From an uncultured Clostridia bacterium (GTDB lineage Bacteria; Bacillota; Clostridia; Oscillospirales; Acutalibacteraceae): a stretch of DNA of 50,523 bases. The stretch is from positions 1 through 50,523 of the forward strand of contig CALWUW010000006.1 of assembly GCA_944384815.1 (NCBI GenBank), in the 5' to 3' direction. Shown piece by piece: positions 1 to 50,523 of the stretch (within the stretch, counting starts at the first letter, position 1; each line of letters begins with the position of its first letter). Made by a program: the position numbers and the translations under genes. The notes beneath the pieces were generated by a model that saw only the letters and a program-made list of their open reading frames with translations, searched no databases and was not told the origin of the DNA.

Positions 1-2
1 AG

Positions 3-365
3 GAAGATATCCGGGCGTTGGAAGAGGAATTGACCACCATCACCGGGATGCTGCGCCTGTGCATCGCAGAAAACGCCGCCAACACCATGACCGAAGAAAC
101 CTACCGTACCACCCACGCCGAACTGTGTAGCCGCTTTGAAGAAACTGAAGCCAAGCTGGCAGCACTGCAAAAACAGCGGGACAAAATGAAGGCGGACGCC
201 ATCACCATCGGCGGCATGATGTTCGAACTGGGTGAGTTGGACACCCTGCCCGTAGTCTTCGACGAAAAACTCTGGCACGGCACTATCGACCACGTCACCG
301 TCCACGCCGACGAGCGAGTGGTGTTCATGTTTAAGGACAGGAAGAATATCGTAACAAGGCTATGA
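3..365 (+). CDS. Large serine recombinase, C-terminal part (5' end outside window)
   Basis: The reading frame is already open at the window edge, so this is the tail of a longer gene. The visible 120 residues show a Glu/Lys-rich coiled-coil stretch (ALEEELTTI, then ETEAKLAALQKQRDKMKAD) followed by a compact end with FDEKLWHGTIDHVTVHADERV and VFMFKDRKN. In large serine recombinases of Bacillota mobile elements a coiled coil precedes just such a C-terminal segment. The N-terminal catalytic serine domain and the DUF4368/zinc region would lie upstream of the window. These enzymes integrate and excise conjugative elements and cassettes. The HEPN gene that follows in the same direction is probably cargo of the same element. 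The family assignment rests on the tail only, so it is good but not certain. Confidence 0.8.
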   Translation, partial: EDIRALEEELTTITGMLRLCIAENAANTMTEETYRTTHAELCSRFEETEAKLAALQKQRDKMKADAITIGGMMFELGELDTLPVVFDEKLWHGTIDHVTVHADERVVFMFKDRKNIVTRL

Positions 366-462
366 AATATTACAGAAACAAGCCCAGGCTGGCAGGGACA
401 ACCCTGCTGACCTGGGTCCATTTTTTGGGGATATCTCGCTTCGGTACAGTTTGATGATCTGC

Positions 463-491
463 TTGTAAAAAAGAAGAAAATCCAATATAAT
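463..491 (+). promoter_or_regulatory. Sigma-A-type promoter for the HEPN gene
   Basis: A -35 box TTGTAA (463-468) and a consensus -10 TATAAT (486-491) are 17 bp apart. They lie about 30 bp before the start codon of the HEPN gene and after the recombinase stop, so the HEPN gene can be transcribed independently of the recombinase. Confidence 0.7.
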
Positions 492-521
492 ATTCCTGTA
501 CCAAGAAAGAAGGTGAATTCC

Positions 522-1949
522 ATGGCTTTTGAATCCATTACATATTCCGGCATATGTAAATATAAGGATATTGACTTCACTTTCATATTTAGTGGTGAGG
601 AGTTGCGATTGGTTCCTCCGGCAGATAAAAGGGAAATCATTCAGACGGACTGGGTACTGACTCCTTTGACGAAAGGTGTATACACAAGAGGGGACCCATT
701 AACCATGGATGAGCCGTATCTAACCGGAAAATGCAATGAAACTGGAACCACTTTCATATTCATAACCAAGCAAGGGGGACATGTTGGAAGCCAAAATTCT
801 GTTTTATTTGTCCCCATTGTAGCCTACATCAGATGTAGGCACGGACGTGACAGTATCGCCAGAATGTCATTTACCAGCCCTGTGATTAATTGTATCCATC
901 CAGTCAATCAAGGCTTTGGCTATGCAATAGATGTGGATAGTTTTAATGAGACGGGAGTATTTACTGTTACAACCCAGAGTTTTGATGAAACTACAACGGA
1001 ATCCCAAACCTTTATGGTTGACAACATACAGGTTTCTGTGGAATTTAGTATTTCCAGAAAGCTAAGCACAAAGTTGAACGAACCACCCATTACTCTCAGC
1101 TCGTCCATGCTTTTTGAATTTGCGCCCACCAATGATTACCGTTTTATTTTTAGGTTGTGGTCTGTTGCAAAACAATTCCTGCAGTATCTTTGCTACAGAA
1201 GAAATATTTTTCTTCCCGAAGTTGCATTGTCTGCGCCTGCGGATGGCGGCAAATATGAGGAATTTGCGACTATGTATGTGCTTAATGAAGCTGGCGATGA
1301 TGAATCGTCTACATTAAAGTCTGGCCGCTATATTCAACAAAAACACCTTGCTGGAACTGAAGGGAAAATCCTGTCAGATATCGCAAGCGGTATGCTCTAC
1401 CTTCGGCACCTCCCTCAGACCTATCAAAGTGGCAGAACCATTGATGCCGCCCGATTTATTATGATTACCGCAGCATTTGAATGGGAATATAAACGCAATT
1501 TCCCGGATGGAGTACCCAAGAAGGAAGCCAGATTAAAGGCAGAAGCTGCTGTAACCGATGAAATTGACGAGAAAATCAAAAGTAGTGCTGGTCAAAAACG
1601 AGAAATCTATAAGTTTCTCAAGCGACTGGTGAAATCAGATAGCCTTGAATCCGAAATAATCCATACTGGTAAAGTGATTGATGACATCATTGGTGTTTTT
1701 GGCAAACACCTGTATCATTTAAACGGGGAGGAACTGAAATATTCCGAAATGGGAAAGCGTCTTTCTTCCCAAAGAAATCACTATGCCCACGGTGATCTCG
1801 ATCAGGAATTTATCGGTCTTTCGCTTCTGGACTTGATGTACATGGAATATGTGCTTTATGCTATTCAGTTGAATTATTATGGCATAGATGAGAAAAACAT
1901 TCGACGGGCCATAAATGATCTATTCCATTTGAATTACGCAATAACATAA
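522..1949 (+). CDS. HEPN-domain protein, ApeA-like (putative anti-phage RNase)
   Basis: The protein has 475 residues. The start at 522 is chosen because AAGGTG lies about 6 bp before it; a GTG at 513 sits inside that ribosome site. The C-terminal third is helical and carries R418-N-H-Y-A-H423, the RNxxxH form of the Rx4-6H motif that marks HEPN ribonucleases. The N-terminal 230 residues are beta-rich and have no obvious catalytic motif. A large N-terminal sensor domain with a C-terminal HEPN domain is the layout of ApeA, an abortive-infection protein; that match is inferred from architecture and motif. HEPN proteins usually cleave RNA when triggered by phage. It has its own promoter, follows a serine recombinase and ends at a strong terminator, like a stand-alone cargo gene. 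No antitoxin or nucleotidyltransferase partner is adjacent. Confidence 0.72.
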   Translation: MAFESITYSGICKYKDIDFTFIFSGEELRLVPPADKREIIQTDWVLTPLTKGVYTRGDPLTMDEPYLTGKCNETGTTFIFITKQGGHVGSQNSVLFVPIVAYIRCRHGRDSIARMSFTSPVINCIHPVNQGFGYAIDVDSFNETGVFTVTTQSFDETTTESQTFMVDNIQVSVEFSISRKLSTKLNEPPITLSSSMLFEFAPTNDYRFIFRLWSVAKQFLQYLCYRRNIFLPEVALSAPADGGKYEEFATMYVLNEAGDDESSTLKSGRYIQQKHLAGTEGKILSDIASGMLYLRHLPQTYQSGRTIDAARFIMITAAFEWEYKRNFPDGVPKKEARLKAEAAVTDEIDEKIKSSAGQKREIYKFLKRLVKSDSLESEIIHTGKVIDDIIGVFGKHLYHLNGEELKYSEMGKRLSSQRNHYAHGDLDQEFIGLSLLDLMYMEYVLYAIQLNYYGIDEKNIRRAINDLFHLNYAIT

Positions 1950-1956
1950 TCGTAAA

Positions 1957-1996
1957 ACCGCCCATGGTCGAGATCTATATCTTAGCCATGGGCGGT
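1957..1996. terminator. Bidirectional terminator between the HEPN gene and the DUF6809-like gene
   Basis: An 11-bp perfect inverted repeat, ACCGCCCATGG (1957-1967) with CCATGGGCGGT (1986-1996), is flanked by a T-run on the plus side (about 1999-2004) and an A-run on the other (1954-1957). It sits between two convergent stop codons and can serve both. Confidence 0.8.
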
Positions 1997-2008
1997 CATT
2001 TTTATTTC

Positions 2009-2326
2009 TCATTTTCCGGTGGCGTTCTCCGTCAGTTCGAGCATCAGCTGCGCTCCCAGTTTCAGTCCAGCGGTAAAGGCGATCCGCTCATACTCGGCGC
2101 ACAGGCACCCAACCTCTCCAACCACCACATCGCTGTCCTTGATCGGCAGCGAGTCCAGGCAGACCCGGAGATTTTTGAACCCTTTCTTCGCCTGGGAACT
2201 GTCCATGTTTTGATACTCCCCATAATGCCACCACAGGGCATCCAGGCATGGCTGTGGGCAGTCCTCCTCAAAAATGATTTTATACTCCCGGACATAAGCC
2301 TGGAGCTGCCGGATGTATTCGTCCAT
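2009..2326 (-). CDS. Small DUF6809-like protein of unknown function
   Basis: The protein has 105 residues. The start at 2326 (MDEYIRQL) follows GGAGG with an 8-bp gap; an upstream GTG at 2341 lies within that ribosome site. It is acidic, soluble and helical, with no signal peptide or membrane segment. The end, AEYERIAFTAGLKLGAQLMLEL, resembles the closing motif (AFxxGFRLGARLMLE) of small Clostridia proteins grouped as DUF6809, which often sit in mobile or accessory DNA. No function is known for that group. It is convergent with the HEPN gene and shares its terminator. The family call is by memory of a short motif and is only moderately sure. Confidence 0.55.
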   Translation of the reverse strand: MDEYIRQLQAYVREYKIIFEEDCPQPCLDALWWHYGEYQNMDSSQAKKGFKNLRVCLDSLPIKDSDVVVGEVGCLCAEYERIAFTAGLKLGAQLMLELTENATGK

Positions 2327-2409
2327 TCCATCACCCTCCACAAAAAGTGTGTGTGATGTTAACTCTGGCGGCGGTAAATTACAAGTAGGTGATCTGCCCG
2401 AATTTTGAC

Positions 2410-2433
2410 TGTCCTTTTTGTCCTTTCTGTCCC
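2410..2433. repeat. Short tandem repeat, TGTCCTTTN, three units
   Basis: Three 9-bp units begin at 2410, 2419 and 2428 (TGTCCTTTT, TGTCCTTTC, TGTCCCATG). They lie in the gene-free stretch 2342-2667, upstream of the DUF6809-like gene. The rest of that stretch holds a minus-strand terminator-like hairpin (2445-2488) and an AT-rich imperfect palindrome (about 2515-2536, arms ATCGTT/AACGAT). No open frame there looks real. Confidence 0.5.
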
Positions 2434-2444
2434 ATGGGTATCAT

Positions 2445-2488
2445 TAAAAAACCGTCCATATCCGGGGTTACTCCCAGCCATGGACGGT
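2445..2488 (-). terminator. Terminator-like hairpin without an obvious upstream gene
   Basis: ACCGTCCAT (2451-2459) pairs with ATGGACGGT (2480-2488). Read on the minus strand it is followed by six U (2445-2450), the form of a Rho-independent terminator. The nearest minus-strand transcript upstream is tRNA-fMet, which already has its own terminator, so it may act on read-through or on an unseen small RNA. Confidence 0.5.
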
Positions 2489-2667
2489 TCTGTGTATATA
2501 GAAAATAATAATTTATCGTTTATATTCTTATAACGATTGTCATTTTACCAACCCCTGTCTTTTCAGACCATGGCCGCATCAAATCCGGGCATACAATTTG
2601 CATATGGCTGGAAATGTTCGAAATATCCCCGGTTTCCTTCCAAAAACATCCCCAGAACGGGAATAAA

Positions 2668-2705
2668 TAAAAAAATACCGTTGTTGAAATTGTATCAACA
2701 ACGGT
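2668..2705 (-). terminator. Terminator of the tRNA-fMet gene
   Basis: An 11-bp perfect inverted repeat, ACCGTTGTTGA (2677-2687) with TCAACAACGGT (2695-2705), lies 8 bp past the tRNA 3' end. On the minus strand it is followed by A then seven U (2669-2676). Confidence 0.85.
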
Positions 2706-2713
2706 AACTGATT

Positions 2714-2790
<77 letters not shown>

Positions 2791-2815
2791 ATATATAACT
2801 TTCAAGTGCTTATTT

Positions 2816-2844
2816 ATTATACCGCAGATCCTTTGAAAATGCAA
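2816..2844 (-). promoter_or_regulatory. Promoter of tRNA-fMet
   Basis: On the minus strand TTGCAT (2839-2844) is followed after 17 bp by a consensus TATAAT (2816-2821), about 25 bp before the mature tRNA 5' end. Confidence 0.8.
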
Positions 2845-2915
2845 GTCTTTTTTTCATTTTCTTTTTTCACAGGCTCTTATCCCCCTTGAATCGGCCAAAT
2901 ACAGCGCTTAAACAG

Positions 2916-2951
2916 AAAAGCGCAGGAAGGAAATGGATTCCCCTCCTGCGC
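2916..2951 (-). terminator. Terminator of the leuA-leuB operon
   Basis: GCGCAGGA (2920-2927 on the plus strand) pairs with TCCTGCGC (2944-2951). Read on the minus strand the hairpin follows the leuB stop by about 57 bp and ends in UUUU. Confidence 0.7.
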
Positions 2952-3008
2952 CCCTGAACCTATACATTACGTATGTTTCGAGCTCTTATTTCGCTTGGGA
3001 AACGCCGG

Positions 3009-4103
3009 TTATCGGGAAGCTTTCAGCGCGTCGCAAACCAGCTGCCCCATCTCGCTGCAGGAAACCTTCCGCACTCCCTGCATTCCCTCTGTGTAAATAT
3101 CCGCCGTGCGGGCTGTCTGCAGCACTTTGGAAACGGCCGCCTCAATGGCTGCCGCCGCCTCCGGCTGATCCAGAGAATATTTCAGCATCATAGCCCCGGA
3201 AAGGATGGTGGCCAACGGATTGGCTTTCCCCGTTCCGGCAATATCCGGCGCGGAACCGTGGATAGGCTCAAAAAGCCCTGCCTTACCGGATCCCAGGCTG
3301 GCACTGGCCAGCATTCCGATACTGCCGCTGATCATGGAAGCTTCGTCGGACAAAATATCGCCGAAAATATTGGAGGTAACGATCACGTCAAATTGCCCCG
3401 GATTTCGCACCAGCTGCATGGCGCAATTATCCACGTACATATTGGTGATCTCCACATCCGGGTATTCCTGCTGACCAATGCGAGCCACTGTAGCTCTCCA
3501 CAGCCGAGAGCTTTCCAGCACATTGGCCTTATCCACGCTGCAAAGCCGTTTTCCTCTTTTTCTGGCCATTTCAAAGGCCACTCTGGCGATTCTTTCCACT
3601 TCCCCAACGGAATACTTTTCCGTATCGTAAGCCGCTTCCTGTCCGTTTTCGGCAGTTCTTCCCCGCTCTCCGAAATAAATGCCGCCGGTCAACTCCCGGA
3701 CCACCATAATATCTAGCTTTTCTCCGATAATATCCGCCCGGAGAGGAGAAGCTTCCCTCAGCTCCGGGAAAATAACCGCCGGGCGCAGATTGGCAAACAG
3801 TCCTAAAGCTTCCCGGATCCCAAGCAAACCTTTTTCCGGGCGTTTGTCTCCGGAAAGGCCGTCCCATTTGGGGCCGCCCACGGCGCCCAGCAGCGTGGAA
3901 TCCGCTGCCTTACAGGCATCTATGGTTTTTTGAGGCAAAGGCGTTCCCACAGCGTCAATAGCACTGCCTCCCAAAAGTTCTTCCTGAAACTCTATGGAAA
4001 ATCCGTAGAGCTCCCCCGCTGTTTCCAGCACGTTTACCGCCTGCTCCACGATCTCCGAACCAATGCCGTCTCCTTTCAGCAGCACCACTTTATACTGGTT
4101 CAT
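3009..4103 (-). CDS. leuB: 3-isopropylmalate dehydrogenase
   Basis: LeuB oxidises and decarboxylates 3-isopropylmalate to 2-oxoisocaproate with NAD+ in leucine synthesis. The 364 residues match the usual length of the cytosolic homodimer. Visible marks are the N-terminal [13 protein letters not shown], the substrate and metal region [14 protein letters not shown], the [13 protein letters not shown] and [14 protein letters not shown] blocks with the metal-binding aspartates, and the NAD-binding [15 protein letters not shown] near residue 280. The start codon overlaps the leuA stop by 4 bp (ATGA), so the two are translationally coupled. The operon lacks leuCD in this window; isopropylmalate isomerase must be encoded elsewhere. 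Confidence 0.97.
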
Positions 4104-5818
4104 TTTGCTGTTTCCTCCTTTTCCTTTTGGCTGGTTTCCTTTACAGAACGATTGATAGCACAGATAATACCTTTAATGGAAGCCAGGCTGATGTTGTGAT
4201 CCATGCCCACGCCAAAGACGGTTTTTCCTTCCGGCGTCTTCAGCTGAATGTAGGAAAGCGCCTGTGTGTCCGCTCCGGACCCCACCGCGTGCTCGCTGTA
4301 GGATACAAACAAATAGTCCGTAAGACCTACGGAACGGATGGCGTTAAAGAACGCATCAATGGGGCCGTTGCCTGTGGCGGAAACAGGATGATTCTGATGC
4401 CCGAACCGGAGATTTCCTTCAAAATGCACCACGGTCTGGGTTTCACCGGTATTTTCTTCATACAGCTTATACTGCAGCAGATGATAGGGCTCCTTCACTT
4501 CCAGATATTCCTGCCGGAAGATGCCGAATACTTCTTCCGACTTCAGCTCCCGGCCGGCATGGTCGCAGGCTGCCTTGACCATGGCGCCGAATTCCGGGTG
4601 CATGGCTTTGGGAAGCTCATAGCCAAAATACTGCTGCATAATAAAGGCCGCTCCGCCTTTTCCAGACTGGCTGTTGATCCGGATAATGGGTTCATACTTT
4701 CTTCCCACATCCGCCGGATCAATGGGCAGATAGGGAACCTCCCAGTACGGCGTTCCGCTTTCCTGCATATACCGGACGCCCTTATTGATGGCATCCTGAT
4801 GAGAACCGGAAAACGCCGTGAACACCAGATCTCCCGCGTAAGGATGACGGGGATGCACTGTCATTTTGGTGCAGGATTCGTAGACCTGACGGATATGCCG
4901 GATGTCGCTGAAGTCCAGCCCCGGATCCACACCCTGGGAATACATATTCATGGCCACATTCATAATGTCCGCATTTCCGGTACGCTCTCCGTTTCCGAAC
5001 AGCGTGCCTTCCACACGCTCTGCGCCTGCCAAAAGCCCCAGCTCCGTAGCCGCGGTTCCGCAGCCTCTGTCGTTATGGGGATGCAGGCTGATAATGGCGC
5101 AATCCCGGCTTTTCAAGTGGCGGCAGAAATATTCGATCTGGTCGGCATGGGTATTGGGGGTGGACATCTCCACCGTATTGGGCAGGTTCAGGATCACCCT
5201 ATTTTCGGGAGTGGCTCCCAATGTCTCCAGAACCTTCTGGCAAATCTCCACAGCGTTATCCATTTCTGTTCCGGAAAAGCTTTCCGGAGAATATTCATAC
5301 CGGATGTTGGCGCCGGTCCGTGCGATTTCCTTTTCCGTCAGCTCCCGTACCAGCTTGGCGCCTTCCACGGCAATGTCAATAACGCCCTGCATATCCGTGC
5401 GGAACACCACTTTTCTCTGCAGCGTGGATGTGGAATTATAGAAATGCACGATCACATTCTTGGCGCCGTCGATGGCCTCAAAGGTCTTCTGGATCAGATG
5501 GGGCCGGCACTGCACCAGCACCTGAATGGTCACGTCCTCAGGGATCAGGTCCCGCTCGATCAGCGCCCGGCAGATCTCATATTCCGTTTCCGAAGCGGAA
5601 GGGAATCCAATCTCGATCTCTTTAAAGCCAACATCCACCAAAAGCTGGAAAAATTTCAGTTTCTCTTCCAAATTCATAGGGTCGATCAATGCCTGGTTGC
5701 CGTCCCGAAGATCCACGCTGCACCAAATCGGCGCTTTGGTGATGACCCGATCCGGCCAGGTTCGATCCGGCAGCTTCACCGGCTGAAAGGGGATATATTT
5801 CTTACATCCTTCATACAT
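4100..5818 (-). CDS. leuA: 2-isopropylmalate synthase, long (type 2) form
   Basis: LeuA condenses acetyl-CoA with 2-oxoisovalerate, the first committed step to leucine. At 572 residues it is the long form (LeuA type 2, also found in actinobacteria and fungi). Visible parts are the TIM-barrel opening [13 protein letters not shown], the metal-binding [18 protein letters not shown], the [14 protein letters not shown] loop and, after about residue 430, the C-terminal LeuA allosteric domain ending [20 protein letters not shown], where leucine feedback acts in this family. GGAGG lies 9 bp before the start. Transcription is controlled by the T-box leader immediately upstream, so supply responds to uncharged tRNA-Leu as well as to feedback. 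It overlaps leuB by 4 bp. Confidence 0.97.
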
Positions 5819-5880
5819 ATCTCTTCATCCTCCAACGTAAAATTTCCGGAAAAACAAGCGGCTTCCGGCCCGCTGCATAC

Positions 5881-6178
5881 AAAAAAGCCCCGAACGCTCC
5901 TGACGGAACGTTCGGGGCGAATGGATCCATCCGCGGTACCACCCAACTTCAGCGCACAAAAGGCGCCCTTCAGCTTCCTATAAAGCCTTGGCCGTTAACG
6001 CTGCCTCTGCGGCTGCCCCTACCTGATCACTGGGATTTCCTGATCTCCTGATTTCCTGATCTTCTGAATCGGAACAGCGGCTCCGGGATGAGCTATCCAC
6101 ACCAACAAAACCACCGGCTCTCACCTTCCGCCGACTCTCTGAAGCGTTCTGAACGTGTCTTATTCCCTTCATTGCCTT
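5881..6178 (-). ncRNA. T-box riboswitch (tRNA-Leu responsive) upstream of leuA
   Basis: On the minus strand the leader has the hallmarks of a T-box. Stem I carries AGAGAGTCGGCGG and a GGTGAGAGCCGG side; the conserved antiterminator box GGGTGGTACCGCGG lies near 5931-5944; a strong terminator follows (stem arms 5887-5918, U-run 5881-5886). The likely specifier is CTC (Leu) at 6092-6090, in the context TAGCTCATCCCGGAG. Uncharged tRNA-Leu would stabilise the antiterminator and switch on leuA-leuB. Between stem I and the antiterminator there is a run of ATCAGGAR-type repeats (about 6037-6070), which is unusual. The specifier call is by position and by agreement with the gene, not by folding. Confidence 0.92.
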
Positions 6179-6215
6179 TTTTGTATACGCACATCATAAT
6201 GGGGTTAATGGTTTT

Positions 6216-6243
6216 ATTATATTCTTCTCCCCGGGATTGTCAA
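6216..6243 (-). promoter_or_regulatory. Promoter of the leu operon
   Basis: A perfect TTGACA (6238-6243 on the minus strand) and a perfect TATAAT (6216-6221) are 16 bp apart. Transcription would begin near 6209 and run into the T-box, giving strong initiation that is controlled by attenuation. Confidence 0.88.
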
Positions 6244-6367
6244 GCGGGAAGAAAAATTTTTTGCCGGACTCCTTCTCTTTCAAGGGAAAAACCAGTAAAA
6301 ATAATTTACAAATCGTAACTATATATAAATATATAACAAATTGTATAACAAAATATGTAGAATCCTC

Positions 6368-6480
6368 GCGTATCTGAAATACCTTGCATACCTTAAATCC
6401 CATGAACGCCCTGTAATCCCTGTACAACTTGTACGCCCTATACGCCTTAAGCAGACTTGCAGGCTTAGCAGATCTAGCAG
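6368..6480. repeat. Degenerate short-repeat spacer
   Basis: The spacer between the leu promoter and the UPF0340 gene is built of loosely repeated words about 8-10 bp long: first ATACCTTGC / ATACCTTAAA, then TGTAATCCC / TGTACAAC / TGTACGCCC / TATACGCC, then GCAGACTTG / GCAGGCTTA / GCAGATCTA / GCAGG. No gene or terminator is visible in it. Similar spacers recur across the core part of the window with different words. Confidence 0.5.
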
Positions 6481-6494
6481 GTTCCCCGGCTTCT

Positions 6495-7064
6495 TTACAT
6501 CAGTTCCGGATCATACACCGCCCGCTGTCCGCCTGTAAAGGGGGGACGGGTTCTGGCACACAGCAGCCCCGCTTCCCCGATTTTGGAAATGGAAAGCCGA
6601 ACCGGCACCGCTACTCTTTGCAAGTGCATTCCGATCAGCGTTCCTCCAATATCCATTCCGGCAGCGGCTTCCACTTCCTCCACCAAAACCGGCTTTTGAA
6701 ATGCCTGGTAGGCAGCCGTAGCGAAGGAGCCTCCCGCCTTGGGCTGAGGAATGGCGTTGACGCGTTTCAGCCTGTGCGCTTTGTATGCCTCTTCTTCCAC
6801 CACCAGCGCCCGGTTCAGATGTTCGCAACACTGGGCCGCCAGGTATAAGCCCTTTTCCTTCACCGCTTTTTCAATGCCTGCAAACACGGCCTGGGCCAAT
6901 TCCAGGCTGGAACCGGTGCCGATCTTTTCTCCGCCGATCTCGCTGGAGGAACAGCCCACCACGAAAAGATCTCCCGGCTGGGTATACGCCTGCTGCAGCA
7001 ATTCCCGGGCCGCCGCTTCTCCCTGCTTTTTCAGTTCCTCAAGCCATTCCAGATTCTTCTCCAT
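6495..7064 (-). CDS. ywlG: UPF0340 (DUF436, YwlG-like) protein
   Basis: The protein has 189 residues and matches the TIGR01440/UPF0340 family by length and by the blocks VVGCSSSEIGGEKIGTGSS (about residues 36-54), QCCEHLNRALVVEEE and the C-terminal GMDIGGTLIGMHLQRVAVP. The fold is related to acyl-CoA/thioesterase-like alpha-beta sandwiches, but no biochemical role is established. It is cytosolic with no membrane segment. It lies 36 bp after the histidine phosphatase gene on the same strand and is probably co-transcribed with it. The ribosome site (AAAGG) is weak. No terminator is apparent after it. Confidence 0.9.
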   Translation of the reverse strand: MEKNLEWLEELKKQGEAAARELLQQAYTQPGDLFVVGCSSSEIGGEKIGTGSSLELAQAVFAGIEKAVKEKGLYLAAQCCEHLNRALVVEEEAYKAHRLKRVNAIPQPKAGGSFATAAYQAFQKPVLVEEVEAAAGMDIGGTLIGMHLQRVAVPVRLSISKIGEAGLLCARTRPPFTGGQRAVYDPELM

Positions 7065-7100
7065 TTTGAACTCGACCTTTCTTTTCCGCTGTTTTCGGAG

Positions 7101-7805
7101 TTATTCCTGTTCGCCTGTTCCGTAAGCCCGTTCCGCCGCCTCTCTGGCCAGCTGGATCACGATTTTTTCCGGATCGTTTTCTTTTTGTTCCGCTTGGGGG
7201 ATCTGAGCGAAAACCTCTACCTTCTGGGCCCGCATCCAAAGATCCGGCATAATTCGAAGAGAATACCCGCTGCCGCTCTCCGTCATCCAGTCGTAAAAAC
7301 CGGCCTGGGGCAAGCCGTAGGCCGCCAAGATGGTCATAATAACCCCGCCATGGGTCACCAGCACCGCATCTCGTTTTCCACTTTTCACCAATTCCGTCAC
7401 CAAAGCTTCAAAGCTCTGGCATACCCGGCTCATAAAGGCCCCGCTGCTTTCCCCACCGGGAGGAGAAACCGCGGCTCCTCCTTCCATCCAGCTGGCAAAA
7501 GACGAATCTTCCGCTGCGATTTCCTCAGCGGTTTTCCCTTCCCAGGCTCCGAAATCACATTCCCGGAAGTCCTCCCAGATTTCGCCTTTGGCCTCCGGAT
7601 ATAAAATCGCCAATGTCTGCCGGCAGCGCAGCAGGGGACTGGTAAAATACACCTGGGCTTTGGGATATCCTCCCGTACGCCGGAGCTGCTCCAGCTTTTT
7701 TCTTCCTTCCGGGGAAAGGGGGGAATCCGTTCGCCCCACATAACGCCCTTCCTGGCTGCCTTTGCACACTCCGTGCCGAATCAAATGAATCACATAGGAT
7801 TGCAT
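7101..7805 (-). CDS. Histidine phosphatase family protein (CobC/PhoE-like)
   Basis: The 234-residue form starting at 7805 (MQSYVIHLIRHG) is chosen because AAGGAGA lies just upstream; the frame stays open for another 58 codons but those look non-coding. It has the catalytic LIRHG near residue 7, then GRYVGRTDSPLSPEG, typical of alpha-ribazole phosphatase (CobC) and related small-metabolite phosphatases, the ECDFGAWEG block, and the second histidine in VTHGGVIMTIL. The C-terminal 45 residues are a charged helical extension (MRAQKVEVFAQIPQAEQKEND) not needed for catalysis. No cobalamin genes are nearby, so the substrate is unknown. It is the first gene of a small operon with the UPF0340 gene and is divergent from the XRE regulator. 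Confidence 0.88.
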   Translation of the reverse strand: MQSYVIHLIRHGVCKGSQEGRYVGRTDSPLSPEGRKKLEQLRRTGGYPKAQVYFTSPLLRCRQTLAILYPEAKGEIWEDFRECDFGAWEGKTAEEIAAEDSSFASWMEGGAAVSPPGGESSGAFMSRVCQSFEALVTELVKSGKRDAVLVTHGGVIMTILAAYGLPQAGFYDWMTESGSGYSLRIMPDLWMRAQKVEVFAQIPQAEQKENDPEKIVIQLAREAAERAYGTGEQE

Positions 7806-7895
7806 ATCGTTCTCCTTCCTTTTTTCAGCCGCTTTCGGCTGTGCCGCTCTGCCGGGATCTCCACATAAGCGGCGCCAAGCCCATAGCATTCCGGT

Positions 7896-7948
7896 TTCTT
7901 CGGTTTGTCTGCTTTCTTCGCTTTCTTCGTATCCTCCGCTTCCTCCGC
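7896..7948. repeat. Degenerate TTTCTTCGC/TCCTCCGC short repeats
   Basis: In the 5' region of the phosphatase gene the plus strand reads as repeats of about 9 bp: TTTCTTCGG, TTTGTCTGC, TTTCTTCGC, TTTCTTCGT, ATCCTCCGC, TTCCTCCGC. It lies between the divergent phosphatase and XRE promoters. Confidence 0.5.
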
Positions 7949-7992
7949 AACACATTGCGGTTTTCACCGGTTTCGCCACAGTATCTAGCGGC

Positions 7993-8021
7993 TTTACAAA
8001 ACGTTATAACTGTATTATACT
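7993..8021 (+). promoter_or_regulatory. Promoter of the XRE regulator gene, with GTTATAAC palindrome
   Basis: TTTACA (7993-7998) and TATACT (8016-8021) are 17 bp apart. The spacer contains a perfect palindrome GTTATAAC (8003-8010) that would be well placed for autoregulation or for control of the divergent phosphatase operon. That last point is inference. Confidence 0.6.
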
Positions 8022-8127
8022 TTACGATATGTTGATCTGTTTTTTCGCCAAAATGGAACAGAAACAGACAAAGTTCCGGGTAGAAAAGGATGGAAGCAGA
8101 GGGAGCTTCCTGCTGGAGGGGTTTGCT

Positions 8128-8832
8128 TTGAACAGTCATTTTCCAAGAATCATCACGCTGCTGCGGAAAGAGCGGAAGCTCAGCCAAAAATCCGCCGCGG
8201 AATCTCTGGGAATTTCTCAGGCGCTGCTTTCCCATTACGAAAAAGGAATTCGGGAATGCGGGCTGGAATTTGTGGTAAAGGTAGCGGATTTTTACGGCGT
8301 ATCCTGCGACTATCTGCTGGGGCGCTCTCCTAACCGAACCGGGGAGACCATCACTGTGGAAAATATTCCCGAGCCGGATTCCGCCGGAAAGGAAAATGCC
8401 TTTAAAGGCAGTCTGCTTCCGGTTCTCAATAAAAAGCTCATCGCCAACTCCCTGAACATTATCTATGATATCCTTCAAACCTGCAAATGTAAAGCCCTGA
8501 CAACGGAAATCTCCGCTATGTTAAACGCGGAGGTCTATAAAGCGTTCCGGATCTTATATTCCGCTAACAGCAAAAACCCCCAGGGTCTTTTTGCCGTTCC
8601 CCAAAAGCTCAGCACCGGTCTTTCCTCCGCCTCCCAGGACACTGCAGAGGCCTATGCCCTCTCCTTAAGCGCAGGGGAGCCGGTGGAAGACATGGAGCCC
8701 TTGGACAAAGCGTTGGCGCCCTCTCTTTCTCCGGAACAAATCGCGGAAAAATATCCGCTTTTCTCCTCCTCCCTGTTTAACCTGATCCAAAGCGCCGAAA
8801 TGCGCATGGGAAAAAAGAAAGAGAAGGAATAA
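8128..8832 (+). CDS. XRE-family helix-turn-helix regulator
   Basis: The start is taken as TTG 8128 because GGAGGGG lies 7 bp upstream; an in-frame ATG at 8029 has no ribosome site. The product has 234 residues. Residues 1-65 are a classic Cro/CI HTH domain (IITLLRKERKLSQKSAAESLGIS, then LSHYEKGIRECGLEFVVKVADFYGVSCDYLLGRS). The remaining 170 residues are a poorly conserved, mostly helical region that may sense a ligand or dimerise. It is divergent from the histidine phosphatase operon and ends at a strong terminator, so control of the neighbours or itself is plausible but unproven. It is a chromosomal rather than phage-like regulator by base composition. Confidence 0.85.
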   Translation: MNSHFPRIITLLRKERKLSQKSAAESLGISQALLSHYEKGIRECGLEFVVKVADFYGVSCDYLLGRSPNRTGETITVENIPEPDSAGKENAFKGSLLPVLNKKLIANSLNIIYDILQTCKCKALTTEISAMLNAEVYKAFRILYSANSKNPQGLFAVPQKLSTGLSSASQDTAEAYALSLSAGEPVEDMEPLDKALAPSLSPEQIAEKYPLFSSSLFNLIQSAEMRMGKKKEKE

Positions 8833-8924
8833 GCGGTAAAGCCCGTGTGCTTGTGCTTATTCCCTTGGTATTTTGTCCCTCGTCCTATGGCAATACCATG
8901 GCATACCTGTGAATGATATAAACA

Positions 8925-8963
8925 CCGAAAAAAACACCGTGAAAGCCTTCACGGTGTTTTTCT
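8925..8963. terminator. Bidirectional terminator after the XRE gene
   Basis: AACACCGTGAA (8933-8943) pairs with TTCACGGTGTT (8948-8958), with a T-run on the plus side and a seven-A run (8928-8934) on the other. It separates the convergent XRE gene and the 9061-9489 gene. Confidence 0.85.
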
Positions 8964-9060
8964 TTTACTGCTTTATGGGTTCACGGCTCCGTAGCTTCAC
9001 CGCTCCGAACCTCCGCGATTTTTTTGTTTCGGTGCGCCGAAGCCCCGAAGCCCCAAAGGC

Positions 9061-9489
9061 TCAGCAGCAAAGGATCTTTTTTCCTTTCCCTGTGACGCCC
9101 ATATAGCCTTTTCGCAAAGCCGGAATGTCAAACAGACAATCCGGAAGCGCCTGCGCCTCCATAGCCGTCTGGCAAAGCAGCTGATAGATTTGGCTGCGAT
9201 AATACACGGTATGGTCTCCGCAAACCCAGACCCGGCTCTCAAAATCCACCCAGGCAAGGCCCTTTTCCACCAATCCCTTTAGGGCTTCTCCTCTTTGCTT
9301 TACCAGCTCCATAGAGTCTTCCGACTCTGTGATCCGGACAAAATCCAGCGCTGTGGAGACCAGTTCCTCCTCCCGGCTGCTGTGCAGCTCCAGACGAGCC
9401 ACAGGATACCGCCGGCTCTGCCGCAATTCCAGCAGCATCTGCTTTTCCCGGGGCGTCAGTTCCACAGGTTCTACCCGTTTCAGCTTCAT
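9061..9489 (-). CDS. Hypothetical protein, possibly winged-helix-like
   Basis: The protein has 142 residues and I do not recognise it. It starts after GGAAGAG and opens VELTPREKQMLLELRQSRRYPV, the type of sequence that begins a winged-helix or LexA-like N-terminal helix, but no second recognisable motif follows. The middle is acidic and helical, the rest includes YYRSQIYQLLCQTAMEAQALPDC, and it ends Gly/Lys-Cys-Cys. There is no signal peptide or membrane segment. It lies about 170 bp after the GH3 gene on the same strand and uses the bidirectional terminator at 8925-8963. Codon use fits the neighbouring core genes, which supports it as a real gene. Confidence 0.6.
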   Translation of the reverse strand: MKLKRVEPVELTPREKQMLLELRQSRRYPVARLELHSSREEELVSTALDFVRITESEDSMELVKQRGEALKGLVEKGLAWVDFESRVWVCGDHTVYYRSQIYQLLCQTAMEAQALPDCLFDIPALRKGYMGVTGKGKKILCC

Positions 9490-9603
9490 TTTTTCTCTTC
9501 CTTTCCGTGTACGTGTATACGATCCGGGAAACCATTCTCCAGATCTGTTTTTCTTCCGAAACCCCCAGAGAAAAGCTTTTCTGCTTTTCCTGCACAGGGT
9601 TCA

Positions 9604-9652
9604 ATGCTTCATAGAGCTCATAGGATTCATAGGACTTATAGAATTCATAGAA
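9604..9652. repeat. Tandem repeat, TTCATAGAR, about five units
   Basis: Five degenerate 9-bp units follow each other: TTCATAGAG, CTCATAGGA, TTCATAGGA, CTTATAGAA, TTCATAGAA. The array lies between the GH3 stop and the next gene and is bordered by ordinary sequence. Confidence 0.7.
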
Positions 9653-9660
9653 TCCCGTCT

Positions 9661-10911
9661 TTATAAGATCCCCATAAAAATTTTCCATTCCAGAATGCGC
9701 AAAACCGATTCATTTAACCGTTTTTCCGAAATCTCCCCTGCTTCCACCGACCGGTAGAAGGCTTCAAAATTTTCCTCTCCGGAAGAGCACAGCAGCAGAT
9801 CGTTCCCGGCCAGAAACGCCTGGGTGCAGGGATTTTCTCCCTGGGTATACTGGGTTATGGCTTCCATGCTCAGATCATCCGTAAGGATCAGCCCGCCAAA
9901 CCCCAGTTCCTCCCGCAATACTTCATGGACCCGGGGAGAAAGGGTGGCAGGATTTTCCGGATCCATACATTCCACAATGGTGTGGTTCACCAAAACCATA
10001 GGCGCGCCGGACTGGATCCCTGCCTGAAAGGGCAGAAAGTCCGCCGCAAGAAATTCCGAGTAAGGCCGGGAATCCACAGCCAAGCCTGTGTGGGTGTCTT
10101 CATTTCCGCCATAGCCGGGAAAATGTTTTAAAACGCAGGCAATGCCGTTTTCCTTGTAAATTTGGGCGGAAAGCTGCACAAAGGAGGAAACCAGCACCGG
10201 ATCGCTGCCAAAGCTTCGCCAGTATATAAAATCTTCCGGGTCCCCGGAAAGATCGGCCACCGGCGCCAGATTGGTATTGATCCCCAGCTCCTTTAAAAGC
10301 AGGGCTTTATCACGGGTATCTTCCTCCACGGCCGCCATGCCGCCTGCTTCGTACACTTCCCGGGGAGAGACGTAGGGGGTATCCCGCAAAGCCGGGAATC
10401 GGCTGATTCGGGTCACCGTGCCTCCTTCCTCATCACAGCAGGTCAAAAGGCCATAAGAGGACGCTTGCTGAAAGCCTTCCATCATGGCGATGACTTCTTC
10501 CTTGGAGCGGTCCCGAAAGTTTTCCGCGTTCAGGCAGATTCCCCCGGGCTGGTATTCCCGGATCAGGTCCTCGCCGCCCTGGGCAGGGCATAAAAGAATA
10601 AAAACCTGCCCCACCTTTTCCCGCAGGGTCATTTTATCTAAAATGGCCTGGGCTTCTTCCCGGAAGGCCAAAAAGGAATCCTTCCCGGAAATCACCGATT
10701 CCTCCTCCGAAGCGGTTTCCGAAGAAACCGCGTCTCCCCCGGAAGGCGTTTCGCTTTCCTCCGTAAGGGAAGAGGACTCGCTTTGCCCCATAGTTTCCAG
10801 TAAGCCAGTGTATCGATAAACCAAAAGGCCGGCCAGTACACCGGCGGTTAAAAGGCAGAAAATTGCCGCGGCCCATACGCCTTTTCCTGCTTTTCTTCTC
10901 CCTGCTTCCAT
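9661..10911 (-). CDS. Membrane-anchored GH3 beta-N-acetylhexosaminidase (NagZ-like)
   Basis: The protein has 416 residues. One membrane segment (residues 11-33) is followed by a Ser/Glu-rich linker (about 40-75) and a GH3 domain from KMTLREKVGQVF onward, so the enzyme faces outside. KHFPGYGGNEDTH matches the KHFPGxGxxxxD[ST]H signature of GH3 N-acetylglucosaminidases, in which the Asp-His pair acts as acid/base; LILTDDLSMEAI carries the nucleophile aspartate. The expected role is removing GlcNAc from peptidoglycan fragments or glycans. A GAGGAAAG site precedes the start. It follows the glycogen operon but is separated from glgA by a terminator, so it is probably an independent unit; a TATACT -10 element is at 11046-11051. 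Confidence 0.9.
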   Translation of the reverse strand: MEAGRRKAGKGVWAAAIFCLLTAGVLAGLLVYRYTGLLETMGQSESSSLTEESETPSGGDAVSSETASEEESVISGKDSFLAFREEAQAILDKMTLREKVGQVFILLCPAQGGEDLIREYQPGGICLNAENFRDRSKEEVIAMMEGFQQASSYGLLTCCDEEGGTVTRISRFPALRDTPYVSPREVYEAGGMAAVEEDTRDKALLLKELGINTNLAPVADLSGDPEDFIYWRSFGSDPVLVSSFVQLSAQIYKENGIACVLKHFPGYGGNEDTHTGLAVDSRPYSEFLAADFLPFQAGIQSGAPMVLVNHTIVECMDPENPATLSPRVHEVLREELGFGGLILTDDLSMEAITQYTQGENPCTQAFLAGNDLLLCSSGEENFEAFYRSVEAGEISEKRLNESVLRILEWKIFMGIL

Positions 10912-11092
10912 TCTATCTTTCCTCTTTCCCTATTCCCTTGTTTCCCTGTTTTTCTATATCCTGCCGTGCCGTCCAAAGGGCGATTCCCCAAAAGACACGA
11001 TCTCCGTATTCTGTTTTCTATTCTCTATTTTCAGTTTTCCGTTTCAGTATACCATATTTTCTCGAAAAAGCACAGACAAGCCGGAAAAACAC

Positions 11093-11140
11093 AAAAAATC
11101 CAGCCGAAGCCTTCTTGCGCTGTGGCAAGGCCTCGGCCGG
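11093..11140 (-). terminator. Terminator of the glycogen operon
   Basis: On the plus strand CCAGCCGAAGCCTT (11100-11113) pairs with AAGGCCTCGGCCGG (11127-11140) with few mismatches. Read on the minus strand it follows the glgA stop by about 20 bp and ends in six U (11093-11098). Confidence 0.85.
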
Positions 11141-11161
11141 ATCAAAAAATTCAGCAAAAAA

Positions 11162-12589
11162 TCAGTTTTCTTTCAGCAGATCCCGATACATCCGGATATA
11201 GGTATTGGCGGAATGCCCCCAGGAATTATCACATTCCATGGCGCGCTTCACCAGAATTTCCCATCCTTCGGGATGGGCATAGCCTTCCAAAGCCCGATGA
11301 ATGGCATACAGCATATCCCCGCCGTTGTAGCTCTGGAACGTGAATCCATTGCCGCAGCCGTCCCCGCTGTCCTGAATGGAATCCTTCAGGCCGCCGGTTT
11401 CCCGGACCACGGGAATGGTTCCGTAACGCAGGGCGATCATTTGGGAAAGACCGCAGGGTTCGCTTTTACTGGGCATCAGGAAAATATCCGCTCCGGCGTA
11501 AATTTTCCGGGAAAGCTCCGGAACAAATCCAAAGCAGGCACAGACTTTCCCGGGATATTTTTCCTGCATTTCCCGGAAGAACGTCTCATACTCGTATTCC
11601 CCGGAACCCAAAATCACAAACTGCAGATCATTCTCCCACAGCAGCTGATCCAGGGTTTCCTTGACCAAATCCAGCCCTTTATGGGAGACCATACGAGTCA
11701 CCATGCCGATCAGAGGCACATCGGGTCTTTCTTCCAGATTCAGCCGTTTCTGCAGTTCTTTCTTGTTTTCGGCTTTTCCGGAAAGGTCTTCTACGGAATA
11801 ATTGGCATAAATATCCTTATCCGTTGCGGGATCATAGCTGACGGTATCGATGCCGTTGAGAATGCCCATTAGTTTCCACTCCCGCTGGCGGAGGATACCG
11901 TCCATCCCGTGGGAGAACCAGGGATCCAGAATCTCCCGGGCGTAAGTGGGGCTTACAGTGGTCACCCGGTTAGCTGTTTCAATGGCGCCCTTCATCATGT
12001 TCACGCAGTTGTCATACTCCAGGATCTGCGCCTGGTTCTGGGGAATCCCCAAAACATCTTCCAGCAGCTCGTGGCCGTACTTGCCCTGATACTGGATGTT
12101 GTGGATGGTAAACACCGTTTTGATGCCTTTATACCAGTCGTTATTGGCATAGAAAAGGCTGTAATACACCGGCACCATAGCCGTCTGCCAATCGTTGCAG
12201 TTGATCACGTCCGGCCGGAAATCAATGTAAGGCAGCATCTCCAAAACCGCCCGGCTGAAAAAGGCGAAACGCTCCGCGTCGTCATAGTGGCCGTAAAGCC
12301 CCTGCCGTTTGAAATAATACTGGTTATCGATCAGATAATAGATCACACCGCCTACCCGGGCCTCAAATACGCCGCAATACTGCCGGCGCCATGCCACGGG
12401 GACAGAAAGGCTGGTAACGAACTTCAGATTATCTCGCAGCTCCTGGGGCACATCTTCATACAAAGGCATCACCACCCGGCAGCCAATCAGGCGAAGTCGC
12501 AGCGCCTGCGGCAAAGAGCCCGCCACATCTGCCAGACCTCCTGTTGCCGCAAACGGCCGGGCCTCACTGGTACAATATAATACTTTCAT
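11162..12589 (-). CDS. glgA: Glycogen synthase (ADP-glucose type, GT5)
   Basis: GlgA extends alpha-1,4-glucan from ADP-glucose. I start it at 12589 (MKVLYCTSEARPF), the canonical GlgA start, about 11 bp after AGGAGG; the ATG at 12598 is only 2 bp from that site. The product has 475 residues, the usual length. Marks are the N-terminal GGLADVAGSLPQAL, HNIQYQGKYG near residue 140, the C-terminal nucleotide-sugar domain with GMVTRMVSHKGLDLV, and the GT-B acidic end SKSEPCGLSQMIALRYGTIPVVRETGGL. The lysine of the usual KxGGL loop is replaced by alanine (FAATGGL). It is the last of four glg genes on the minus strand and ends at a strong terminator. Confidence 0.96.
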   Translation of the reverse strand: MKVLYCTSEARPFAATGGLADVAGSLPQALRLRLIGCRVVMPLYEDVPQELRDNLKFVTSLSVPVAWRRQYCGVFEARVGGVIYYLIDNQYYFKRQGLYGHYDDAERFAFFSRAVLEMLPYIDFRPDVINCNDWQTAMVPVYYSLFYANNDWYKGIKTVFTIHNIQYQGKYGHELLEDVLGIPQNQAQILEYDNCVNMMKGAIETANRVTTVSPTYAREILDPWFSHGMDGILRQREWKLMGILNGIDTVSYDPATDKDIYANYSVEDLSGKAENKKELQKRLNLEERPDVPLIGMVTRMVSHKGLDLVKETLDQLLWENDLQFVILGSGEYEYETFFREMQEKYPGKVCACFGFVPELSRKIYAGADIFLMPSKSEPCGLSQMIALRYGTIPVVRETGGLKDSIQDSGDGCGNGFTFQSYNGGDMLYAIHRALEGYAHPEGWEILVKRAMECDNSWGHSANTYIRMYRDLLKEN

Positions 12590-12649
12590 GGATCCCATAT
12601 CCTCCTTTTCCGCAAACGCCGCTCCGGCGTCAAAACGTTAAGCCGCTTC

Positions 12650-12779
12650 GCTTTCTGACTTCTTGTCTGTTTGGCTGCTTAGCCGTCTATCCGCCAACTG
12701 CCAAACCGTTAACTGTCAAGCTGTCAATCCAACAAGCCAACAAGCCAACAAGCTAACAAGCCATCAAGCAAGCCGTCAA
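12650..12779. repeat. Degenerate AACAAGCC / TGTCAAGC short-repeat spacer within the glg operon
   Basis: The spacer between glgD and glgA reads as changing 7-9 bp words: GTCTGTTTGGCT, then CGTTAACTGTCAAGCTGTCAATCC, then CAACAAGCC / AACAAGCC / AACAAGCT / AACAAGCC / ATCAAGC. It ends within 5 bp of the glgD stop. No promoter or terminator is visible, so transcription is expected to pass through. Confidence 0.65.
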
Positions 12780-13891
12780 ACCACGCTTCCCTTGCTGATA
12801 TACACCGGATAGGACTGATATCCCATCAGCGTGCGCTCCGGATGAATGTTTACATCCTTATCCACGATCACATGGCTCAGCCGGCAATCGGGGCCGATCT
12901 CCGTATCCTGCATAATCACGCAGTTTTCCAGGCGTGTTCCTTTTCCTACCTTTACGCCCCGGAACAAAACGCAGTTTTCCACGGAGCCTTCCACCACGCA
13001 GCCATCCGCAATGATGGAATTGGAAACGGAAGAGCCCAAGCCGTAACGAGCGGGCATATCATCCCGGACTTTCGTGTAAATGGGACGGCTGGGGGTAAAG
13101 AGTTCTTCCCGGATCTTCGGCAGCATCAGAGACATATTGGCCTCAAAATACGAATTCATAGAGCAGATCGCCTTGGCGTATCCTGTAAATTCATAGGCAT
13201 AGAAGGAATAATTGGAAAGATTTCTCTGAACGAAATCCCGTTTGAAATTATACAGGTTCCGGCTGACGCAGTCGGAGATCATCTGGATCAAAAGATCCCG
13301 GCGCAGAAGGTACATATTCATGCCGTAATTGCAGGCGCCTTCCATTTTGGGAGAAACCAGAAGATCCCGGATCCGGCTGTCCGGATCAATGGTATATACC
13401 GCCGGATTGCTGGTCCCTTCCGGGATCTCTCCGTAACGGTAGATCACCGTAACATCCGCCTGCTTTTTCAGATGATAGGCCAAAACTTCCGTATAATCAA
13501 TATTGCATACGATATCACAGTCGGAAAGGACCACATATTCTTCCTTGGAATTCCGCAGGAAATTGTGAATGGAAAAAAGAGATTCCACCCGGCTGTTCAA
13601 AAGGGTGCTTTCATTTCCGAAAGGCGGAAGCATGAAAAGCCCCTCCCGTTTCCGGGAAAGATCCCACGCCTTACCAGAACCCAGATGATCCATCAGGGAC
13701 TGGTAATTATACTTGGTGATAACGCCCACCTTATTGATTCCGGAATTCACCATGTTGGAAAGGGGGAAATCAATCAGGCGGTAGCGCCCTCCGAAGGGCA
13801 CGGAACCCATGGCCCGTTTCTCAGTCAGCTCCCGGATCTTATCGTCGTGAGCATTGGAAAACAAAATTCCCAGCATATTATTCCCGCGCAT
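12776..13891 (-). CDS. glgD: GlgD, glucose-1-phosphate adenylyltransferase regulatory-type subunit
   Basis: The product has 371 residues, starting at 13891 ([17 protein letters not shown]); this ATG shares one base with the glgC stop (TAATG), so the two are translationally coupled. It has the nucleotidyltransferase fold with VPFGGRYRLIDFPLSNMVNSGI and a left-handed beta-helix end (CVVEGSVENCVLFRGVKVGKG), but the N-terminal GGxGxRL glycine loop of active GlgC is replaced by FSNAHDDKIREL. In Bacillota GlgD pairs with GlgC to form a more active heterotetramer making ADP-glucose. The gene pair order glgC-glgD is the standard one. Confidence 0.95.
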   Translation of the reverse strand: MRGNNMLGILFSNAHDDKIRELTEKRAMGSVPFGGRYRLIDFPLSNMVNSGINKVGVITKYNYQSLMDHLGSGKAWDLSRKREGLFMLPPFGNESTLLNSRVESLFSIHNFLRNSKEEYVVLSDCDIVCNIDYTEVLAYHLKKQADVTVIYRYGEIPEGTSNPAVYTIDPDSRIRDLLVSPKMEGACNYGMNMYLLRRDLLIQMISDCVSRNLYNFKRDFVQRNLSNYSFYAYEFTGYAKAICSMNSYFEANMSLMLPKIREELFTPSRPIYTKVRDDMPARYGLGSSVSNSIIADGCVVEGSVENCVLFRGVKVGKGTRLENCVIMQDTEIGPDCRLSHVIVDKDVNIHPERTLMGYQSYPVYISKGSVV

Positions 13892-15117
13892 TATTTCTCC
13901 GCCTCCTTTGTGTATACCGTATCCGCTTCTACCATACATTTAGGCGGCACCTGAGCGCCGGAAACCACCCGGCATCCCGCTCCCAGAACGGCAACGCCCC
14001 ATTCTTCCTTATCCTGGATCTCCTCCGGGCGGGCGCCGACCTGGGCCCCCTTCTCCACCACGCTGTTCTCGGCTACAATGGCATACTGCACCACGGCGCC
14101 TTCCTCTACCCGGCTGCCTGGCATGAGGATGGAATCCCGCACCACGGCGCCCGGCGCTACATAGACGCCTTCAAACAAAACGGAGAAATCGATCTCTCCA
14201 TACACGTTGCAGCCTTCCGCTACCAAGGAATTCTGCACCACAGCGCCTTTGGCTACATACTGAGGCGGCATGACCGGGTTGCGGGAATAGATCTTCCAGG
14301 TTTCTTCGCTGAGATCCAGGGGAACGTTGGGATCCAGCAGATCCATATTGGACTCCCAAAGGCTCTCAATGGTTCCTACATCCTTCCAGTAGCCCTGGAA
14401 ACGATACGCAAACATCCGCTCCCCTGCGTTCAGCATAGTGGGAAGCACATCTTTACCGAAATCGTTGGAAGATTTGGGATCCTCTTCGTCCTGGATCAGA
14501 TACTTGCGCAGTTTGCTCCAGGTAAACACGTAAATGCCCATGGAAGCCTGGTTGCTTTTGGGTACTTTGGGCTTCTCGTCAAACTCGTAAATGGAACCGT
14601 CTTCCCGGGTATTCAAAATACCGAAGCGGGAAGCTTCCTCCATGGGGACTTCGATCACGGCGATGGTGCAATCCGCTTCCTTTTCCTTATGGTAGGCCAC
14701 CATTTTGGAATAATCCATTTTGTAGATATGGTCGCCGGAAAGGATCACCACATATTCCGGGTTATACCGGTCGATAAACTGTATGTTCTGGTAAATGGCG
14801 TTGGCCGTTCCTTTATACCAATCGGACTTTTTGCTTCTTTGGTACGGCGGAAGCACGTGCACGCCGGCATTCATGCTGTCCAGATCCCAAGGCTGTCCGT
14901 TTCCGATATACTCATTGAGCACCAAAGGCTGATACTGGGTAAGCACACCCACGGTCTCAATACCGGAATTCACACAGTTGGAAAGAGGAAAGTCAATGAT
15001 TCTGTATTTTCCACCGTACGGCACAGCCGGTTTTGCCAGATTTTTTGTCAGCACGCCCAACCGGCTGCCCTGGCCACCGGCCAGCAGCATGGCGACAACT
15101 TCTTGCTTGGGCATCAT
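13891..15117 (-). CDS. glgC: Glucose-1-phosphate adenylyltransferase (ADP-glucose pyrophosphorylase)
   Basis: GlgC makes ADP-glucose from ATP and glucose-1-phosphate, the committed step of glycogen synthesis. The 408 residues show [38 protein letters not shown] (nucleotide-binding loop and sugar-phosphate lysine; given here in two parts of the same block), [12 protein letters not shown] and [13 protein letters not shown] with the metal aspartate, and a hexapeptide-repeat beta-helix from about residue 290. A GGGAGGG site lies before the double ATG at 15117. It follows glgB by 78 bp and overlaps glgD by one base. Confidence 0.97.
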
Positions 15118-15195
15118 AAAAAAATCCCTCCCTGTAAAATCTATAAAGTAAAATTTAAAAGATCTGCCTGAAAATGAAAGGTACCCTGACGCAGG

Positions 15196-17211
15196 TTATT
15201 TGGAGGTTCCCTGCTTTCTGGGCCGTCCGGGACGTTTTTTCCCGGCCGTTTCTGAAGTTTCCTTGTCCTTGTCCTTGTTCTTGTTCATGTCCTTATCCTT
15301 GGGCTTTCGCACCGGCTTTTTCCGCCGGCAACGAAGGTAGATCACCGAAAGAGGCGGCAAATGCAGAGAAATGGACTCCTCGCAGCCGTGCATGGGAACC
15401 TTTTCGCTTCGGATGGAATCCCCGTTCCGGATGCCGCTTCCGCCGTACTCTTCCCAGTCCGTGGAGAAAACTTCCGTATAGGTTCCGGGAACGGGAGCGC
15501 CAATACGGTAATCCGTTCGTTCTACCGGCACAAAATTGCATACCGCGATGATTTCCTTGCCGGATTTATCCATTCGCCGGAAGGCGATGACGCTCTGGCT
15601 GTAATCATCGTTGGAGATCCAGCTGAAGCCCTCCCAGGAATAATCCACTTCCCAGAAGGAGGGGGTCTGCAGATACAGATGATTCAAGGCCCGGAAAAAG
15701 TTTTGCAGCTGCTGGTGCGCCGGATACTGCAGCAAAAGCCAGTCCAATTCTTTTTCATAATTCCACTCGATAAACTGACCGAATTCACTGCCCATGAACA
15801 AAAGCTTTTTCCCGGGATGGGCCATCATGTAAGCCATAAAGGCTTTCACTCCCGCGAATTTCTGCTCATATTCTCCGGGCATTTTATTCATCAGGGAGCA
15901 TTTTCCGTGCACCACTTCATCGTGGGAAATGGGCAAAACAAAATTTTCGGAAAACGCGTAGAAAAACGAAAACGTGATATTATCGTGGTTAAACTTCCGA
16001 TAAATGGGGTCCAGGCTCATGTAGTGAAGCATATCGTTCATCCAGCCCATATTCCATTTGAAGGTAAAGCCCAGGCCGCCGCAAAAAGCCGGCTTGCTGA
16101 CCATGGGCCAGGCGGTGGATTCCTCGGCGATCATCACCGCGGAAGGGAATTCCGTCAGCACGGATTCATTAAGCTTCTGCAAAAACGCTACCGCTTCCAG
16201 GTTTTCCCGGCCTCCGTCCTTATTGGGGACCCATTCGCCGTCTTTTCGGCTGTAATCCAGATACAGCATGGACGCCACCGCGTCCACCCGAAGCCCGTCG
16301 ATATGGTATTTCTCCAGCCAAAACATGGCGCTGGAAATCAAAAAGCACACCACTTCGTTGCGCCCGTAATCAAAAACCAGGGTGCCCCAATCCTTATGCT
16401 CACCTTTTTTAGGGTCCGCATACTCATAGCAGGGCGTGCCGTCAAACTGGGCCAGGCCGTGCTCGTCCCGGGGGAAATGAGCAGGCACCCAGTCCATAAG
16501 CACACCGATCCCCGCCTGGTGGCACTGATCCACGAAATACATAAAATCCTTAGGCTCCCCGTAACGAGACGTAGGAGCGAAATAACCGGTAACCTGGTAT
16601 CCCCAGGAACCGTCGAAGGGATATTCTGTTAAAGGCATCAGCTCGATGTGGGTATATCCCATATCTTTCACATAAGGGATCAGCTCTTCCGCCAACTTCC
16701 GGTAGGAGAAAACGTTCCCGTCCGCATACTGCTTCCAGGAACCGGCGTGCACTTCGTAAATGTTCATAGGAGAAGCCAGCCAGTCCGTTTCGTCCCGGCG
16801 GCGCATCCAGCCGCCGTCCTGCCAGGCATACCCGGAAAGATCGTAATACAAAGAAGCCGTTCCCGGTCTGGTTTCAAAGTGATAGGCATAGGGGTCACTT
16901 TTCAAAACCTGCTTTTCATCCTGCTGGGTAATGCAGTATTTATACGGAGCAAACAAGGGAAGCTCTTCCGAAAGCACATACTCCCAAACGCCCCCGCTGA
17001 TCTTCTCCATAGGAGCGGCTTCCGGATCCCACTGGTTAAAATCGCCCACCACGGACACGCGCAAAGCGTTGGGCGCCCACACTCGAAAAGCCGTACAGCT
17101 TTTTCCTTCTACCTGCAGTTTATGTACACCCAGGAACTCATATGCCTTAACATTGGTTCCCTGATGAAACAAATATAACGGAAATTCATTTTCTTTCCGC
17201 ACTGCTTCCAT
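15196..17211 (-). CDS. glgB: 1,4-alpha-glucan branching enzyme (GH13) with basic C-terminal tail
   Basis: GlgB introduces alpha-1,6 branches into glycogen. The 671-residue form starts at 17211 (MEAVRKEN), 7 bp after AGGAGG. A CBM48 domain ([21 protein letters not shown]) is followed by the GH13 barrel with the nucleophile in [12 protein letters not shown], the acid/base Glu in [10 protein letters not shown] and the transition-state Asp in ISHDEVVHG, then an all-beta C-domain. The last 40 or so residues are odd: Lys/Asp/Asn repeats ([15 protein letters not shown]) and then KKRPGRPRK, which looks like an AT-hook; the underlying DNA (about 15256-15302) is a CCTTGT-type tandem repeat. It is the first gene of glgBCDA. 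Confidence 0.96.
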
Positions 17212-17243
17212 AAACCCGCCTCCTTGAAGAATACTCTTCTTTA

Positions 17244-17271
17244 ATAATAGCATAAAACTTTGAAATAGCAA
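17244..17271 (-). promoter_or_regulatory. Putative promoter of the glg operon
   Basis: On the minus strand TTGCTA (17266-17271) and TATTAT (17244-17249) are 16 bp apart, with the glgB ribosome site about 20 bp further on. A second TATAGT -10 element lies upstream near 17378 without a good -35. Confidence 0.55.
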
Positions 17272-17445
17272 GGGAATTCGTACAATTTCTTAAAAATTTA
17301 ACGATAGTTTTCATTATGAATTGTTGAAATTGTTATAAAAATGTTTTTTCTTTGCAGCCTGTCCCTCCGATACACTATACCACAGAAGGTTTGTCGTATT
17401 TTTGAAAAACCGGAAGCGTTTTTTCGTTGGTTTCCGGAAAAATGC

Positions 17446-17490
17446 AAAAAATACCGGCAAGGGCGGAATTTCTCCTTCCGTCCTTGCCGG
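17446..17490 (-). terminator. Terminator of the flavodiiron gene
   Basis: CCGGCAAGGGCGGAA (17454-17468) pairs with TTCCGTCCTTGCCGG (17476-17490) with one mismatch. On the minus strand it follows the stop by about 27 bp and ends in a T-rich run (17446-17453). Confidence 0.88.
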
Positions 17491-17517
17491 CGCTGTATTC
17501 TTCCAGCTATCTAAATT

Positions 17518-18681
17518 TTATTCCGCCAAAAGCTCCCGAGCCAGCTGCTCCATAGCCGGCCGATCCGATTCCTTCATGGCAGAGCGCAGCGTTACCACCG
17601 TTTCGCAGATCTGCAAGTTTTTCATGCCTTCCAAATCGGCTTTCATGGCCTTGGCAGCCATGGGAGCCCATGTTCCGTTTTCCATCAGGCCAATCCGGCG
17701 GTTCTGGAAATTCTTCCCTTTCAAATGATGGAGAAACGCGTGCATGCAGGGGAAAACCTCTCCGTTATAGGTAGCGCCTGCCAAAAGAAGGGCGTTATAC
17801 CGGAAAGCATCCTCCACCGCTTCTGCCATATCATCCCGGGTCAGATCACAGAGGACCACCTTTTTCGCTCCGTTTTTCTCCAAAATCTCAGCCATTTCTT
17901 TGGCAGCCTGGGCCGTATGCCCGTGAATGGAGGCGTAGGCCACCAGCACGCCCTGATCTTCCGGCTGGTAGCTGCTCCAAATGGAGTACTTCTCCAGATA
18001 GTGCCCCAGATTTTCTTTCAGGATCGGGCCATGCAGCGGGCAGATCATACGAATATCCAGTCCTGCTGCCTTTTTCAGCAGTGCCTGCACCTGCGCGCCG
18101 TACTTTCCTACAATGTTAAAATAGTAGCGCCGGGCCTCACAGTCCCAATCTTCCTGGACGGAAAGAGCGCCGAATTTTCCAAACCCGTCCGCGGAGAACA
18201 GGATCTTCTCGCTCTTTTCATAGGCCACCATTACTTCCGGCCAATGCACCATAGGCGCCATAACAAACTGAAGGGTATGACTGCCCAGAGAAAGCTCGTC
18301 CCCTTCTTTTACCACAACGGAACGTCCGGAAAAATCCAAAGTAAAGAACTGGCCCATCATCTGGAACGTCTTGGCATTTCCCACCACTTTCATTTCCGGA
18401 TATTTTTCCGCCAGCGCCTGAATGTTGGCGGAATGATCCGGCTCCATATGGGAAACCACCAGATAATCCGGCGTTCTTCCGTTCAAAGCCTGTTCCAGAT
18501 TGGAAAGCCAGGGATCCCGGGCCCGGGCGTCCACGGTATCCATAACCGCTACCTTTTCATCCAAAATCACATAGGAATTATAGGAAACCCCATTGGGCAC
18601 CACATACTGACTTTCAAAAAGATCAATGTCCGTATCGTCTACACCGATATACAAAACCGAATCCGTAATTTTATTTTCCAT
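17518..18681 (-). CDS. fprA: Flavodiiron protein (FprA family A-type flavoprotein)
   Basis: Flavodiiron proteins reduce O2 (or NO) to harmless products in the cytosol of anaerobes. The 387 residues split into a beta-lactamase-like diiron domain and a C-terminal flavodoxin domain. Diiron ligands are visible as H78-x-E80-x-D82-H83 (HMEPDH), then the histidine of MVHWPEVM, the aspartate of SADGFGKFG and the histidine of CPLHGPI. The FMN domain begins VLVAYASIHGHTAQAAKEM near residue 255. AGGAGG precedes the start. It is transcribed alone from a good promoter and closed by a strong terminator. No rubredoxin gene is next to it. Confidence 0.95.
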   Translation of the reverse strand: MENKITDSVLYIGVDDTDIDLFESQYVVPNGVSYNSYVILDEKVAVMDTVDARARDPWLSNLEQALNGRTPDYLVVSHMEPDHSANIQALAEKYPEMKVVGNAKTFQMMGQFFTLDFSGRSVVVKEGDELSLGSHTLQFVMAPMVHWPEVMVAYEKSEKILFSADGFGKFGALSVQEDWDCEARRYYFNIVGKYGAQVQALLKKAAGLDIRMICPLHGPILKENLGHYLEKYSIWSSYQPEDQGVLVAYASIHGHTAQAAKEMAEILEKNGAKKVVLCDLTRDDMAEAVEDAFRYNALLLAGATYNGEVFPCMHAFLHHLKGKNFQNRRIGLMENGTWAPMAAKAMKADLEGMKNLQICETVVTLRSAMKESDRPAMEQLARELLAE

Positions 18682-18745
18682 TTTTCTTTCCTCCTGACAA
18701 TGCCGGGGAAATTCCCATTCCCTGCGCAGATTTTTTCACCCTGTC

Positions 18746-18774
18746 ACTATACCACAAACCACCGGTTTTTTCAA
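18746..18774 (-). promoter_or_regulatory. Promoter of the flavodiiron gene
   Basis: On the minus strand TTGAAA (18769-18774) and TATAGT (18746-18751) are 17 bp apart, about 65 bp before the start codon. Confidence 0.75.
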
Positions 18775-18873
18775 TTTCCAAACTGCCGGAAGTTTCCCCG
18801 GATCCGAACGGCTTTTTTCCGCTCCTGCACAGAAATTTTACGGTTGGCCCTCCCTTTCTTCACCCAGTCACTT

Positions 18874-19398
18874 CTACGGAAGCTCCGGGCGCCAATCCGG
18901 GGCATATTCCTCCCGGATCAAACAATATGGGCATCCGTACTGCAGGCAAGCTTCCTGATTTTTCCGGTTTTCTTCCAGCATCTTCTCCATGGAGCAGGCC
19001 CCGTCCTCCAAACGGTCCTCGATTACATTGGCATATTTCAAAATGTCCCCATACCGGTTCCGAATATACTCCTCATGAAACACCAGGCACAAAAAACGGA
19101 TCTGCTCCCGGTATTCCGGGGGAAAATCCTCCTTATAAGAAAAAGGAATGTAACAGCCTTCTACAATTAGATTCTGCCCATTTTCCACCGCTGTCTTGAC
19201 CATTTCCCGGACGATGGGCCAAAGATATGCCGTCAGTTCCTCATCCGGGCTTTCCGGCGTCAAAGGACAATGCCCGCTGCGGATCAGCCCCATTTTCAAA
19301 TGGTCGATGGAAAAATACGGCCAATGATACCGCTCTAAAAGTTTTTGAGCCAGATTGGTTTTGCCCGTGTGGGTCCCGCCTGCCAACAACAGAACCAT
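18874..19398 (-). CDS. P-loop ATPase / small-molecule kinase-like protein
   Basis: The start at 19398 (MVLLLAGGTHTGKTNLA) is chosen for a GGGGAGG site 8 bp upstream; the frame is open for 13 further codons. The 174-residue protein has a Walker A motif GGTHTGKT at residues 6-13 and is the size of an adenylate-kinase-like or 2-phosphoglycerate-kinase-like enzyme. A likely acidic base follows in FSIDHLKMGLIRSG, and NLIVEGCYIP fits a Walker B-like strand. The C-terminal half has CPYC and several acidic helices. The substrate cannot be told. It lies between the flavodiiron gene and gap; both neighbours seem to have their own signals. Confidence 0.75.
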   Translation of the reverse strand: MVLLLAGGTHTGKTNLAQKLLERYHWPYFSIDHLKMGLIRSGHCPLTPESPDEELTAYLWPIVREMVKTAVENGQNLIVEGCYIPFSYKEDFPPEYREQIRFLCLVFHEEYIRNRYGDILKYANVIEDRLEDGACSMEKMLEENRKNQEACLQYGCPYCLIREEYAPDWRPELP

Positions 19399-19493
19399 AT
19401 GATTTTCCTCCCCTGTTTTGCTTTGCCGTGAATCCATACGGAAAAAGCGGCCCGCCCGAAGGCAAAGCCGCTTCTCGTTTTCTCTGAAGTCTT

Positions 19494-19530
19494 ATCGCTG
19501 TGCTTAGTACTTAGTACTTAACACTTAATA
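19494..19530. repeat. Tandem repeat, CTTAGTA, five units
   Basis: Five 7-bp units run directly up to the gap stop: CTTAGTA, CTTAGTA, CTTAACA, CTTAATA, CTTAGAT. This is the tidiest member of the family of degenerate spacer repeats in the window. Confidence 0.8.
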
Positions 19531-19531
19531 C

Positions 19532-20620
<1,089 letters not shown>

Positions 20621-20689
20621 GTAGGCTGATATAATTTTAACGGAGTTTTTGAAATTTTTTCCTCTGCCGAAGGATTTTTCCGGCTGTTT

Positions 20690-21499
20690 TCACGCTTCTT
20701 CCCGCGCCCTGCGGTTTTCTTCCAGCCGCACCGCCCATAAAACAGCCAGCGTAAACGGAAGCAATCCCAAGTTCAGCAGATGCAGGCTGGCCGAAAAAGC
20801 ACTGCTCAGCTCTTTTCCCAGAAGCGTCAGGACAAACGCCGGCAGCGCCGTTACGGAAGCCAGCAGCACCGCCGGAAACCCATAGCGGTAGATTCCCGCC
20901 GGGCCCTCCGTTCCCGTGAGATATTTAGCCAGAGAGAAAAGGAACAGAAGAAAGAATACCACCGTGCAGGTATCGTAAAAATTCTCCACACCGTTGACTG
21001 CGGCTGTGTATGTGATAAACATGGCGATCAGGCAGATACAGCCCCACAGGGAAGGGATCAGCCCTAAAAGAGGACACGCTCCCAAAAAATTTTTCCCCAC
21101 AGCCATCCCGTAGGCCAAGCACAGAAATACGCCGCCGGTTGCCAGCCCCACCACGGACAAAACCCGGTTTATGATCTCATTTCCCACACAAGGCTCTCCG
21201 AAAAGGCTGTAAAGCCCCTGCCCGGCAAAAAGAAGCCCGGCCAAAACTCCCCCGGCGGCTCCCGGCAGACTTTTCAGCACCGGCAGACTTTCTTCCGGCG
21301 TTTTTCTTTCCTTGCGGCAGAGCCAAAAAAACAGCAGGATGCCTACGATCAAAAGCCCTGTAAGCAGATACGAGGTCAGTTTTTCATCCGTGTAAAAGCC
21401 CGTTTCTCCGTCCACCAGAAAAATCTGCTGCAAAAGCCGCAGCGGAAAAATCAGCAGCCACGCCGCCCAAAACACCGGCCAGATCCGTTCTTCTTTCAT
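20690..21499 (-). CDS. Polytopic membrane protein of unknown function
   Basis: The 269 residues are dominated by about eight hydrophobic segments (roughly 9-29, 44-62, 82-100, 113-134, 142-165, 178-193, 210-230 and 240-258), with charged loops and a basic-acidic end (RLEENRRAREEA). No transporter or enzyme signature is recognised. A GAGGCGG site precedes the start. It stands alone between gap and the citrate synthase gene. Codon use and composition match the core genome, so it is a real but uncharacterised integral membrane protein. Confidence 0.75.
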   Translation of the reverse strand: MKEERIWPVFWAAWLLIFPLRLLQQIFLVDGETGFYTDEKLTSYLLTGLLIVGILLFFWLCRKERKTPEESLPVLKSLPGAAGGVLAGLLFAGQGLYSLFGEPCVGNEIINRVLSVVGLATGGVFLCLAYGMAVGKNFLGACPLLGLIPSLWGCICLIAMFITYTAAVNGVENFYDTCTVVFFLLFLFSLAKYLTGTEGPAGIYRYGFPAVLLASVTALPAFVLTLLGKELSSAFSASLHLLNLGLLPFTLAVLWAVRLEENRRAREEA

Positions 21500-21695
21500 A
21501 TATCCGCCTCTTTTTCTTTATGTCTTATGCAGATTCCGTTTTCACATCCGGAAAAAAACGGAAACAATTGAATTTCATTATACCGTAAACCCGGAAAAAT
21601 GTATAGGGTAATAGGGTATCTTTCTCCGTTTCTTGGGGTCTACGGTTTTCCTGTTCTGCAGTTCTCCGGGGCCTCCGGAGAACTCCATCTCTTTT

Positions 21696-23063
21696 TTACC
21701 TCTGAGACAAAGGTACATACGGTTTATTTTTGGAAAGGGAACGGTATGCCGGGCGGATGATCCGATGGCCGGTTTCCAGTTCTTCGATCCGATGGGCACA
21801 CCAGCCCGCCACCCGGGAAACCGCAAACAATGGCGTATACAGGTCCTCCGGGATTCCCAGCATCCGATACACCAGCCCGGAGTAAAAGTCCACATTGGCA
21901 CAAACCGCCCTGCCGTCCCCTTTTTCCCGGGCAAACACCTGGGGTGCCAACCGCTCCACCTGCTCAAACAGCCGGAATACGTCCCCCATTCCCCGGCTTT
22001 CCGCCATGCTGCGGGCTTCTTCCCGCAGAAGCACCGCCCGGGGATCGGAAAGGGTATACACCGCGTGGCCGATGCCATACAAAAGCCCGCTTCCGTCCCC
22101 CGCTTTTCCCCGGAGGATCTTCTCCAGATATGCCCCGATCTCCTCCGGGTCCTGCCAGCATCGCACGTTTTCCATCAAGTCTTCCATCATGGTCATTACC
22201 TGGTGATTGGCCCCGCCGTGGAGGGGACCTTTCAGAGAACCGATGGCCGCCGCCATAGCGGAATAAATATCCGTTCCCGTAGAGGTAAGGACCCGGACGG
22301 TAAACGTGCTGTTATTTCCTCCTCCATGCTCCGCGTGCAGGATCATGCAAAGATCCAAAAGGCGGGCTTCTTCCGGGGTAAATTGCCGGTCCGGCCGGAT
22401 GGCGTTCAAAATGGCCTCCGCCGTGGAATGCCGGGGATCCGTAGGATGAAAATACATGCTCTCCCGGTCATAGTGCCGGCGTTTCACCTGATAAGCATAG
22501 CTCATGATCAAGGGCAGCCGAGCCAAAAGGCCCACAGACTGCCGCAAATTGTTCTCCAGCGTCTCTTCCTCAGGATTTTCGTCATAGGAGTACAGCGCCA
22601 GCACCGAACGGGCCAGTTTATTCATAATGTTCCGGGAAGGCGCTTTGATGATCATATCCTCCGCAAAGTAAGGGGGAAGATCCCGGCTTTCATTGAGCAA
22701 ACGGGAAAAATCCTCCAGCTGCCGGGCATGGGGCAGCCTCCCGGAAAGCAGCAGCCAGGCTGTTTCTTCATAACCGAAACGGTGTTCCTTTATGCAGCCC
22801 TCCACCAAATCCCGCACATCCACGCCCCGGTATGTAAGCTTGCCCTGATCGGGGATCCGCTCCCCGTCGTCGATCAAATAGCCGTGCACGTTGCAGATGC
22901 GGGTCAGCCCGGCCATAACGCCGGTGCCGTCGGGATTGCGAAGGCCCCGTTTCACATTGTAAAGATCATATTTTTCCAGAGGAATTCCATTGTGTTCCCG
23001 AAATTCCCGGCAAAGCTCCTGAAGGGTTCCTGTTTCCGGAGTTTTTTCATCCATTGGCTGCAT
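21696..23063 (-). CDS. Citrate synthase
   Basis: Citrate synthase joins acetyl-CoA and oxaloacetate, feeding 2-oxoglutarate and glutamate synthesis in an anaerobe. The 455 residues are of the Clostridia type with a longer N-terminal part. The catalytic histidines are seen in MILHAEHGGGNNSTFT and GPLHGGANHQVM, and the catalytic Asp region near VDFYSGLVYRMLGIP with the CoA/citrate arginine end SRVAGWCAHRIEEL. AGGAGG lies 6 bp before the start at 23063. It is monocistronic in this window, with no aconitase or isocitrate dehydrogenase beside it. Confidence 0.96.
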   Translation of the reverse strand: MQPMDEKTPETGTLQELCREFREHNGIPLEKYDLYNVKRGLRNPDGTGVMAGLTRICNVHGYLIDDGERIPDQGKLTYRGVDVRDLVEGCIKEHRFGYEETAWLLLSGRLPHARQLEDFSRLLNESRDLPPYFAEDMIIKAPSRNIMNKLARSVLALYSYDENPEEETLENNLRQSVGLLARLPLIMSYAYQVKRRHYDRESMYFHPTDPRHSTAEAILNAIRPDRQFTPEEARLLDLCMILHAEHGGGNNSTFTVRVLTSTGTDIYSAMAAAIGSLKGPLHGGANHQVMTMMEDLMENVRCWQDPEEIGAYLEKILRGKAGDGSGLLYGIGHAVYTLSDPRAVLLREEARSMAESRGMGDVFRLFEQVERLAPQVFAREKGDGRAVCANVDFYSGLVYRMLGIPEDLYTPLFAVSRVAGWCAHRIEELETGHRIIRPAYRSLSKNKPYVPLSQR

Positions 23064-23104
23064 ACCATTCCTCCTGTTCTGTCAAAAGTCCTTGGCTGTG
23101 TCCT

Positions 23105-23134
23105 ATTGTAGCCCCCTTTCCGGCCCAATGTCAA
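23105..23134 (-). promoter_or_regulatory. Promoter of the citrate synthase gene
   Basis: On the minus strand a perfect TTGACA (23129-23134) and TACAAT (23105-23110) are 18 bp apart, about 40 bp before the start. Confidence 0.8.
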
Positions 23135-23354
23135 CGAAAAGGGGAGAGCTTTCCCGCCGGGGCTTGCAAGGTCTTACATTGTATGGGGAAGCACAATCCG
23201 GTATTCTTCCCTTTTTCCTTCCCCTTGGCATACTTTTTGTCCCGTTCCTATACATATGGAAAAAGGATAATCCGTTTTTCTCCATTTTCAGGATAAATCC
23301 AAGACCCCGCCGGGGCTCGGCCAGGGGGCCAAAGACATGGAAGGAGAACAAATT

Positions 23355-24374
23355 ATGAAAGAAAAATGTATTCTGGGGATCTCTTTTTTTCTGGCGCTTT
23401 TGCTGCTTCCCCTGCTGGCTTTATCCGTTCCCCGGCAGCCTTCTCTCTCTTCTTCGGAAAGCAGCTCCCGGGATGAACCGGCCTCCTCCCAGGAAAGCTC
23501 CGCGCCCGCCGGGGAAGGCACGGAAGATGTCTTCCGGATTCTGGACACTTCCACAGACACCGTTCTGGAAGTGAACCGAATGGATTTCCTCCGGGGAGCC
23601 GCCGCCGCGGAAATGCCCCTTTCCTTCGAGACCCAAGCGCTTTGCGCACAAATGGTGGCTTCCTACACCTATTACGGCCGTCTGCGGGAAAACGCCCGAA
23701 AAAATCCCGATCCGGCGCTGAAGGGGGCAGACTTCTCCGCCAACATTCAGAACTGGGAAAAATACACCACCAAGGAGCAGATGGAAGAACGGTGGGGCGA
23801 CCAATTTTCGGAATACTTTGAAAAACTTACCCAGGCGGCGGAAGAAGTGCAGGGGCTGGCTCTCACCTATGAAGGGGAATGGATCGACGCCACCTACTAT
23901 GCCATTTCCGCCGGCACAACAGAAAACGCCAAGGACATCTGGGGCGGAGATCTTCCCTATCTGACAGCGGTGGCCAGCCCGGGAGACGCGCTGGCGCCGG
24001 GCTACAGAACTACGGAAGTTTTCTCTTCCCAGGAACTCCAGGAAGCCCTTTCCGCCTCTTTTTCCGATCTTTCTTTTTCCCAATCCCCGGAAGAATGGCT
24101 GGGGGATATGACCCGCAGCGCCTCCGGTTCCGTTCTTTCCGCAGAAGTTTGCGGGCAAACTCTCCCCGGAGAACAGCTGCGCTGGGCCCTGGGGCTTCGT
24201 TCGCAGAATTTTACCGTCCGTTTTCAGGAAGACAGCTTCACCTTTACTGTGCTGGGATACGGCCACGGGGTGGGCATGAGCCAGACCGGCGCCCAGCAAA
24301 TGGCCAAGCAGGGCGCTTCCTTCCGGGAAATCCTCAGCTGGTACTATCCCGGCACCCGGCTTTCCCCGGTATAA
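23355..24374 (+). CDS. spoIID: SpoIID/LytB-domain protein (stage II sporulation protein D)
   Basis: SpoIID is a membrane-anchored lytic transglycosylase that trims septal peptidoglycan during forespore engulfment. The 339-residue form starts at 23355 after AAGGAGA; an ATG at 23337 is within that site. One N-terminal membrane segment (about residues 6-27) is followed by a Ser-rich linker and the SpoIID domain from EVNRMDFLRGAAAAEMP, with the family's closing block YGHGVGMSQTGAQQMAKQG and ILSWYYPGTRL. It points to a spore former. In sporulating species this gene is under sigma-E; I could not see a convincing sigma-E promoter here. Confidence 0.92.
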   Translation: MKEKCILGISFFLALLLLPLLALSVPRQPSLSSSESSSRDEPASSQESSAPAGEGTEDVFRILDTSTDTVLEVNRMDFLRGAAAAEMPLSFETQALCAQMVASYTYYGRLRENARKNPDPALKGADFSANIQNWEKYTTKEQMEERWGDQFSEYFEKLTQAAEEVQGLALTYEGEWIDATYYAISAGTTENAKDIWGGDLPYLTAVASPGDALAPGYRTTEVFSSQELQEALSASFSDLSFSQSPEEWLGDMTRSASGSVLSAEVCGQTLPGEQLRWALGLRSQNFTVRFQEDSFTFTVLGYGHGVGMSQTGAQQMAKQGASFREILSWYYPGTRLSPV

Positions 24375-24414
24375 TGCCGGCCCACGAGGGAGCGGATTCC
24401 CTTTTCTCCGGCTA

Positions 24415-24443
24415 TTGACAAGGAAATTTTCCCTCGCTACAAT
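24415..24443 (+). promoter_or_regulatory. Promoter of the CsoR-type repressor gene
   Basis: A perfect TTGACA (24415-24420) and TACAAT (24438-24443) are 17 bp apart, about 47 bp before the start. Confidence 0.85.
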
Positions 24444-24490
24444 GAAGGCAATGACCCCGGCATGGTTTCGGGAAGCACAGGGAGGAACCT

Positions 24491-24766
24491 ATGAAACAGT
24501 GTATGGACGAAGCCAACCTTCACAGACGGCTGAAAAAAATCATCGGGCAGGTGCAGGCCATTGACCGTATGGTGGAAGAAGATATTCCCTGTGAGGATAT
24601 TCTGGCCCAGGTGAACGCCGCCAAATCCGCCTTGCACAAGGTGGGGCAAGTGATCCTGGAAGGGCATATCCGCCACTGCGTGCGGGACGGTATCCAGCAT
24701 GGCGACGCGGACAAAACCATTGAAAGCTTTACAAAAGCCGTGGAACGGTTTTCCAATCTTTCCTGA
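24491..24766 (+). CDS. csoR: CsoR-family metal-sensing repressor
   Basis: The 91-residue all-helical protein belongs to the CsoR/RcnR/FrmR (DUF156) family of repressors that leave DNA when they bind metal. The Cu(I)-type ligand set is present with exact family spacing: C34 (IPCEDIL), H59 and C63 (LEGHIRHCV). The N-terminal helix HRRLKKIIGQVQAIDRMVEE is the usual DNA-contacting region. It has its own promoter and terminator and lies just upstream of a P1B ATPase whose promoter carries a candidate operator, so control of that pump is likely. The ligand set favours copper, although the pump lacks the usual copper motif. Confidence 0.92.
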   Translation: MKQCMDEANLHRRLKKIIGQVQAIDRMVEEDIPCEDILAQVNAAKSALHKVGQVILEGHIRHCVRDGIQHGDADKTIESFTKAVERFSNLS

Positions 24767-24773
24767 TGCAGGC

Positions 24774-24801
24774 AGCCCCTTGGAAAAACAAGGGGCTTTT
24801 T
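24774..24801 (+). terminator. Terminator of csoR
   Basis: AGCCCCTT (24774-24781) pairs with AAGGGGCT (24790-24797), followed by five T. Confidence 0.88.
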
Positions 24802-24813
24802 CCATGAAAAGCA

Positions 24814-24860
24814 TTGACAAGGCTGGGAAATGTTTCTATTATATACCCATACCCGTATAT
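24814..24860 (+). promoter_or_regulatory. P1B-ATPase promoter with candidate CsoR operator
   Basis: A perfect TTGACA (24814-24819) and TATTAT (24837-24842) are 17 bp apart. Overlapping the -10 and start site is an inverted repeat ATATAC-N8-GTATAT (24841-24860) enclosing two ATACCC words. AT-flanked C/G tracts of this kind are typical of CsoR operators, so repression by the neighbouring CsoR is inferred. Confidence 0.7.
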
Positions 24861-24876
24861 GTATAAGGAGGCTTGT

Positions 24877-26763
24877 ATGGATCGTTTGGAAAAGCTCCTG
24901 GAATGGGGCGGCATAAAAAAAGACATTGTATTGTTGATTGTATCCGGGCTTTGCCTTCTGGTAAGCCTTTTTCCGTTTTCCCCTTTGCCGGTGGATCCCG
25001 CCTGGGTAGCGATCCTGCTTTGCGGCATCCCCATTGTGCTGGAAGCCTGTATCGGGCTGATCACCCGGCTGGATATAAAGGCGGACGTATTGGTTTCCCT
25101 GGCTCTGATCGCCTCTGTGATCACCGGCGAGATCTTCGCCGCAGGAGAGATCGCCTTCATTATGCAGTTGGGCGCCCTTCTGGAAGATCTTACAGTGGCC
25201 AAAGCCCAAGCCGGAATTGAAAAGCTGGTTCGCCTGACGCCGCAAACCGCCCGGATCCTTCGGGACGGCAAGGAGCTTCTTTGCCCGGCGGAGCAGGTAG
25301 TGATGGGGGATCGCCTTCGGGTTCTCCCCGGAGAAACCATTCCTGTGGACGGCGTGCTTCTTTCCGGGCAAACCTCCGTGGATCAATCCGTGGTCACTGG
25401 GGAATCCCTTCCTGTGGACAAGGAAGCCGGAGATCCGCTGTTCAGCGGAACGGTGAACCAATTCGGAGCTTTCGAAATGCAGGCTACGAAAGTGGGTGCG
25501 GACAGCTCCCTGCAGCGGATGATCCGGCTGGTGCAATCCGCCGACGCGGGAAAAGCGAAAATCGTCAGCCTGGCGGACCGCTGGGCCACCTGGATCGTGG
25601 TGGCGGCTTTAACAGCGGCGGCGCTGACCTGGCTATTTTCCGGGGAGATTCTCCGGGCTGTGACCATTCTTGTAGTATTCTGCCCCTGCGCTTTGGTGCT
25701 GGCCACCCCCACGGCCATTATGGCCGCCATCGGGAACGCCACCCGGCATCACTTTTTAGTGCGCCAGGGAGACGCGCTGGAGCGCTTATCCAAGGTAACC
25801 GTGCTGGCTTTTGACAAAACCGGCACATTGACCCGTGGAAAGCCCCGGGTGGAAGCGGTAAAAAGCTGCCTTCCTTCTTTAAGCCGGCAGGAGCTTTTTT
25901 CCCTGGCAGCCTGTGGAGAGCTGCTTTCGGAGCACCCTTTGGGGAAAGCCGTGGTGGAGTCTTACCGGGCCGAAGCGCAAGAATCTCCTGAAGAGCCCCA
26001 GCAATTCCGAATGCTGCCGGGGCGGGGTGTGGAAGCCCAGGTAGGCAGGCGCCGCATTCTGGCGGGGAACCTTTCCCTTCTGGAGGAATCCGGTGTCTCC
26101 TGCCGGGAGGGAGCCAAAGAGGCAGCGCCTTTTGCCCAAACCGGATGCACCCTGATCTATGTAGCCGTAGACGGCGTTTTTGCAGGCTTTTTGGCGCTGG
26201 CGGACTCTCTTCGTCCGGAAAGCCCCTCCATGATCCGGCGGCTTTTGGCGAAAGGTCTGCGCCCTGTGCTGCTGACCGGGGATCATACGGACACGGCCCG
26301 TACCATTGCTGAAAAACTGGAGATTCCTTCCTTTTATTCCAACTGCCTGCCGGAGGATAAGCTGCTGCACATCCGGCAATGGCAATCTTCCGGAGAAACC
26401 GTCTGCATGATCGGAGACGGAATCAACGACGCTCCGGCTTTAAAAGCGGCGGACACAGGAATCGCCATGGGCGGCGTAGGCAGCGACATCGCCATGGATG
26501 CGGCGGATATGGTTCTGGTAGGAGACGCCGTGGAAGAGCTGCCCCATCTTTTGGAGCTCTCCCGACATATGATGACCGTGATTCGCTGCAATTTGACCTT
26601 TTCCATGGTTCTGAACTTTCTGGCGGTGTTTTTGGCCATGGCCGGTCTTCTGAATCCTGTCATGGGTGCTTTGGTCCACAACGCCGGCTCCGTTTTAGTG
26701 ATCCTTAACTCCGCTTTTCTCCTTCGTTGGAAACGAAAAGCAAACAAGCAGCCAGAAAATTGA
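24877..26763 (+). CDS. Heavy-metal P1B-type ATPase (efflux pump)
   Basis: The 628-residue form starts at 24877 ([12 protein letters not shown]), after AAGGAGG. It is an integral membrane pump that uses ATP to export metal ions. There is no N-terminal HMA metal-binding domain. The TGES actuator motif lies in [10 protein letters not shown], the membrane CPC ion motif at C269-P-C271, the phosphorylated D313 in [10 protein letters not shown], the SEHPLG nucleotide motif, and [14 protein letters not shown] as the hinge. The final membrane pair reads [20 protein letters not shown], not the MxxSS of Cu(I) pumps nor the D-G of typical Zn/Cd pumps, so the metal is not assignable by motif. It sits under a CsoR-like operator and ends at a strong terminator. 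Confidence 0.94.
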
Positions 26764-26773
26764 CCCTGTAATG

Positions 26774-26812
26774 AAAAAGAGAAGCGGCAGGATGTCCTGC
26801 CGCTTCTCTTTG
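26774..26812. terminator. Strong bidirectional terminator between the ATPase and ptsI
   Basis: A 17-bp perfect stem, AAAGAGAAGCGGCAGGA (26776-26792) with its complement (26795-26811), has a 2-nt loop and an A-run before it and T after it. The ATPase and ptsI converge on it. Confidence 0.9.
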
Positions 26813-26815
26813 TAT

Positions 26816-26975
26816 GGCCATATGGGCATATGTATGTAGGCCTGCATATCTGCGTTTTTCGCTTCCTGCCCAGCTGTGAGCCTGTGAGCCTGTGGCCTGT
26901 GGGCGACAGGCGGCGGCTTGCGGGCAGCAGCCGGTGGATGGTGGACAGTGGCCGGTGGCCGGTGTTTGGCAGCCT
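26816..26975. repeat. Degenerate repeat spacer (ATATGGGC, TGTGAGCC, GGTGGCCGG words)
   Basis: The stretch changes word as it goes: CATATGGGCATATGTATG, then CTGTGAGC / CTGTGAGC / CTGTGGCC / TGTGGGCGACAGG, then GGTGGATGGTGGACAGTGG and CCGGTGGCCGGTG. It lies between the bidirectional terminator and the ptsI stop and contains no gene. Confidence 0.6.
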
Positions 26976-28620
26976 ATTTTTCCTCTTCTTCCAAAGGCTG
27001 CGGATCCCCAAAATTCTGCAAAGCTTGTAAAGCGCTGCGGATCTCTCCTAGATTGGCCGGGGGCACAGTCAGCGAGGACACACCGCATTCCAGGAAAAAC
27101 CCCAGCAAACTTACATCCGAAGCCGCTTCTCCGCAGATGCTCACAGGGATCCCGGCCTCCGCGGCAGCCTGGGCCGCTGCCCGGATCAGCTGCAGCACTG
27201 CCGGGTGGTGGCAGTCGTGCAGATAAGCCACCCGGAGATTGGCTCGGTCCGCCCCAGTGGCAAACTGGGTAAGATCGCTGGTGCCGATGCTGAAGAAATC
27301 CACCTGCCGGGCCAGTGTTCCCGCGATCAGCGCCGCTGCGGGAGTCTCGATCATCACCCCTAAAGGAACGGCGCTGTGAAAAGGTATCTTTTCCGCTTCC
27401 AGCTCCCCGCGGACCTGCTGCAGCTGCTCTTTTGCCTGAAGAATTTCCTGCTCTGTAGTCACCATGGGAAGAAGGATACGCAGTTCCCCGTATACGGAGG
27501 CCCGAAGAAGCGCCCGCAACTGCACCCGAAACAGTTCCGGATGGTTCAGGGAAAAACGGATGGCTCTGTATCCCATAGCGGGATTTTCTTCCTCCATTAC
27601 GCCTAAATACGGCAGGTTGATTTCTCCGCTGATGTCCATGGTGCGAATGGTCACAGGCTTTCCCTTCATATGTTCCAAAATGGCTTTATAGGCCAAAAAC
27701 TGCTCTTCTTCCTGGGGCATCTCCCCTGTGGAAAGACAAAGAAGCTCCGAACGGTAAAGGCCGATTCCCTCCGCGCCGTCCTCCAACGCTTCCTGTGCGT
27801 TTTCCGGGGCGGCCGCCGTGGCTAAAAGCCGCAAGGGGCTTTGTTCGTTCCCAAGCGCCGCCGATGGTTCCCCCGCCAGCTTCTGCCGCCGGCGATAACG
27901 CCGAAGGGTCTCTTGGTCAGGATCCGCGCAGATCCACCCGGTGGAACCATCCAGAACCACCGTCTCTCCCTCCTGAAGGGCGGAAAAAGACGGCCCTGTG
28001 GACACCACCGCCGGGATACCCAGGATCCGTGCCAAAATGGCCGAATGGGATCGCCGGGAGCCGCTTCCGGTAATCACGCCGGAGATCCCGTCCCCTCTAA
28101 GTCGCATGATCCGGCTGGGAAGAAGCTGAGGCAAGGCCAGAATGCAGGGTTCTCCTTCTCCCACTGTTCTTGCATGGCAGAGGAACCCTTCCGGATCCAG
28201 GCTGCAAAGAAGCCGCAGGCAAATATCCTGCACATCCGCCGCTCTGCCCCGCATATATTGGTCCTCCAGAGAAGAAAACACCGTGGAAAGCTCCTTTCCC
28301 GCCTTCCACACCGCATATTCCGCGCAAACCTGCTCCCGGAGGATCTTTCCTGTGACACTTTCCAGAAAGTCCGGGTCTTCTAGCATCATTTCGTGCAGCT
28401 GAAATATCATGGAGCATTCTTTCCCCACTTGTTCCACCGCCACCAAATAGAGCTGGGAAAGCTCTTTTTTGGCTTTTTCCAGCGCTTGTTCAAACCGTGC
28501 CAACTCAGCGGCACTGTTTTCCGCTTTTTTCTTTTCCACATGGGGAACCGGCGCCTTTTCCAGCACCAGTTTTCCGATGGCCACTCCCCTGGAAGCGGCA
28601 ATTCCACGAATCTGCTTCAT
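26974..28620 (-). CDS. ptsI: Phosphoenolpyruvate-protein phosphotransferase (PTS enzyme I)
   Basis: Enzyme I passes phosphate from PEP to HPr to drive sugar uptake. The start is MKQIRGIAASRG at 28620, the canonical start; longer forms add a low-quality N-terminus. The 548 residues are slightly short of the usual 570. The phosphorylated histidine is H192 in SRRSHSAILARILGIPAVV. The PEP-binding barrel shows YRSELLC, MGYRAIRFSLNHPELFRVQLRALLRAS, GVMIETPAAALIA, FFSIGTSDLTQFATGADR and the catalytic cysteine in ISICGEAASD-like SICGEAAS. No ptsH or EII gene is adjacent. The ribosome site (GGGGA) is weak. Confidence 0.95.
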   Translation of the reverse strand: MKQIRGIAASRGVAIGKLVLEKAPVPHVEKKKAENSAAELARFEQALEKAKKELSQLYLVAVEQVGKECSMIFQLHEMMLEDPDFLESVTGKILREQVCAEYAVWKAGKELSTVFSSLEDQYMRGRAADVQDICLRLLCSLDPEGFLCHARTVGEGEPCILALPQLLPSRIMRLRGDGISGVITGSGSRRSHSAILARILGIPAVVSTGPSFSALQEGETVVLDGSTGWICADPDQETLRRYRRRQKLAGEPSAALGNEQSPLRLLATAAAPENAQEALEDGAEGIGLYRSELLCLSTGEMPQEEEQFLAYKAILEHMKGKPVTIRTMDISGEINLPYLGVMEEENPAMGYRAIRFSLNHPELFRVQLRALLRASVYGELRILLPMVTTEQEILQAKEQLQQVRGELEAEKIPFHSAVPLGVMIETPAAALIAGTLARQVDFFSIGTSDLTQFATGADRANLRVAYLHDCHHPAVLQLIRAAAQAAAEAGIPVSICGEAASDVSLLGFFLECGVSSLTVPPANLGEIRSALQALQNFGDPQPLEEEEK

Positions 28621-28716
28621 TTGATTTCCCCGTTTCCTTTTTTCTCCGCCCCGGATCCTGTGCTCTTCCAAATCGTTCCCGAAATTTTCCTTGACCAAAC
28701 ATGGCAAATCATTTTT

Positions 28717-28745
28717 ACATTATCGGATTTTTCAGCAATTGTCAA
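28717..28745 (-). promoter_or_regulatory. Promoter of ptsI
   Basis: On the minus strand a perfect TTGACA (28740-28745) is followed after 17 bp by TAATGT (28717-28722). Confidence 0.6.
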
Positions 28746-28789
28746 CATAAATTTATTAAATTTTATTGAATTTTTGCCTGAAAAAGCGA

Positions 28790-28822
28790 AAAACCGGCTT
28801 TCCTTCACGGAAAGCCGGTTTC
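28790..28822 (-). terminator. Terminator of the MORN/MBL/MBOAT/DHHW operon
   Basis: AAACCGGCTTTCC (28791-28803) pairs with GGAAAGCCGGTTT (28809-28821), a 13-bp perfect stem, about 55 bp after the DHHW gene stop on the minus strand. Confidence 0.85.
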
Positions 28823-28837
28823 ATCATCCCTACATGG

Positions 28838-28877
28838 GTTTTATTGCGATTTTACGGTTTTGTGGTTTTGCGGTTTC
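28838..28877. repeat. TTTTGCGG-type short repeats after the DHHW gene
   Basis: Degenerate 8-9 bp words (TTTATTGCGA, TTTTACGG, TTTTGTGG, TTTTGCGG, TTTCAGG) fill the space between the DHHW stop and the operon terminator. Confidence 0.6.
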
Positions 28878-30072
28878 AGGAAAACAGCTTATTGGAAATG
28901 TCCACATCGCAAAGCTGCTTGATGCTGTATACCGCCGCAGCGGATGTAATATCATTTTCCTGAATATACTCATACACATTCTGGGAATAGTACCGCAGAT
29001 CAATAATGTGGATCTCGGAAAAATGGGTGCACAAGAATGGCACCAGGCTGTTGGCATAGGAATCCTTCAGCAGAAGAATTTTCTTGCCGTTTGTCTGATC
29101 CAGATTTTTCACCACTTCCACACTGTGGTTTCCTCCCAAAAAGGTGGAATACTGGTCCTTTTTCTGGAGATATTCTTCCCAGTACAGACCCTCCCGTTCT
29201 TCGCCGCCTACGGACTGCACAATATTCTGGGGCGTTTTCAGCTGAGGAAGATAGATCTCATCCGGCTGCTGGGTAAAATCCACCGCTTTTGAGTACAGCG
29301 TTCCCAGGAAATTGGTGCTGGCCAGGCGGAAGGTAAAGGCGTCTTTGGGAAGAGGCTGCAATCCCATTTCCGAAACCAGCTGTTTATAGCCTTCATAGGC
29401 GCCGAAGCTGTTCCAGTGGTGATCGGTTTTATAGTAAAAATCCCCGTTCCAGCTGCCTAAAACATCGAAGGTATCCACAATATAGGTTTCCCCCGCGGCG
29501 TTTTCCTGGAAATATTCCAGTTCCTCTCTTTGGTCGTGGTTCTCTGCCAAAAGCGGAAGATTTTCCTTTTGCTCCTGGCTGCCGGAAGGCACAGGCATGA
29601 TCCAAAGGGGAATGCCGGCGTTTTCCGAAAAGTTCAGCAAAGCCTGGGCATTTTTCTGAAAAATGCCGCTTTCATTCTCCAAAAGCACCTCATAGATATG
29701 CCCTTTGGCGCCGAAATACACGCCGCCCTCCGCAGGCGTAACGGCATAATTGCCCCCTAAGTCCCGACGGCCCACAGCTTTTTGTGAAAGGGTGTTCAGG
29801 CACAAAAACTCCGTGCGCAAAGGGAACTGATCGTTTACAAAACTTTCCGTTTCATCCGCAAAGCTGCCTTTCAGCAAGGCCTCCAGCGTGATCTCCGGCG
29901 CTCCCTGCAAAACCCGGTTCTCATTTTCAGAAAAGGTCTGCTTGGGAGCAAGCAAAATATACAGCCCCCCGGCTATGGCAGCTAGAAACAGCACTATCGT
30001 CACAGCCAGATCCTCAGGGCGGCAACTTGTTTTCGGCCAATGCATGGCTTTTTTTCCGTTCAAATGACTCAT
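28876..30072 (-). CDS. DHHW-family protein (AlgX/AlgJ-like O-acetylation partner)
   Basis: The 398-residue protein has an N-terminal membrane segment (about residues 22-43) and then an extracytoplasmic SGNH-like domain. The family motif is KTDHHWNSFGAY, with a nucleophile serine candidate in ILLLKDSYANSLVPFL. DHHW and AlgX/AlgJ proteins work with a membrane MBOAT acyltransferase: the MBOAT protein carries acetyl groups across the membrane and the SGNH partner attaches them to a surface polysaccharide. The gene lies 24 bp after an AlgI-like MBOAT gene on the same strand, exactly this pairing. It is the last gene of a four-gene operon and ends at a strong terminator. Confidence 0.9.
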   Translation of the reverse strand: MSHLNGKKAMHWPKTSCRPEDLAVTIVLFLAAIAGGLYILLAPKQTFSENENRVLQGAPEITLEALLKGSFADETESFVNDQFPLRTEFLCLNTLSQKAVGRRDLGGNYAVTPAEGGVYFGAKGHIYEVLLENESGIFQKNAQALLNFSENAGIPLWIMPVPSGSQEQKENLPLLAENHDQREELEYFQENAAGETYIVDTFDVLGSWNGDFYYKTDHHWNSFGAYEGYKQLVSEMGLQPLPKDAFTFRLASTNFLGTLYSKAVDFTQQPDEIYLPQLKTPQNIVQSVGGEEREGLYWEEYLQKKDQYSTFLGGNHSVEVVKNLDQTNGKKILLLKDSYANSLVPFLCTHFSEIHIIDLRYYSQNVYEYIQENDITSAAAVYSIKQLCDVDISNKLFS

Positions 30073-30096
30073 CTTACCGTTCTCCTTCCCTGAAAA

Positions 30097-31485
30097 TCAG
30101 AAATTAGCGTATAAAAACGGGGTATACGCGTTGCTGAGCATGGCTCCGATGGAAAGCAACAGCAATACGCCGCAGGCCACCGTCCACAAAATTTTGGCAA
30201 TGGCCCCAAACTCCCGAACTTTCTTGATAAAATCGCTGACCAGCGGGGAGCTGAACAAGGCCGCCACCACCAGCATAGGGCCGAAGGTCACCAGCAGATA
30301 GCCGCCCGAATCGGCTCCATTGGGGGCGATCCCCACCAAAGCCGCCAAAAGCGTGCCGGCCTTTCCCAGGTCCGTGTAGGAGAAAAACACCCAGCCTACA
30401 GCCGCGGCCAAAAACGCATACAGCCACTGGAAAAACACCGGAAGCTTATCCAGCACCTTTTGCAAAAACAGCTTCTCGCAGATGATCAAAATGCCGCAGT
30501 ACACGCCCCACAGAGCAAAATTCCAGCTGGCGCCGTGCCAGATGCCTGTAAGCACCCAAACAACCGCCGTATTCCGGATCAGCTTCAGCTTTCCTACCCG
30601 GTTTCCTCCCAGAGGAATGTACACATAGTCCCGGAACCAGCGGCCCAGGGTCATATGCCATCTGCGCCAGAACTCGGCAAAGCTTCTGGAGGCATAGGGA
30701 TGGTCAAAGTTTTCCGGCAGTTCAAAGCCGAACATCCCGCCCACGCCGATGGCCATATCCGAATACCCGGAAAAATCAAAATAGATCTGGAAGGTAAAGG
30801 CCAGCATCCCCAGCCAGGCGGCAAGCGTGGAGGGAGCGTCCATATACTGCACCCTCTGAGCCAGCTCCGCCATGGTATTGGCGATAAGCATTTTCTTGAA
30901 AAGGCCCGTTAAAAACCGGCGGCCGCCCCGAGCGAATTTTTCCAAAGTCTCCTGCCGCCCGGTGATCTGCGGATACATCAGCTCATAGCGGGCAATGGGC
31001 CCGGAAACGATATTGGCAAAACAGGAGATATAGGAAGCAAAGGAAATGAAATTGATCATAGCCGGAGCCTTTTTCCGGTATACATCCACCGCGTAGGAAA
31101 TGCTTTGGAAGGTGTAAAAGGAGATGCCCAAAGGCAGCGCGATCTCCGGAACCGGGAGAGAAAGCCCCGCGGCGTTCAGCGTAGTCACCAAAAGACCCGT
31201 ATACTTAAAATATCCTAAAATGCCTATATTCAGCAGCACATTCACCGCCACTGCCGCCTTCCCTTTTCCCGGGCTTTCCGAGAACCGGGAAATCACCAGG
31301 CCGCAAAGGTAATCCACCAAAATCACGGTCAGCAGCAGCAATACATGGGATGGGACCCCCCAGGCATAAAACACCAGGCTGAACAAAAAAAGACACAGGT
31401 TTTTCCCTTTTCGCGGCACCAGATAATAGGCTGCCAGGGAAATCGGCAAGAAAAAACACAAAAAGGTCAGATTATTAAAGGACAT
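30097..31485 (-). CDS. MBOAT O-acyltransferase (AlgI/DltB-like)
   Basis: The 462-residue form starts at 31485 (MSFNNLTFLCFF), 7 bp after GAGG. It has ten or more membrane segments. MBOAT marks are FAEFWRRWHMTLGRWFRDYVYIPLGG near residue 270 and the catalytic histidine in GIWHGASWNFALWGVYCGI. Such proteins move acyl groups, usually acetate, to the outer face of the membrane for transfer to alginate, capsule, teichoic acid or peptidoglycan. It is followed closely by the DHHW partner and preceded by the MBL-fold gene with an 82-bp gap. No polysaccharide biosynthesis genes are near, so the acceptor is unknown. Confidence 0.93.
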   Translation of the reverse strand: MSFNNLTFLCFFLPISLAAYYLVPRKGKNLCLFLFSLVFYAWGVPSHVLLLLTVILVDYLCGLVISRFSESPGKGKAAVAVNVLLNIGILGYFKYTGLLVTTLNAAGLSLPVPEIALPLGISFYTFQSISYAVDVYRKKAPAMINFISFASYISCFANIVSGPIARYELMYPQITGRQETLEKFARGGRRFLTGLFKKMLIANTMAELAQRVQYMDAPSTLAAWLGMLAFTFQIYFDFSGYSDMAIGVGGMFGFELPENFDHPYASRSFAEFWRRWHMTLGRWFRDYVYIPLGGNRVGKLKLIRNTAVVWVLTGIWHGASWNFALWGVYCGILIICEKLFLQKVLDKLPVFFQWLYAFLAAAVGWVFFSYTDLGKAGTLLAALVGIAPNGADSGGYLLVTFGPMLVVAALFSSPLVSDFIKKVREFGAIAKILWTVACGVLLLLSIGAMLSNAYTPFLYANF

Positions 31486-31567
31486 GAACATACCTCGCTT
31501 TACAAATCGGCCCATAGAGCCTTTTCTTTGGGCTTCTTACCCGGGGCTGCCGCAACAGAGCAGCTTT

Positions 31568-32836
31568 TTAATGGATTACCGCCGGCAAACTGTCGCACAA
31601 ACAGGCCCGCTCTTTTCCTTCTCCAATCACCCAAATACCGCAGCCGGCTTCTTTTTTCCCGGAAACCAGAGGGCAGCGGATGGTAAGCCCGGCTCCCTCT
31701 TTCAAATCGTAGCAGATCCGGATCCGGTTGCAGGAACAGCCGCTGGACACATAAAACGGACATCCCTCCGGATGGGTACAGTGCAGGATTCCCGGAAGCT
31801 CCCGGTATTCTTCCGCCACCGCAGCGGCTTCCCCGTCCCGGCTGACAAGGATATGCTGGCAGGAGATCTCTCCCAGCACATGGCTCCAGAATTCCTGCCG
31901 GCCCCCTGCCGGCGCTTTTACGATAAAGTAGTTTTCATATAACTGGGAGGAAATCCGATCCAAAGTTTCGGGGGTGGCGTCCCCCATCATCAGGATATCA
32001 TCCAGGCTGGCCGCGGCGTGACGGGCATTCTGAAAGATCAGCCCCGCGCCGTCCAATTCCTGGGAAAATGCCAGCCGGTTTACCTCCCGGCTGAGGATTT
32101 CCCGAAGATCCGGCGCAAAAGGCATGGAACAAAACTCCTCCTTCATGGCAAGGATCTCTTCCAGAAGGTGACCGTACTTCTCTATATTCTCCCGGGTAGG
32201 CTCCCCGGCACAAGCCAGGAAAGCTTCTCCCAGCTTCTGCTTTCTTTGGCGGAACAAGGCGGCGGCCTCCGGCAAAAACGGAGAGGAAACGCAAACGTCC
32301 AGCGCTTCCGCCGCCTCCCGGAACAAAGGCGAAAAGCTGTAATTTTCCTTTTGCGGCCAAAGCACCTGGTAGGTGATGCCGTCAAAAGAAAAGGAATCCC
32401 CCTGCCCCAAAAGCCGAAGCCCTCCAGGGGCCGGCGCGGCGGAACCGGAAAAGAGATCCAGGATTCCTCCTTGGGTCACATCTTCTTCTGGCAGGAACAA
32501 ACGAAGGAACAAACTGTATTCCAGCAAAAGGGGCCGGCCGTATCGGTCCCGGGGCATGGTGGGAAAGAAAAAGCGGTGAAAAAAGCCTTCCTTGCGTTTT
32601 AGAAGGCTTTTCAGGGCGCTGACCCGGTCCCCGTGGTAATGGGTCAGCAAAAAGCTCCGCTCCTTCTCCCTTTCATACCGCTGAAAAAGGGAAGGAAAGA
32701 CCCTCACCTGCGCCTTCTCCCTTTCTCCGGAAAAGGCCGGGGCTTCCCCGCCGCAATCCACCATCAGGATGCTGCTTTCGCCCCGAAGCACTACACATTC
32801 TCCGTTTTCCACTCGGTGCAGTTCCACTGTTTTCAA
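31568..32836 (-). CDS. Metallo-beta-lactamase-fold protein, ComEC-like, unknown substrate
   Basis: The 422-residue protein opens like the soluble MBL domain of ComEC-type hydrolases: SSILMVDCGG near residue 25, then LLTHYHGDRVSAL at residues 63-75. The metal motif is H66-Y-H68-G-D70-R71, with arginine where the canonical HxHxDH has histidine, so metal binding may be altered. A strand ILMMGDATPETLDRI later matches the family's distal metal aspartate. The last 80 residues are cysteine-rich (GCPFYVSSGCSCNRIRIC), perhaps a zinc ribbon-like end. No signal peptide is seen. Its start overlaps the stop of the MORN gene by 4 bp (ATGA), so the two are coupled. The substrate is not known. Confidence 0.75.
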   Translation of the reverse strand: MKTVELHRVENGECVVLRGESSILMVDCGGEAPAFSGEREKAQVRVFPSLFQRYEREKERSFLLTHYHGDRVSALKSLLKRKEGFFHRFFFPTMPRDRYGRPLLLEYSLFLRLFLPEEDVTQGGILDLFSGSAAPAPGGLRLLGQGDSFSFDGITYQVLWPQKENYSFSPLFREAAEALDVCVSSPFLPEAAALFRQRKQKLGEAFLACAGEPTRENIEKYGHLLEEILAMKEEFCSMPFAPDLREILSREVNRLAFSQELDGAGLIFQNARHAAASLDDILMMGDATPETLDRISSQLYENYFIVKAPAGGRQEFWSHVLGEISCQHILVSRDGEAAAVAEEYRELPGILHCTHPEGCPFYVSSGCSCNRIRICYDLKEGAGLTIRCPLVSGKKEAGCGIWVIGEGKERACLCDSLPAVIH

Positions 32837-34542
32837 GGCTGTTTCACCTTCCCCTGCCGGTCACCCAGCACCGGCGTTCCGTTTTCCCAAAGGCCGCTGA
32901 AGACGATTTTCCCATGGCTGTACTCCGTGCCGCTTCCATGGCGCTTTCCGTCTTTCCACTGCCCTACATACAAAAGCTCCCCGTTTTCATCAAACAAAGC
33001 TCCGGCTCCTTCGGGACGATTGTCCTTCCACTGCCCGGCAAACATGGTGCCTTCCTGATGGCAGAAAGACACTCCCGCTCCCTGCCGGCGGTTTCCTTTC
33101 CAGTTGCCCGCATAGCACAGCCGGCCGCTTTTATAGTAATACACTCCCAGGCCATCCTTCTTGTCTTCCCGGAACCCGCCTTCATAAGCGGTATGGCCGC
33201 CACGCATGCTGGTGCGTCCGGAGCCGTGGCGCAGAGATTCTTTCATCTCCCCGTAATACGCATAGATCTGGCCGTCTTTTCCTGTTATCAGTTTGTCCGG
33301 AATCTGCCGGAACCATCCCATCCATTCCGGCTGGCTTTCTTCCGGCTGCGGCTTTAGGCGGTTTTCAGAGGGCAAAGTCTTTCCGGAATCTGCCTGAAGG
33401 GCTTCCGGCTCCGGCAAGTTTTCCTTTTCCACTGCAAGGTCTTCCCTAAAGGAGGAAGAATGCGTTTCCTGGGAAACCTCCGTCGGGGAAGATTCTTCCC
33501 TTTCCTGGGAAAGGGCCTGGGGAGAACCTTGTTCCGGAGAAGGCTGCTCCGGTTGCGGTTCCGGTTCCGGCAAAATTTCCGTCTTTTCACAGGCTTCCGG
33601 CTGCTCCAAGGAAGAGGACGGCGCCTCTTCTTTCCCGCCGGCTCCCGGAATGCCCGGGGCGCTGACTTTCCCGGAAAGGTGCCGGGCCGCCACGGCGTAC
33701 CGTGTTACCGTTTTCATGGTTTTTTCCGGTTCTTCTGGCTCCGCCGGCTCCTGAAAATCTTTCAGCTGATGATCGGCGGCATAATCCCGGGGCGTCTCTT
33801 CCTCCGGGGGAAAAGGCTGCAGCAGATCCCGGGCAAAGGCCTCCAAAGCCGGGAACGATTCCGATGCCGCCGTTACCGCACCTTCCTGTTCCGGGGCTGC
33901 TTCCTTAAAAACAGGCTGCTCCCAGCAAGGCTCCGGAGAAAGCTTTCCGTCCTGAAGATCCTGCAAAACTTCTTCTCTCTTTTTTGCCTTGGAGGGAATA
34001 CAGGCGCAGAAAAGCCCCTGTTCACACCAGGCGTAGGCCTCCGGTTCCCCGGCCAATTCCTGCGCCAGGCTTCCTTCCGCCCCCTGCGGCGCCGGGGAAA
34101 GAAGAAGATCCGCCTTCTTCCAGGTTTCTCCCTCCCGCCAAAGCTTCCGCAGGACCCCTTCCCGGGGCAAAAGGAACGCCTGGGGGTTCTGAACGTCTCC
34201 GTTTTCATAATAAGCGGTCTGCATCCACTGAAAATTCCCGTCATATCGGATCTTCCTGCACACCCGGCCGGAAAAATCCCGTACGGTAACGCTCCAGCCG
34301 TAGGGCTCTTTGGCGGACTGTTCCAAAATTTTTCCCTGGGCCCGCTTTTCATAGAAAAAATCCTTTTTCGTCAGGCGAAACACCGTGACGGTATCCACCC
34401 CGTTTTCCACGGTTTTCTCTTTGCCTTTCTGCTTTTTCTCCCCTTTTTGGAAATTTCCCAGCAAAACGGAAAGAAAGGGCCGTTCCCCCGGCACACATTC
34501 CCAAGGGGGCATATGTACGGATAAAAGCACCGGCATTTCCAT
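32833..34542 (-). CDS. MORN-repeat protein with long Pro/Glu-rich linker
   Basis: The 569-residue form starts at 34542 (MEMPVLLSVHMPPWECVPGE), 7 bp after GGGAGG; the frame is open for 85 more codons but that part overlaps the promoter. Residues 1-200 form a globular domain I do not recognise. Residues about 230-410 are a disordered Pro/Glu/Ser-rich linker. From about 428 there are five or six MORN repeats (YEGGFREDKKDGLGVYYYKS, YAGNWKGNRRQGAGV, FAGQWKDNRPEGAGA, YVGQWKDGKRHGSG). MORN repeats usually bind lipids or scaffold proteins at membranes. It has no signal peptide, so it is probably cytosolic. It is the first gene of a four-gene operon and overlaps the MBL-fold gene by 4 bp. Confidence 0.85.
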   Translation of the reverse strand: MEMPVLLSVHMPPWECVPGERPFLSVLLGNFQKGEKKQKGKEKTVENGVDTVTVFRLTKKDFFYEKRAQGKILEQSAKEPYGWSVTVRDFSGRVCRKIRYDGNFQWMQTAYYENGDVQNPQAFLLPREGVLRKLWREGETWKKADLLLSPAPQGAEGSLAQELAGEPEAYAWCEQGLFCACIPSKAKKREEVLQDLQDGKLSPEPCWEQPVFKEAAPEQEGAVTAASESFPALEAFARDLLQPFPPEEETPRDYAADHQLKDFQEPAEPEEPEKTMKTVTRYAVAARHLSGKVSAPGIPGAGGKEEAPSSSLEQPEACEKTEILPEPEPQPEQPSPEQGSPQALSQEREESSPTEVSQETHSSSFREDLAVEKENLPEPEALQADSGKTLPSENRLKPQPEESQPEWMGWFRQIPDKLITGKDGQIYAYYGEMKESLRHGSGRTSMRGGHTAYEGGFREDKKDGLGVYYYKSGRLCYAGNWKGNRRQGAGVSFCHQEGTMFAGQWKDNRPEGAGALFDENGELLYVGQWKDGKRHGSGTEYSHGKIVFSGLWENGTPVLGDRQGKVKQP

Positions 34543-34648
34543 TGCCAATCCTCCCTGTATCTTCTCCGCCCGGGAAAAAGCCGGCTGCCCAAAACGCCAA
34601 TGCCCGGCCCACCCCGTCGGTTCCCTGTGTATTCTGTATATTTTCTCT

Positions 34649-34677
34649 ATTATATAGGAAATCTTTTCGGTTGTATA
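34649..34677 (-). promoter_or_regulatory. Promoter of the MORN operon
   Basis: On the minus strand TATACA (34672-34677) and a consensus TATAAT (34649-34654) are 17 bp apart, about 107 bp before the chosen MORN start. This supports the shorter form of the protein. Confidence 0.7.
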
Positions 34678-34755
34678 CCGTTTTCCCGGCAAAATCCTTC
34701 TTTCCTCCGGATTTTTTCCTGGGAATGCAGCCCGCCTGAAACCCTCCGCAAACAG

Positions 34756-34784
34756 AAAAGCCGGAACCACACGTTCCGGCTTTT
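34756..34784. terminator. Bidirectional-looking terminator upstream of the MORN operon
   Basis: AAAAGCCGGAAC (34756-34767) pairs with GTTCCGGCTTTT (34773-34784). On the minus strand it ends the small gene at 34827-35018 and so insulates it from the MORN operon. Confidence 0.85.
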
Positions 34785-34826
34785 CCATACATTCCAATTT
34801 ATCCGCTGCGGAGCACCCGGAGAAAG

Positions 34827-35018
34827 TTACCGGAAAAGATTTTCCATACTTCCCATCATGGTGCCGGCTGCCTGCCCTACGGCATGCTTCGCCTTATTTA
34901 CGCTTTTCCGCAGCCGTTTGTCGCTTTTCACCATTTTGGAACCCACTGCGGCCACTGCTGTCACCGCCAGGATCCCTGTTCCCAGGCCTTTTACAAAGCC
35001 CATGGTTTCCTTATACAT
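34827..35018 (-). CDS. Small YtxH-like protein
   Basis: The 63-residue form starts at 35018 (MYKETMGFVKGLG), about 9 bp after GGAGG. A hydrophobic Gly/Ala/Val segment (residues 8-27) is followed by a strongly basic stretch (KMVKSDKRLRKSVNKAKHAVGQ). This is the layout of small YtxH-type envelope/stress proteins: one membrane anchor and a basic amphipathic helix. No enzymatic function is expected. It is a single-gene unit closed by the terminator at 34756-34784. The family call is by architecture. Confidence 0.65.
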   Translation of the reverse strand: MYKETMGFVKGLGTGILAVTAVAAVGSKMVKSDKRLRKSVNKAKHAVGQAAGTMMGSMENLFR

Positions 35019-35160
35019 GCTATACAGCCTCCAAGCTCTCCAGATTTGATACACGGAACACCGTTCCTTTCCTAGCATTTCCCTTCCTCCTGTTCCTATC
35101 CCAGAAAATATCTTCCAGCGGTGGGCGGACGTTTTCCCAACGTTTCCCCTTTCTTCCTTT

Positions 35161-35189
35161 TTGCATCCCCGGATGAAATATGCTATACT
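35161..35189 (+). promoter_or_regulatory. Promoter of trmL
   Basis: TTGCAT (35161-35166) and TATACT (35184-35189) are 17 bp apart. Transcription would start near 35196, leaving a leader of about 135 nt with two short GC hairpins. Confidence 0.7.
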
Positions 35190-35332
35190 GACGTAAAATA
35201 AAAACGCCGGATTTTTAAAAATGCGTTTTCCCGCTTCCCGCGGTTAAGAACGCAACAGCCTCTCCGGGAAGGGAAACCATATTCTTCCTTTTCGAAAATA
35301 GATCCGGATCGTTTAAGAAAGCGGTGCCTATT

Positions 35333-35869
35333 ATGGAAGAAAACAGGAAAGAAAATACAACCTCTGCGCCTTACACGCTGAATATCGTTTTGGTCGAACC
35401 GGAAATTCCGCAGAATACCGGGAATATCGCCCGAACCTGCGCCGCCACCGGCTGCCGGCTGCATCTGGTAGGCCCCATGGGATTTACCATTGACGACCGA
35501 AAGCTGAAACGCGCCGGGCTGGACTACTGGCATCTGCTGGATATTACCTACTATGAAAGTCTTTCCGATTTTTTCGCCCGTAATACCGGAAATTTTTTCT
35601 TTTTTTCAACCAAAGCCCAAAATATCCATTCCCAGGTTTCCTACCCCCAGGGAGCTTACCTGGTGTTCGGAAAAGAGACCGCCGGGCTGCCGGAAAGCCT
35701 TCTCTACGCCCATCCGGAAAGCTGCGTGCGGATCCCCATGATCCAGAACGCCGACGCCAGAAGCCTGAACCTTTCCAACAGCGTGGCCGTAGGGGTATAC
35801 GAGGTGCTGCGGCAATGGGGGTACCCCTCCCTTTTGTGCAAAGGCCAGCTTCGAGAATACACCTGGTAA
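35333..35869 (+). CDS. trmL: tRNA (cytidine(34)-2'-O)-methyltransferase
   Basis: TrmL (YibK) methylates the wobble nucleotide of tRNA-Leu isoacceptors using SAM. The 178-residue form starts at ATG 35333; GTG 35324 is possible, and neither has a clear ribosome site. The SPOUT/trefoil-knot motifs are all visible: LNIVLVEPEIPQNTGNIARTC, LVGPMGFTIDDRKLKRAGLDYW, LVFGKETAGLPESLL and IPMIQNADARSLNLSNSVAVGVYEVLRQ. About 15 extra residues precede the conserved core. It is a single gene between its own promoter and the pgk promoter. Confidence 0.95.
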   Translation: MEENRKENTTSAPYTLNIVLVEPEIPQNTGNIARTCAATGCRLHLVGPMGFTIDDRKLKRAGLDYWHLLDITYYESLSDFFARNTGNFFFFSTKAQNIHSQVSYPQGAYLVFGKETAGLPESLLYAHPESCVRIPMIQNADARSLNLSNSVAVGVYEVLRQWGYPSLLCKGQLREYTW

Positions 35870-35972
35870 GCTTTTTTCAAAGAAAAAGCGGGCAATGGGC
35901 CCTATATCCGAAAGGCTCCGTCCGTTCTTCTGCTTATCCCCGGATTTTCACGGGCTTTCCTTGGGAATTGAC

Positions 35973-36001
35973 TTGAAAACACAGGACAACCATTGTATAA
36001 T
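35973..36001 (+). promoter_or_regulatory. Promoter of pgk
   Basis: TTGAAA (35973-35978) and a consensus TATAAT (35996-36001) are 17 bp apart, about 60 bp before the start. Confidence 0.8.
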
Positions 36002-36063
36002 GTGAATGGTTTAACAGTTTTACAGCAATGTGTCCGGATCAATAAACTGAAGGAGTGCTTTTT

Positions 36064-37260
36064 ATGAATTACCTCAATAAGAAAACCGTTGAAGACATTG
36101 ACGTAAGCGGTAAAAGAGTTCTTGTCCGCTGCGACTTCAACGTTCCCTTTGATGCGGAGGGCAACATCTCTGATCCCAAGCGGATCAACGAGGCCCTCAA
36201 AACCATCCGTTACCTGATCGATCACAAGGCGAAAGTGATCCTGTGCTCCCACCTGGGCCGTCCCAAGGGCGAATTCAACATGAAATATTCCCTGGCGCCT
36301 GTTGCCCAGTATCTCTCCAAGGCTTTGGGCCAGGAAGTGAAAATGGCTTCCGACGTAATCGGCGAAAGCGCAAAGAGCATTGCCGCTTCCTTGAAAGAGG
36401 GCGAAGTAGAGCTGATCGAGAACGTCCGCTTCCATAAAGAAGAAGAAAAGAACGATCCCGCTTTTGCCAAGGAGCTGGCTTCTCTGGCGGAGATCTATGT
36501 AAACGACGCTTTCGGCACCGCGCACCGCGCTCACGCTTCCACTGCCGGTGTTGCCGATTATCTCCCCGCTGTGTGCGGCTATCTGATCCAGAAGGAAATC
36601 ACCATTATGGGCGGCGCTCTTTCCAATCCCAAACGTCCCTTCGTGGCCATTTTGGGCGGCGCCAAGGTTTCCGACAAGATCGGCGTAATCACCAACCTGC
36701 TGGATAAAGTGGACACTCTGATCATCGGCGGCGGCATGGCTTACACCTTTATGAAGGCTCTGGGCTATTCCATCGGCACCTCCATCTGCGAGAACGATAA
36801 AGTGGATCTGGCCAAGGAAATGATGGCCAAAGCCAAGGAAAAGGGCGTTACCTTCCTGATTCCTGTGGATAATGTGGTCGCTACGGAATACGCTGCCGAC
36901 GCAGAACACAAGGTTGTAAATTCCGATACCATCCCCGACGGCTGGATGGGCCTGGACATCGGGCCCAAGACCTCCGCTATGTTCGCGGAAGCTCTGAAGG
37001 GCGCAGGCACCGTGGTTTGGAACGGGCCCATGGGCGTTTCCGAATGGGAAGCTTTCGCTAACGGCACCATCGCCGTGGCCAAGGCTGTGGCAGAAAGCGG
37101 CGCTATCTCCATCATCGGCGGCGGCGACTCTGCTGCGGCTGTTGAAAAGCTGGGCTATGCCGATAAGATGACTCACATCTCCACCGGCGGCGGCGCTTCT
37201 CTGGAATTCCTGGAGGGTCTGGAGCTGCCCGGCATTGCTTGCCTGAACGAAAAAGAATAA
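36064..37260 (+). CDS. pgk: Phosphoglycerate kinase
   Basis: Pgk transfers phosphate from 1,3-bisphosphoglycerate to ADP. The 398-residue form starts at 36064 ([14 protein letters not shown]), 8 bp after AAGGAG. Marks are [35 protein letters not shown], the nucleotide loop region and [13 protein letters not shown]. Codon use is strongly biased. It begins the glycolytic cluster but is followed by a clear terminator, so the downstream sulfatase and tpiA genes would need read-through or their own promoter. Confidence 0.98.
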
Positions 37261-37290
37261 GATTCCATTTGCTGGCGAACCGCCGGTGCA

Positions 37291-37322
37291 GGGGGCGGAA
37301 GGGAAATTCCGCCCCCTTTTCT
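37291..37322 (+). terminator. Terminator of pgk
   Basis: GGGGGCGGAA (37291-37300) pairs with TTCCGCCCCC (37307-37316), followed by TTTTCTT. Confidence 0.88.
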
Positions 37323-37339
37323 TGTCTTATAGCGTACTC

Positions 37340-37400
37340 CCCGTCGGCCGCAGGCTGCAGGCCACAGGCACAAGCCGCAAGCCGTCAACTCCATAGCTGT
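37340..37400. repeat. GCAGGC/CACAGGC/AAGCCG degenerate repeat spacer
   Basis: Short words (GGCCGCAGGCTGCAGGCCACAGG, then CACAAGCCGCAAGCCG) repeat with a period of about 7-8 bp between the pgk terminator and the sulfatase gene. The rest of the 37323-37548 stretch shows no convincing promoter. Confidence 0.55.
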
Positions 37401-37548
37401 GTTAAGAATTCTACCGCACCATTCCACCTGCCCTCGGCATAGGCCCCACAGGGCGCAAAATCCCGGGGCATACTATCCGGCAGAACGCATAGGATTCCCT
37501 TTTGAAGTTTTCCTTTTTATGCTTCTGCCAAAAAGGAGAGGAACCTGC

Positions 37549-39150
37549 ATGGAAACCGCTAAAAGACCCAACATTGTTCTTTTGCTGGCCGACGACATGG
37601 GCTTTTCCGACATTGGCTGCTTTGGCTCGGAGATCTCTACCCCGAACCTGGACGCCATGGCAGAAAACGGCGTCCGCTATACCCATATGTACAACAACGC
37701 CCGGTGCTGCCCCAGCCGGGCCTCCCTGCTGACAGGGCTCTATCCCCATCAGGCAGGGATCGGCCTAATGGTAGGCGGCAATGCGCCGGTGAAGGAATAC
37801 CAGGGCTACCTGAACCAGGAGTGTATCACCCTGGCGGAAGCCGTCAAGCCCGCCGGGTATCAAACAGGCATGGTGGGAAAATGGCATGTAGGCGGCGCTT
37901 ACGGCCGGGACCGGGCCGCTTTGGAAAAAGCCGGAAAAGAAGGCTACCCCACTCCTATGCAGCGGGGCTTTGACTATTTTTACGGCACCTTGGAAGGGGC
38001 AGGAAACTACTATAATCCCCTGACGCTGATGGAAAACGGAAAATGGATCGACATCAAGCCGGAAGACGATTTTTACTATACGGAGAAAATCGGGGAAAAG
38101 GCTTGTGAAGCCATGGAACGCTTCCATGAAAAGGGCGACCCCTTCTTCCTGTATGTAGCCTTTAACGCGCCTCACTGGCCTCTCCACGCCAGAGAGAAGG
38201 ACATTGCCAAATATGAAGGTCGCTATCTTTGCGGCTGGGACGAGATCCGGCAGCGGCGCTACCAAAAGCAGCTGCAGGAAGGCATCGTGGAAGACATTTG
38301 GGACGTTTCTCCCAGGGACGCGGAAGCCCCCGCCTGGGACACCGTGAAGGACAAAGAGTGGGAGGACATCAAAATGGCGGTGTATGCCGCGCAGATCGAC
38401 GCCATGGATCAGGCCATCGGCACCATTCAGGAAAAGCTTCGCCAGCTGCAGATCGCCGATGACACCCTGGTGATTTTCCTTTCCGACAACGGCGCCTGCG
38501 AGGAGGTGCTGCCTTCTCAGGGCTGGATCCGGAATTACGCTTCCGATTACACCCTGCAGGGAGAGGAAGTGGAAGTAGGGAATCAGTCCCGCAGACGGCC
38601 GGGAAAAGAAGATACCTATATGAGCTACGGCCGCCCCTGGGCCAATGCCAGCAACACCCCCTTCCGGCTGTTCAAGCACTGGATCCACGAAGGCGGGATC
38701 TCCACCCCCTGCGTGGTGCAGTGGAAAAACGGCGTAAAGGATCCGGGGCGCATCGTATCCGCTCCCATGCACTTTATCGACCTGATGCCCACCGTGCTGG
38801 AACTGGCCGGGGCAGACTATCCCAAAGAAGGGAAAAACGGCCCCCTGCATCCCTTGCCGGGAGAAAGCATGGCACAAAGCCTTCGGGATAACACCTGGCA
38901 GCGCAGCCGCCCCATTTTCTGGGAACACGAAGGCAACTGCGGCGTGCGCCTGGGGAAATGCAAGCTGGTCCGGGAATATCCCAAGGATTTCGAGCTGTAC
39001 GACATGGAAAAGGATCGCACGGAGCTTCACGATCTTTCCCAAACCCTTCCGGAGATCCGGCAGGAGCTGATCGGGCTGTATACCCAGTGGCAGAAGGAAA
39101 CTGGCGTGCTGGACTGGGACGAATTCCAGGCGCTGTGCCGGAACAACTGA
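37549..39150 (+). CDS. Sulfatase (arylsulfatase, type I Cys-type)
   Basis: The 533-residue form starts at 37549 (METAKRPNIVLLLADDMG), 8 bp after AAGGAGAGG. It has no signal peptide, so it appears cytosolic. The opening metal-binding LADDMGFSDIGCFG and the formylglycine motif C53-C-P-S-R57 with ASLLTG make it a cysteine-type sulfatase; C53 must be converted to formylglycine by a maturase, and none is encoded in the window. Metal residues return in VIFLSDNGACEE. It is likely to release sulfate from aryl or carbohydrate sulfate esters of host or diet. It sits between pgk and tpiA, with no terminator before tpiA. Confidence 0.93.
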   Translation: METAKRPNIVLLLADDMGFSDIGCFGSEISTPNLDAMAENGVRYTHMYNNARCCPSRASLLTGLYPHQAGIGLMVGGNAPVKEYQGYLNQECITLAEAVKPAGYQTGMVGKWHVGGAYGRDRAALEKAGKEGYPTPMQRGFDYFYGTLEGAGNYYNPLTLMENGKWIDIKPEDDFYYTEKIGEKACEAMERFHEKGDPFFLYVAFNAPHWPLHAREKDIAKYEGRYLCGWDEIRQRRYQKQLQEGIVEDIWDVSPRDAEAPAWDTVKDKEWEDIKMAVYAAQIDAMDQAIGTIQEKLRQLQIADDTLVIFLSDNGACEEVLPSQGWIRNYASDYTLQGEEVEVGNQSRRRPGKEDTYMSYGRPWANASNTPFRLFKHWIHEGGISTPCVVQWKNGVKDPGRIVSAPMHFIDLMPTVLELAGADYPKEGKNGPLHPLPGESMAQSLRDNTWQRSRPIFWEHEGNCGVRLGKCKLVREYPKDFELYDMEKDRTELHDLSQTLPEIRQELIGLYTQWQKETGVLDWDEFQALCRNN

Positions 39151-39154
39151 TCCT

Positions 39155-39195
39155 TTCTATATTTCTTTGTTATCTTGTTACCTTGTTATCTATTA
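39155..39195. repeat. TTGTTATC tandem words before tpiA
   Basis: The 73-bp spacer from the sulfatase to tpiA includes TTGTTATC, TTGTTACC and TTGTTATC in a row (39167-39190), a period of 8. No terminator is seen, so tpiA may be co-transcribed with the sulfatase gene. Confidence 0.6.
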
Positions 39196-39223
39196 CATTC
39201 ACCATAAAAGGAGAACGAATACC

Positions 39224-39991
39224 ATGAACAAAACTCTTCGTAAAGCCGTTATTGCCGGCAACTGGAAAATGAACAAAACCCCCGCGGAGGCCAAAGAGCT
39301 TCTGGAAGCCATTGCCCCGCTGGTGAAGGATGCGGACTGCGACGTTGTAGCCTGTGTTCCTTATGTGGATCTTTCCGTGGCTCTGGAAACCACTGCCGGA
39401 AGCAATATCCGCATCGGCGCGGAAAACTGCCACTGGGAAGCCTCCGGCGCCTATACCGGAGAAATCTCCGCTCCCATGCTGAAGGCGGTTGGGGTGGATT
39501 ATGTAATCATCGGCCACAGCGAGCGGCGCACCTATTTCGGGGAAACGGATGTAACCGTTAACAAGCGGGTTCGCGCGGCTCTGGACAACGGCCTCACCGT
39601 GATCCTCTGCGTAGGGGAATACCTGGAGCAGAGAGAGCAGGGCATCACCGACGAGATCGTCGCCATGCAGACAAAAGTGGCTTTGCAGGGTGTTTCCGAA
39701 GCAGAGCTGAAGCGGATCATCGTTGCCTACGAGCCTGTTTGGGCCATCGGCACCGGAAAGACCGCTACGGCAGAGCAGGCCAATGAAGTCTGCGCCATGA
39801 TCCGCCGCACCGTAGCCGGGCTCTATAACGCTCAGGCAGCGGATGGGCTTACCATTCAGTACGGCGGCTCCATGAACGCCAAAAACGCCGAAGAACTGCT
39901 GGATCAGCCGGACGTGGACGGCGGGCTCATCGGCGGCGCTTCCCTGAAGCCCGAGGATTTTGCCGCCATCGTAAAGGCAGCTTCCCGCTAA
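39224..39991 (+). CDS. tpiA: Triose-phosphate isomerase
   Basis: TpiA interconverts dihydroxyacetone phosphate and glyceraldehyde-3-phosphate. The 255-residue form starts at 39224 (MNKTLRKAVIAGNWKMNKT) after AAGGAGA. The catalytic lysine is in GNWKMN, the histidine in YVIIGHSERRTYFGE, the glutamate in VAYEPVWAIGTGKTAT, and the phosphate loop in YGGSMNAKNAEELL. It belongs to the plus-strand glycolytic cluster and is probably transcribed with the sulfatase and gpmI genes. Confidence 0.98.
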   Translation: MNKTLRKAVIAGNWKMNKTPAEAKELLEAIAPLVKDADCDVVACVPYVDLSVALETTAGSNIRIGAENCHWEASGAYTGEISAPMLKAVGVDYVIIGHSERRTYFGETDVTVNKRVRAALDNGLTVILCVGEYLEQREQGITDEIVAMQTKVALQGVSEAELKRIIVAYEPVWAIGTGKTATAEQANEVCAMIRRTVAGLYNAQAADGLTIQYGGSMNAKNAEELLDQPDVDGGLIGGASLKPEDFAAIVKAASR

Positions 39992-40032
39992 AAAATTATA
40001 GAAGCCAGATACCCGGAAAATTGCTTCCGGGC

Positions 40033-40100
40033 TCTCCCGGCTGCTTTTCCCCTGCTTTTGCCAAAAACGGCAAAGCAGGAAGGGAAGAAGCCTGGGAAAG
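40033..40100. other. Long imperfect hairpin between tpiA and gpmI
   Basis: A 24-nt arm (40039-40062, GGCTGCTTTTCC then CCTGCTTTTGCC) pairs almost throughout with 40069-40092 (GGCAAAGCAGG then AAGGGAAGAAGCC) across a 6-nt loop, and the stem extends outward through CTCCCGG/CCTGGGA. A smaller hairpin CCCGGAA/TTCCGGG lies just before (about 40013-40031). No U-run follows, so it looks like an RNA processing or stability element, not a terminator. Confidence 0.6.
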
Positions 40101-40127
40101 CCGCCCGGCGCAAAAGCGCACCATGGG

Positions 40128-40262
40128 CAGCAACCGGCAGCAACCGGCAAATGGCAAACAGTAAATCATAAATCGTAAATTGTACGCATACGGTACACGG
40201 CACACCGTACACAGTACACCGCATATCGTATGCCGTATGCCGTATGTCTTACACAGATAACA
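40128..40262. repeat. Degenerate repeat spacer before gpmI
   Basis: The spacer passes through several word families: GGCAGCAACC x2, GGCAAATGGCAAACAG, TAAATCATAAATCGTAAATTG, then ACGGTACACGGCACACCGTACACAG-like words (shown in short form) and GTATGCC / GTATGCC / GTATGTC. It ends at the gpmI ribosome site. Total length is about 135 bp. Confidence 0.7.
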
Positions 40263-40281
40263 AAAGGAGAACGAAAATTTT

Positions 40282-41796
40282 ATGGCTAAAAAACCTTTGC
40301 TTCTTATGATTTTGGACGGCTTCGGCATGGCAGGGCCGGAAGGCAATGCAATCCAGGCCGCCAATAAACCCAACCTGGACCGCTTGTTCCGGGAAAATCC
40401 CCTGGTGCAGATCGGCGCCTCCGGCATGGACGTAGGCCTTCCGGACGGACAGATGGGCAACAGTGAGGTAGGGCATACCAATATCGGCGCCGGACGGATC
40501 GTATATCAGGAACTGACCCGCATCACCAAATCCATTCAGGACAAAAGCTTTTTCCAGAACGAAGCGCTGTTGAACGCTATGAACAGCGCCGCGGAAAAGG
40601 GCACTTCCCTGCATCTTATCGGTCTGCTTTCCGACGGCGGCGTGCACAGCCACAACACCCATCTCTACGCTTTGGTGGAAATGGCCAAGGCGTGCGGCGT
40701 GAAAAACATTTATATCCATGCTCTGCTGGACGGGCGGGACGTTCCCCCCTCTTCCGGACGGGATTTTGTGGCCGCCTGCCAGGAAAAGCTGCAAGAGATC
40801 GGCGCCGGCTCCATTGCCACAGTCATGGGCCGCTACTATGCTATGGACCGGGATAACCGCTGGGATCGGGTGGAAAAAGCTTATGCCGCCATGGTATACG
40901 GCCAGGGCGTTATGGCGGAAAACGCTGTAAAAGCTGTGGAGGATTCCTACGCGGAAGATGTAACGGATGAATTTGTGGTTCCCGCTGTGTGCGATCCCAA
41001 AGGCACCATCGGCCCCGACGACTCCGTGGTGTTCTTCAATTTCCGGCCGGATCGGGCCAGAGAGATCACCCGCACCTTTGTGGATCCGCAGTTTGACGGT
41101 TTCCAGCGGAAAAAGGGCTTCTTCCCCCTGCAGTATGTGTGCATGACCCAGTATGACGCCACTATGCCCAATGTAGAGGTGGCCTTCAAGCCCCAGTCCC
41201 TGACCAACACTCTGGGCGAATACATTTCCCAGAAAGGGCTGCGGCAGCTGCGGATTGCCGAAACCGAGAAGTACGCCCATGTAACCTTCTTCTTTAACGG
41301 CGGCGTAGAAAAGCAGTACCAGGGAGAAGATCGGATCCTGGTGAAATCCCCCAAAGTGGCTACCTATGACCTGAAGCCGGAAATGAGCGCTTACGAGGTA
41401 ACGGATAAGCTGGAAGAGGCCATTGCCTCCGACGCTTACGATGTGATCATCCTGAACTATGCCAACTGCGACATGGTAGGCCATACCGGCGTATTTGACG
41501 CCGCCAAGGCCGCTGTGGAAGCGGTGGATGCCTGCGTGGGCAGAATCACAGAAGCGGTTGCCCAGAAGGGCGGCGTTTGCCTGATCACTGCCGACCACGG
41601 CAACGCGGACAAAATGTTTGAGGAGGACGGTTCTCCCTTTACCGCCCACACCACCAACCCCGTTCCCTTCTGCGTAGTGGGCTACCCCTGCAAGCTGCGG
41701 GAGGGTGGCGTCCTGGCGGACATTGCCCCCACCATGCTGAAGATCCTGGGGCTTCCCCAGCCGGAAGAAATGACGGGAAAGAGCATCATCGAGTAA
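40282..41796 (+). CDS. gpmI: 2,3-bisphosphoglycerate-independent phosphoglycerate mutase
   Basis: GpmI converts 3-phosphoglycerate to 2-phosphoglycerate through a phosphoserine, with Mn2+, and is a member of the alkaline phosphatase superfamily. The 504 residues are full length. The metal site begins LLLMILDGFGM; the phosphorylated serine is S61 in GQMGNSEVGHTN; HLIGLLSDGGVHSH, GRDVPPSSG, NFRPDRARE and CLITADHGNADKMF complete the active site. AAAAGGAGA precedes the start. It closes the pgk-sulfatase-tpiA-gpmI cluster and ends at a strong terminator. No eno gene follows in the window. Confidence 0.98.
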   Translation: MAKKPLLLMILDGFGMAGPEGNAIQAANKPNLDRLFRENPLVQIGASGMDVGLPDGQMGNSEVGHTNIGAGRIVYQELTRITKSIQDKSFFQNEALLNAMNSAAEKGTSLHLIGLLSDGGVHSHNTHLYALVEMAKACGVKNIYIHALLDGRDVPPSSGRDFVAACQEKLQEIGAGSIATVMGRYYAMDRDNRWDRVEKAYAAMVYGQGVMAENAVKAVEDSYAEDVTDEFVVPAVCDPKGTIGPDDSVVFFNFRPDRAREITRTFVDPQFDGFQRKKGFFPLQYVCMTQYDATMPNVEVAFKPQSLTNTLGEYISQKGLRQLRIAETEKYAHVTFFFNGGVEKQYQGEDRILVKSPKVATYDLKPEMSAYEVTDKLEEAIASDAYDVIILNYANCDMVGHTGVFDAAKAAVEAVDACVGRITEAVAQKGGVCLITADHGNADKMFEEDGSPFTAHTTNPVPFCVVGYPCKLREGGVLADIAPTMLKILGLPQPEEMTGKSIIE

Positions 41797-41851
41797 AAAT
41801 CCGGATTTCTTGTAATTTCCCAAATCGTTGGCTGAAATCAAAAAAGCAGAA

Positions 41852-41884
41852 AAGCAGGGCCGCTTGCCGCGGCTCTGCTTTTTT
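41852..41884 (+). terminator. Terminator of gpmI
   Basis: AAGCAGGGCCGC (41852-41863) pairs with GCGGCTCTGCTT (41869-41880) with one mismatch, followed by TTTT. Confidence 0.88.
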
Positions 41885-41968
41885 GCCGGAATTTGCCTTT
41901 TCTTCCGTTGGTTTTTCCAGCTTAAATCTTACAAAATCATTAAAATTATAACAATCCCGTTGGTTTCA

Positions 41969-41997
41969 TTGAAATGAAAAAAGAACCATGCTACAAT
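41969..41997 (+). promoter_or_regulatory. Promoter of the peptide-binding lipoprotein gene
   Basis: TTGAAA (41969-41974) and TACAAT (41992-41997) are 17 bp apart, leaving a long leader of about 170 nt. Confidence 0.75.
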
Positions 41998-42014
41998 ATT
42001 TTTAAAGGTTTACA

Positions 42015-42046
42015 GAAAGGAAAATTCCAAAAAGAATTTTCCTTTC
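42015..42046 (+). promoter_or_regulatory. 13-bp perfect hairpin in the lipoprotein gene leader
   Basis: GAAAGGAAAATTC (42015-42027) and GAATTTTCCTTTC (42034-42046) are exact complements with a 6-nt loop CAAAAA, about 15 nt from the expected transcript start. It has no terminator U-run, so it is more likely a 5' stabilising or regulatory hairpin, or an operator at the DNA level. Confidence 0.6.
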
Positions 42047-42172
42047 CGCATAAAAGAAAGATTTTTCCCCTATTCTATAGAAAGTCCGGATATTTCCATT
42101 GTGCTGAATTTTTTTCTTTGGAAACTTTCTCAAAATTTCCGGGCGGCAACATATAAAAGGAGTATTGCAGAT

Positions 42173-43840
42173 ATGAGATCCTGCCATCCCATAAAAGTTC
42201 ATACGGTACAGACGGGTATTTTATACCGGTTTTTATACCGGCTCCTATGTCTGCTTTTATGTTTGCTTTTGGGCGTTCTGCTTCTTACAGCCGGAGGATG
42301 CTCTTCCTCCGGTTCCTCCAAAGGAGGGGACAGCTTCCGCTGGAGCCTTTCCGGGGAACCCAAAACGCTGGATCCTCAAATTGCCCAGGGAGAGGACGCT
42401 TTTACGGTGATCCTGGCTCTGTATGAGGGGCTGACCCGGATCTCTCCGAAGGGAGAGGCGCTGCCCGGGGTGGCGGAACGATGGGAACACAACGAAAGCT
42501 ATACGGAGTGGACCTTTTACCTTCGGGAGGACGCCGTGTGGTCCGACAGCGATCGCACCCCGGTAACCGCAGAAGATTTTGCCTTTGCTTTCACCCGGGC
42601 GCTGGATCCCGCCACCGGCTCCAACACCTGCACGCCTTTATACTGCATTCAAAACGCCAGAAAGGTCCGGGAAGGTGAACTGCCGACAACGGAGCTGGGA
42701 ATCCAGGTCGTGGATTCCAAAACCATTCGATTTAACCTGGAAACCTCCTGTGAATCCTTTCCTCTTCTTACCGCCCTGCCGGTAACGATGCCCTGCAACC
42801 AGGAATTTTTTGATTCCACCTCCGGCCGGTACGGTCTGGAAAAGAAGCAGCTTCTGGGCAATGGCCCCTTTGTTATTGACGGAGCGTACGGCTGGGAGGC
42901 CGGAAAACACATCAATGTAAAAACTTCCTCCACATACAAAGGGGAATCTTCTCCCCTTCCTTCGGATATTTCCTTTGTCTTTACGGAAAAAGAGGCGGAT
43001 GTTTCCGATCCGCTGAAAGCGCTTACCTCCGGCACGGTAGATGCCATCGCCCTGGGCACTCTGCAGGCACAAAAGGCACAGGAAGCCGGGTGCACCATCG
43101 TTCAAATGGAGGACACCACCTGGGGGCTACGCTTTAACCCCCAGCATGAAGCTTTAAAGAATCTTTCCCTGCGGAAATTTTTTGCAGGTGCGCTGGATCT
43201 CAAAACCCTGGCGCAAAACCCGTATCTGCCTCTGGGCGCCAATACGGCCCAGGGGGTGATCCCTCCCTGCGTTACTCTGGGGGGAGAATCCTACCGGCAG
43301 CAAGCCGGCTCCATTTCCCTGCCTGCCCCCTTCTCCCAGCAAGAGCTTACTTCCCTTCTGGCACAAGGGCTTTCGGAGCTTTCTCTCTCAGAACCTCCGG
43401 TGTTCACCGTTTTATGCCCGGAGGATGAAGAAGTGAAAACCATGGTAAATGAAATGCTGAAAGTTTGGAATCAGCACACCGGCCTGTATTACAACATGGA
43501 GCCTCTTCCCCGGGAAGAATTGGAAAGCCGGGTGGCCTCCGGGGATTACGCGGCAGCTGTGTGCTGTCTTTCTCCGGAAGCGGACGGCCCCTATGCTTCT
43601 CTTGCTCAATTGGAAGGTGTTTCCGACGCCTACAACCAGATTTTGTCCCAGCTGTTTTTGGCGGATGAAACAACAAGCTTAAATCTGGCGAAGCAGGGAG
43701 AAACCCTTCTGGTAGACCAGTATCTTTTTCTCCCGCTGTATACGGAAAGCCGCTATTACGGCATGGGCCAGGGCGTTTCGGGGATCTATTTTTCTCCTTA
43801 CGGCGGGGGAGTGGATTTCTTTTTCGCCTATAAAGACTAA
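42173..43840 (+). CDS. ABC transporter peptide-binding lipoprotein (SBP family 5, OppA-like)
   Basis: The 555-residue form starts at 42173 (MRSCHPIKV), 10 bp after AAGGAG. The signal peptide is long: basic residues, a leucine-rich core and a lipobox ending LLTAGGC near residue 44, so the mature protein is a lipoprotein on the outer face of the membrane. The SBP_bac_5 pattern is clear: FRWSLSGEPKTLDPQIAQ, LYEGLTRISPKGEALPGVAERWE, WTFYLREDAVWSD, VTAEDFAFAFTRALDP. The family binds oligopeptides (or nickel) for ABC import. No permease or ATPase genes flank it, so it is an orphan that presumably serves a transporter encoded elsewhere. Confidence 0.93.
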   Translation: MRSCHPIKVHTVQTGILYRFLYRLLCLLLCLLLGVLLLTAGGCSSSGSSKGGDSFRWSLSGEPKTLDPQIAQGEDAFTVILALYEGLTRISPKGEALPGVAERWEHNESYTEWTFYLREDAVWSDSDRTPVTAEDFAFAFTRALDPATGSNTCTPLYCIQNARKVREGELPTTELGIQVVDSKTIRFNLETSCESFPLLTALPVTMPCNQEFFDSTSGRYGLEKKQLLGNGPFVIDGAYGWEAGKHINVKTSSTYKGESSPLPSDISFVFTEKEADVSDPLKALTSGTVDAIALGTLQAQKAQEAGCTIVQMEDTTWGLRFNPQHEALKNLSLRKFFAGALDLKTLAQNPYLPLGANTAQGVIPPCVTLGGESYRQQAGSISLPAPFSQQELTSLLAQGLSELSLSEPPVFTVLCPEDEEVKTMVNEMLKVWNQHTGLYYNMEPLPREELESRVASGDYAAAVCCLSPEADGPYASLAQLEGVSDAYNQILSQLFLADETTSLNLAKQGETLLVDQYLFLPLYTESRYYGMGQGVSGIYFSPYGGGVDFFFAYKD

Positions 43841-43949
43841 TTTGCCGCTGGAACTGTAAAACCGGAAGCCGCTTCTTGGCCTTTTCAAAAGGAAGGGGGA
43901 TAAAAGCCCCGTGAAACGACAGTGCCTATCATTTTTATCCATAAAGGGA

Positions 43950-43986
43950 AAGCACAGCAGGAAAATCTCCTTGCTGTGCTTTTTTG
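43950..43986 (+). terminator. Terminator of the lipoprotein gene
   Basis: AGCACAGCA (43951-43959) pairs with TGCTGTGCT (43972-43980), followed by TTTTT, about 110 bp after the stop. Confidence 0.85.
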
Positions 43987-44225
43987 TGCTTTCTTATTCA
44001 GAAGAGCTGCTGGGCTATGCAGAACGGCGTGAAGCCATAGGAAGATGGGGAGCATCTTTCATACAAGGGAAAATTGTTTTTCTTGTTTCCCTGGGCTATT
44101 TCCGGCAATTCCACGGCATTCGGGAAGGCACCATCATTGCCGCCTTTGGCGTGGGAAAAATTCTGAGTTTATATGATCCGCTGAAGCCGTCCCTTCTCCG
44201 TTTCCTGCGCAAATCGGAAGCTTAA
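43986..44225 (+). pseudogene. C-terminal remnant of a YczE/YitT-like membrane protein
   Basis: The open frame runs through the preceding terminator, so its 5' part cannot be a real gene start. Its last 55 residues, GKIVFLVSLGYFRQFHGIREGT then IIAAFGVGKILSLYD, resemble the end of YczE/YyaS-type membrane proteins, whose last helix carries G[IV]xxGTxxxALxxG. The expected four preceding membrane helices (about 150 residues) are missing. It is probably a deletion remnant at the edge of the right-hand accessory region. The family match is from a short motif. Confidence 0.45.
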
Positions 44226-44485
44226 ATATTTCTTGGAGCCCCCTACGAAACGATGGTTTTGCGGGGGGCTTAATTATGGAGGCAGAAGAATCGTTACAGG
44301 CCAATAGGAATAACTACAACGCACATAGAGTCTTATATTTTTCTAAGATAACATTTGTATTCTCTGCTAAATTCCTACTGCCATCCAATCTGAGAACTTG
44401 GCACGATAAAGAATCCGCCCATTTTTCGTGAACAGCCCTACTGGCAGAGCCTCTCCCATAATCATAACCAGCGATAGGGAGGAAT

Positions 44486-44602
44486 AAAAAGCAAATACAG
44501 GAATATATCAAGAGGCAGCTTGAGGAAGATCAGATTGCAGATCAAATGAGCCTCAAAGAGTTTATTGACCCGTTTACGGGTAGCAAGAATACCAAGGCAT
44601 AA
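44486..44602 (+). pseudogene. Short coding-like fragment of unknown origin
   Basis: A 38-codon stretch reads KKQIQEYIKRQLEEDQIADQ then MSLKEFIDPFTGSKNTKA and stop. Composition and regular amphipathic pattern look coding, and GGGAGG lies just before, but there is no ATG, GTG or TTG in place. On the opposite strand, next to it (about 44464-44367), another short coding-like tract begins MIMGEALPVGLFTKNG. The gene-free stretch 44230-44880 thus looks like a patchwork of fragments, followed by the palindromes listed separately. I do not recognise either parent gene. Confidence 0.35.
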
Positions 44603-44604
44603 GA

Positions 44605-44677
44605 AACGCCCCTTAAGGGGCCGCCATGAGTCAGCAATGCAGTTGGCCAACCCATTCGTGGCCCCTTAAGGGGCGTT
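44605..44677. repeat. 18-bp inverted repeat pair, each arm itself a palindrome
   Basis: AACGCCCCTTAAGGGGCC (44605-44622) and GGCCCCTTAAGGGGCGTT (44660-44677) are exact reverse complements, 37 bp apart. Each contains the 14-bp palindrome GCCCCTTAAGGGGC. The 73-bp unit has the form of a tiny inverted-repeat element. Confidence 0.8.
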
Positions 44678-44688
44678 GTCCGTATTAT

Positions 44689-44729
44689 GCCCTTCTAGGG
44701 CTTACTCAAGCCCCCGGCTTCGCCGGGGG
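44689..44729. repeat. Two further GC-rich palindromes (REP-like)
   Basis: GCCCTTCTAGGGC (44689-44701) is followed closely by CCCCCGGCTTCGCCGGGGG (44711-44729), an 8-bp stem with a 3-nt loop. No T-run follows. The second is of the form of repeated intergenic palindromes in gut Clostridia. Confidence 0.7.
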
Positions 44730-44823
44730 TCATGACAATTTTTGTTTTCATACTTTTCAGGTTGAATATTAAAATAACACTGTTCGAAGGCAAATATGAT
44801 GATAGGAAAATTTTAAATATTGA

Positions 44824-44858
44824 TTGACAAATCCGGCAATAAGTTATATACTTATAAC
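44824..44858 (+). promoter_or_regulatory. Promoter of the IclR gene with overlapping palindromic operator
   Basis: A perfect TTGACA (44824-44829) and TATACT (44847-44852) are 17 bp apart. GTTATA-TACT-TATAAC (44843-44858) covers the -10 box. IclR-family repressors bind short palindromes of this length and commonly repress themselves, so this is a probable autoregulatory operator. Confidence 0.75.
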
Positions 44859-44889
44859 ATAATAATAAATATGTAACTAGGTGTTTGCC

Positions 44890-45657
44890 GTGTCAAAAGC
44901 TCCAGCTGTTGATTATGCATTGAAAATTATCGAGTTTCTCGCCAGGTCAAATGGTGAAGTAGGTATTTCGGATATCTGCAACGGTCTTAACATAAATAAA
45001 AATGCGATTTCGAGAGTGCTTGATGCGCTTATGGAGCAAAAATGGATTTATTTAAGCAATGTTGGGCAAAAGAAATACCGGCTTACAATGAAACCGTTTT
45101 CCGTTATATCAAAAAGTATTGAGAAAAATAATGTTGTAAAAATTTCCAGACCGTATTTAGAGCAAATACACAGTGTATTAGGCGATTCGGTATATCTCGG
45201 AATCAAAAAAGATGATAAGGTACTTTATGAGCTTCATTTTGATTCGGTAAAGGATGTCAGAATTAACGGTTGCGTTGGCGGAGAATATCCGCTTCATTGC
45301 TCGGCTCCGGGAAAGGTTCTTTTATCTTACGGCGAACGAAGTGAAATTGAAAAATATTTCAGTAGTCCCATAACAAAAAGAACCGAAAAAACCATAGCTA
45401 CAGCCGACGCCTTTTTTAAAGAGGCGGAAAAAATAAGGGAAAACGGCTATGCCGTTGATGACGAGGAGTTTGCAAAGGGCGTAGTATGCATTTCCTGTCC
45501 ATTGTTCGACAGTAACGGGCAGACGGTTGCGGCAGTCGGAATTTCAAGCCTTGCTTTATATGATGATATTGATTCGCTCATCAATGAAAAATACCCGATG
45601 ATTAAAGAGGCCGCGTATAATATTTCGCTTAGTCTCGGCTATAAGGAGGAAGCTTAA
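44890..45657 (+). CDS. IclR-family transcriptional regulator
   Basis: The 255-residue form starts at GTG 44890 (MSKAPAVDYALKIIEFLA), 6 bp after AGGTG; a GTG at 44881 overlaps that site. Residues 1-65 are a winged helix (VGISDICNGLNINKNAISRVLDALMEQ), and residues 75-250 the IclR effector domain with HCSAPGKVLLSYG and GYAVDDEEFAKGVVCISCPLFD. IclR proteins respond to small carboxylates, aromatics or sugars. Here it heads a module with a glycyl-radical enzyme and its activase, so it probably senses the GRE substrate or product. Codons are AT-rich, unlike the core genes to the left. Confidence 0.93.
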   Translation: MSKAPAVDYALKIIEFLARSNGEVGISDICNGLNINKNAISRVLDALMEQKWIYLSNVGQKKYRLTMKPFSVISKSIEKNNVVKISRPYLEQIHSVLGDSVYLGIKKDDKVLYELHFDSVKDVRINGCVGGEYPLHCSAPGKVLLSYGERSEIEKYFSSPITKRTEKTIATADAFFKEAEKIRENGYAVDDEEFAKGVVCISCPLFDSNGQTVAAVGISSLALYDDIDSLINEKYPMIKEAAYNISLSLGYKEEA

Positions 45658-45659
45658 TT

Positions 45660-46243
45660 ATGCCGCTTTGCAATTATTCGATCGTTGCATGGGAATAAGT
45701 ATAGCCGGCGAAGAATTTAACAGTTTGTGGGGTATTGTTTTCAGCGTTTCGGCGGCTCTTGAGGCAGCGGTAAACGGAGGAAAGCTTCTGTTAAAAGATT
45801 TTACAGTACCTGAAATCGGTTCTGTAAACAATATAGAGGAACTTTATAAAAGCCTTGAAAAAACAGTTGGTTATTTGTTTGCCGTTTGTGAAAAATCGTA
45901 TAGGCTTAAGGCGAGCATCAGCGAAAAAATAGACCCTGATCCGTTTGTTTCTCTGCTTACAAAAAACTGTATAGAAAAGCACTGCGACAGAATATCGTGA
46001 GCTGTTTATCATAATGTTACGGTAGAATGTATGGAAATGACAAATGTCGCGGACGGTATTTGTGCAATCGATAAACTTGTTTTTAAAGATAAAAAATACA
46101 CGCTAATCGAGCTTTGCGAAGCGGTAAAAATGAATTTCAGCGGTTTTGAAAATTTAAGACAGGATATTCTAGACTGTCCAAAATACGGACAGAATTCTGA
46201 TGCAGATAAATATGCAATACGTTTTGCGCGAATGCTATTGTAA
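45660..46243 (+). pseudogene. Decayed glycyl-radical enzyme fragment
   Basis: A start ATG at 45660 with GGAGG upstream reads only MPLCNYSIVAWE before a stop, but the next frame (45668-46000) gives FNSLWGIVFSVSAALEAAVN and NNIEELYKSLEKTVGYLF, the pattern of PFL-like enzymes. A second piece (about 46031-46243) has CAIDKLVFKDKKYTLIEL and LRQDILDCPKYGQNSDADKYA, which aligns closely with LDKLVFKEKRLEYGEF and LRQEILSFTKFGNDTEVDKY of the intact GRE downstream. The N-terminal half, the catalytic cysteine region and the glycyl loop are gone, and at least one frameshift and a stop break what is left. It is a dead paralogue of the neighbouring GRE. Confidence 0.82.
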
Positions 46244-46443
46244 AGGTACTGCCTGACGGCACAGTCACGAAGCTTTGCCAGAACGGCGATACAGACGGCT
46301 TTAACGGCGAGCTTGACGAACCCGGCGAGCCTATAATTTGGAACGGAAAATTGATTGTATCCTGTTTTGACGCGGTAACAAACGATATAGTTGTTAATAC
46401 AAAATGTGAGTTCCCGGCAACATTGGCACAAATTGAGCTTTGA
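46231..46443 (+). pseudogene. C-terminal fragment of an SMP-30/gluconolactonase-like protein
   Basis: A second frame opens over the end of the GRE fragment and reads NAIVKVLPDGTVTKLC, then DEPGEPIIWNGKLIVSCFD and KCEFPATLAQIEL before a stop at 46441-46443. This resembles the last blade of SMP-30/gluconolactonase beta-propellers. The rest of that gene is absent, so a deletion has fused the GRE remnant to it near 46230. The stop overlaps the GAGGAGGTG ribosome site of the intact GRE, which suggests the lost gene once preceded it in the operon. Family assignment is from about 70 residues. Confidence 0.6.
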
Positions 46444-46456
46444 GGAGGTGGCAATT

Positions 46457-48460
46457 ATGCCAAATCTTGAAAAAATAAAAGAAATGGTATTTGAAACGGA
46501 TAACGAGGCCTGCTTTATTGAAAGAGAGCGTATTTTGCAAAGACTGGAGTGTGAATTCAAGAATTATGATAAGACGGATAAATACGCGCTTATTTTTTCA
46601 CGCCTGTTAAGCGAGGTCTCTACTCCGATAGAGGACTGCGATTACTTTGCGGGCAGGGTTAAGGAAGCGCTGCCGGACCCCGGAATGAACGCACCGAATT
46701 GCTTGCTTTTTTCTACGGGTCATATGAGCTTTAATTATTCGGAAATTCTTAACTGCGGACTAAAGGGTATGCTTGAAAAAATCAAAAAAGCAAATACCGA
46801 CGGTGAAACGGCGGTATTTGCTCAAAATGCCGATATTGTGGTTTCGGCTGTCAGGGATTTTGCAAAGCGTTATTCGGCTACAGCTCGTAAGAAAGGCTTT
46901 GACAGAATGGCGGACGTGCTTGAAAGGGTGCCGTATGAGCCTGCGTATGATTTTTACTCCGCATTGCAAAGCGTGTGGCTTATACATATGATAGCAAGCT
47001 GTTACGTAGGAAGCCGCGATTATGCATTCGGCCGTTTTGACAGCTATATGCTTCCGTTTTATTTAAAGTCGCTTAAAAACGGTATGACAGAAGATGAGGC
47101 AACCGAGCTTTTGGCAGGATTTTTAATTAAAACAAATGAAATATGCGGCAGGTCAACCCATAATTATAAGCAAAAGCCGGTGCCTTGTCAGGCTTCAAAG
47201 CAATATGTAAATATAGGCGGCGAAGAGCCTAACGCATTTTCAAAAACAGTGCTTAAAGCAGCTATGAAAGCAAATATGGCTCAGCCCGAAATAAACGTTA
47301 TTTTAAAGCCAGACGCCGATAATGAGTTTACCGACGCTGTTTTTGAAGCAATGAGCGTTCTGACCGACAAGCTTCATATTTATAATTATGACATTATATT
47401 TAACGCGCTTACTAATAAAGGTATCGATGAGCCTACGGCAAAGGATTTCACCTTTTCCGCCTGCTGTGCTTTTGACCTCAACTACCACTCCTACCGTCTG
47501 GAATATTATGTTCCCGTACCGCAGCTATTTCTTAAAGCCCTTAAAAAGCAAAACTATGCTTCACTCGATGAGCTTGTAAATGCGGTAAAGGAAGAAATAC
47601 GCGCGGATATTCAAAGAGACGTTGACGAAAAGGAAAACAGTTTTGAAAATAAAGAATTCGCAAGACAGGCATTTGTTTTTGACGGACTGTTTCTAACCGA
47701 CAGCTCCTACGAGTGCCGCTTTGCCTGTGACGGCAGGGCAAAATATACGGTTTATAACGCTTTTGGTCCCGGTGTGGCAACCATAGGCGACTCGCTTATG
47801 GTTTTGGATAAGCTTGTTTTTAAGGAAAAAAGGCTTGAATACGGGGAATTTATTAAGATACTTGAAAATAATTTTGCGGGTAATGAAGAATTAAGACAGG
47901 AAATACTGAGCTTTACAAAATTCGGAAACGATACCGAGGTGGACAAATATACAACCTTTGCGGGAAACATTTTCCTTGATGCGGCAGACGGAGTAAGTCT
48001 CAAGGAAAACCGATACCTTATCGGAGGATTTTATTCCTTAGAGCGAGATAATTCATGGAGCGGTGAGGTCGGAGCTACGCCCGACGGCAGGCTTAGCGGA
48101 GAGCCGTTTTCCGAAAATCAGTCTCCTACCTACGGAGCGGACCGAAACGGTATAACTGCTTTGCTTAAAAGTGTCGCAAAGCTTCCGTTTTACCGCACCG
48201 CAACGGGAGGACTTAATCTTACTTTTTCCGGCAGCGTTTCCGCAAAAATACTGAAAGCTCTTATTCTTTCTTACTTTGAAATGGGCGGTCTGCATGTGGG
48301 CATAAGCGTTGTAAACCGTGAAATGCTTGAGGACGCAATGGTTAATCCTGATAAATACAAATCTCTTACCGTAAGGCTTTACGGCTTCAGCGAATACTTT
48401 ATAAGTTTACCCAAGTGGCAGCAAATAGCAGTAATCAACAGAACGATGTACAAATGCTGA
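46457..48460 (+). CDS. Glycyl-radical enzyme of the PFL-like superfamily, substrate unknown
   Basis: The 667-residue form starts at 46457 (MPNLEKIKEMVFETD), 7 bp after GAGGAGGTG. It shows the barrel motif GRFDSYMLPFYLKSL, an adjacent cysteine pair C336-C337 in FTFSACCAFDLNYHS at the thiyl position, and the glycyl loop VRLYGFSEYF with G643, 25 residues from the end, as in other GREs. The C-terminal block GGLHVGISVVNREMLEDA is standard. The eliminase-type GCxE is absent, and the loop has Leu-Tyr where most have Val-Ser. So it is not a clear diol dehydratase, choline lyase or HPAD decarboxylase; C-C resembles PFL, but the protein is shorter than PFL. The activase follows 10 bp later. Oxygen-sensitive and cytosolic. 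Confidence 0.93.
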   Translation: MPNLEKIKEMVFETDNEACFIERERILQRLECEFKNYDKTDKYALIFSRLLSEVSTPIEDCDYFAGRVKEALPDPGMNAPNCLLFSTGHMSFNYSEILNCGLKGMLEKIKKANTDGETAVFAQNADIVVSAVRDFAKRYSATARKKGFDRMADVLERVPYEPAYDFYSALQSVWLIHMIASCYVGSRDYAFGRFDSYMLPFYLKSLKNGMTEDEATELLAGFLIKTNEICGRSTHNYKQKPVPCQASKQYVNIGGEEPNAFSKTVLKAAMKANMAQPEINVILKPDADNEFTDAVFEAMSVLTDKLHIYNYDIIFNALTNKGIDEPTAKDFTFSACCAFDLNYHSYRLEYYVPVPQLFLKALKKQNYASLDELVNAVKEEIRADIQRDVDEKENSFENKEFARQAFVFDGLFLTDSSYECRFACDGRAKYTVYNAFGPGVATIGDSLMVLDKLVFKEKRLEYGEFIKILENNFAGNEELRQEILSFTKFGNDTEVDKYTTFAGNIFLDAADGVSLKENRYLIGGFYSLERDNSWSGEVGATPDGRLSGEPFSENQSPTYGADRNGITALLKSVAKLPFYRTATGGLNLTFSGSVSAKILKALILSYFEMGGLHVGISVVNREMLEDAMVNPDKYKSLTVRLYGFSEYFISLPKWQQIAVINRTMYKC

Positions 48461-48470
48461 GGAAATCAAA

Positions 48471-49304
48471 ATGCAGGGAAATATTTTTAATATACAGCGT
48501 TTTTGCGTGAACGATGGTCCCGGAATAAGAACCACTGTATTTTTTAAGGGCTGTCCACTTTCTTGTACGTGGTGTCACAATCCCGAGAGTCAGTCCTTTG
48601 AACCGGAAATACTTTTCTACAGAGATAAATGTACCGGCTGCGGCAGATGCAAAAATCTGACCGTGAACAATGCAGATTTTATCTGTTTTAACGGGGCAAA
48701 AGAAATTTTCGGAAAAACGGTTGATTCCGACTATGTGATTTCCGAGGTATTAAAGGATAAAATATTTTATGATTCTTCGGACGGAGGAATGACCCTTTCG
48801 GGCGGCGAGCCGCTGTCTCAGCCTGAATTTACGCTTGAACTGCTTAAAAAAGCAAAGGAATACAAAATACATACGGCTTTGGAAACCTGCGGCTTTGCAA
48901 ATACCGAGGTTATGAGAAAAGCCGCTGAACTGACAGACCTGTTTTTATTTGATTACAAGGAAACAGATCCAATACTTCATAAGAAAATTACCGGGCAAGA
49001 TAACATCCTGATACTTAATAACCTTAATTTGCTTAACGTTCTCGGGAAAAAGGTTATACTGCGCTGTCCGATAATTCCGGGGTTTAATGACAGAGACAAT
49101 CATTTTTTGGGAATTTCAAAAACTGCAAACTGTTTTGAATGCATAGAGCATATAGAAATAGAGCCTTATCACTCTCTCGGAGCAGAGAAATACGAAGCTC
49201 TCGGCAGAAAACATCCGAACATTGCAGTCCCCGAAGCAGCGGCAGTGGAAGGTTGGCTTGAAAAGCTTCGCTCCCTGACAGAAAAAGAAGTGAAAAGGGC
49301 ATAA
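48471..49304 (+). CDS. Glycyl-radical enzyme activase (PflA-like radical SAM)
   Basis: This 277-residue enzyme uses SAM and a [4Fe-4S] cluster to place the radical on the GRE glycine. The radical-SAM cysteines are C28, C32 and C35 in KGCPLSCTWCHNPES. The family insert for extra iron-sulfur clusters is reduced: C54, C57 and C60 (CTGCGRC) plus C72, so probably one auxiliary cluster rather than two. DGGMTLSGGEPLSQPEF and LETCGFA are the usual SAM-binding strands. A GAGGAAA site overlaps the GRE stop, so translation is coupled. The stop lies only a few bases from the end of a truncated TnpV gene on the other strand. Confidence 0.95.
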   Translation: MQGNIFNIQRFCVNDGPGIRTTVFFKGCPLSCTWCHNPESQSFEPEILFYRDKCTGCGRCKNLTVNNADFICFNGAKEIFGKTVDSDYVISEVLKDKIFYDSSDGGMTLSGGEPLSQPEFTLELLKKAKEYKIHTALETCGFANTEVMRKAAELTDLFLFDYKETDPILHKKITGQDNILILNNLNLLNVLGKKVILRCPIIPGFNDRDNHFLGISKTANCFECIEHIEIEPYHSLGAEKYEALGRKHPNIAVPEAAAVEGWLEKLRSLTEKEVKRA

Positions 49305-49307
49305 TCA

Positions 49308-49526
49308 TCAATTTGCAGAGTGAGTATAACTTTTTAGTTTGCCGCTGGTGAGTAGGTTAATATAAAGCACCTTTCTACTGTGTTGTTTGAGATATCGCAA
49401 GTGTTGTTGTCCCCATAAGCCGATAGACTGTTGTTCTCCTTCAGATAGCTTCAAACACGGAAGGTAGTAGTCAACTTGAAATTTATACCATAGCCCGTTT
49501 TTCTCGTCAAAAATGTACTTTCCCAT
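49308..49526 (-). pseudogene. TnpV-like transposon protein, truncated
   Basis: The start at 49526 follows AGGAGG by 7 bp. The 72 residues read DYYLPCLKLSEGEQQSIGLW and HLRYLKQHSRKVLYINLLTSGKL, matching TnpV proteins (YYIPxLxLPE, IGKWGxLRxxYLKEH, YxxLLLSGKL) of Clostridia transposons. Typical TnpV proteins are about 120 residues; this one ends SYTHSAN right where the GRE island begins. It was probably cut by insertion of the island or by a deletion. TnpV function is unknown. It is 2 bp after the small upstream gene. Confidence 0.7.
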
Positions 49527-49528
49527 AA

Positions 49529-49714
49529 TCACGCCTCCTTGAAAATTACCTTAAACTTCTTTTGCTTTGCCCCAATGATTTTATACAGAACTTCATCTAT
49601 TGTATCGGTGTACTTGCCGCCGGTAATAAGATTGTTCCGCATTTCGTTAAGGCAGTTCACAACCACCCGCCGTTCCAAATCATCAAGTGCAATGTAATAT
49701 TTCTTATCCAGCAT
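49529..49714 (-). CDS. Small mobile-element protein (61 aa)
   Basis: MLDKKYYIALDDLERRVVVN and CLNEMRNNLITGGKYTDTID form a compact helical protein of 61 residues with a basic end (AKQKKFKVIFKEA). Closely similar small proteins are common in integrative and conjugative elements of gut Bacillota; I know no function for them. AAGGAG lies 8 bp before the start. The downstream TnpV remnant starts 2 bp after its stop, so they form one transcription unit. Confidence 0.75.
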   Translation of the reverse strand: MLDKKYYIALDDLERRVVVNCLNEMRNNLITGGKYTDTIDEVLYKIIGAKQKKFKVIFKEA

Positions 49715-49786
49715 ATTGCAATCTCCTTCGAGTTTCTACAATCATTGTATCCGTTGGAATAATAAAAATCGAATGTGTGGATATGA

Positions 49787-49831
49787 AAAAATGAGCGTAC
49801 CCATCCTTTTCGGACAAGCACGCTCATTTTT
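49787..49831. terminator. Terminator after the double-HTH gene
   Basis: AAAATGAGCGT (49788-49798) pairs with ACGCTCATTTT (49820-49830). A/T runs on both sides make it usable in both directions. Confidence 0.8.
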
Positions 49832-50258
49832 ATATTTCTGGGCAGGCGGTTTTTAATTGCAGATACATCTTTCGTGACGGGCGGCGGTTGCCGGATTCCC
49901 ATTTGGCGTAAATGCTTGGAGCAATGCCTGCTTTCTCAGCAAAATCGCTTTGGTTAAGGTTTTGGCACTTCCTAACTGCCTTCAGTCGTTCAGTATATGG
50001 GCAGCTTATAAAGATGCAGAAATCATCAAACATCAGCTTTTCAGATATTTGTAATTCTTCGGATAGCATAACGGCTATATCATACGGTATTGGGAAACGC
50101 CCCTGTTCATAGCCGAGAGCTGTTGCCGGTACAATGTTTAACTTCTCTGCAAGCTGCCTTGTGGTCAGCCCCCTCAGTTGGCGATAGTAGCGCATGTATT
50201 CTCCGGGACTGTTTAATTCACTCGATGCTTCAAAGATAAATCTCAAATGCATCAGCAT
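49830..50258 (-). CDS. Protein with two tandem HTH (XRE) domains, N-terminus uncertain
   Basis: From ATG 50258 it has 142 residues. The first HTH is MRYYRQLRGLTTRQLAEKLN with ALGYEQGRFPIP (about residues 22-60); the second is RLKAVRKCQNLNQSDFAEKA with SIYAKWESGNRRPS (about 90-135). Tandem XRE domains in one small protein suggest a DNA-binding regulator of the mobile element. There is no ribosome site before 50258, and the same frame continues upstream as TVLNHTELYEYRHGKM (to about 50312), which looks coding, until a stop. The gene may therefore have lost its true start when it was joined to the nucleotidyltransferase fragment upstream. Confidence 0.7.
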   Translation of the reverse strand: MLMHLRFIFEASSELNSPGEYMRYYRQLRGLTTRQLAEKLNIVPATALGYEQGRFPIPYDIAVMLSEELQISEKLMFDDFCIFISCPYTERLKAVRKCQNLNQSDFAEKAGIAPSIYAKWESGNRRPSRKMYLQLKTACPEI

Positions 50259-50521
50259 CTTGCCGTGTCGGTATTCATACAGTTCTGTGTGATTGAGAAC
50301 AGTATCGCATTTTCAATATCACAAAAAATACTGTCAATATAATCTCGCAATGGAACACCGGAAAAGACACTATCAATCTTCTCTCCATATAATACAATTC
50401 CATACTTGTTTATTATGGTAAAATGAGCAGCAAGGTCTTTATCCGTTCCTTTCATTTTTTTGATGTATTCAGTTGGATTGTCCAAATACCATTGCAGATG
50501 CATAGGAGAAAAATGCAGTTC
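50252..50521 (-). pseudogene. Aminoglycoside nucleotidyltransferase-like (DUF4111) fragment, runs off the window
   Basis: The frame is open at the window edge (ELHFSP before MHLQWYLDNPTEYIKKMKG). LAAHFTIINKYGIVLYGEKI and VPLRDYIDSIFCDIENA match the C-terminal DUF4111 domain of AadA/ANT(9)-like nucleotidyltransferases, enzymes that adenylylate spectinomycin-type drugs. After DIENA the normal family continuation (helices with NPMYxxLNLCRVLA) is missing and the frame ends ILFSITQNCMNTDTARC. The break near 50310 coincides with the start of the coding-like extension of the double-HTH gene, so the 3' third is probably deleted. Whether the N-terminal catalytic domain is intact lies outside the window. 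Confidence 0.6.
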
Positions 50522-50523
50522 AA

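Follow-up and report, generated by a model that had tools for sequence, protein, structure and literature searches.

A glycyl-radical enzyme module in an uncultured Clostridia bacterium is probably a transferred, deletion-shrunken derivative of a larger sugar-catabolic operon

The window, by which we mean the whole 50,523-nucleotide stretch of DNA that was analysed, carries an AT-rich insert at 44.7–49.3 kb in which an IclR-family regulator, a glycyl-radical enzyme (GRE) of 667 aa and an activase are encoded on a single strand. The original prediction of an AT-rich island is borne out by both regional and third-position G+C: the former is 0.40–0.43 at 45–49 kb compared with 0.47–0.60 across 3–44 kb, where 35 of 41 one-kb intervals reach at least 0.50, and the latter is 0.37–0.42 in the IclR, GRE and activase genes compared with 0.58–0.71 in three upstream genes. 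Given this mismatch, the insert is likely to be recent in this genome. The features of the insert and its borders are as follows.

44486..44602, + strand: tail (remnant) of an IS200-like transposase, 38 codons with the TAA ending at 44602, then hairpins; left border of the insert
44824..44852, + strand: sigma-70-like promoter, TTGACA-17-TATACT, 11 of 12 matches, top among the + strand sites listed
44843..44858, no strand assigned: palindrome GTTATA-N4-TATAAC over the -10 box, perfect 6-bp arms
44890..45657, + strand: IclR-family regulator, 255 aa (Pfam IclR_C 2.5e-37, HTH_IclR 1.3e-6)
45660..45683, + strand: start of a CMGIS-type GRE gene, cut off by a deletion after 8 codons (MPLCNYSI), from comparison with related loci L005 and L062
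45680..46240, + strand: internal remnant of a CMGIS-type GRE (query residues 335–522), 58% identity to the GRE of related locus L019, E 8e-62
46222..46443, + strand: C-terminal remnant of an SMP-30/gluconolactonase-like protein (residues 258–330), 90% identity to the L019 SMP-30, E 1e-37
46457..48460, + strand: GRE of the ACC subfamily, 667 aa from ATG 46457 (PFL-like 1e-55, Gly_radical 2.9e-18)
48471..49304, + strand: radical-SAM GRE activase, 277 aa, with a shortened ferredoxin insert (TIGR02494)
49308..49532, - strand: TnpV transposon protein in the right flank (Pfam TnpV 2.9e-16, profile 1–57 of 111, the first half)
49830..50258, - strand: double HTH_3 repressor-like protein (HTH_3 1.3e-16)

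The insert had also been described as bounded by fragments and mobile-element genes, which agrees with the IS200-like tail on its left and TnpV on its right. The 38 codons of the transposase tail gave no match of their own in a Pfam scan; the tail matches the right flank of L005 at 71% over 79 bp (E 1.8e-4, two-sequence comparison), and a reading frame in that flank matches Y1_Tnp (28.2 bits, cut-off 23). The HTH_3 protein, of whose gene L005 lacks about 0.23 kb, probably belongs to a mobile element. Searching plasmids with the right flank gave no match, and searching phages gave one, covering 16% of the flank. For the GRE itself, the plasmid search returned 12 records with distant GREs, all below 60% identity (eight listed at about 27%), and five viral stretches fitted a pattern, none of them encoding a relative; on these grounds a plasmid or viral home for the module was rejected. 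An Rfam scan of the window gave a single match, a tRNA.

The start of the IclR gene is best placed at GTG 44890, since homologues open with MSKAPAVDYA or MSRAPAVDYA; orthologues in L007, L021 and L062 are 57–60% identical. A promoter scan found 19 promoter-like sites compared with 11.1 in shuffled sequence, so that a single site is weak evidence. TTGACA and TATA(C/A)T align in all five IclR loci compared. The palindrome has perfect 6-bp arms in the window and L005; in L007 the arms are changed yet still pair (TGTAATA-N4-TATTACA), and in L021 and L062 the palindrome is partial only. We conclude from this sequence pattern that the palindrome is likely the IclR operator, in line with the expectation of a regulator with its own operator.

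Pfam and TIGR02494 matches place the GRE and its activase on the same strand as IclR, as predicted. The activase scores 295 bits against TIGR02494 (cut-off 174) and contains the CX3CX2C motif as CPLSCTWC, which qualifies it as a GRE-activating radical-SAM enzyme. The GRE, scanned as a 689-aa frame from TTG 46391, scores 190.1 bits against PFL-like (cut-off 24.3) and 66.8 bits against Gly_radical (cut-off 22.2). Together with the glycine motif VRLYGF and the central cysteine loop SACCAFD, these scores assign it to the glycyl-radical enzyme (PFL-like) superfamily. As originally noted, the eliminase motif GCxE is lacking. By alignment Cys336 is the catalytic cysteine and Ala338 occupies the position of the lost CxE glutamate, a position that is Ala in the window and L005 and Thr in the seven other loci of the clade. 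The GRE thus lacks the glutamate, two residues after the catalytic cysteine, that marks the 1,2-eliminases with CxE (GD, PD, CutC, HypD, IslA and HpsG). An AF2 model had a mean pLDDT of 71.9 and a pTM of 0.77, with residues 343–345 and 620–667 below 50, and we therefore took the active site from the alignment instead.

Every NCBIfam GRE cut-off lies far above the scores of this protein, again scanned as the 689-aa frame. It scores highest, at 268.6 bits, with TIGR01774, for which the cut-off is 678.2. The full-length equivalogs listed, eight in number (PflD, HypD, HpsG, HpfG, CutC, IAD, HPAD and PFL1), give 75.6–205.3 bits against cut-offs of 994–1150, so that identity with any of these eight was rejected. 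Because no NCBIfam GRE family claims the protein and the CxE glutamate is missing, the suggestion of an undescribed reaction stands, as a prediction from sequence. A phylum search with an eight-row profile (E ≤ 1e-100) hit one of 398 genomes, the window's own, and searches within the orders of genomes G078, G080 and G079 found those genomes alone (1 of 51, 1 of 6 and 1 of 16, respectively). A quick tree of 42 of 43 rows placed all GREs lacking the glutamate in one clade (support 95). However, a mixture-model tree of 34 rows, from which nine PFL, long-branch and near-copy rows had been dropped, grouped only the ACC and CNWPD types (96) and placed the CMGIS type in a polytomy that includes a TCVE-type group (90). 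An AU test neither rejected a 13-row clade lacking the glutamate (p 0.57) nor demonstrated it. We therefore did not retain a single clade of all such GREs.

The 0.8 kb between the IclR and GRE genes consists of the fused remains of two further genes, a second GRE and an SMP-30/lactonase-like protein. L005 retains about 40 codons of the start of the same CMGIS-type GRE gene, with a local score of 103 to L062, the highest of 200 shuffles being 44. The internal remnant matches the PFL-like profile at 430–532 and 551–616 and has an in-frame TGA at 45998–46000. By tblastn, the order in the window is IclR, CMGIS-type GRE 335–522, SMP-30 258–330, ACC-type GRE and activase, and the order of the remnants is collinear with the genes of L019. 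The module had been described as compact and possibly stand-alone; with remnants of a second GRE and SMP-30 at 45660–46443, pieces of two genes that flank the GRE in relatives, it is not compact by design.

The prediction had further argued from the absence of neighbours that usually reveal GRE chemistry. That argument is not supported. Relatives have such neighbours. L019 is intact, in the order CMGIS-type GRE, DeoC, GH43, Zn-dehydrogenase, FGGY kinase, SMP-30, ACC-type GRE and activase; it is the sole locus with the entire gene set and an ACC-type GRE, and has no adjoining IclR. In L006 the ACC-type GRE adjoins a solute-binding protein gene, and sugar genes surround ACC-type GREs in L019, L020 and L006. 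L069 reads ADH, FGGY, SMP-30, DeoC, activase and a GRE with a CNW loop, not of the ACC type; L070 reads ADH, FGGY, SMP-30 and DeoC, then the activase start, its contig ending inside the activase before any GRE. As both come from one genus of another family, we count them as one further lineage. ADH, FGGY, SMP-30 and DeoC thus all stand beside a GRE and activase in L019 and L069, an arrangement of which, next to its own GRE and activase, the window has just the end of SMP-30 and one GRE fragment left. The L019 DeoC scores 229 bits against a curated cut-off of 117, and the DeoC proteins of L019, L069 and L070 retain KTSTGF and KAAGG, motifs with catalytic roles. In L008 there is no SMP-30 match, the neighbours instead being DeoR-like and AraM-like Fe-dehydrogenase genes, and at L009 no FGGY, DeoC, ADH or SMP-30 was matched.

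Damage is found in six of nine loci carrying an ACC-type GRE. L005 shares window positions 44733–45690, 46278–49940 and 50165–50312 at 98.7, 99.5 and 99.3%, with different flanks, and has a different internal deletion, joining GRE codons 1 to about 40 to SMP-30 residue ~270. L007 has only SMP-30 4–149, with an in-frame stop, and an activase cut after about 55 aa; L021 keeps only SMP-30 252–330; L020 has FGGY 128–502 fused to a serine recombinase; L009 has a stop at codon 164 of the GRE-matching region; and the L062 activase lacks about 82 aa.

We conclude that the module probably derives, by transfer and shrinkage through deletions, from a larger anaerobic GRE operon for sugar catabolism. Comparison of the loci shows that, before the deletions called here from MAG contigs, a CMGIS-type GRE gene followed IclR and SMP-30 preceded the ACC-type GRE and activase. 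The stretch that begins with codon 9 of the first GRE and ends near SMP-30 residue 257 is missing from the window, save for one internal GRE piece. From L019 we infer that DeoC, GH43, Zn-dehydrogenase and FGGY kinase genes once lay between the remnants. Counting against this reading are the single full locus L019, with no IclR next to it, the origin of L069 and L070 in one genus, and the differing surroundings of the GRE in L008 and L009. An apparent minimal module can thus be what deletions left over, its lost neighbours readable from the debris.

A different reading, which we consider improbable, is that the three genes form a minimal yet complete catabolic unit, in which a single GRE reaction would supply central metabolism with no need for the genes that lay between. 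In both the window and L005 the frames of IclR, GRE and activase are uninterrupted while the genes between are wrecked, L021 also retains the three with only a stub between, and other FGGY kinases of the same genome (best 35% identity) might complement. However, L007 has IclR and the GRE with most of the activase gone and L062 retained the opposite end, so no fixed core is preserved; the recent arrival of the insert and the Ala338 substitution also argue against this reading. Between the window and L006 GREs we counted 26 synonymous codons and 31 amino-acid changes, a dN/dS of 0.28–0.32. This is below 1, as a minimal unit would have it, and implies some constraint on the GRE lineage, which may still work; it is also two to three times the L007–L021 value (0.11–0.12), and another GRE pair gives 0.05–0.09. 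Private changes number two in the window and one in L006, the low window count being due in part to the inclusion of L006, a near relative. Activity of the window copy itself is doubtful, because Ala338 replaces a residue that is Thr in seven of nine loci and Glu in the eliminases. The raised ratio, together with the missing pathway genes, Ala338 in both the window and L005 and the mobile flanks, would suit a wholly dead relic in which the three genes are of no use to the host. We regard this as unlikely, though it overlaps with the shrunken-operon explanation, which leaves activity open. For window and L005, dN/dS is 0.36 for the GRE and 0.27 for IclR; the activase value of 1.09, which would favour a relic, comes from five changed bases only. 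Against a relic speak these GRE and IclR values, the window–L006 ratio well under 1, and the state of the three frames (255, 667 and 277 aa), all of which are open and still have their start sites and the promoter.

The adjacent cysteines (ACC) could indicate a PFL-like carbon-carbon lyase acting on a 2-keto acid, since PFL likewise has ACC at this position and lacks the glutamate; a PFL-like frame of the same genome reads AIACCVS. This is very unlikely. Both alignments give the first cysteine of the pair as catalytic, and the second is Asn in L022. The PFL pair sits one residue earlier, and the PFL model gives 75.6 bits against 994.2, for which reasons pyruvate formate-lyase identity was rejected; the sugar genes around ACC-type GREs also speak against it. 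We give even less weight to an assembly artefact, in which related GRE genes were joined into chimaeras. The data are from MAGs only and GRE paralogues are abundant in such genomes (a first look gave as many as 24 candidates in G084). However, the insert recurs at 98.7–99.5% identity in two assemblies whose flanks differ, and damage types vary across six loci. Where the two parent matches meet at the window's second junction, they have 16 bases in common by tblastn and none by blastn, which is short for an assembler join.

For the module, we infer autorepression by IclR, which would bind the palindrome that covers the -10 box until a sugar-derived ligand frees it. The glycyl radical would be placed on the GRE by the activase, and Cys336 would abstract hydrogen from the substrate, a compound resembling a sugar or polyol. 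Alignment to glycerol dehydratase suggests His89, Arg187, Asp188 and an acid near position 349 as the residues that bind it. In the intact pathway the deoxygenated sugar would pass to the Zn-dehydrogenase, FGGY kinase and DeoC, the last cleaving a 2-deoxy-sugar phosphate to acetaldehyde and glyceraldehyde phosphate. The intact operon probably makes such a phosphate for DeoC, and from known chemistry the conversion of a pentitol to a 2-deoxypentose would fit. At the window site the pathway is incomplete, and the GRE may be active, altered or dying.

More tentatively, the ACC, CNWPD and CMGIS types may all be short GREs, with the eliminase glutamate replaced, in an undescribed anaerobic sugar route with Zn-dehydrogenase, SMP-30, FGGY kinase and DeoC. 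Here oxygen would be stripped from a pentose-level sugar, polyol or lactone, ending in an aldol cleavage of the deoxyribose-phosphate type. The recurrence of these GREs with a kinase, a lactonase-like protein, a dehydrogenase and DeoC points to sugar deoxygenation, with L019 and L069 as intact loci. If true, this would be new GRE chemistry and a new degradation of plant-polysaccharide sugars. Newly assigned GRE families have often exposed gut reactions invisible to sequence alone. Our searches of the open-licence PMC library, on which "undescribed" rests here, showed no pathway that combines a GRE with DeoC, SMP-30 and FGGY.

Among the best fold matches to the GRE are the B12-independent glycerol/propanediol dehydratases (PDB 1r8w, 5i2a and 9rco). 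1r8w is its best PDB sequence match (181 bits by single sequence, 291 bits by profile), its His164 and Cys433 aligning with His89 and Cys336. The window GRE differs in being about 120 residues shorter than these dehydratases, with 23% identity to 1r8w in structural alignment; Glu435 of 1r8w is Thr or Ala in ACC-type GREs, and His281-Ser282 becomes Arg-Asp. E. coli YbiW and PflD, described in PMC12441222 as lyases of 1,5-anhydroglucitol and 1,5-anhydromannitol 6-phosphate and linked there to a phosphotransferase system, are also close in the fold search (8id7, 8yjo and 8id0) and act on a sugar-derived polyol phosphate. However, structural alignment gives 21–22% identity, and NF007437 scores 205 of 1109. 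Sugar-phosphate-utilising microcompartment loci resemble the intact operon in having a DeoC-like aldolase in a degradative locus, but the excerpts of PMC4207490 name no GRE in them, and no shell-protein family was among the frames scanned here. Trans-4-hydroxyproline dehydratase (HypD), of the same superfamily, is encoded elsewhere in the window's genome, and that protein scores 1524 against the HypD cut-off of 1100, compared with 190 for the window GRE.

The 44.7–49.3 kb module lies in sequence of distinct base composition. From ~44.73 kb the G+C content is 0.40–0.43, compared with 0.47–0.60 over 3–44 kb, where 35 of 41 one-kb windows have a G+C content of 0.50 or more; at third codon positions it is 0.37–0.42 in the module genes versus 0.58–0.71 in three upstream genes of the window. 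As originally predicted, this AT-rich island carries an IclR regulator, a glycyl-radical enzyme (GRE) and an activase on one strand. In order, the sequence contains:

44890–45657, + strand: IclR regulator (family match)
45660–45683, + strand: start of a GRE gene, directly after the IclR stop (translation, MPLCNYSI)
45680–46237, + strand: internal piece of a CMGIS-type GRE, matching residues 335–522 of the GRE at locus L019 (tblastn, 58% identity, E = 8e-62)
46222–46440, + strand: SMP-30 piece, matching residues 258–330 of the L019 SMP-30 (tblastn, 90%, E = 1e-37), with the window GRE next
46457–48460, + strand: GRE of the ACC Cys-loop type, 667 aa (ATG start, GGAGG upstream)
48471–49304, + strand: GRE activase (family match)

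The ORF list offers an alternative TTG start for the GRE at 46391, the extra residues of which overlap the SMP-30 remnant. Elsewhere in the source genome (2.0 Mb in 37 contigs, the window being positions 1–50523 of one of them), a search with the window GRE turned up a HypD, which scores 1524 bits with its own family model (cut-off 1100), and a frame bearing the PFL Cys motif.

The module had also been read as a compact, self-contained and possibly stand-alone cassette. That reading is unlikely, given the wrecked CMGIS GRE (with one in-frame TGA) and SMP-30 inside the module, and a fuller operon in L019. A near-identical locus, L005, lies on a Lachnospiraceae MAG contig with different flanks, and matches 44733–45690 at 98.7%, 46278–49940 at 99.5% and 50165–50312 at 99.3%; the two GRE genes differ at 7 of 2001 bases. 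L005 retains, between its IclR and GRE genes, a ~40-codon stretch of that CMGIS GRE, followed by SMP-30 from residue ~270. Aligned with locus L062, this CMGIS stub gave a local score of 103, the highest of 200 shuffles being 44. The debris thus differs between the window and L005, and we therefore conclude that these are two near-identical copies carrying different deletions of the same operon.

In L019, the order of transcription is GRE (SCMGIS), DeoC (TIGR00126, 229 bits; cut-off 117), GH43, Zn-dehydrogenase, FGGY kinase (XylB model, 411.8 bits; cut-off 380), SMP-30, window-type GRE (68% identity to the window GRE), activase, GRE (ACWEF), activase and a raffinose-synthase-like gene. Around this operon are GH2, melibiase-like, heparinase-like and solute-binding genes and, by eye, permease-like frames. 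Locus L006 (95% identity), on a contig that begins within SMP-30, has SMP-30 directly 5′ of the GRE, followed by the activase and a solute-binding protein. SMP-30 was matched at E ≤ 1e-50 in 5 of 351 class genomes (G078, the source of L019; G079; and three others). Two of these others, represented by loci L069 and L070 and both from one genus of family f13, share the order Zn-dehydrogenase, FGGY, SMP-30, DeoC and activase; the L070 contig stops within the activase, after which L069 has a GRE with a CNW loop. At L071, from a different family, SMP-30 adjoins a CNWPD GRE at the contig end. It is chiefly the L069/L070 arrangement, found in a single lineage separate from that of L019, that argues for a pathway. 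We found no description of a GRE sugar operon of the L019 kind in the open-licence PMC literature.

An ACC-type GRE with at least 53% identity occurs at nine loci, six of them damaged: the window, L005, L007 (an SMP-30 stub with an in-frame stop, and an activase match stopping after ~55 residues), L009 (a single stop, at codon 164 of the matched region), L020 (an in-frame fusion of FGGY residues 128–502 and a serine recombinase) and L021 (an SMP-30 stub). The same comparison revealed no damage in L006, L008 or L019. L062 keeps IclR, another GRE, the CMGIS GRE and an activase lacking ~82 residues, and shares AraC-GRE-activase neighbours with L021; no ACC GRE was found in its genome at E ≤ 1e-80. 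Because no fixed core survives at every locus, the comparison speaks for erosion over selection for an IclR-GRE-activase unit. Judged from these sequences, the module is probably the decayed form, acquired by transfer, of a GRE sugar operon. Its parts are ordinary but what they reveal is unusual, and the interest attaches chiefly to the intact relatives and less to the copy in the window.

The predicted flanking by fragments and mobile genes was borne out, with an IS200-like tail and hairpins on the left and TnpV, a 61-aa frame and a double-HTH protein on the right. L005 has a related IS200-like tail at its right border (Y1_Tnp, 28.2 bits); at its left border a frame resembles, by eye, a truncated group II intron reverse transcriptase, and had no Pfam match. 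Plasmid and viral searches returned no member of the ACC-GRE clade. TTGACA and TATA(C/A)T align in each of the five IclR loci that were compared. The palindrome covering the −10 box has perfect arms in the window, in L005 and, with other arm letters, in L007, and is partial in L021 and L062, which fits possible IclR autorepression via the palindrome.

The GRE subfamily is rare, with matches at E ≤ 1e-60 in 7 of 391 class genomes: the source genome and three at 62–68% are clade members, and three are distant (32–36%). Profile alignment to glycerol dehydratase (1r8w) pairs C336 with Cys433, A338 with Glu435, H89 with His164 and R187-D188 with His281-Ser282; an acidic residue near 349 falls at Asp447 or beside it. 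The conserved Cys and Gly are present and, as noted originally, the eliminase GCxE motif is absent. CMGIS and CNWPD GREs of the same operons also lack CxE. Position 338 is Ala in the window and L005 and Thr at the seven remaining ACC-GRE loci, and is one of 2 positions at which the window GRE departs from a residue common to the six other sequences aligned (equivalent counts: L006, 1; L019, 25; L020, 30). GRE dN/dS is 0.28–0.32 for window-L006, 0.11–0.12 for L007-L021 and 0.05–0.09 for another GRE pair; for window-L005 it is 0.36 (GRE), 0.27 (IclR) and 1.09 (activase), from 7, 8 and 5 changed bases, respectively. These ratios suggest constraint on the window GRE lineage, but weaker. ACC and CNWPD GREs are sisters (SH-aLRT 96), and CMGIS may join them. 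A fold search with a predicted model of moderate confidence gave 77 matches at E ≤ 0.001, the best 50 of which are all GREs; 2f3o, 1r8w, propanediol dehydratase, PflD and YbiW head the matches listed.

In the pathway we propose, the GRE would attack a sugar- or polyol-like substrate by radical abstraction and remove an oxygen function; in place of the missing CxE Glu it could use Asp188 or the acidic residue near 349. The Zn-dehydrogenase would supply an oxidation or reduction step, SMP-30 may handle a lactone, the FGGY kinase would phosphorylate and DeoC would carry out aldol cleavage. By reasoning only, conversion of a pentitol to a 2-deoxypentose would suit DeoC. One report describes YbiW and PflD converting anhydrohexitol phosphates to 1-deoxyfructose 6-phosphate (PMC12441222), a precedent for GREs able to act on cyclic polyol phosphates.

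Activases of ACC GREs lose their ferredoxin insert by degrees (alignment of window 48471–49304, L019, L009, L020, L021 and L008): insert Cys suffice for two clusters in L019 and L009, for about one in the window, L006, L020 and L021, and for none in L008. This graded loss is a natural series on the need for auxiliary clusters. L008 (7063–9966) provides another context for an ACC GRE, 3′ of a DeoR-like regulator (by eye), an AraM-like Fe-dehydrogenase (Fe-ADH_2, 7.6e-33) and a HAD-like phosphatase (by eye). The FGGY fusion partner in L020 (3524–5929) is a large serine recombinase with Resolvase, Recombinase and Zn ribbon domains. Two tandem AraC-GRE-activase units with GCYET and GCNEP loops lie beside the IclR locus in L021 (12000–19901) and L062 (1431–9437), from two genomes of one family. 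Another short GRE family, whose ACWEF loop retains CxE, is found in sugar contexts (L010, 9677–11755; L011, 4326–6404; L019, 5862–7811), among them a Lentisphaerae contig on which a neighbouring gene looks, by eye, like an arabinofuranosidase. Genomes G084, G080, G079 and G078 are GRE-rich, with 24, 14, 9 and 6 first-look candidates (TIGR01774); the Cys loops of these Clostridia GREs vary (GCYE, GCNE, ACWE, GCSQ, GCQW), and many score under curated-family cut-offs.
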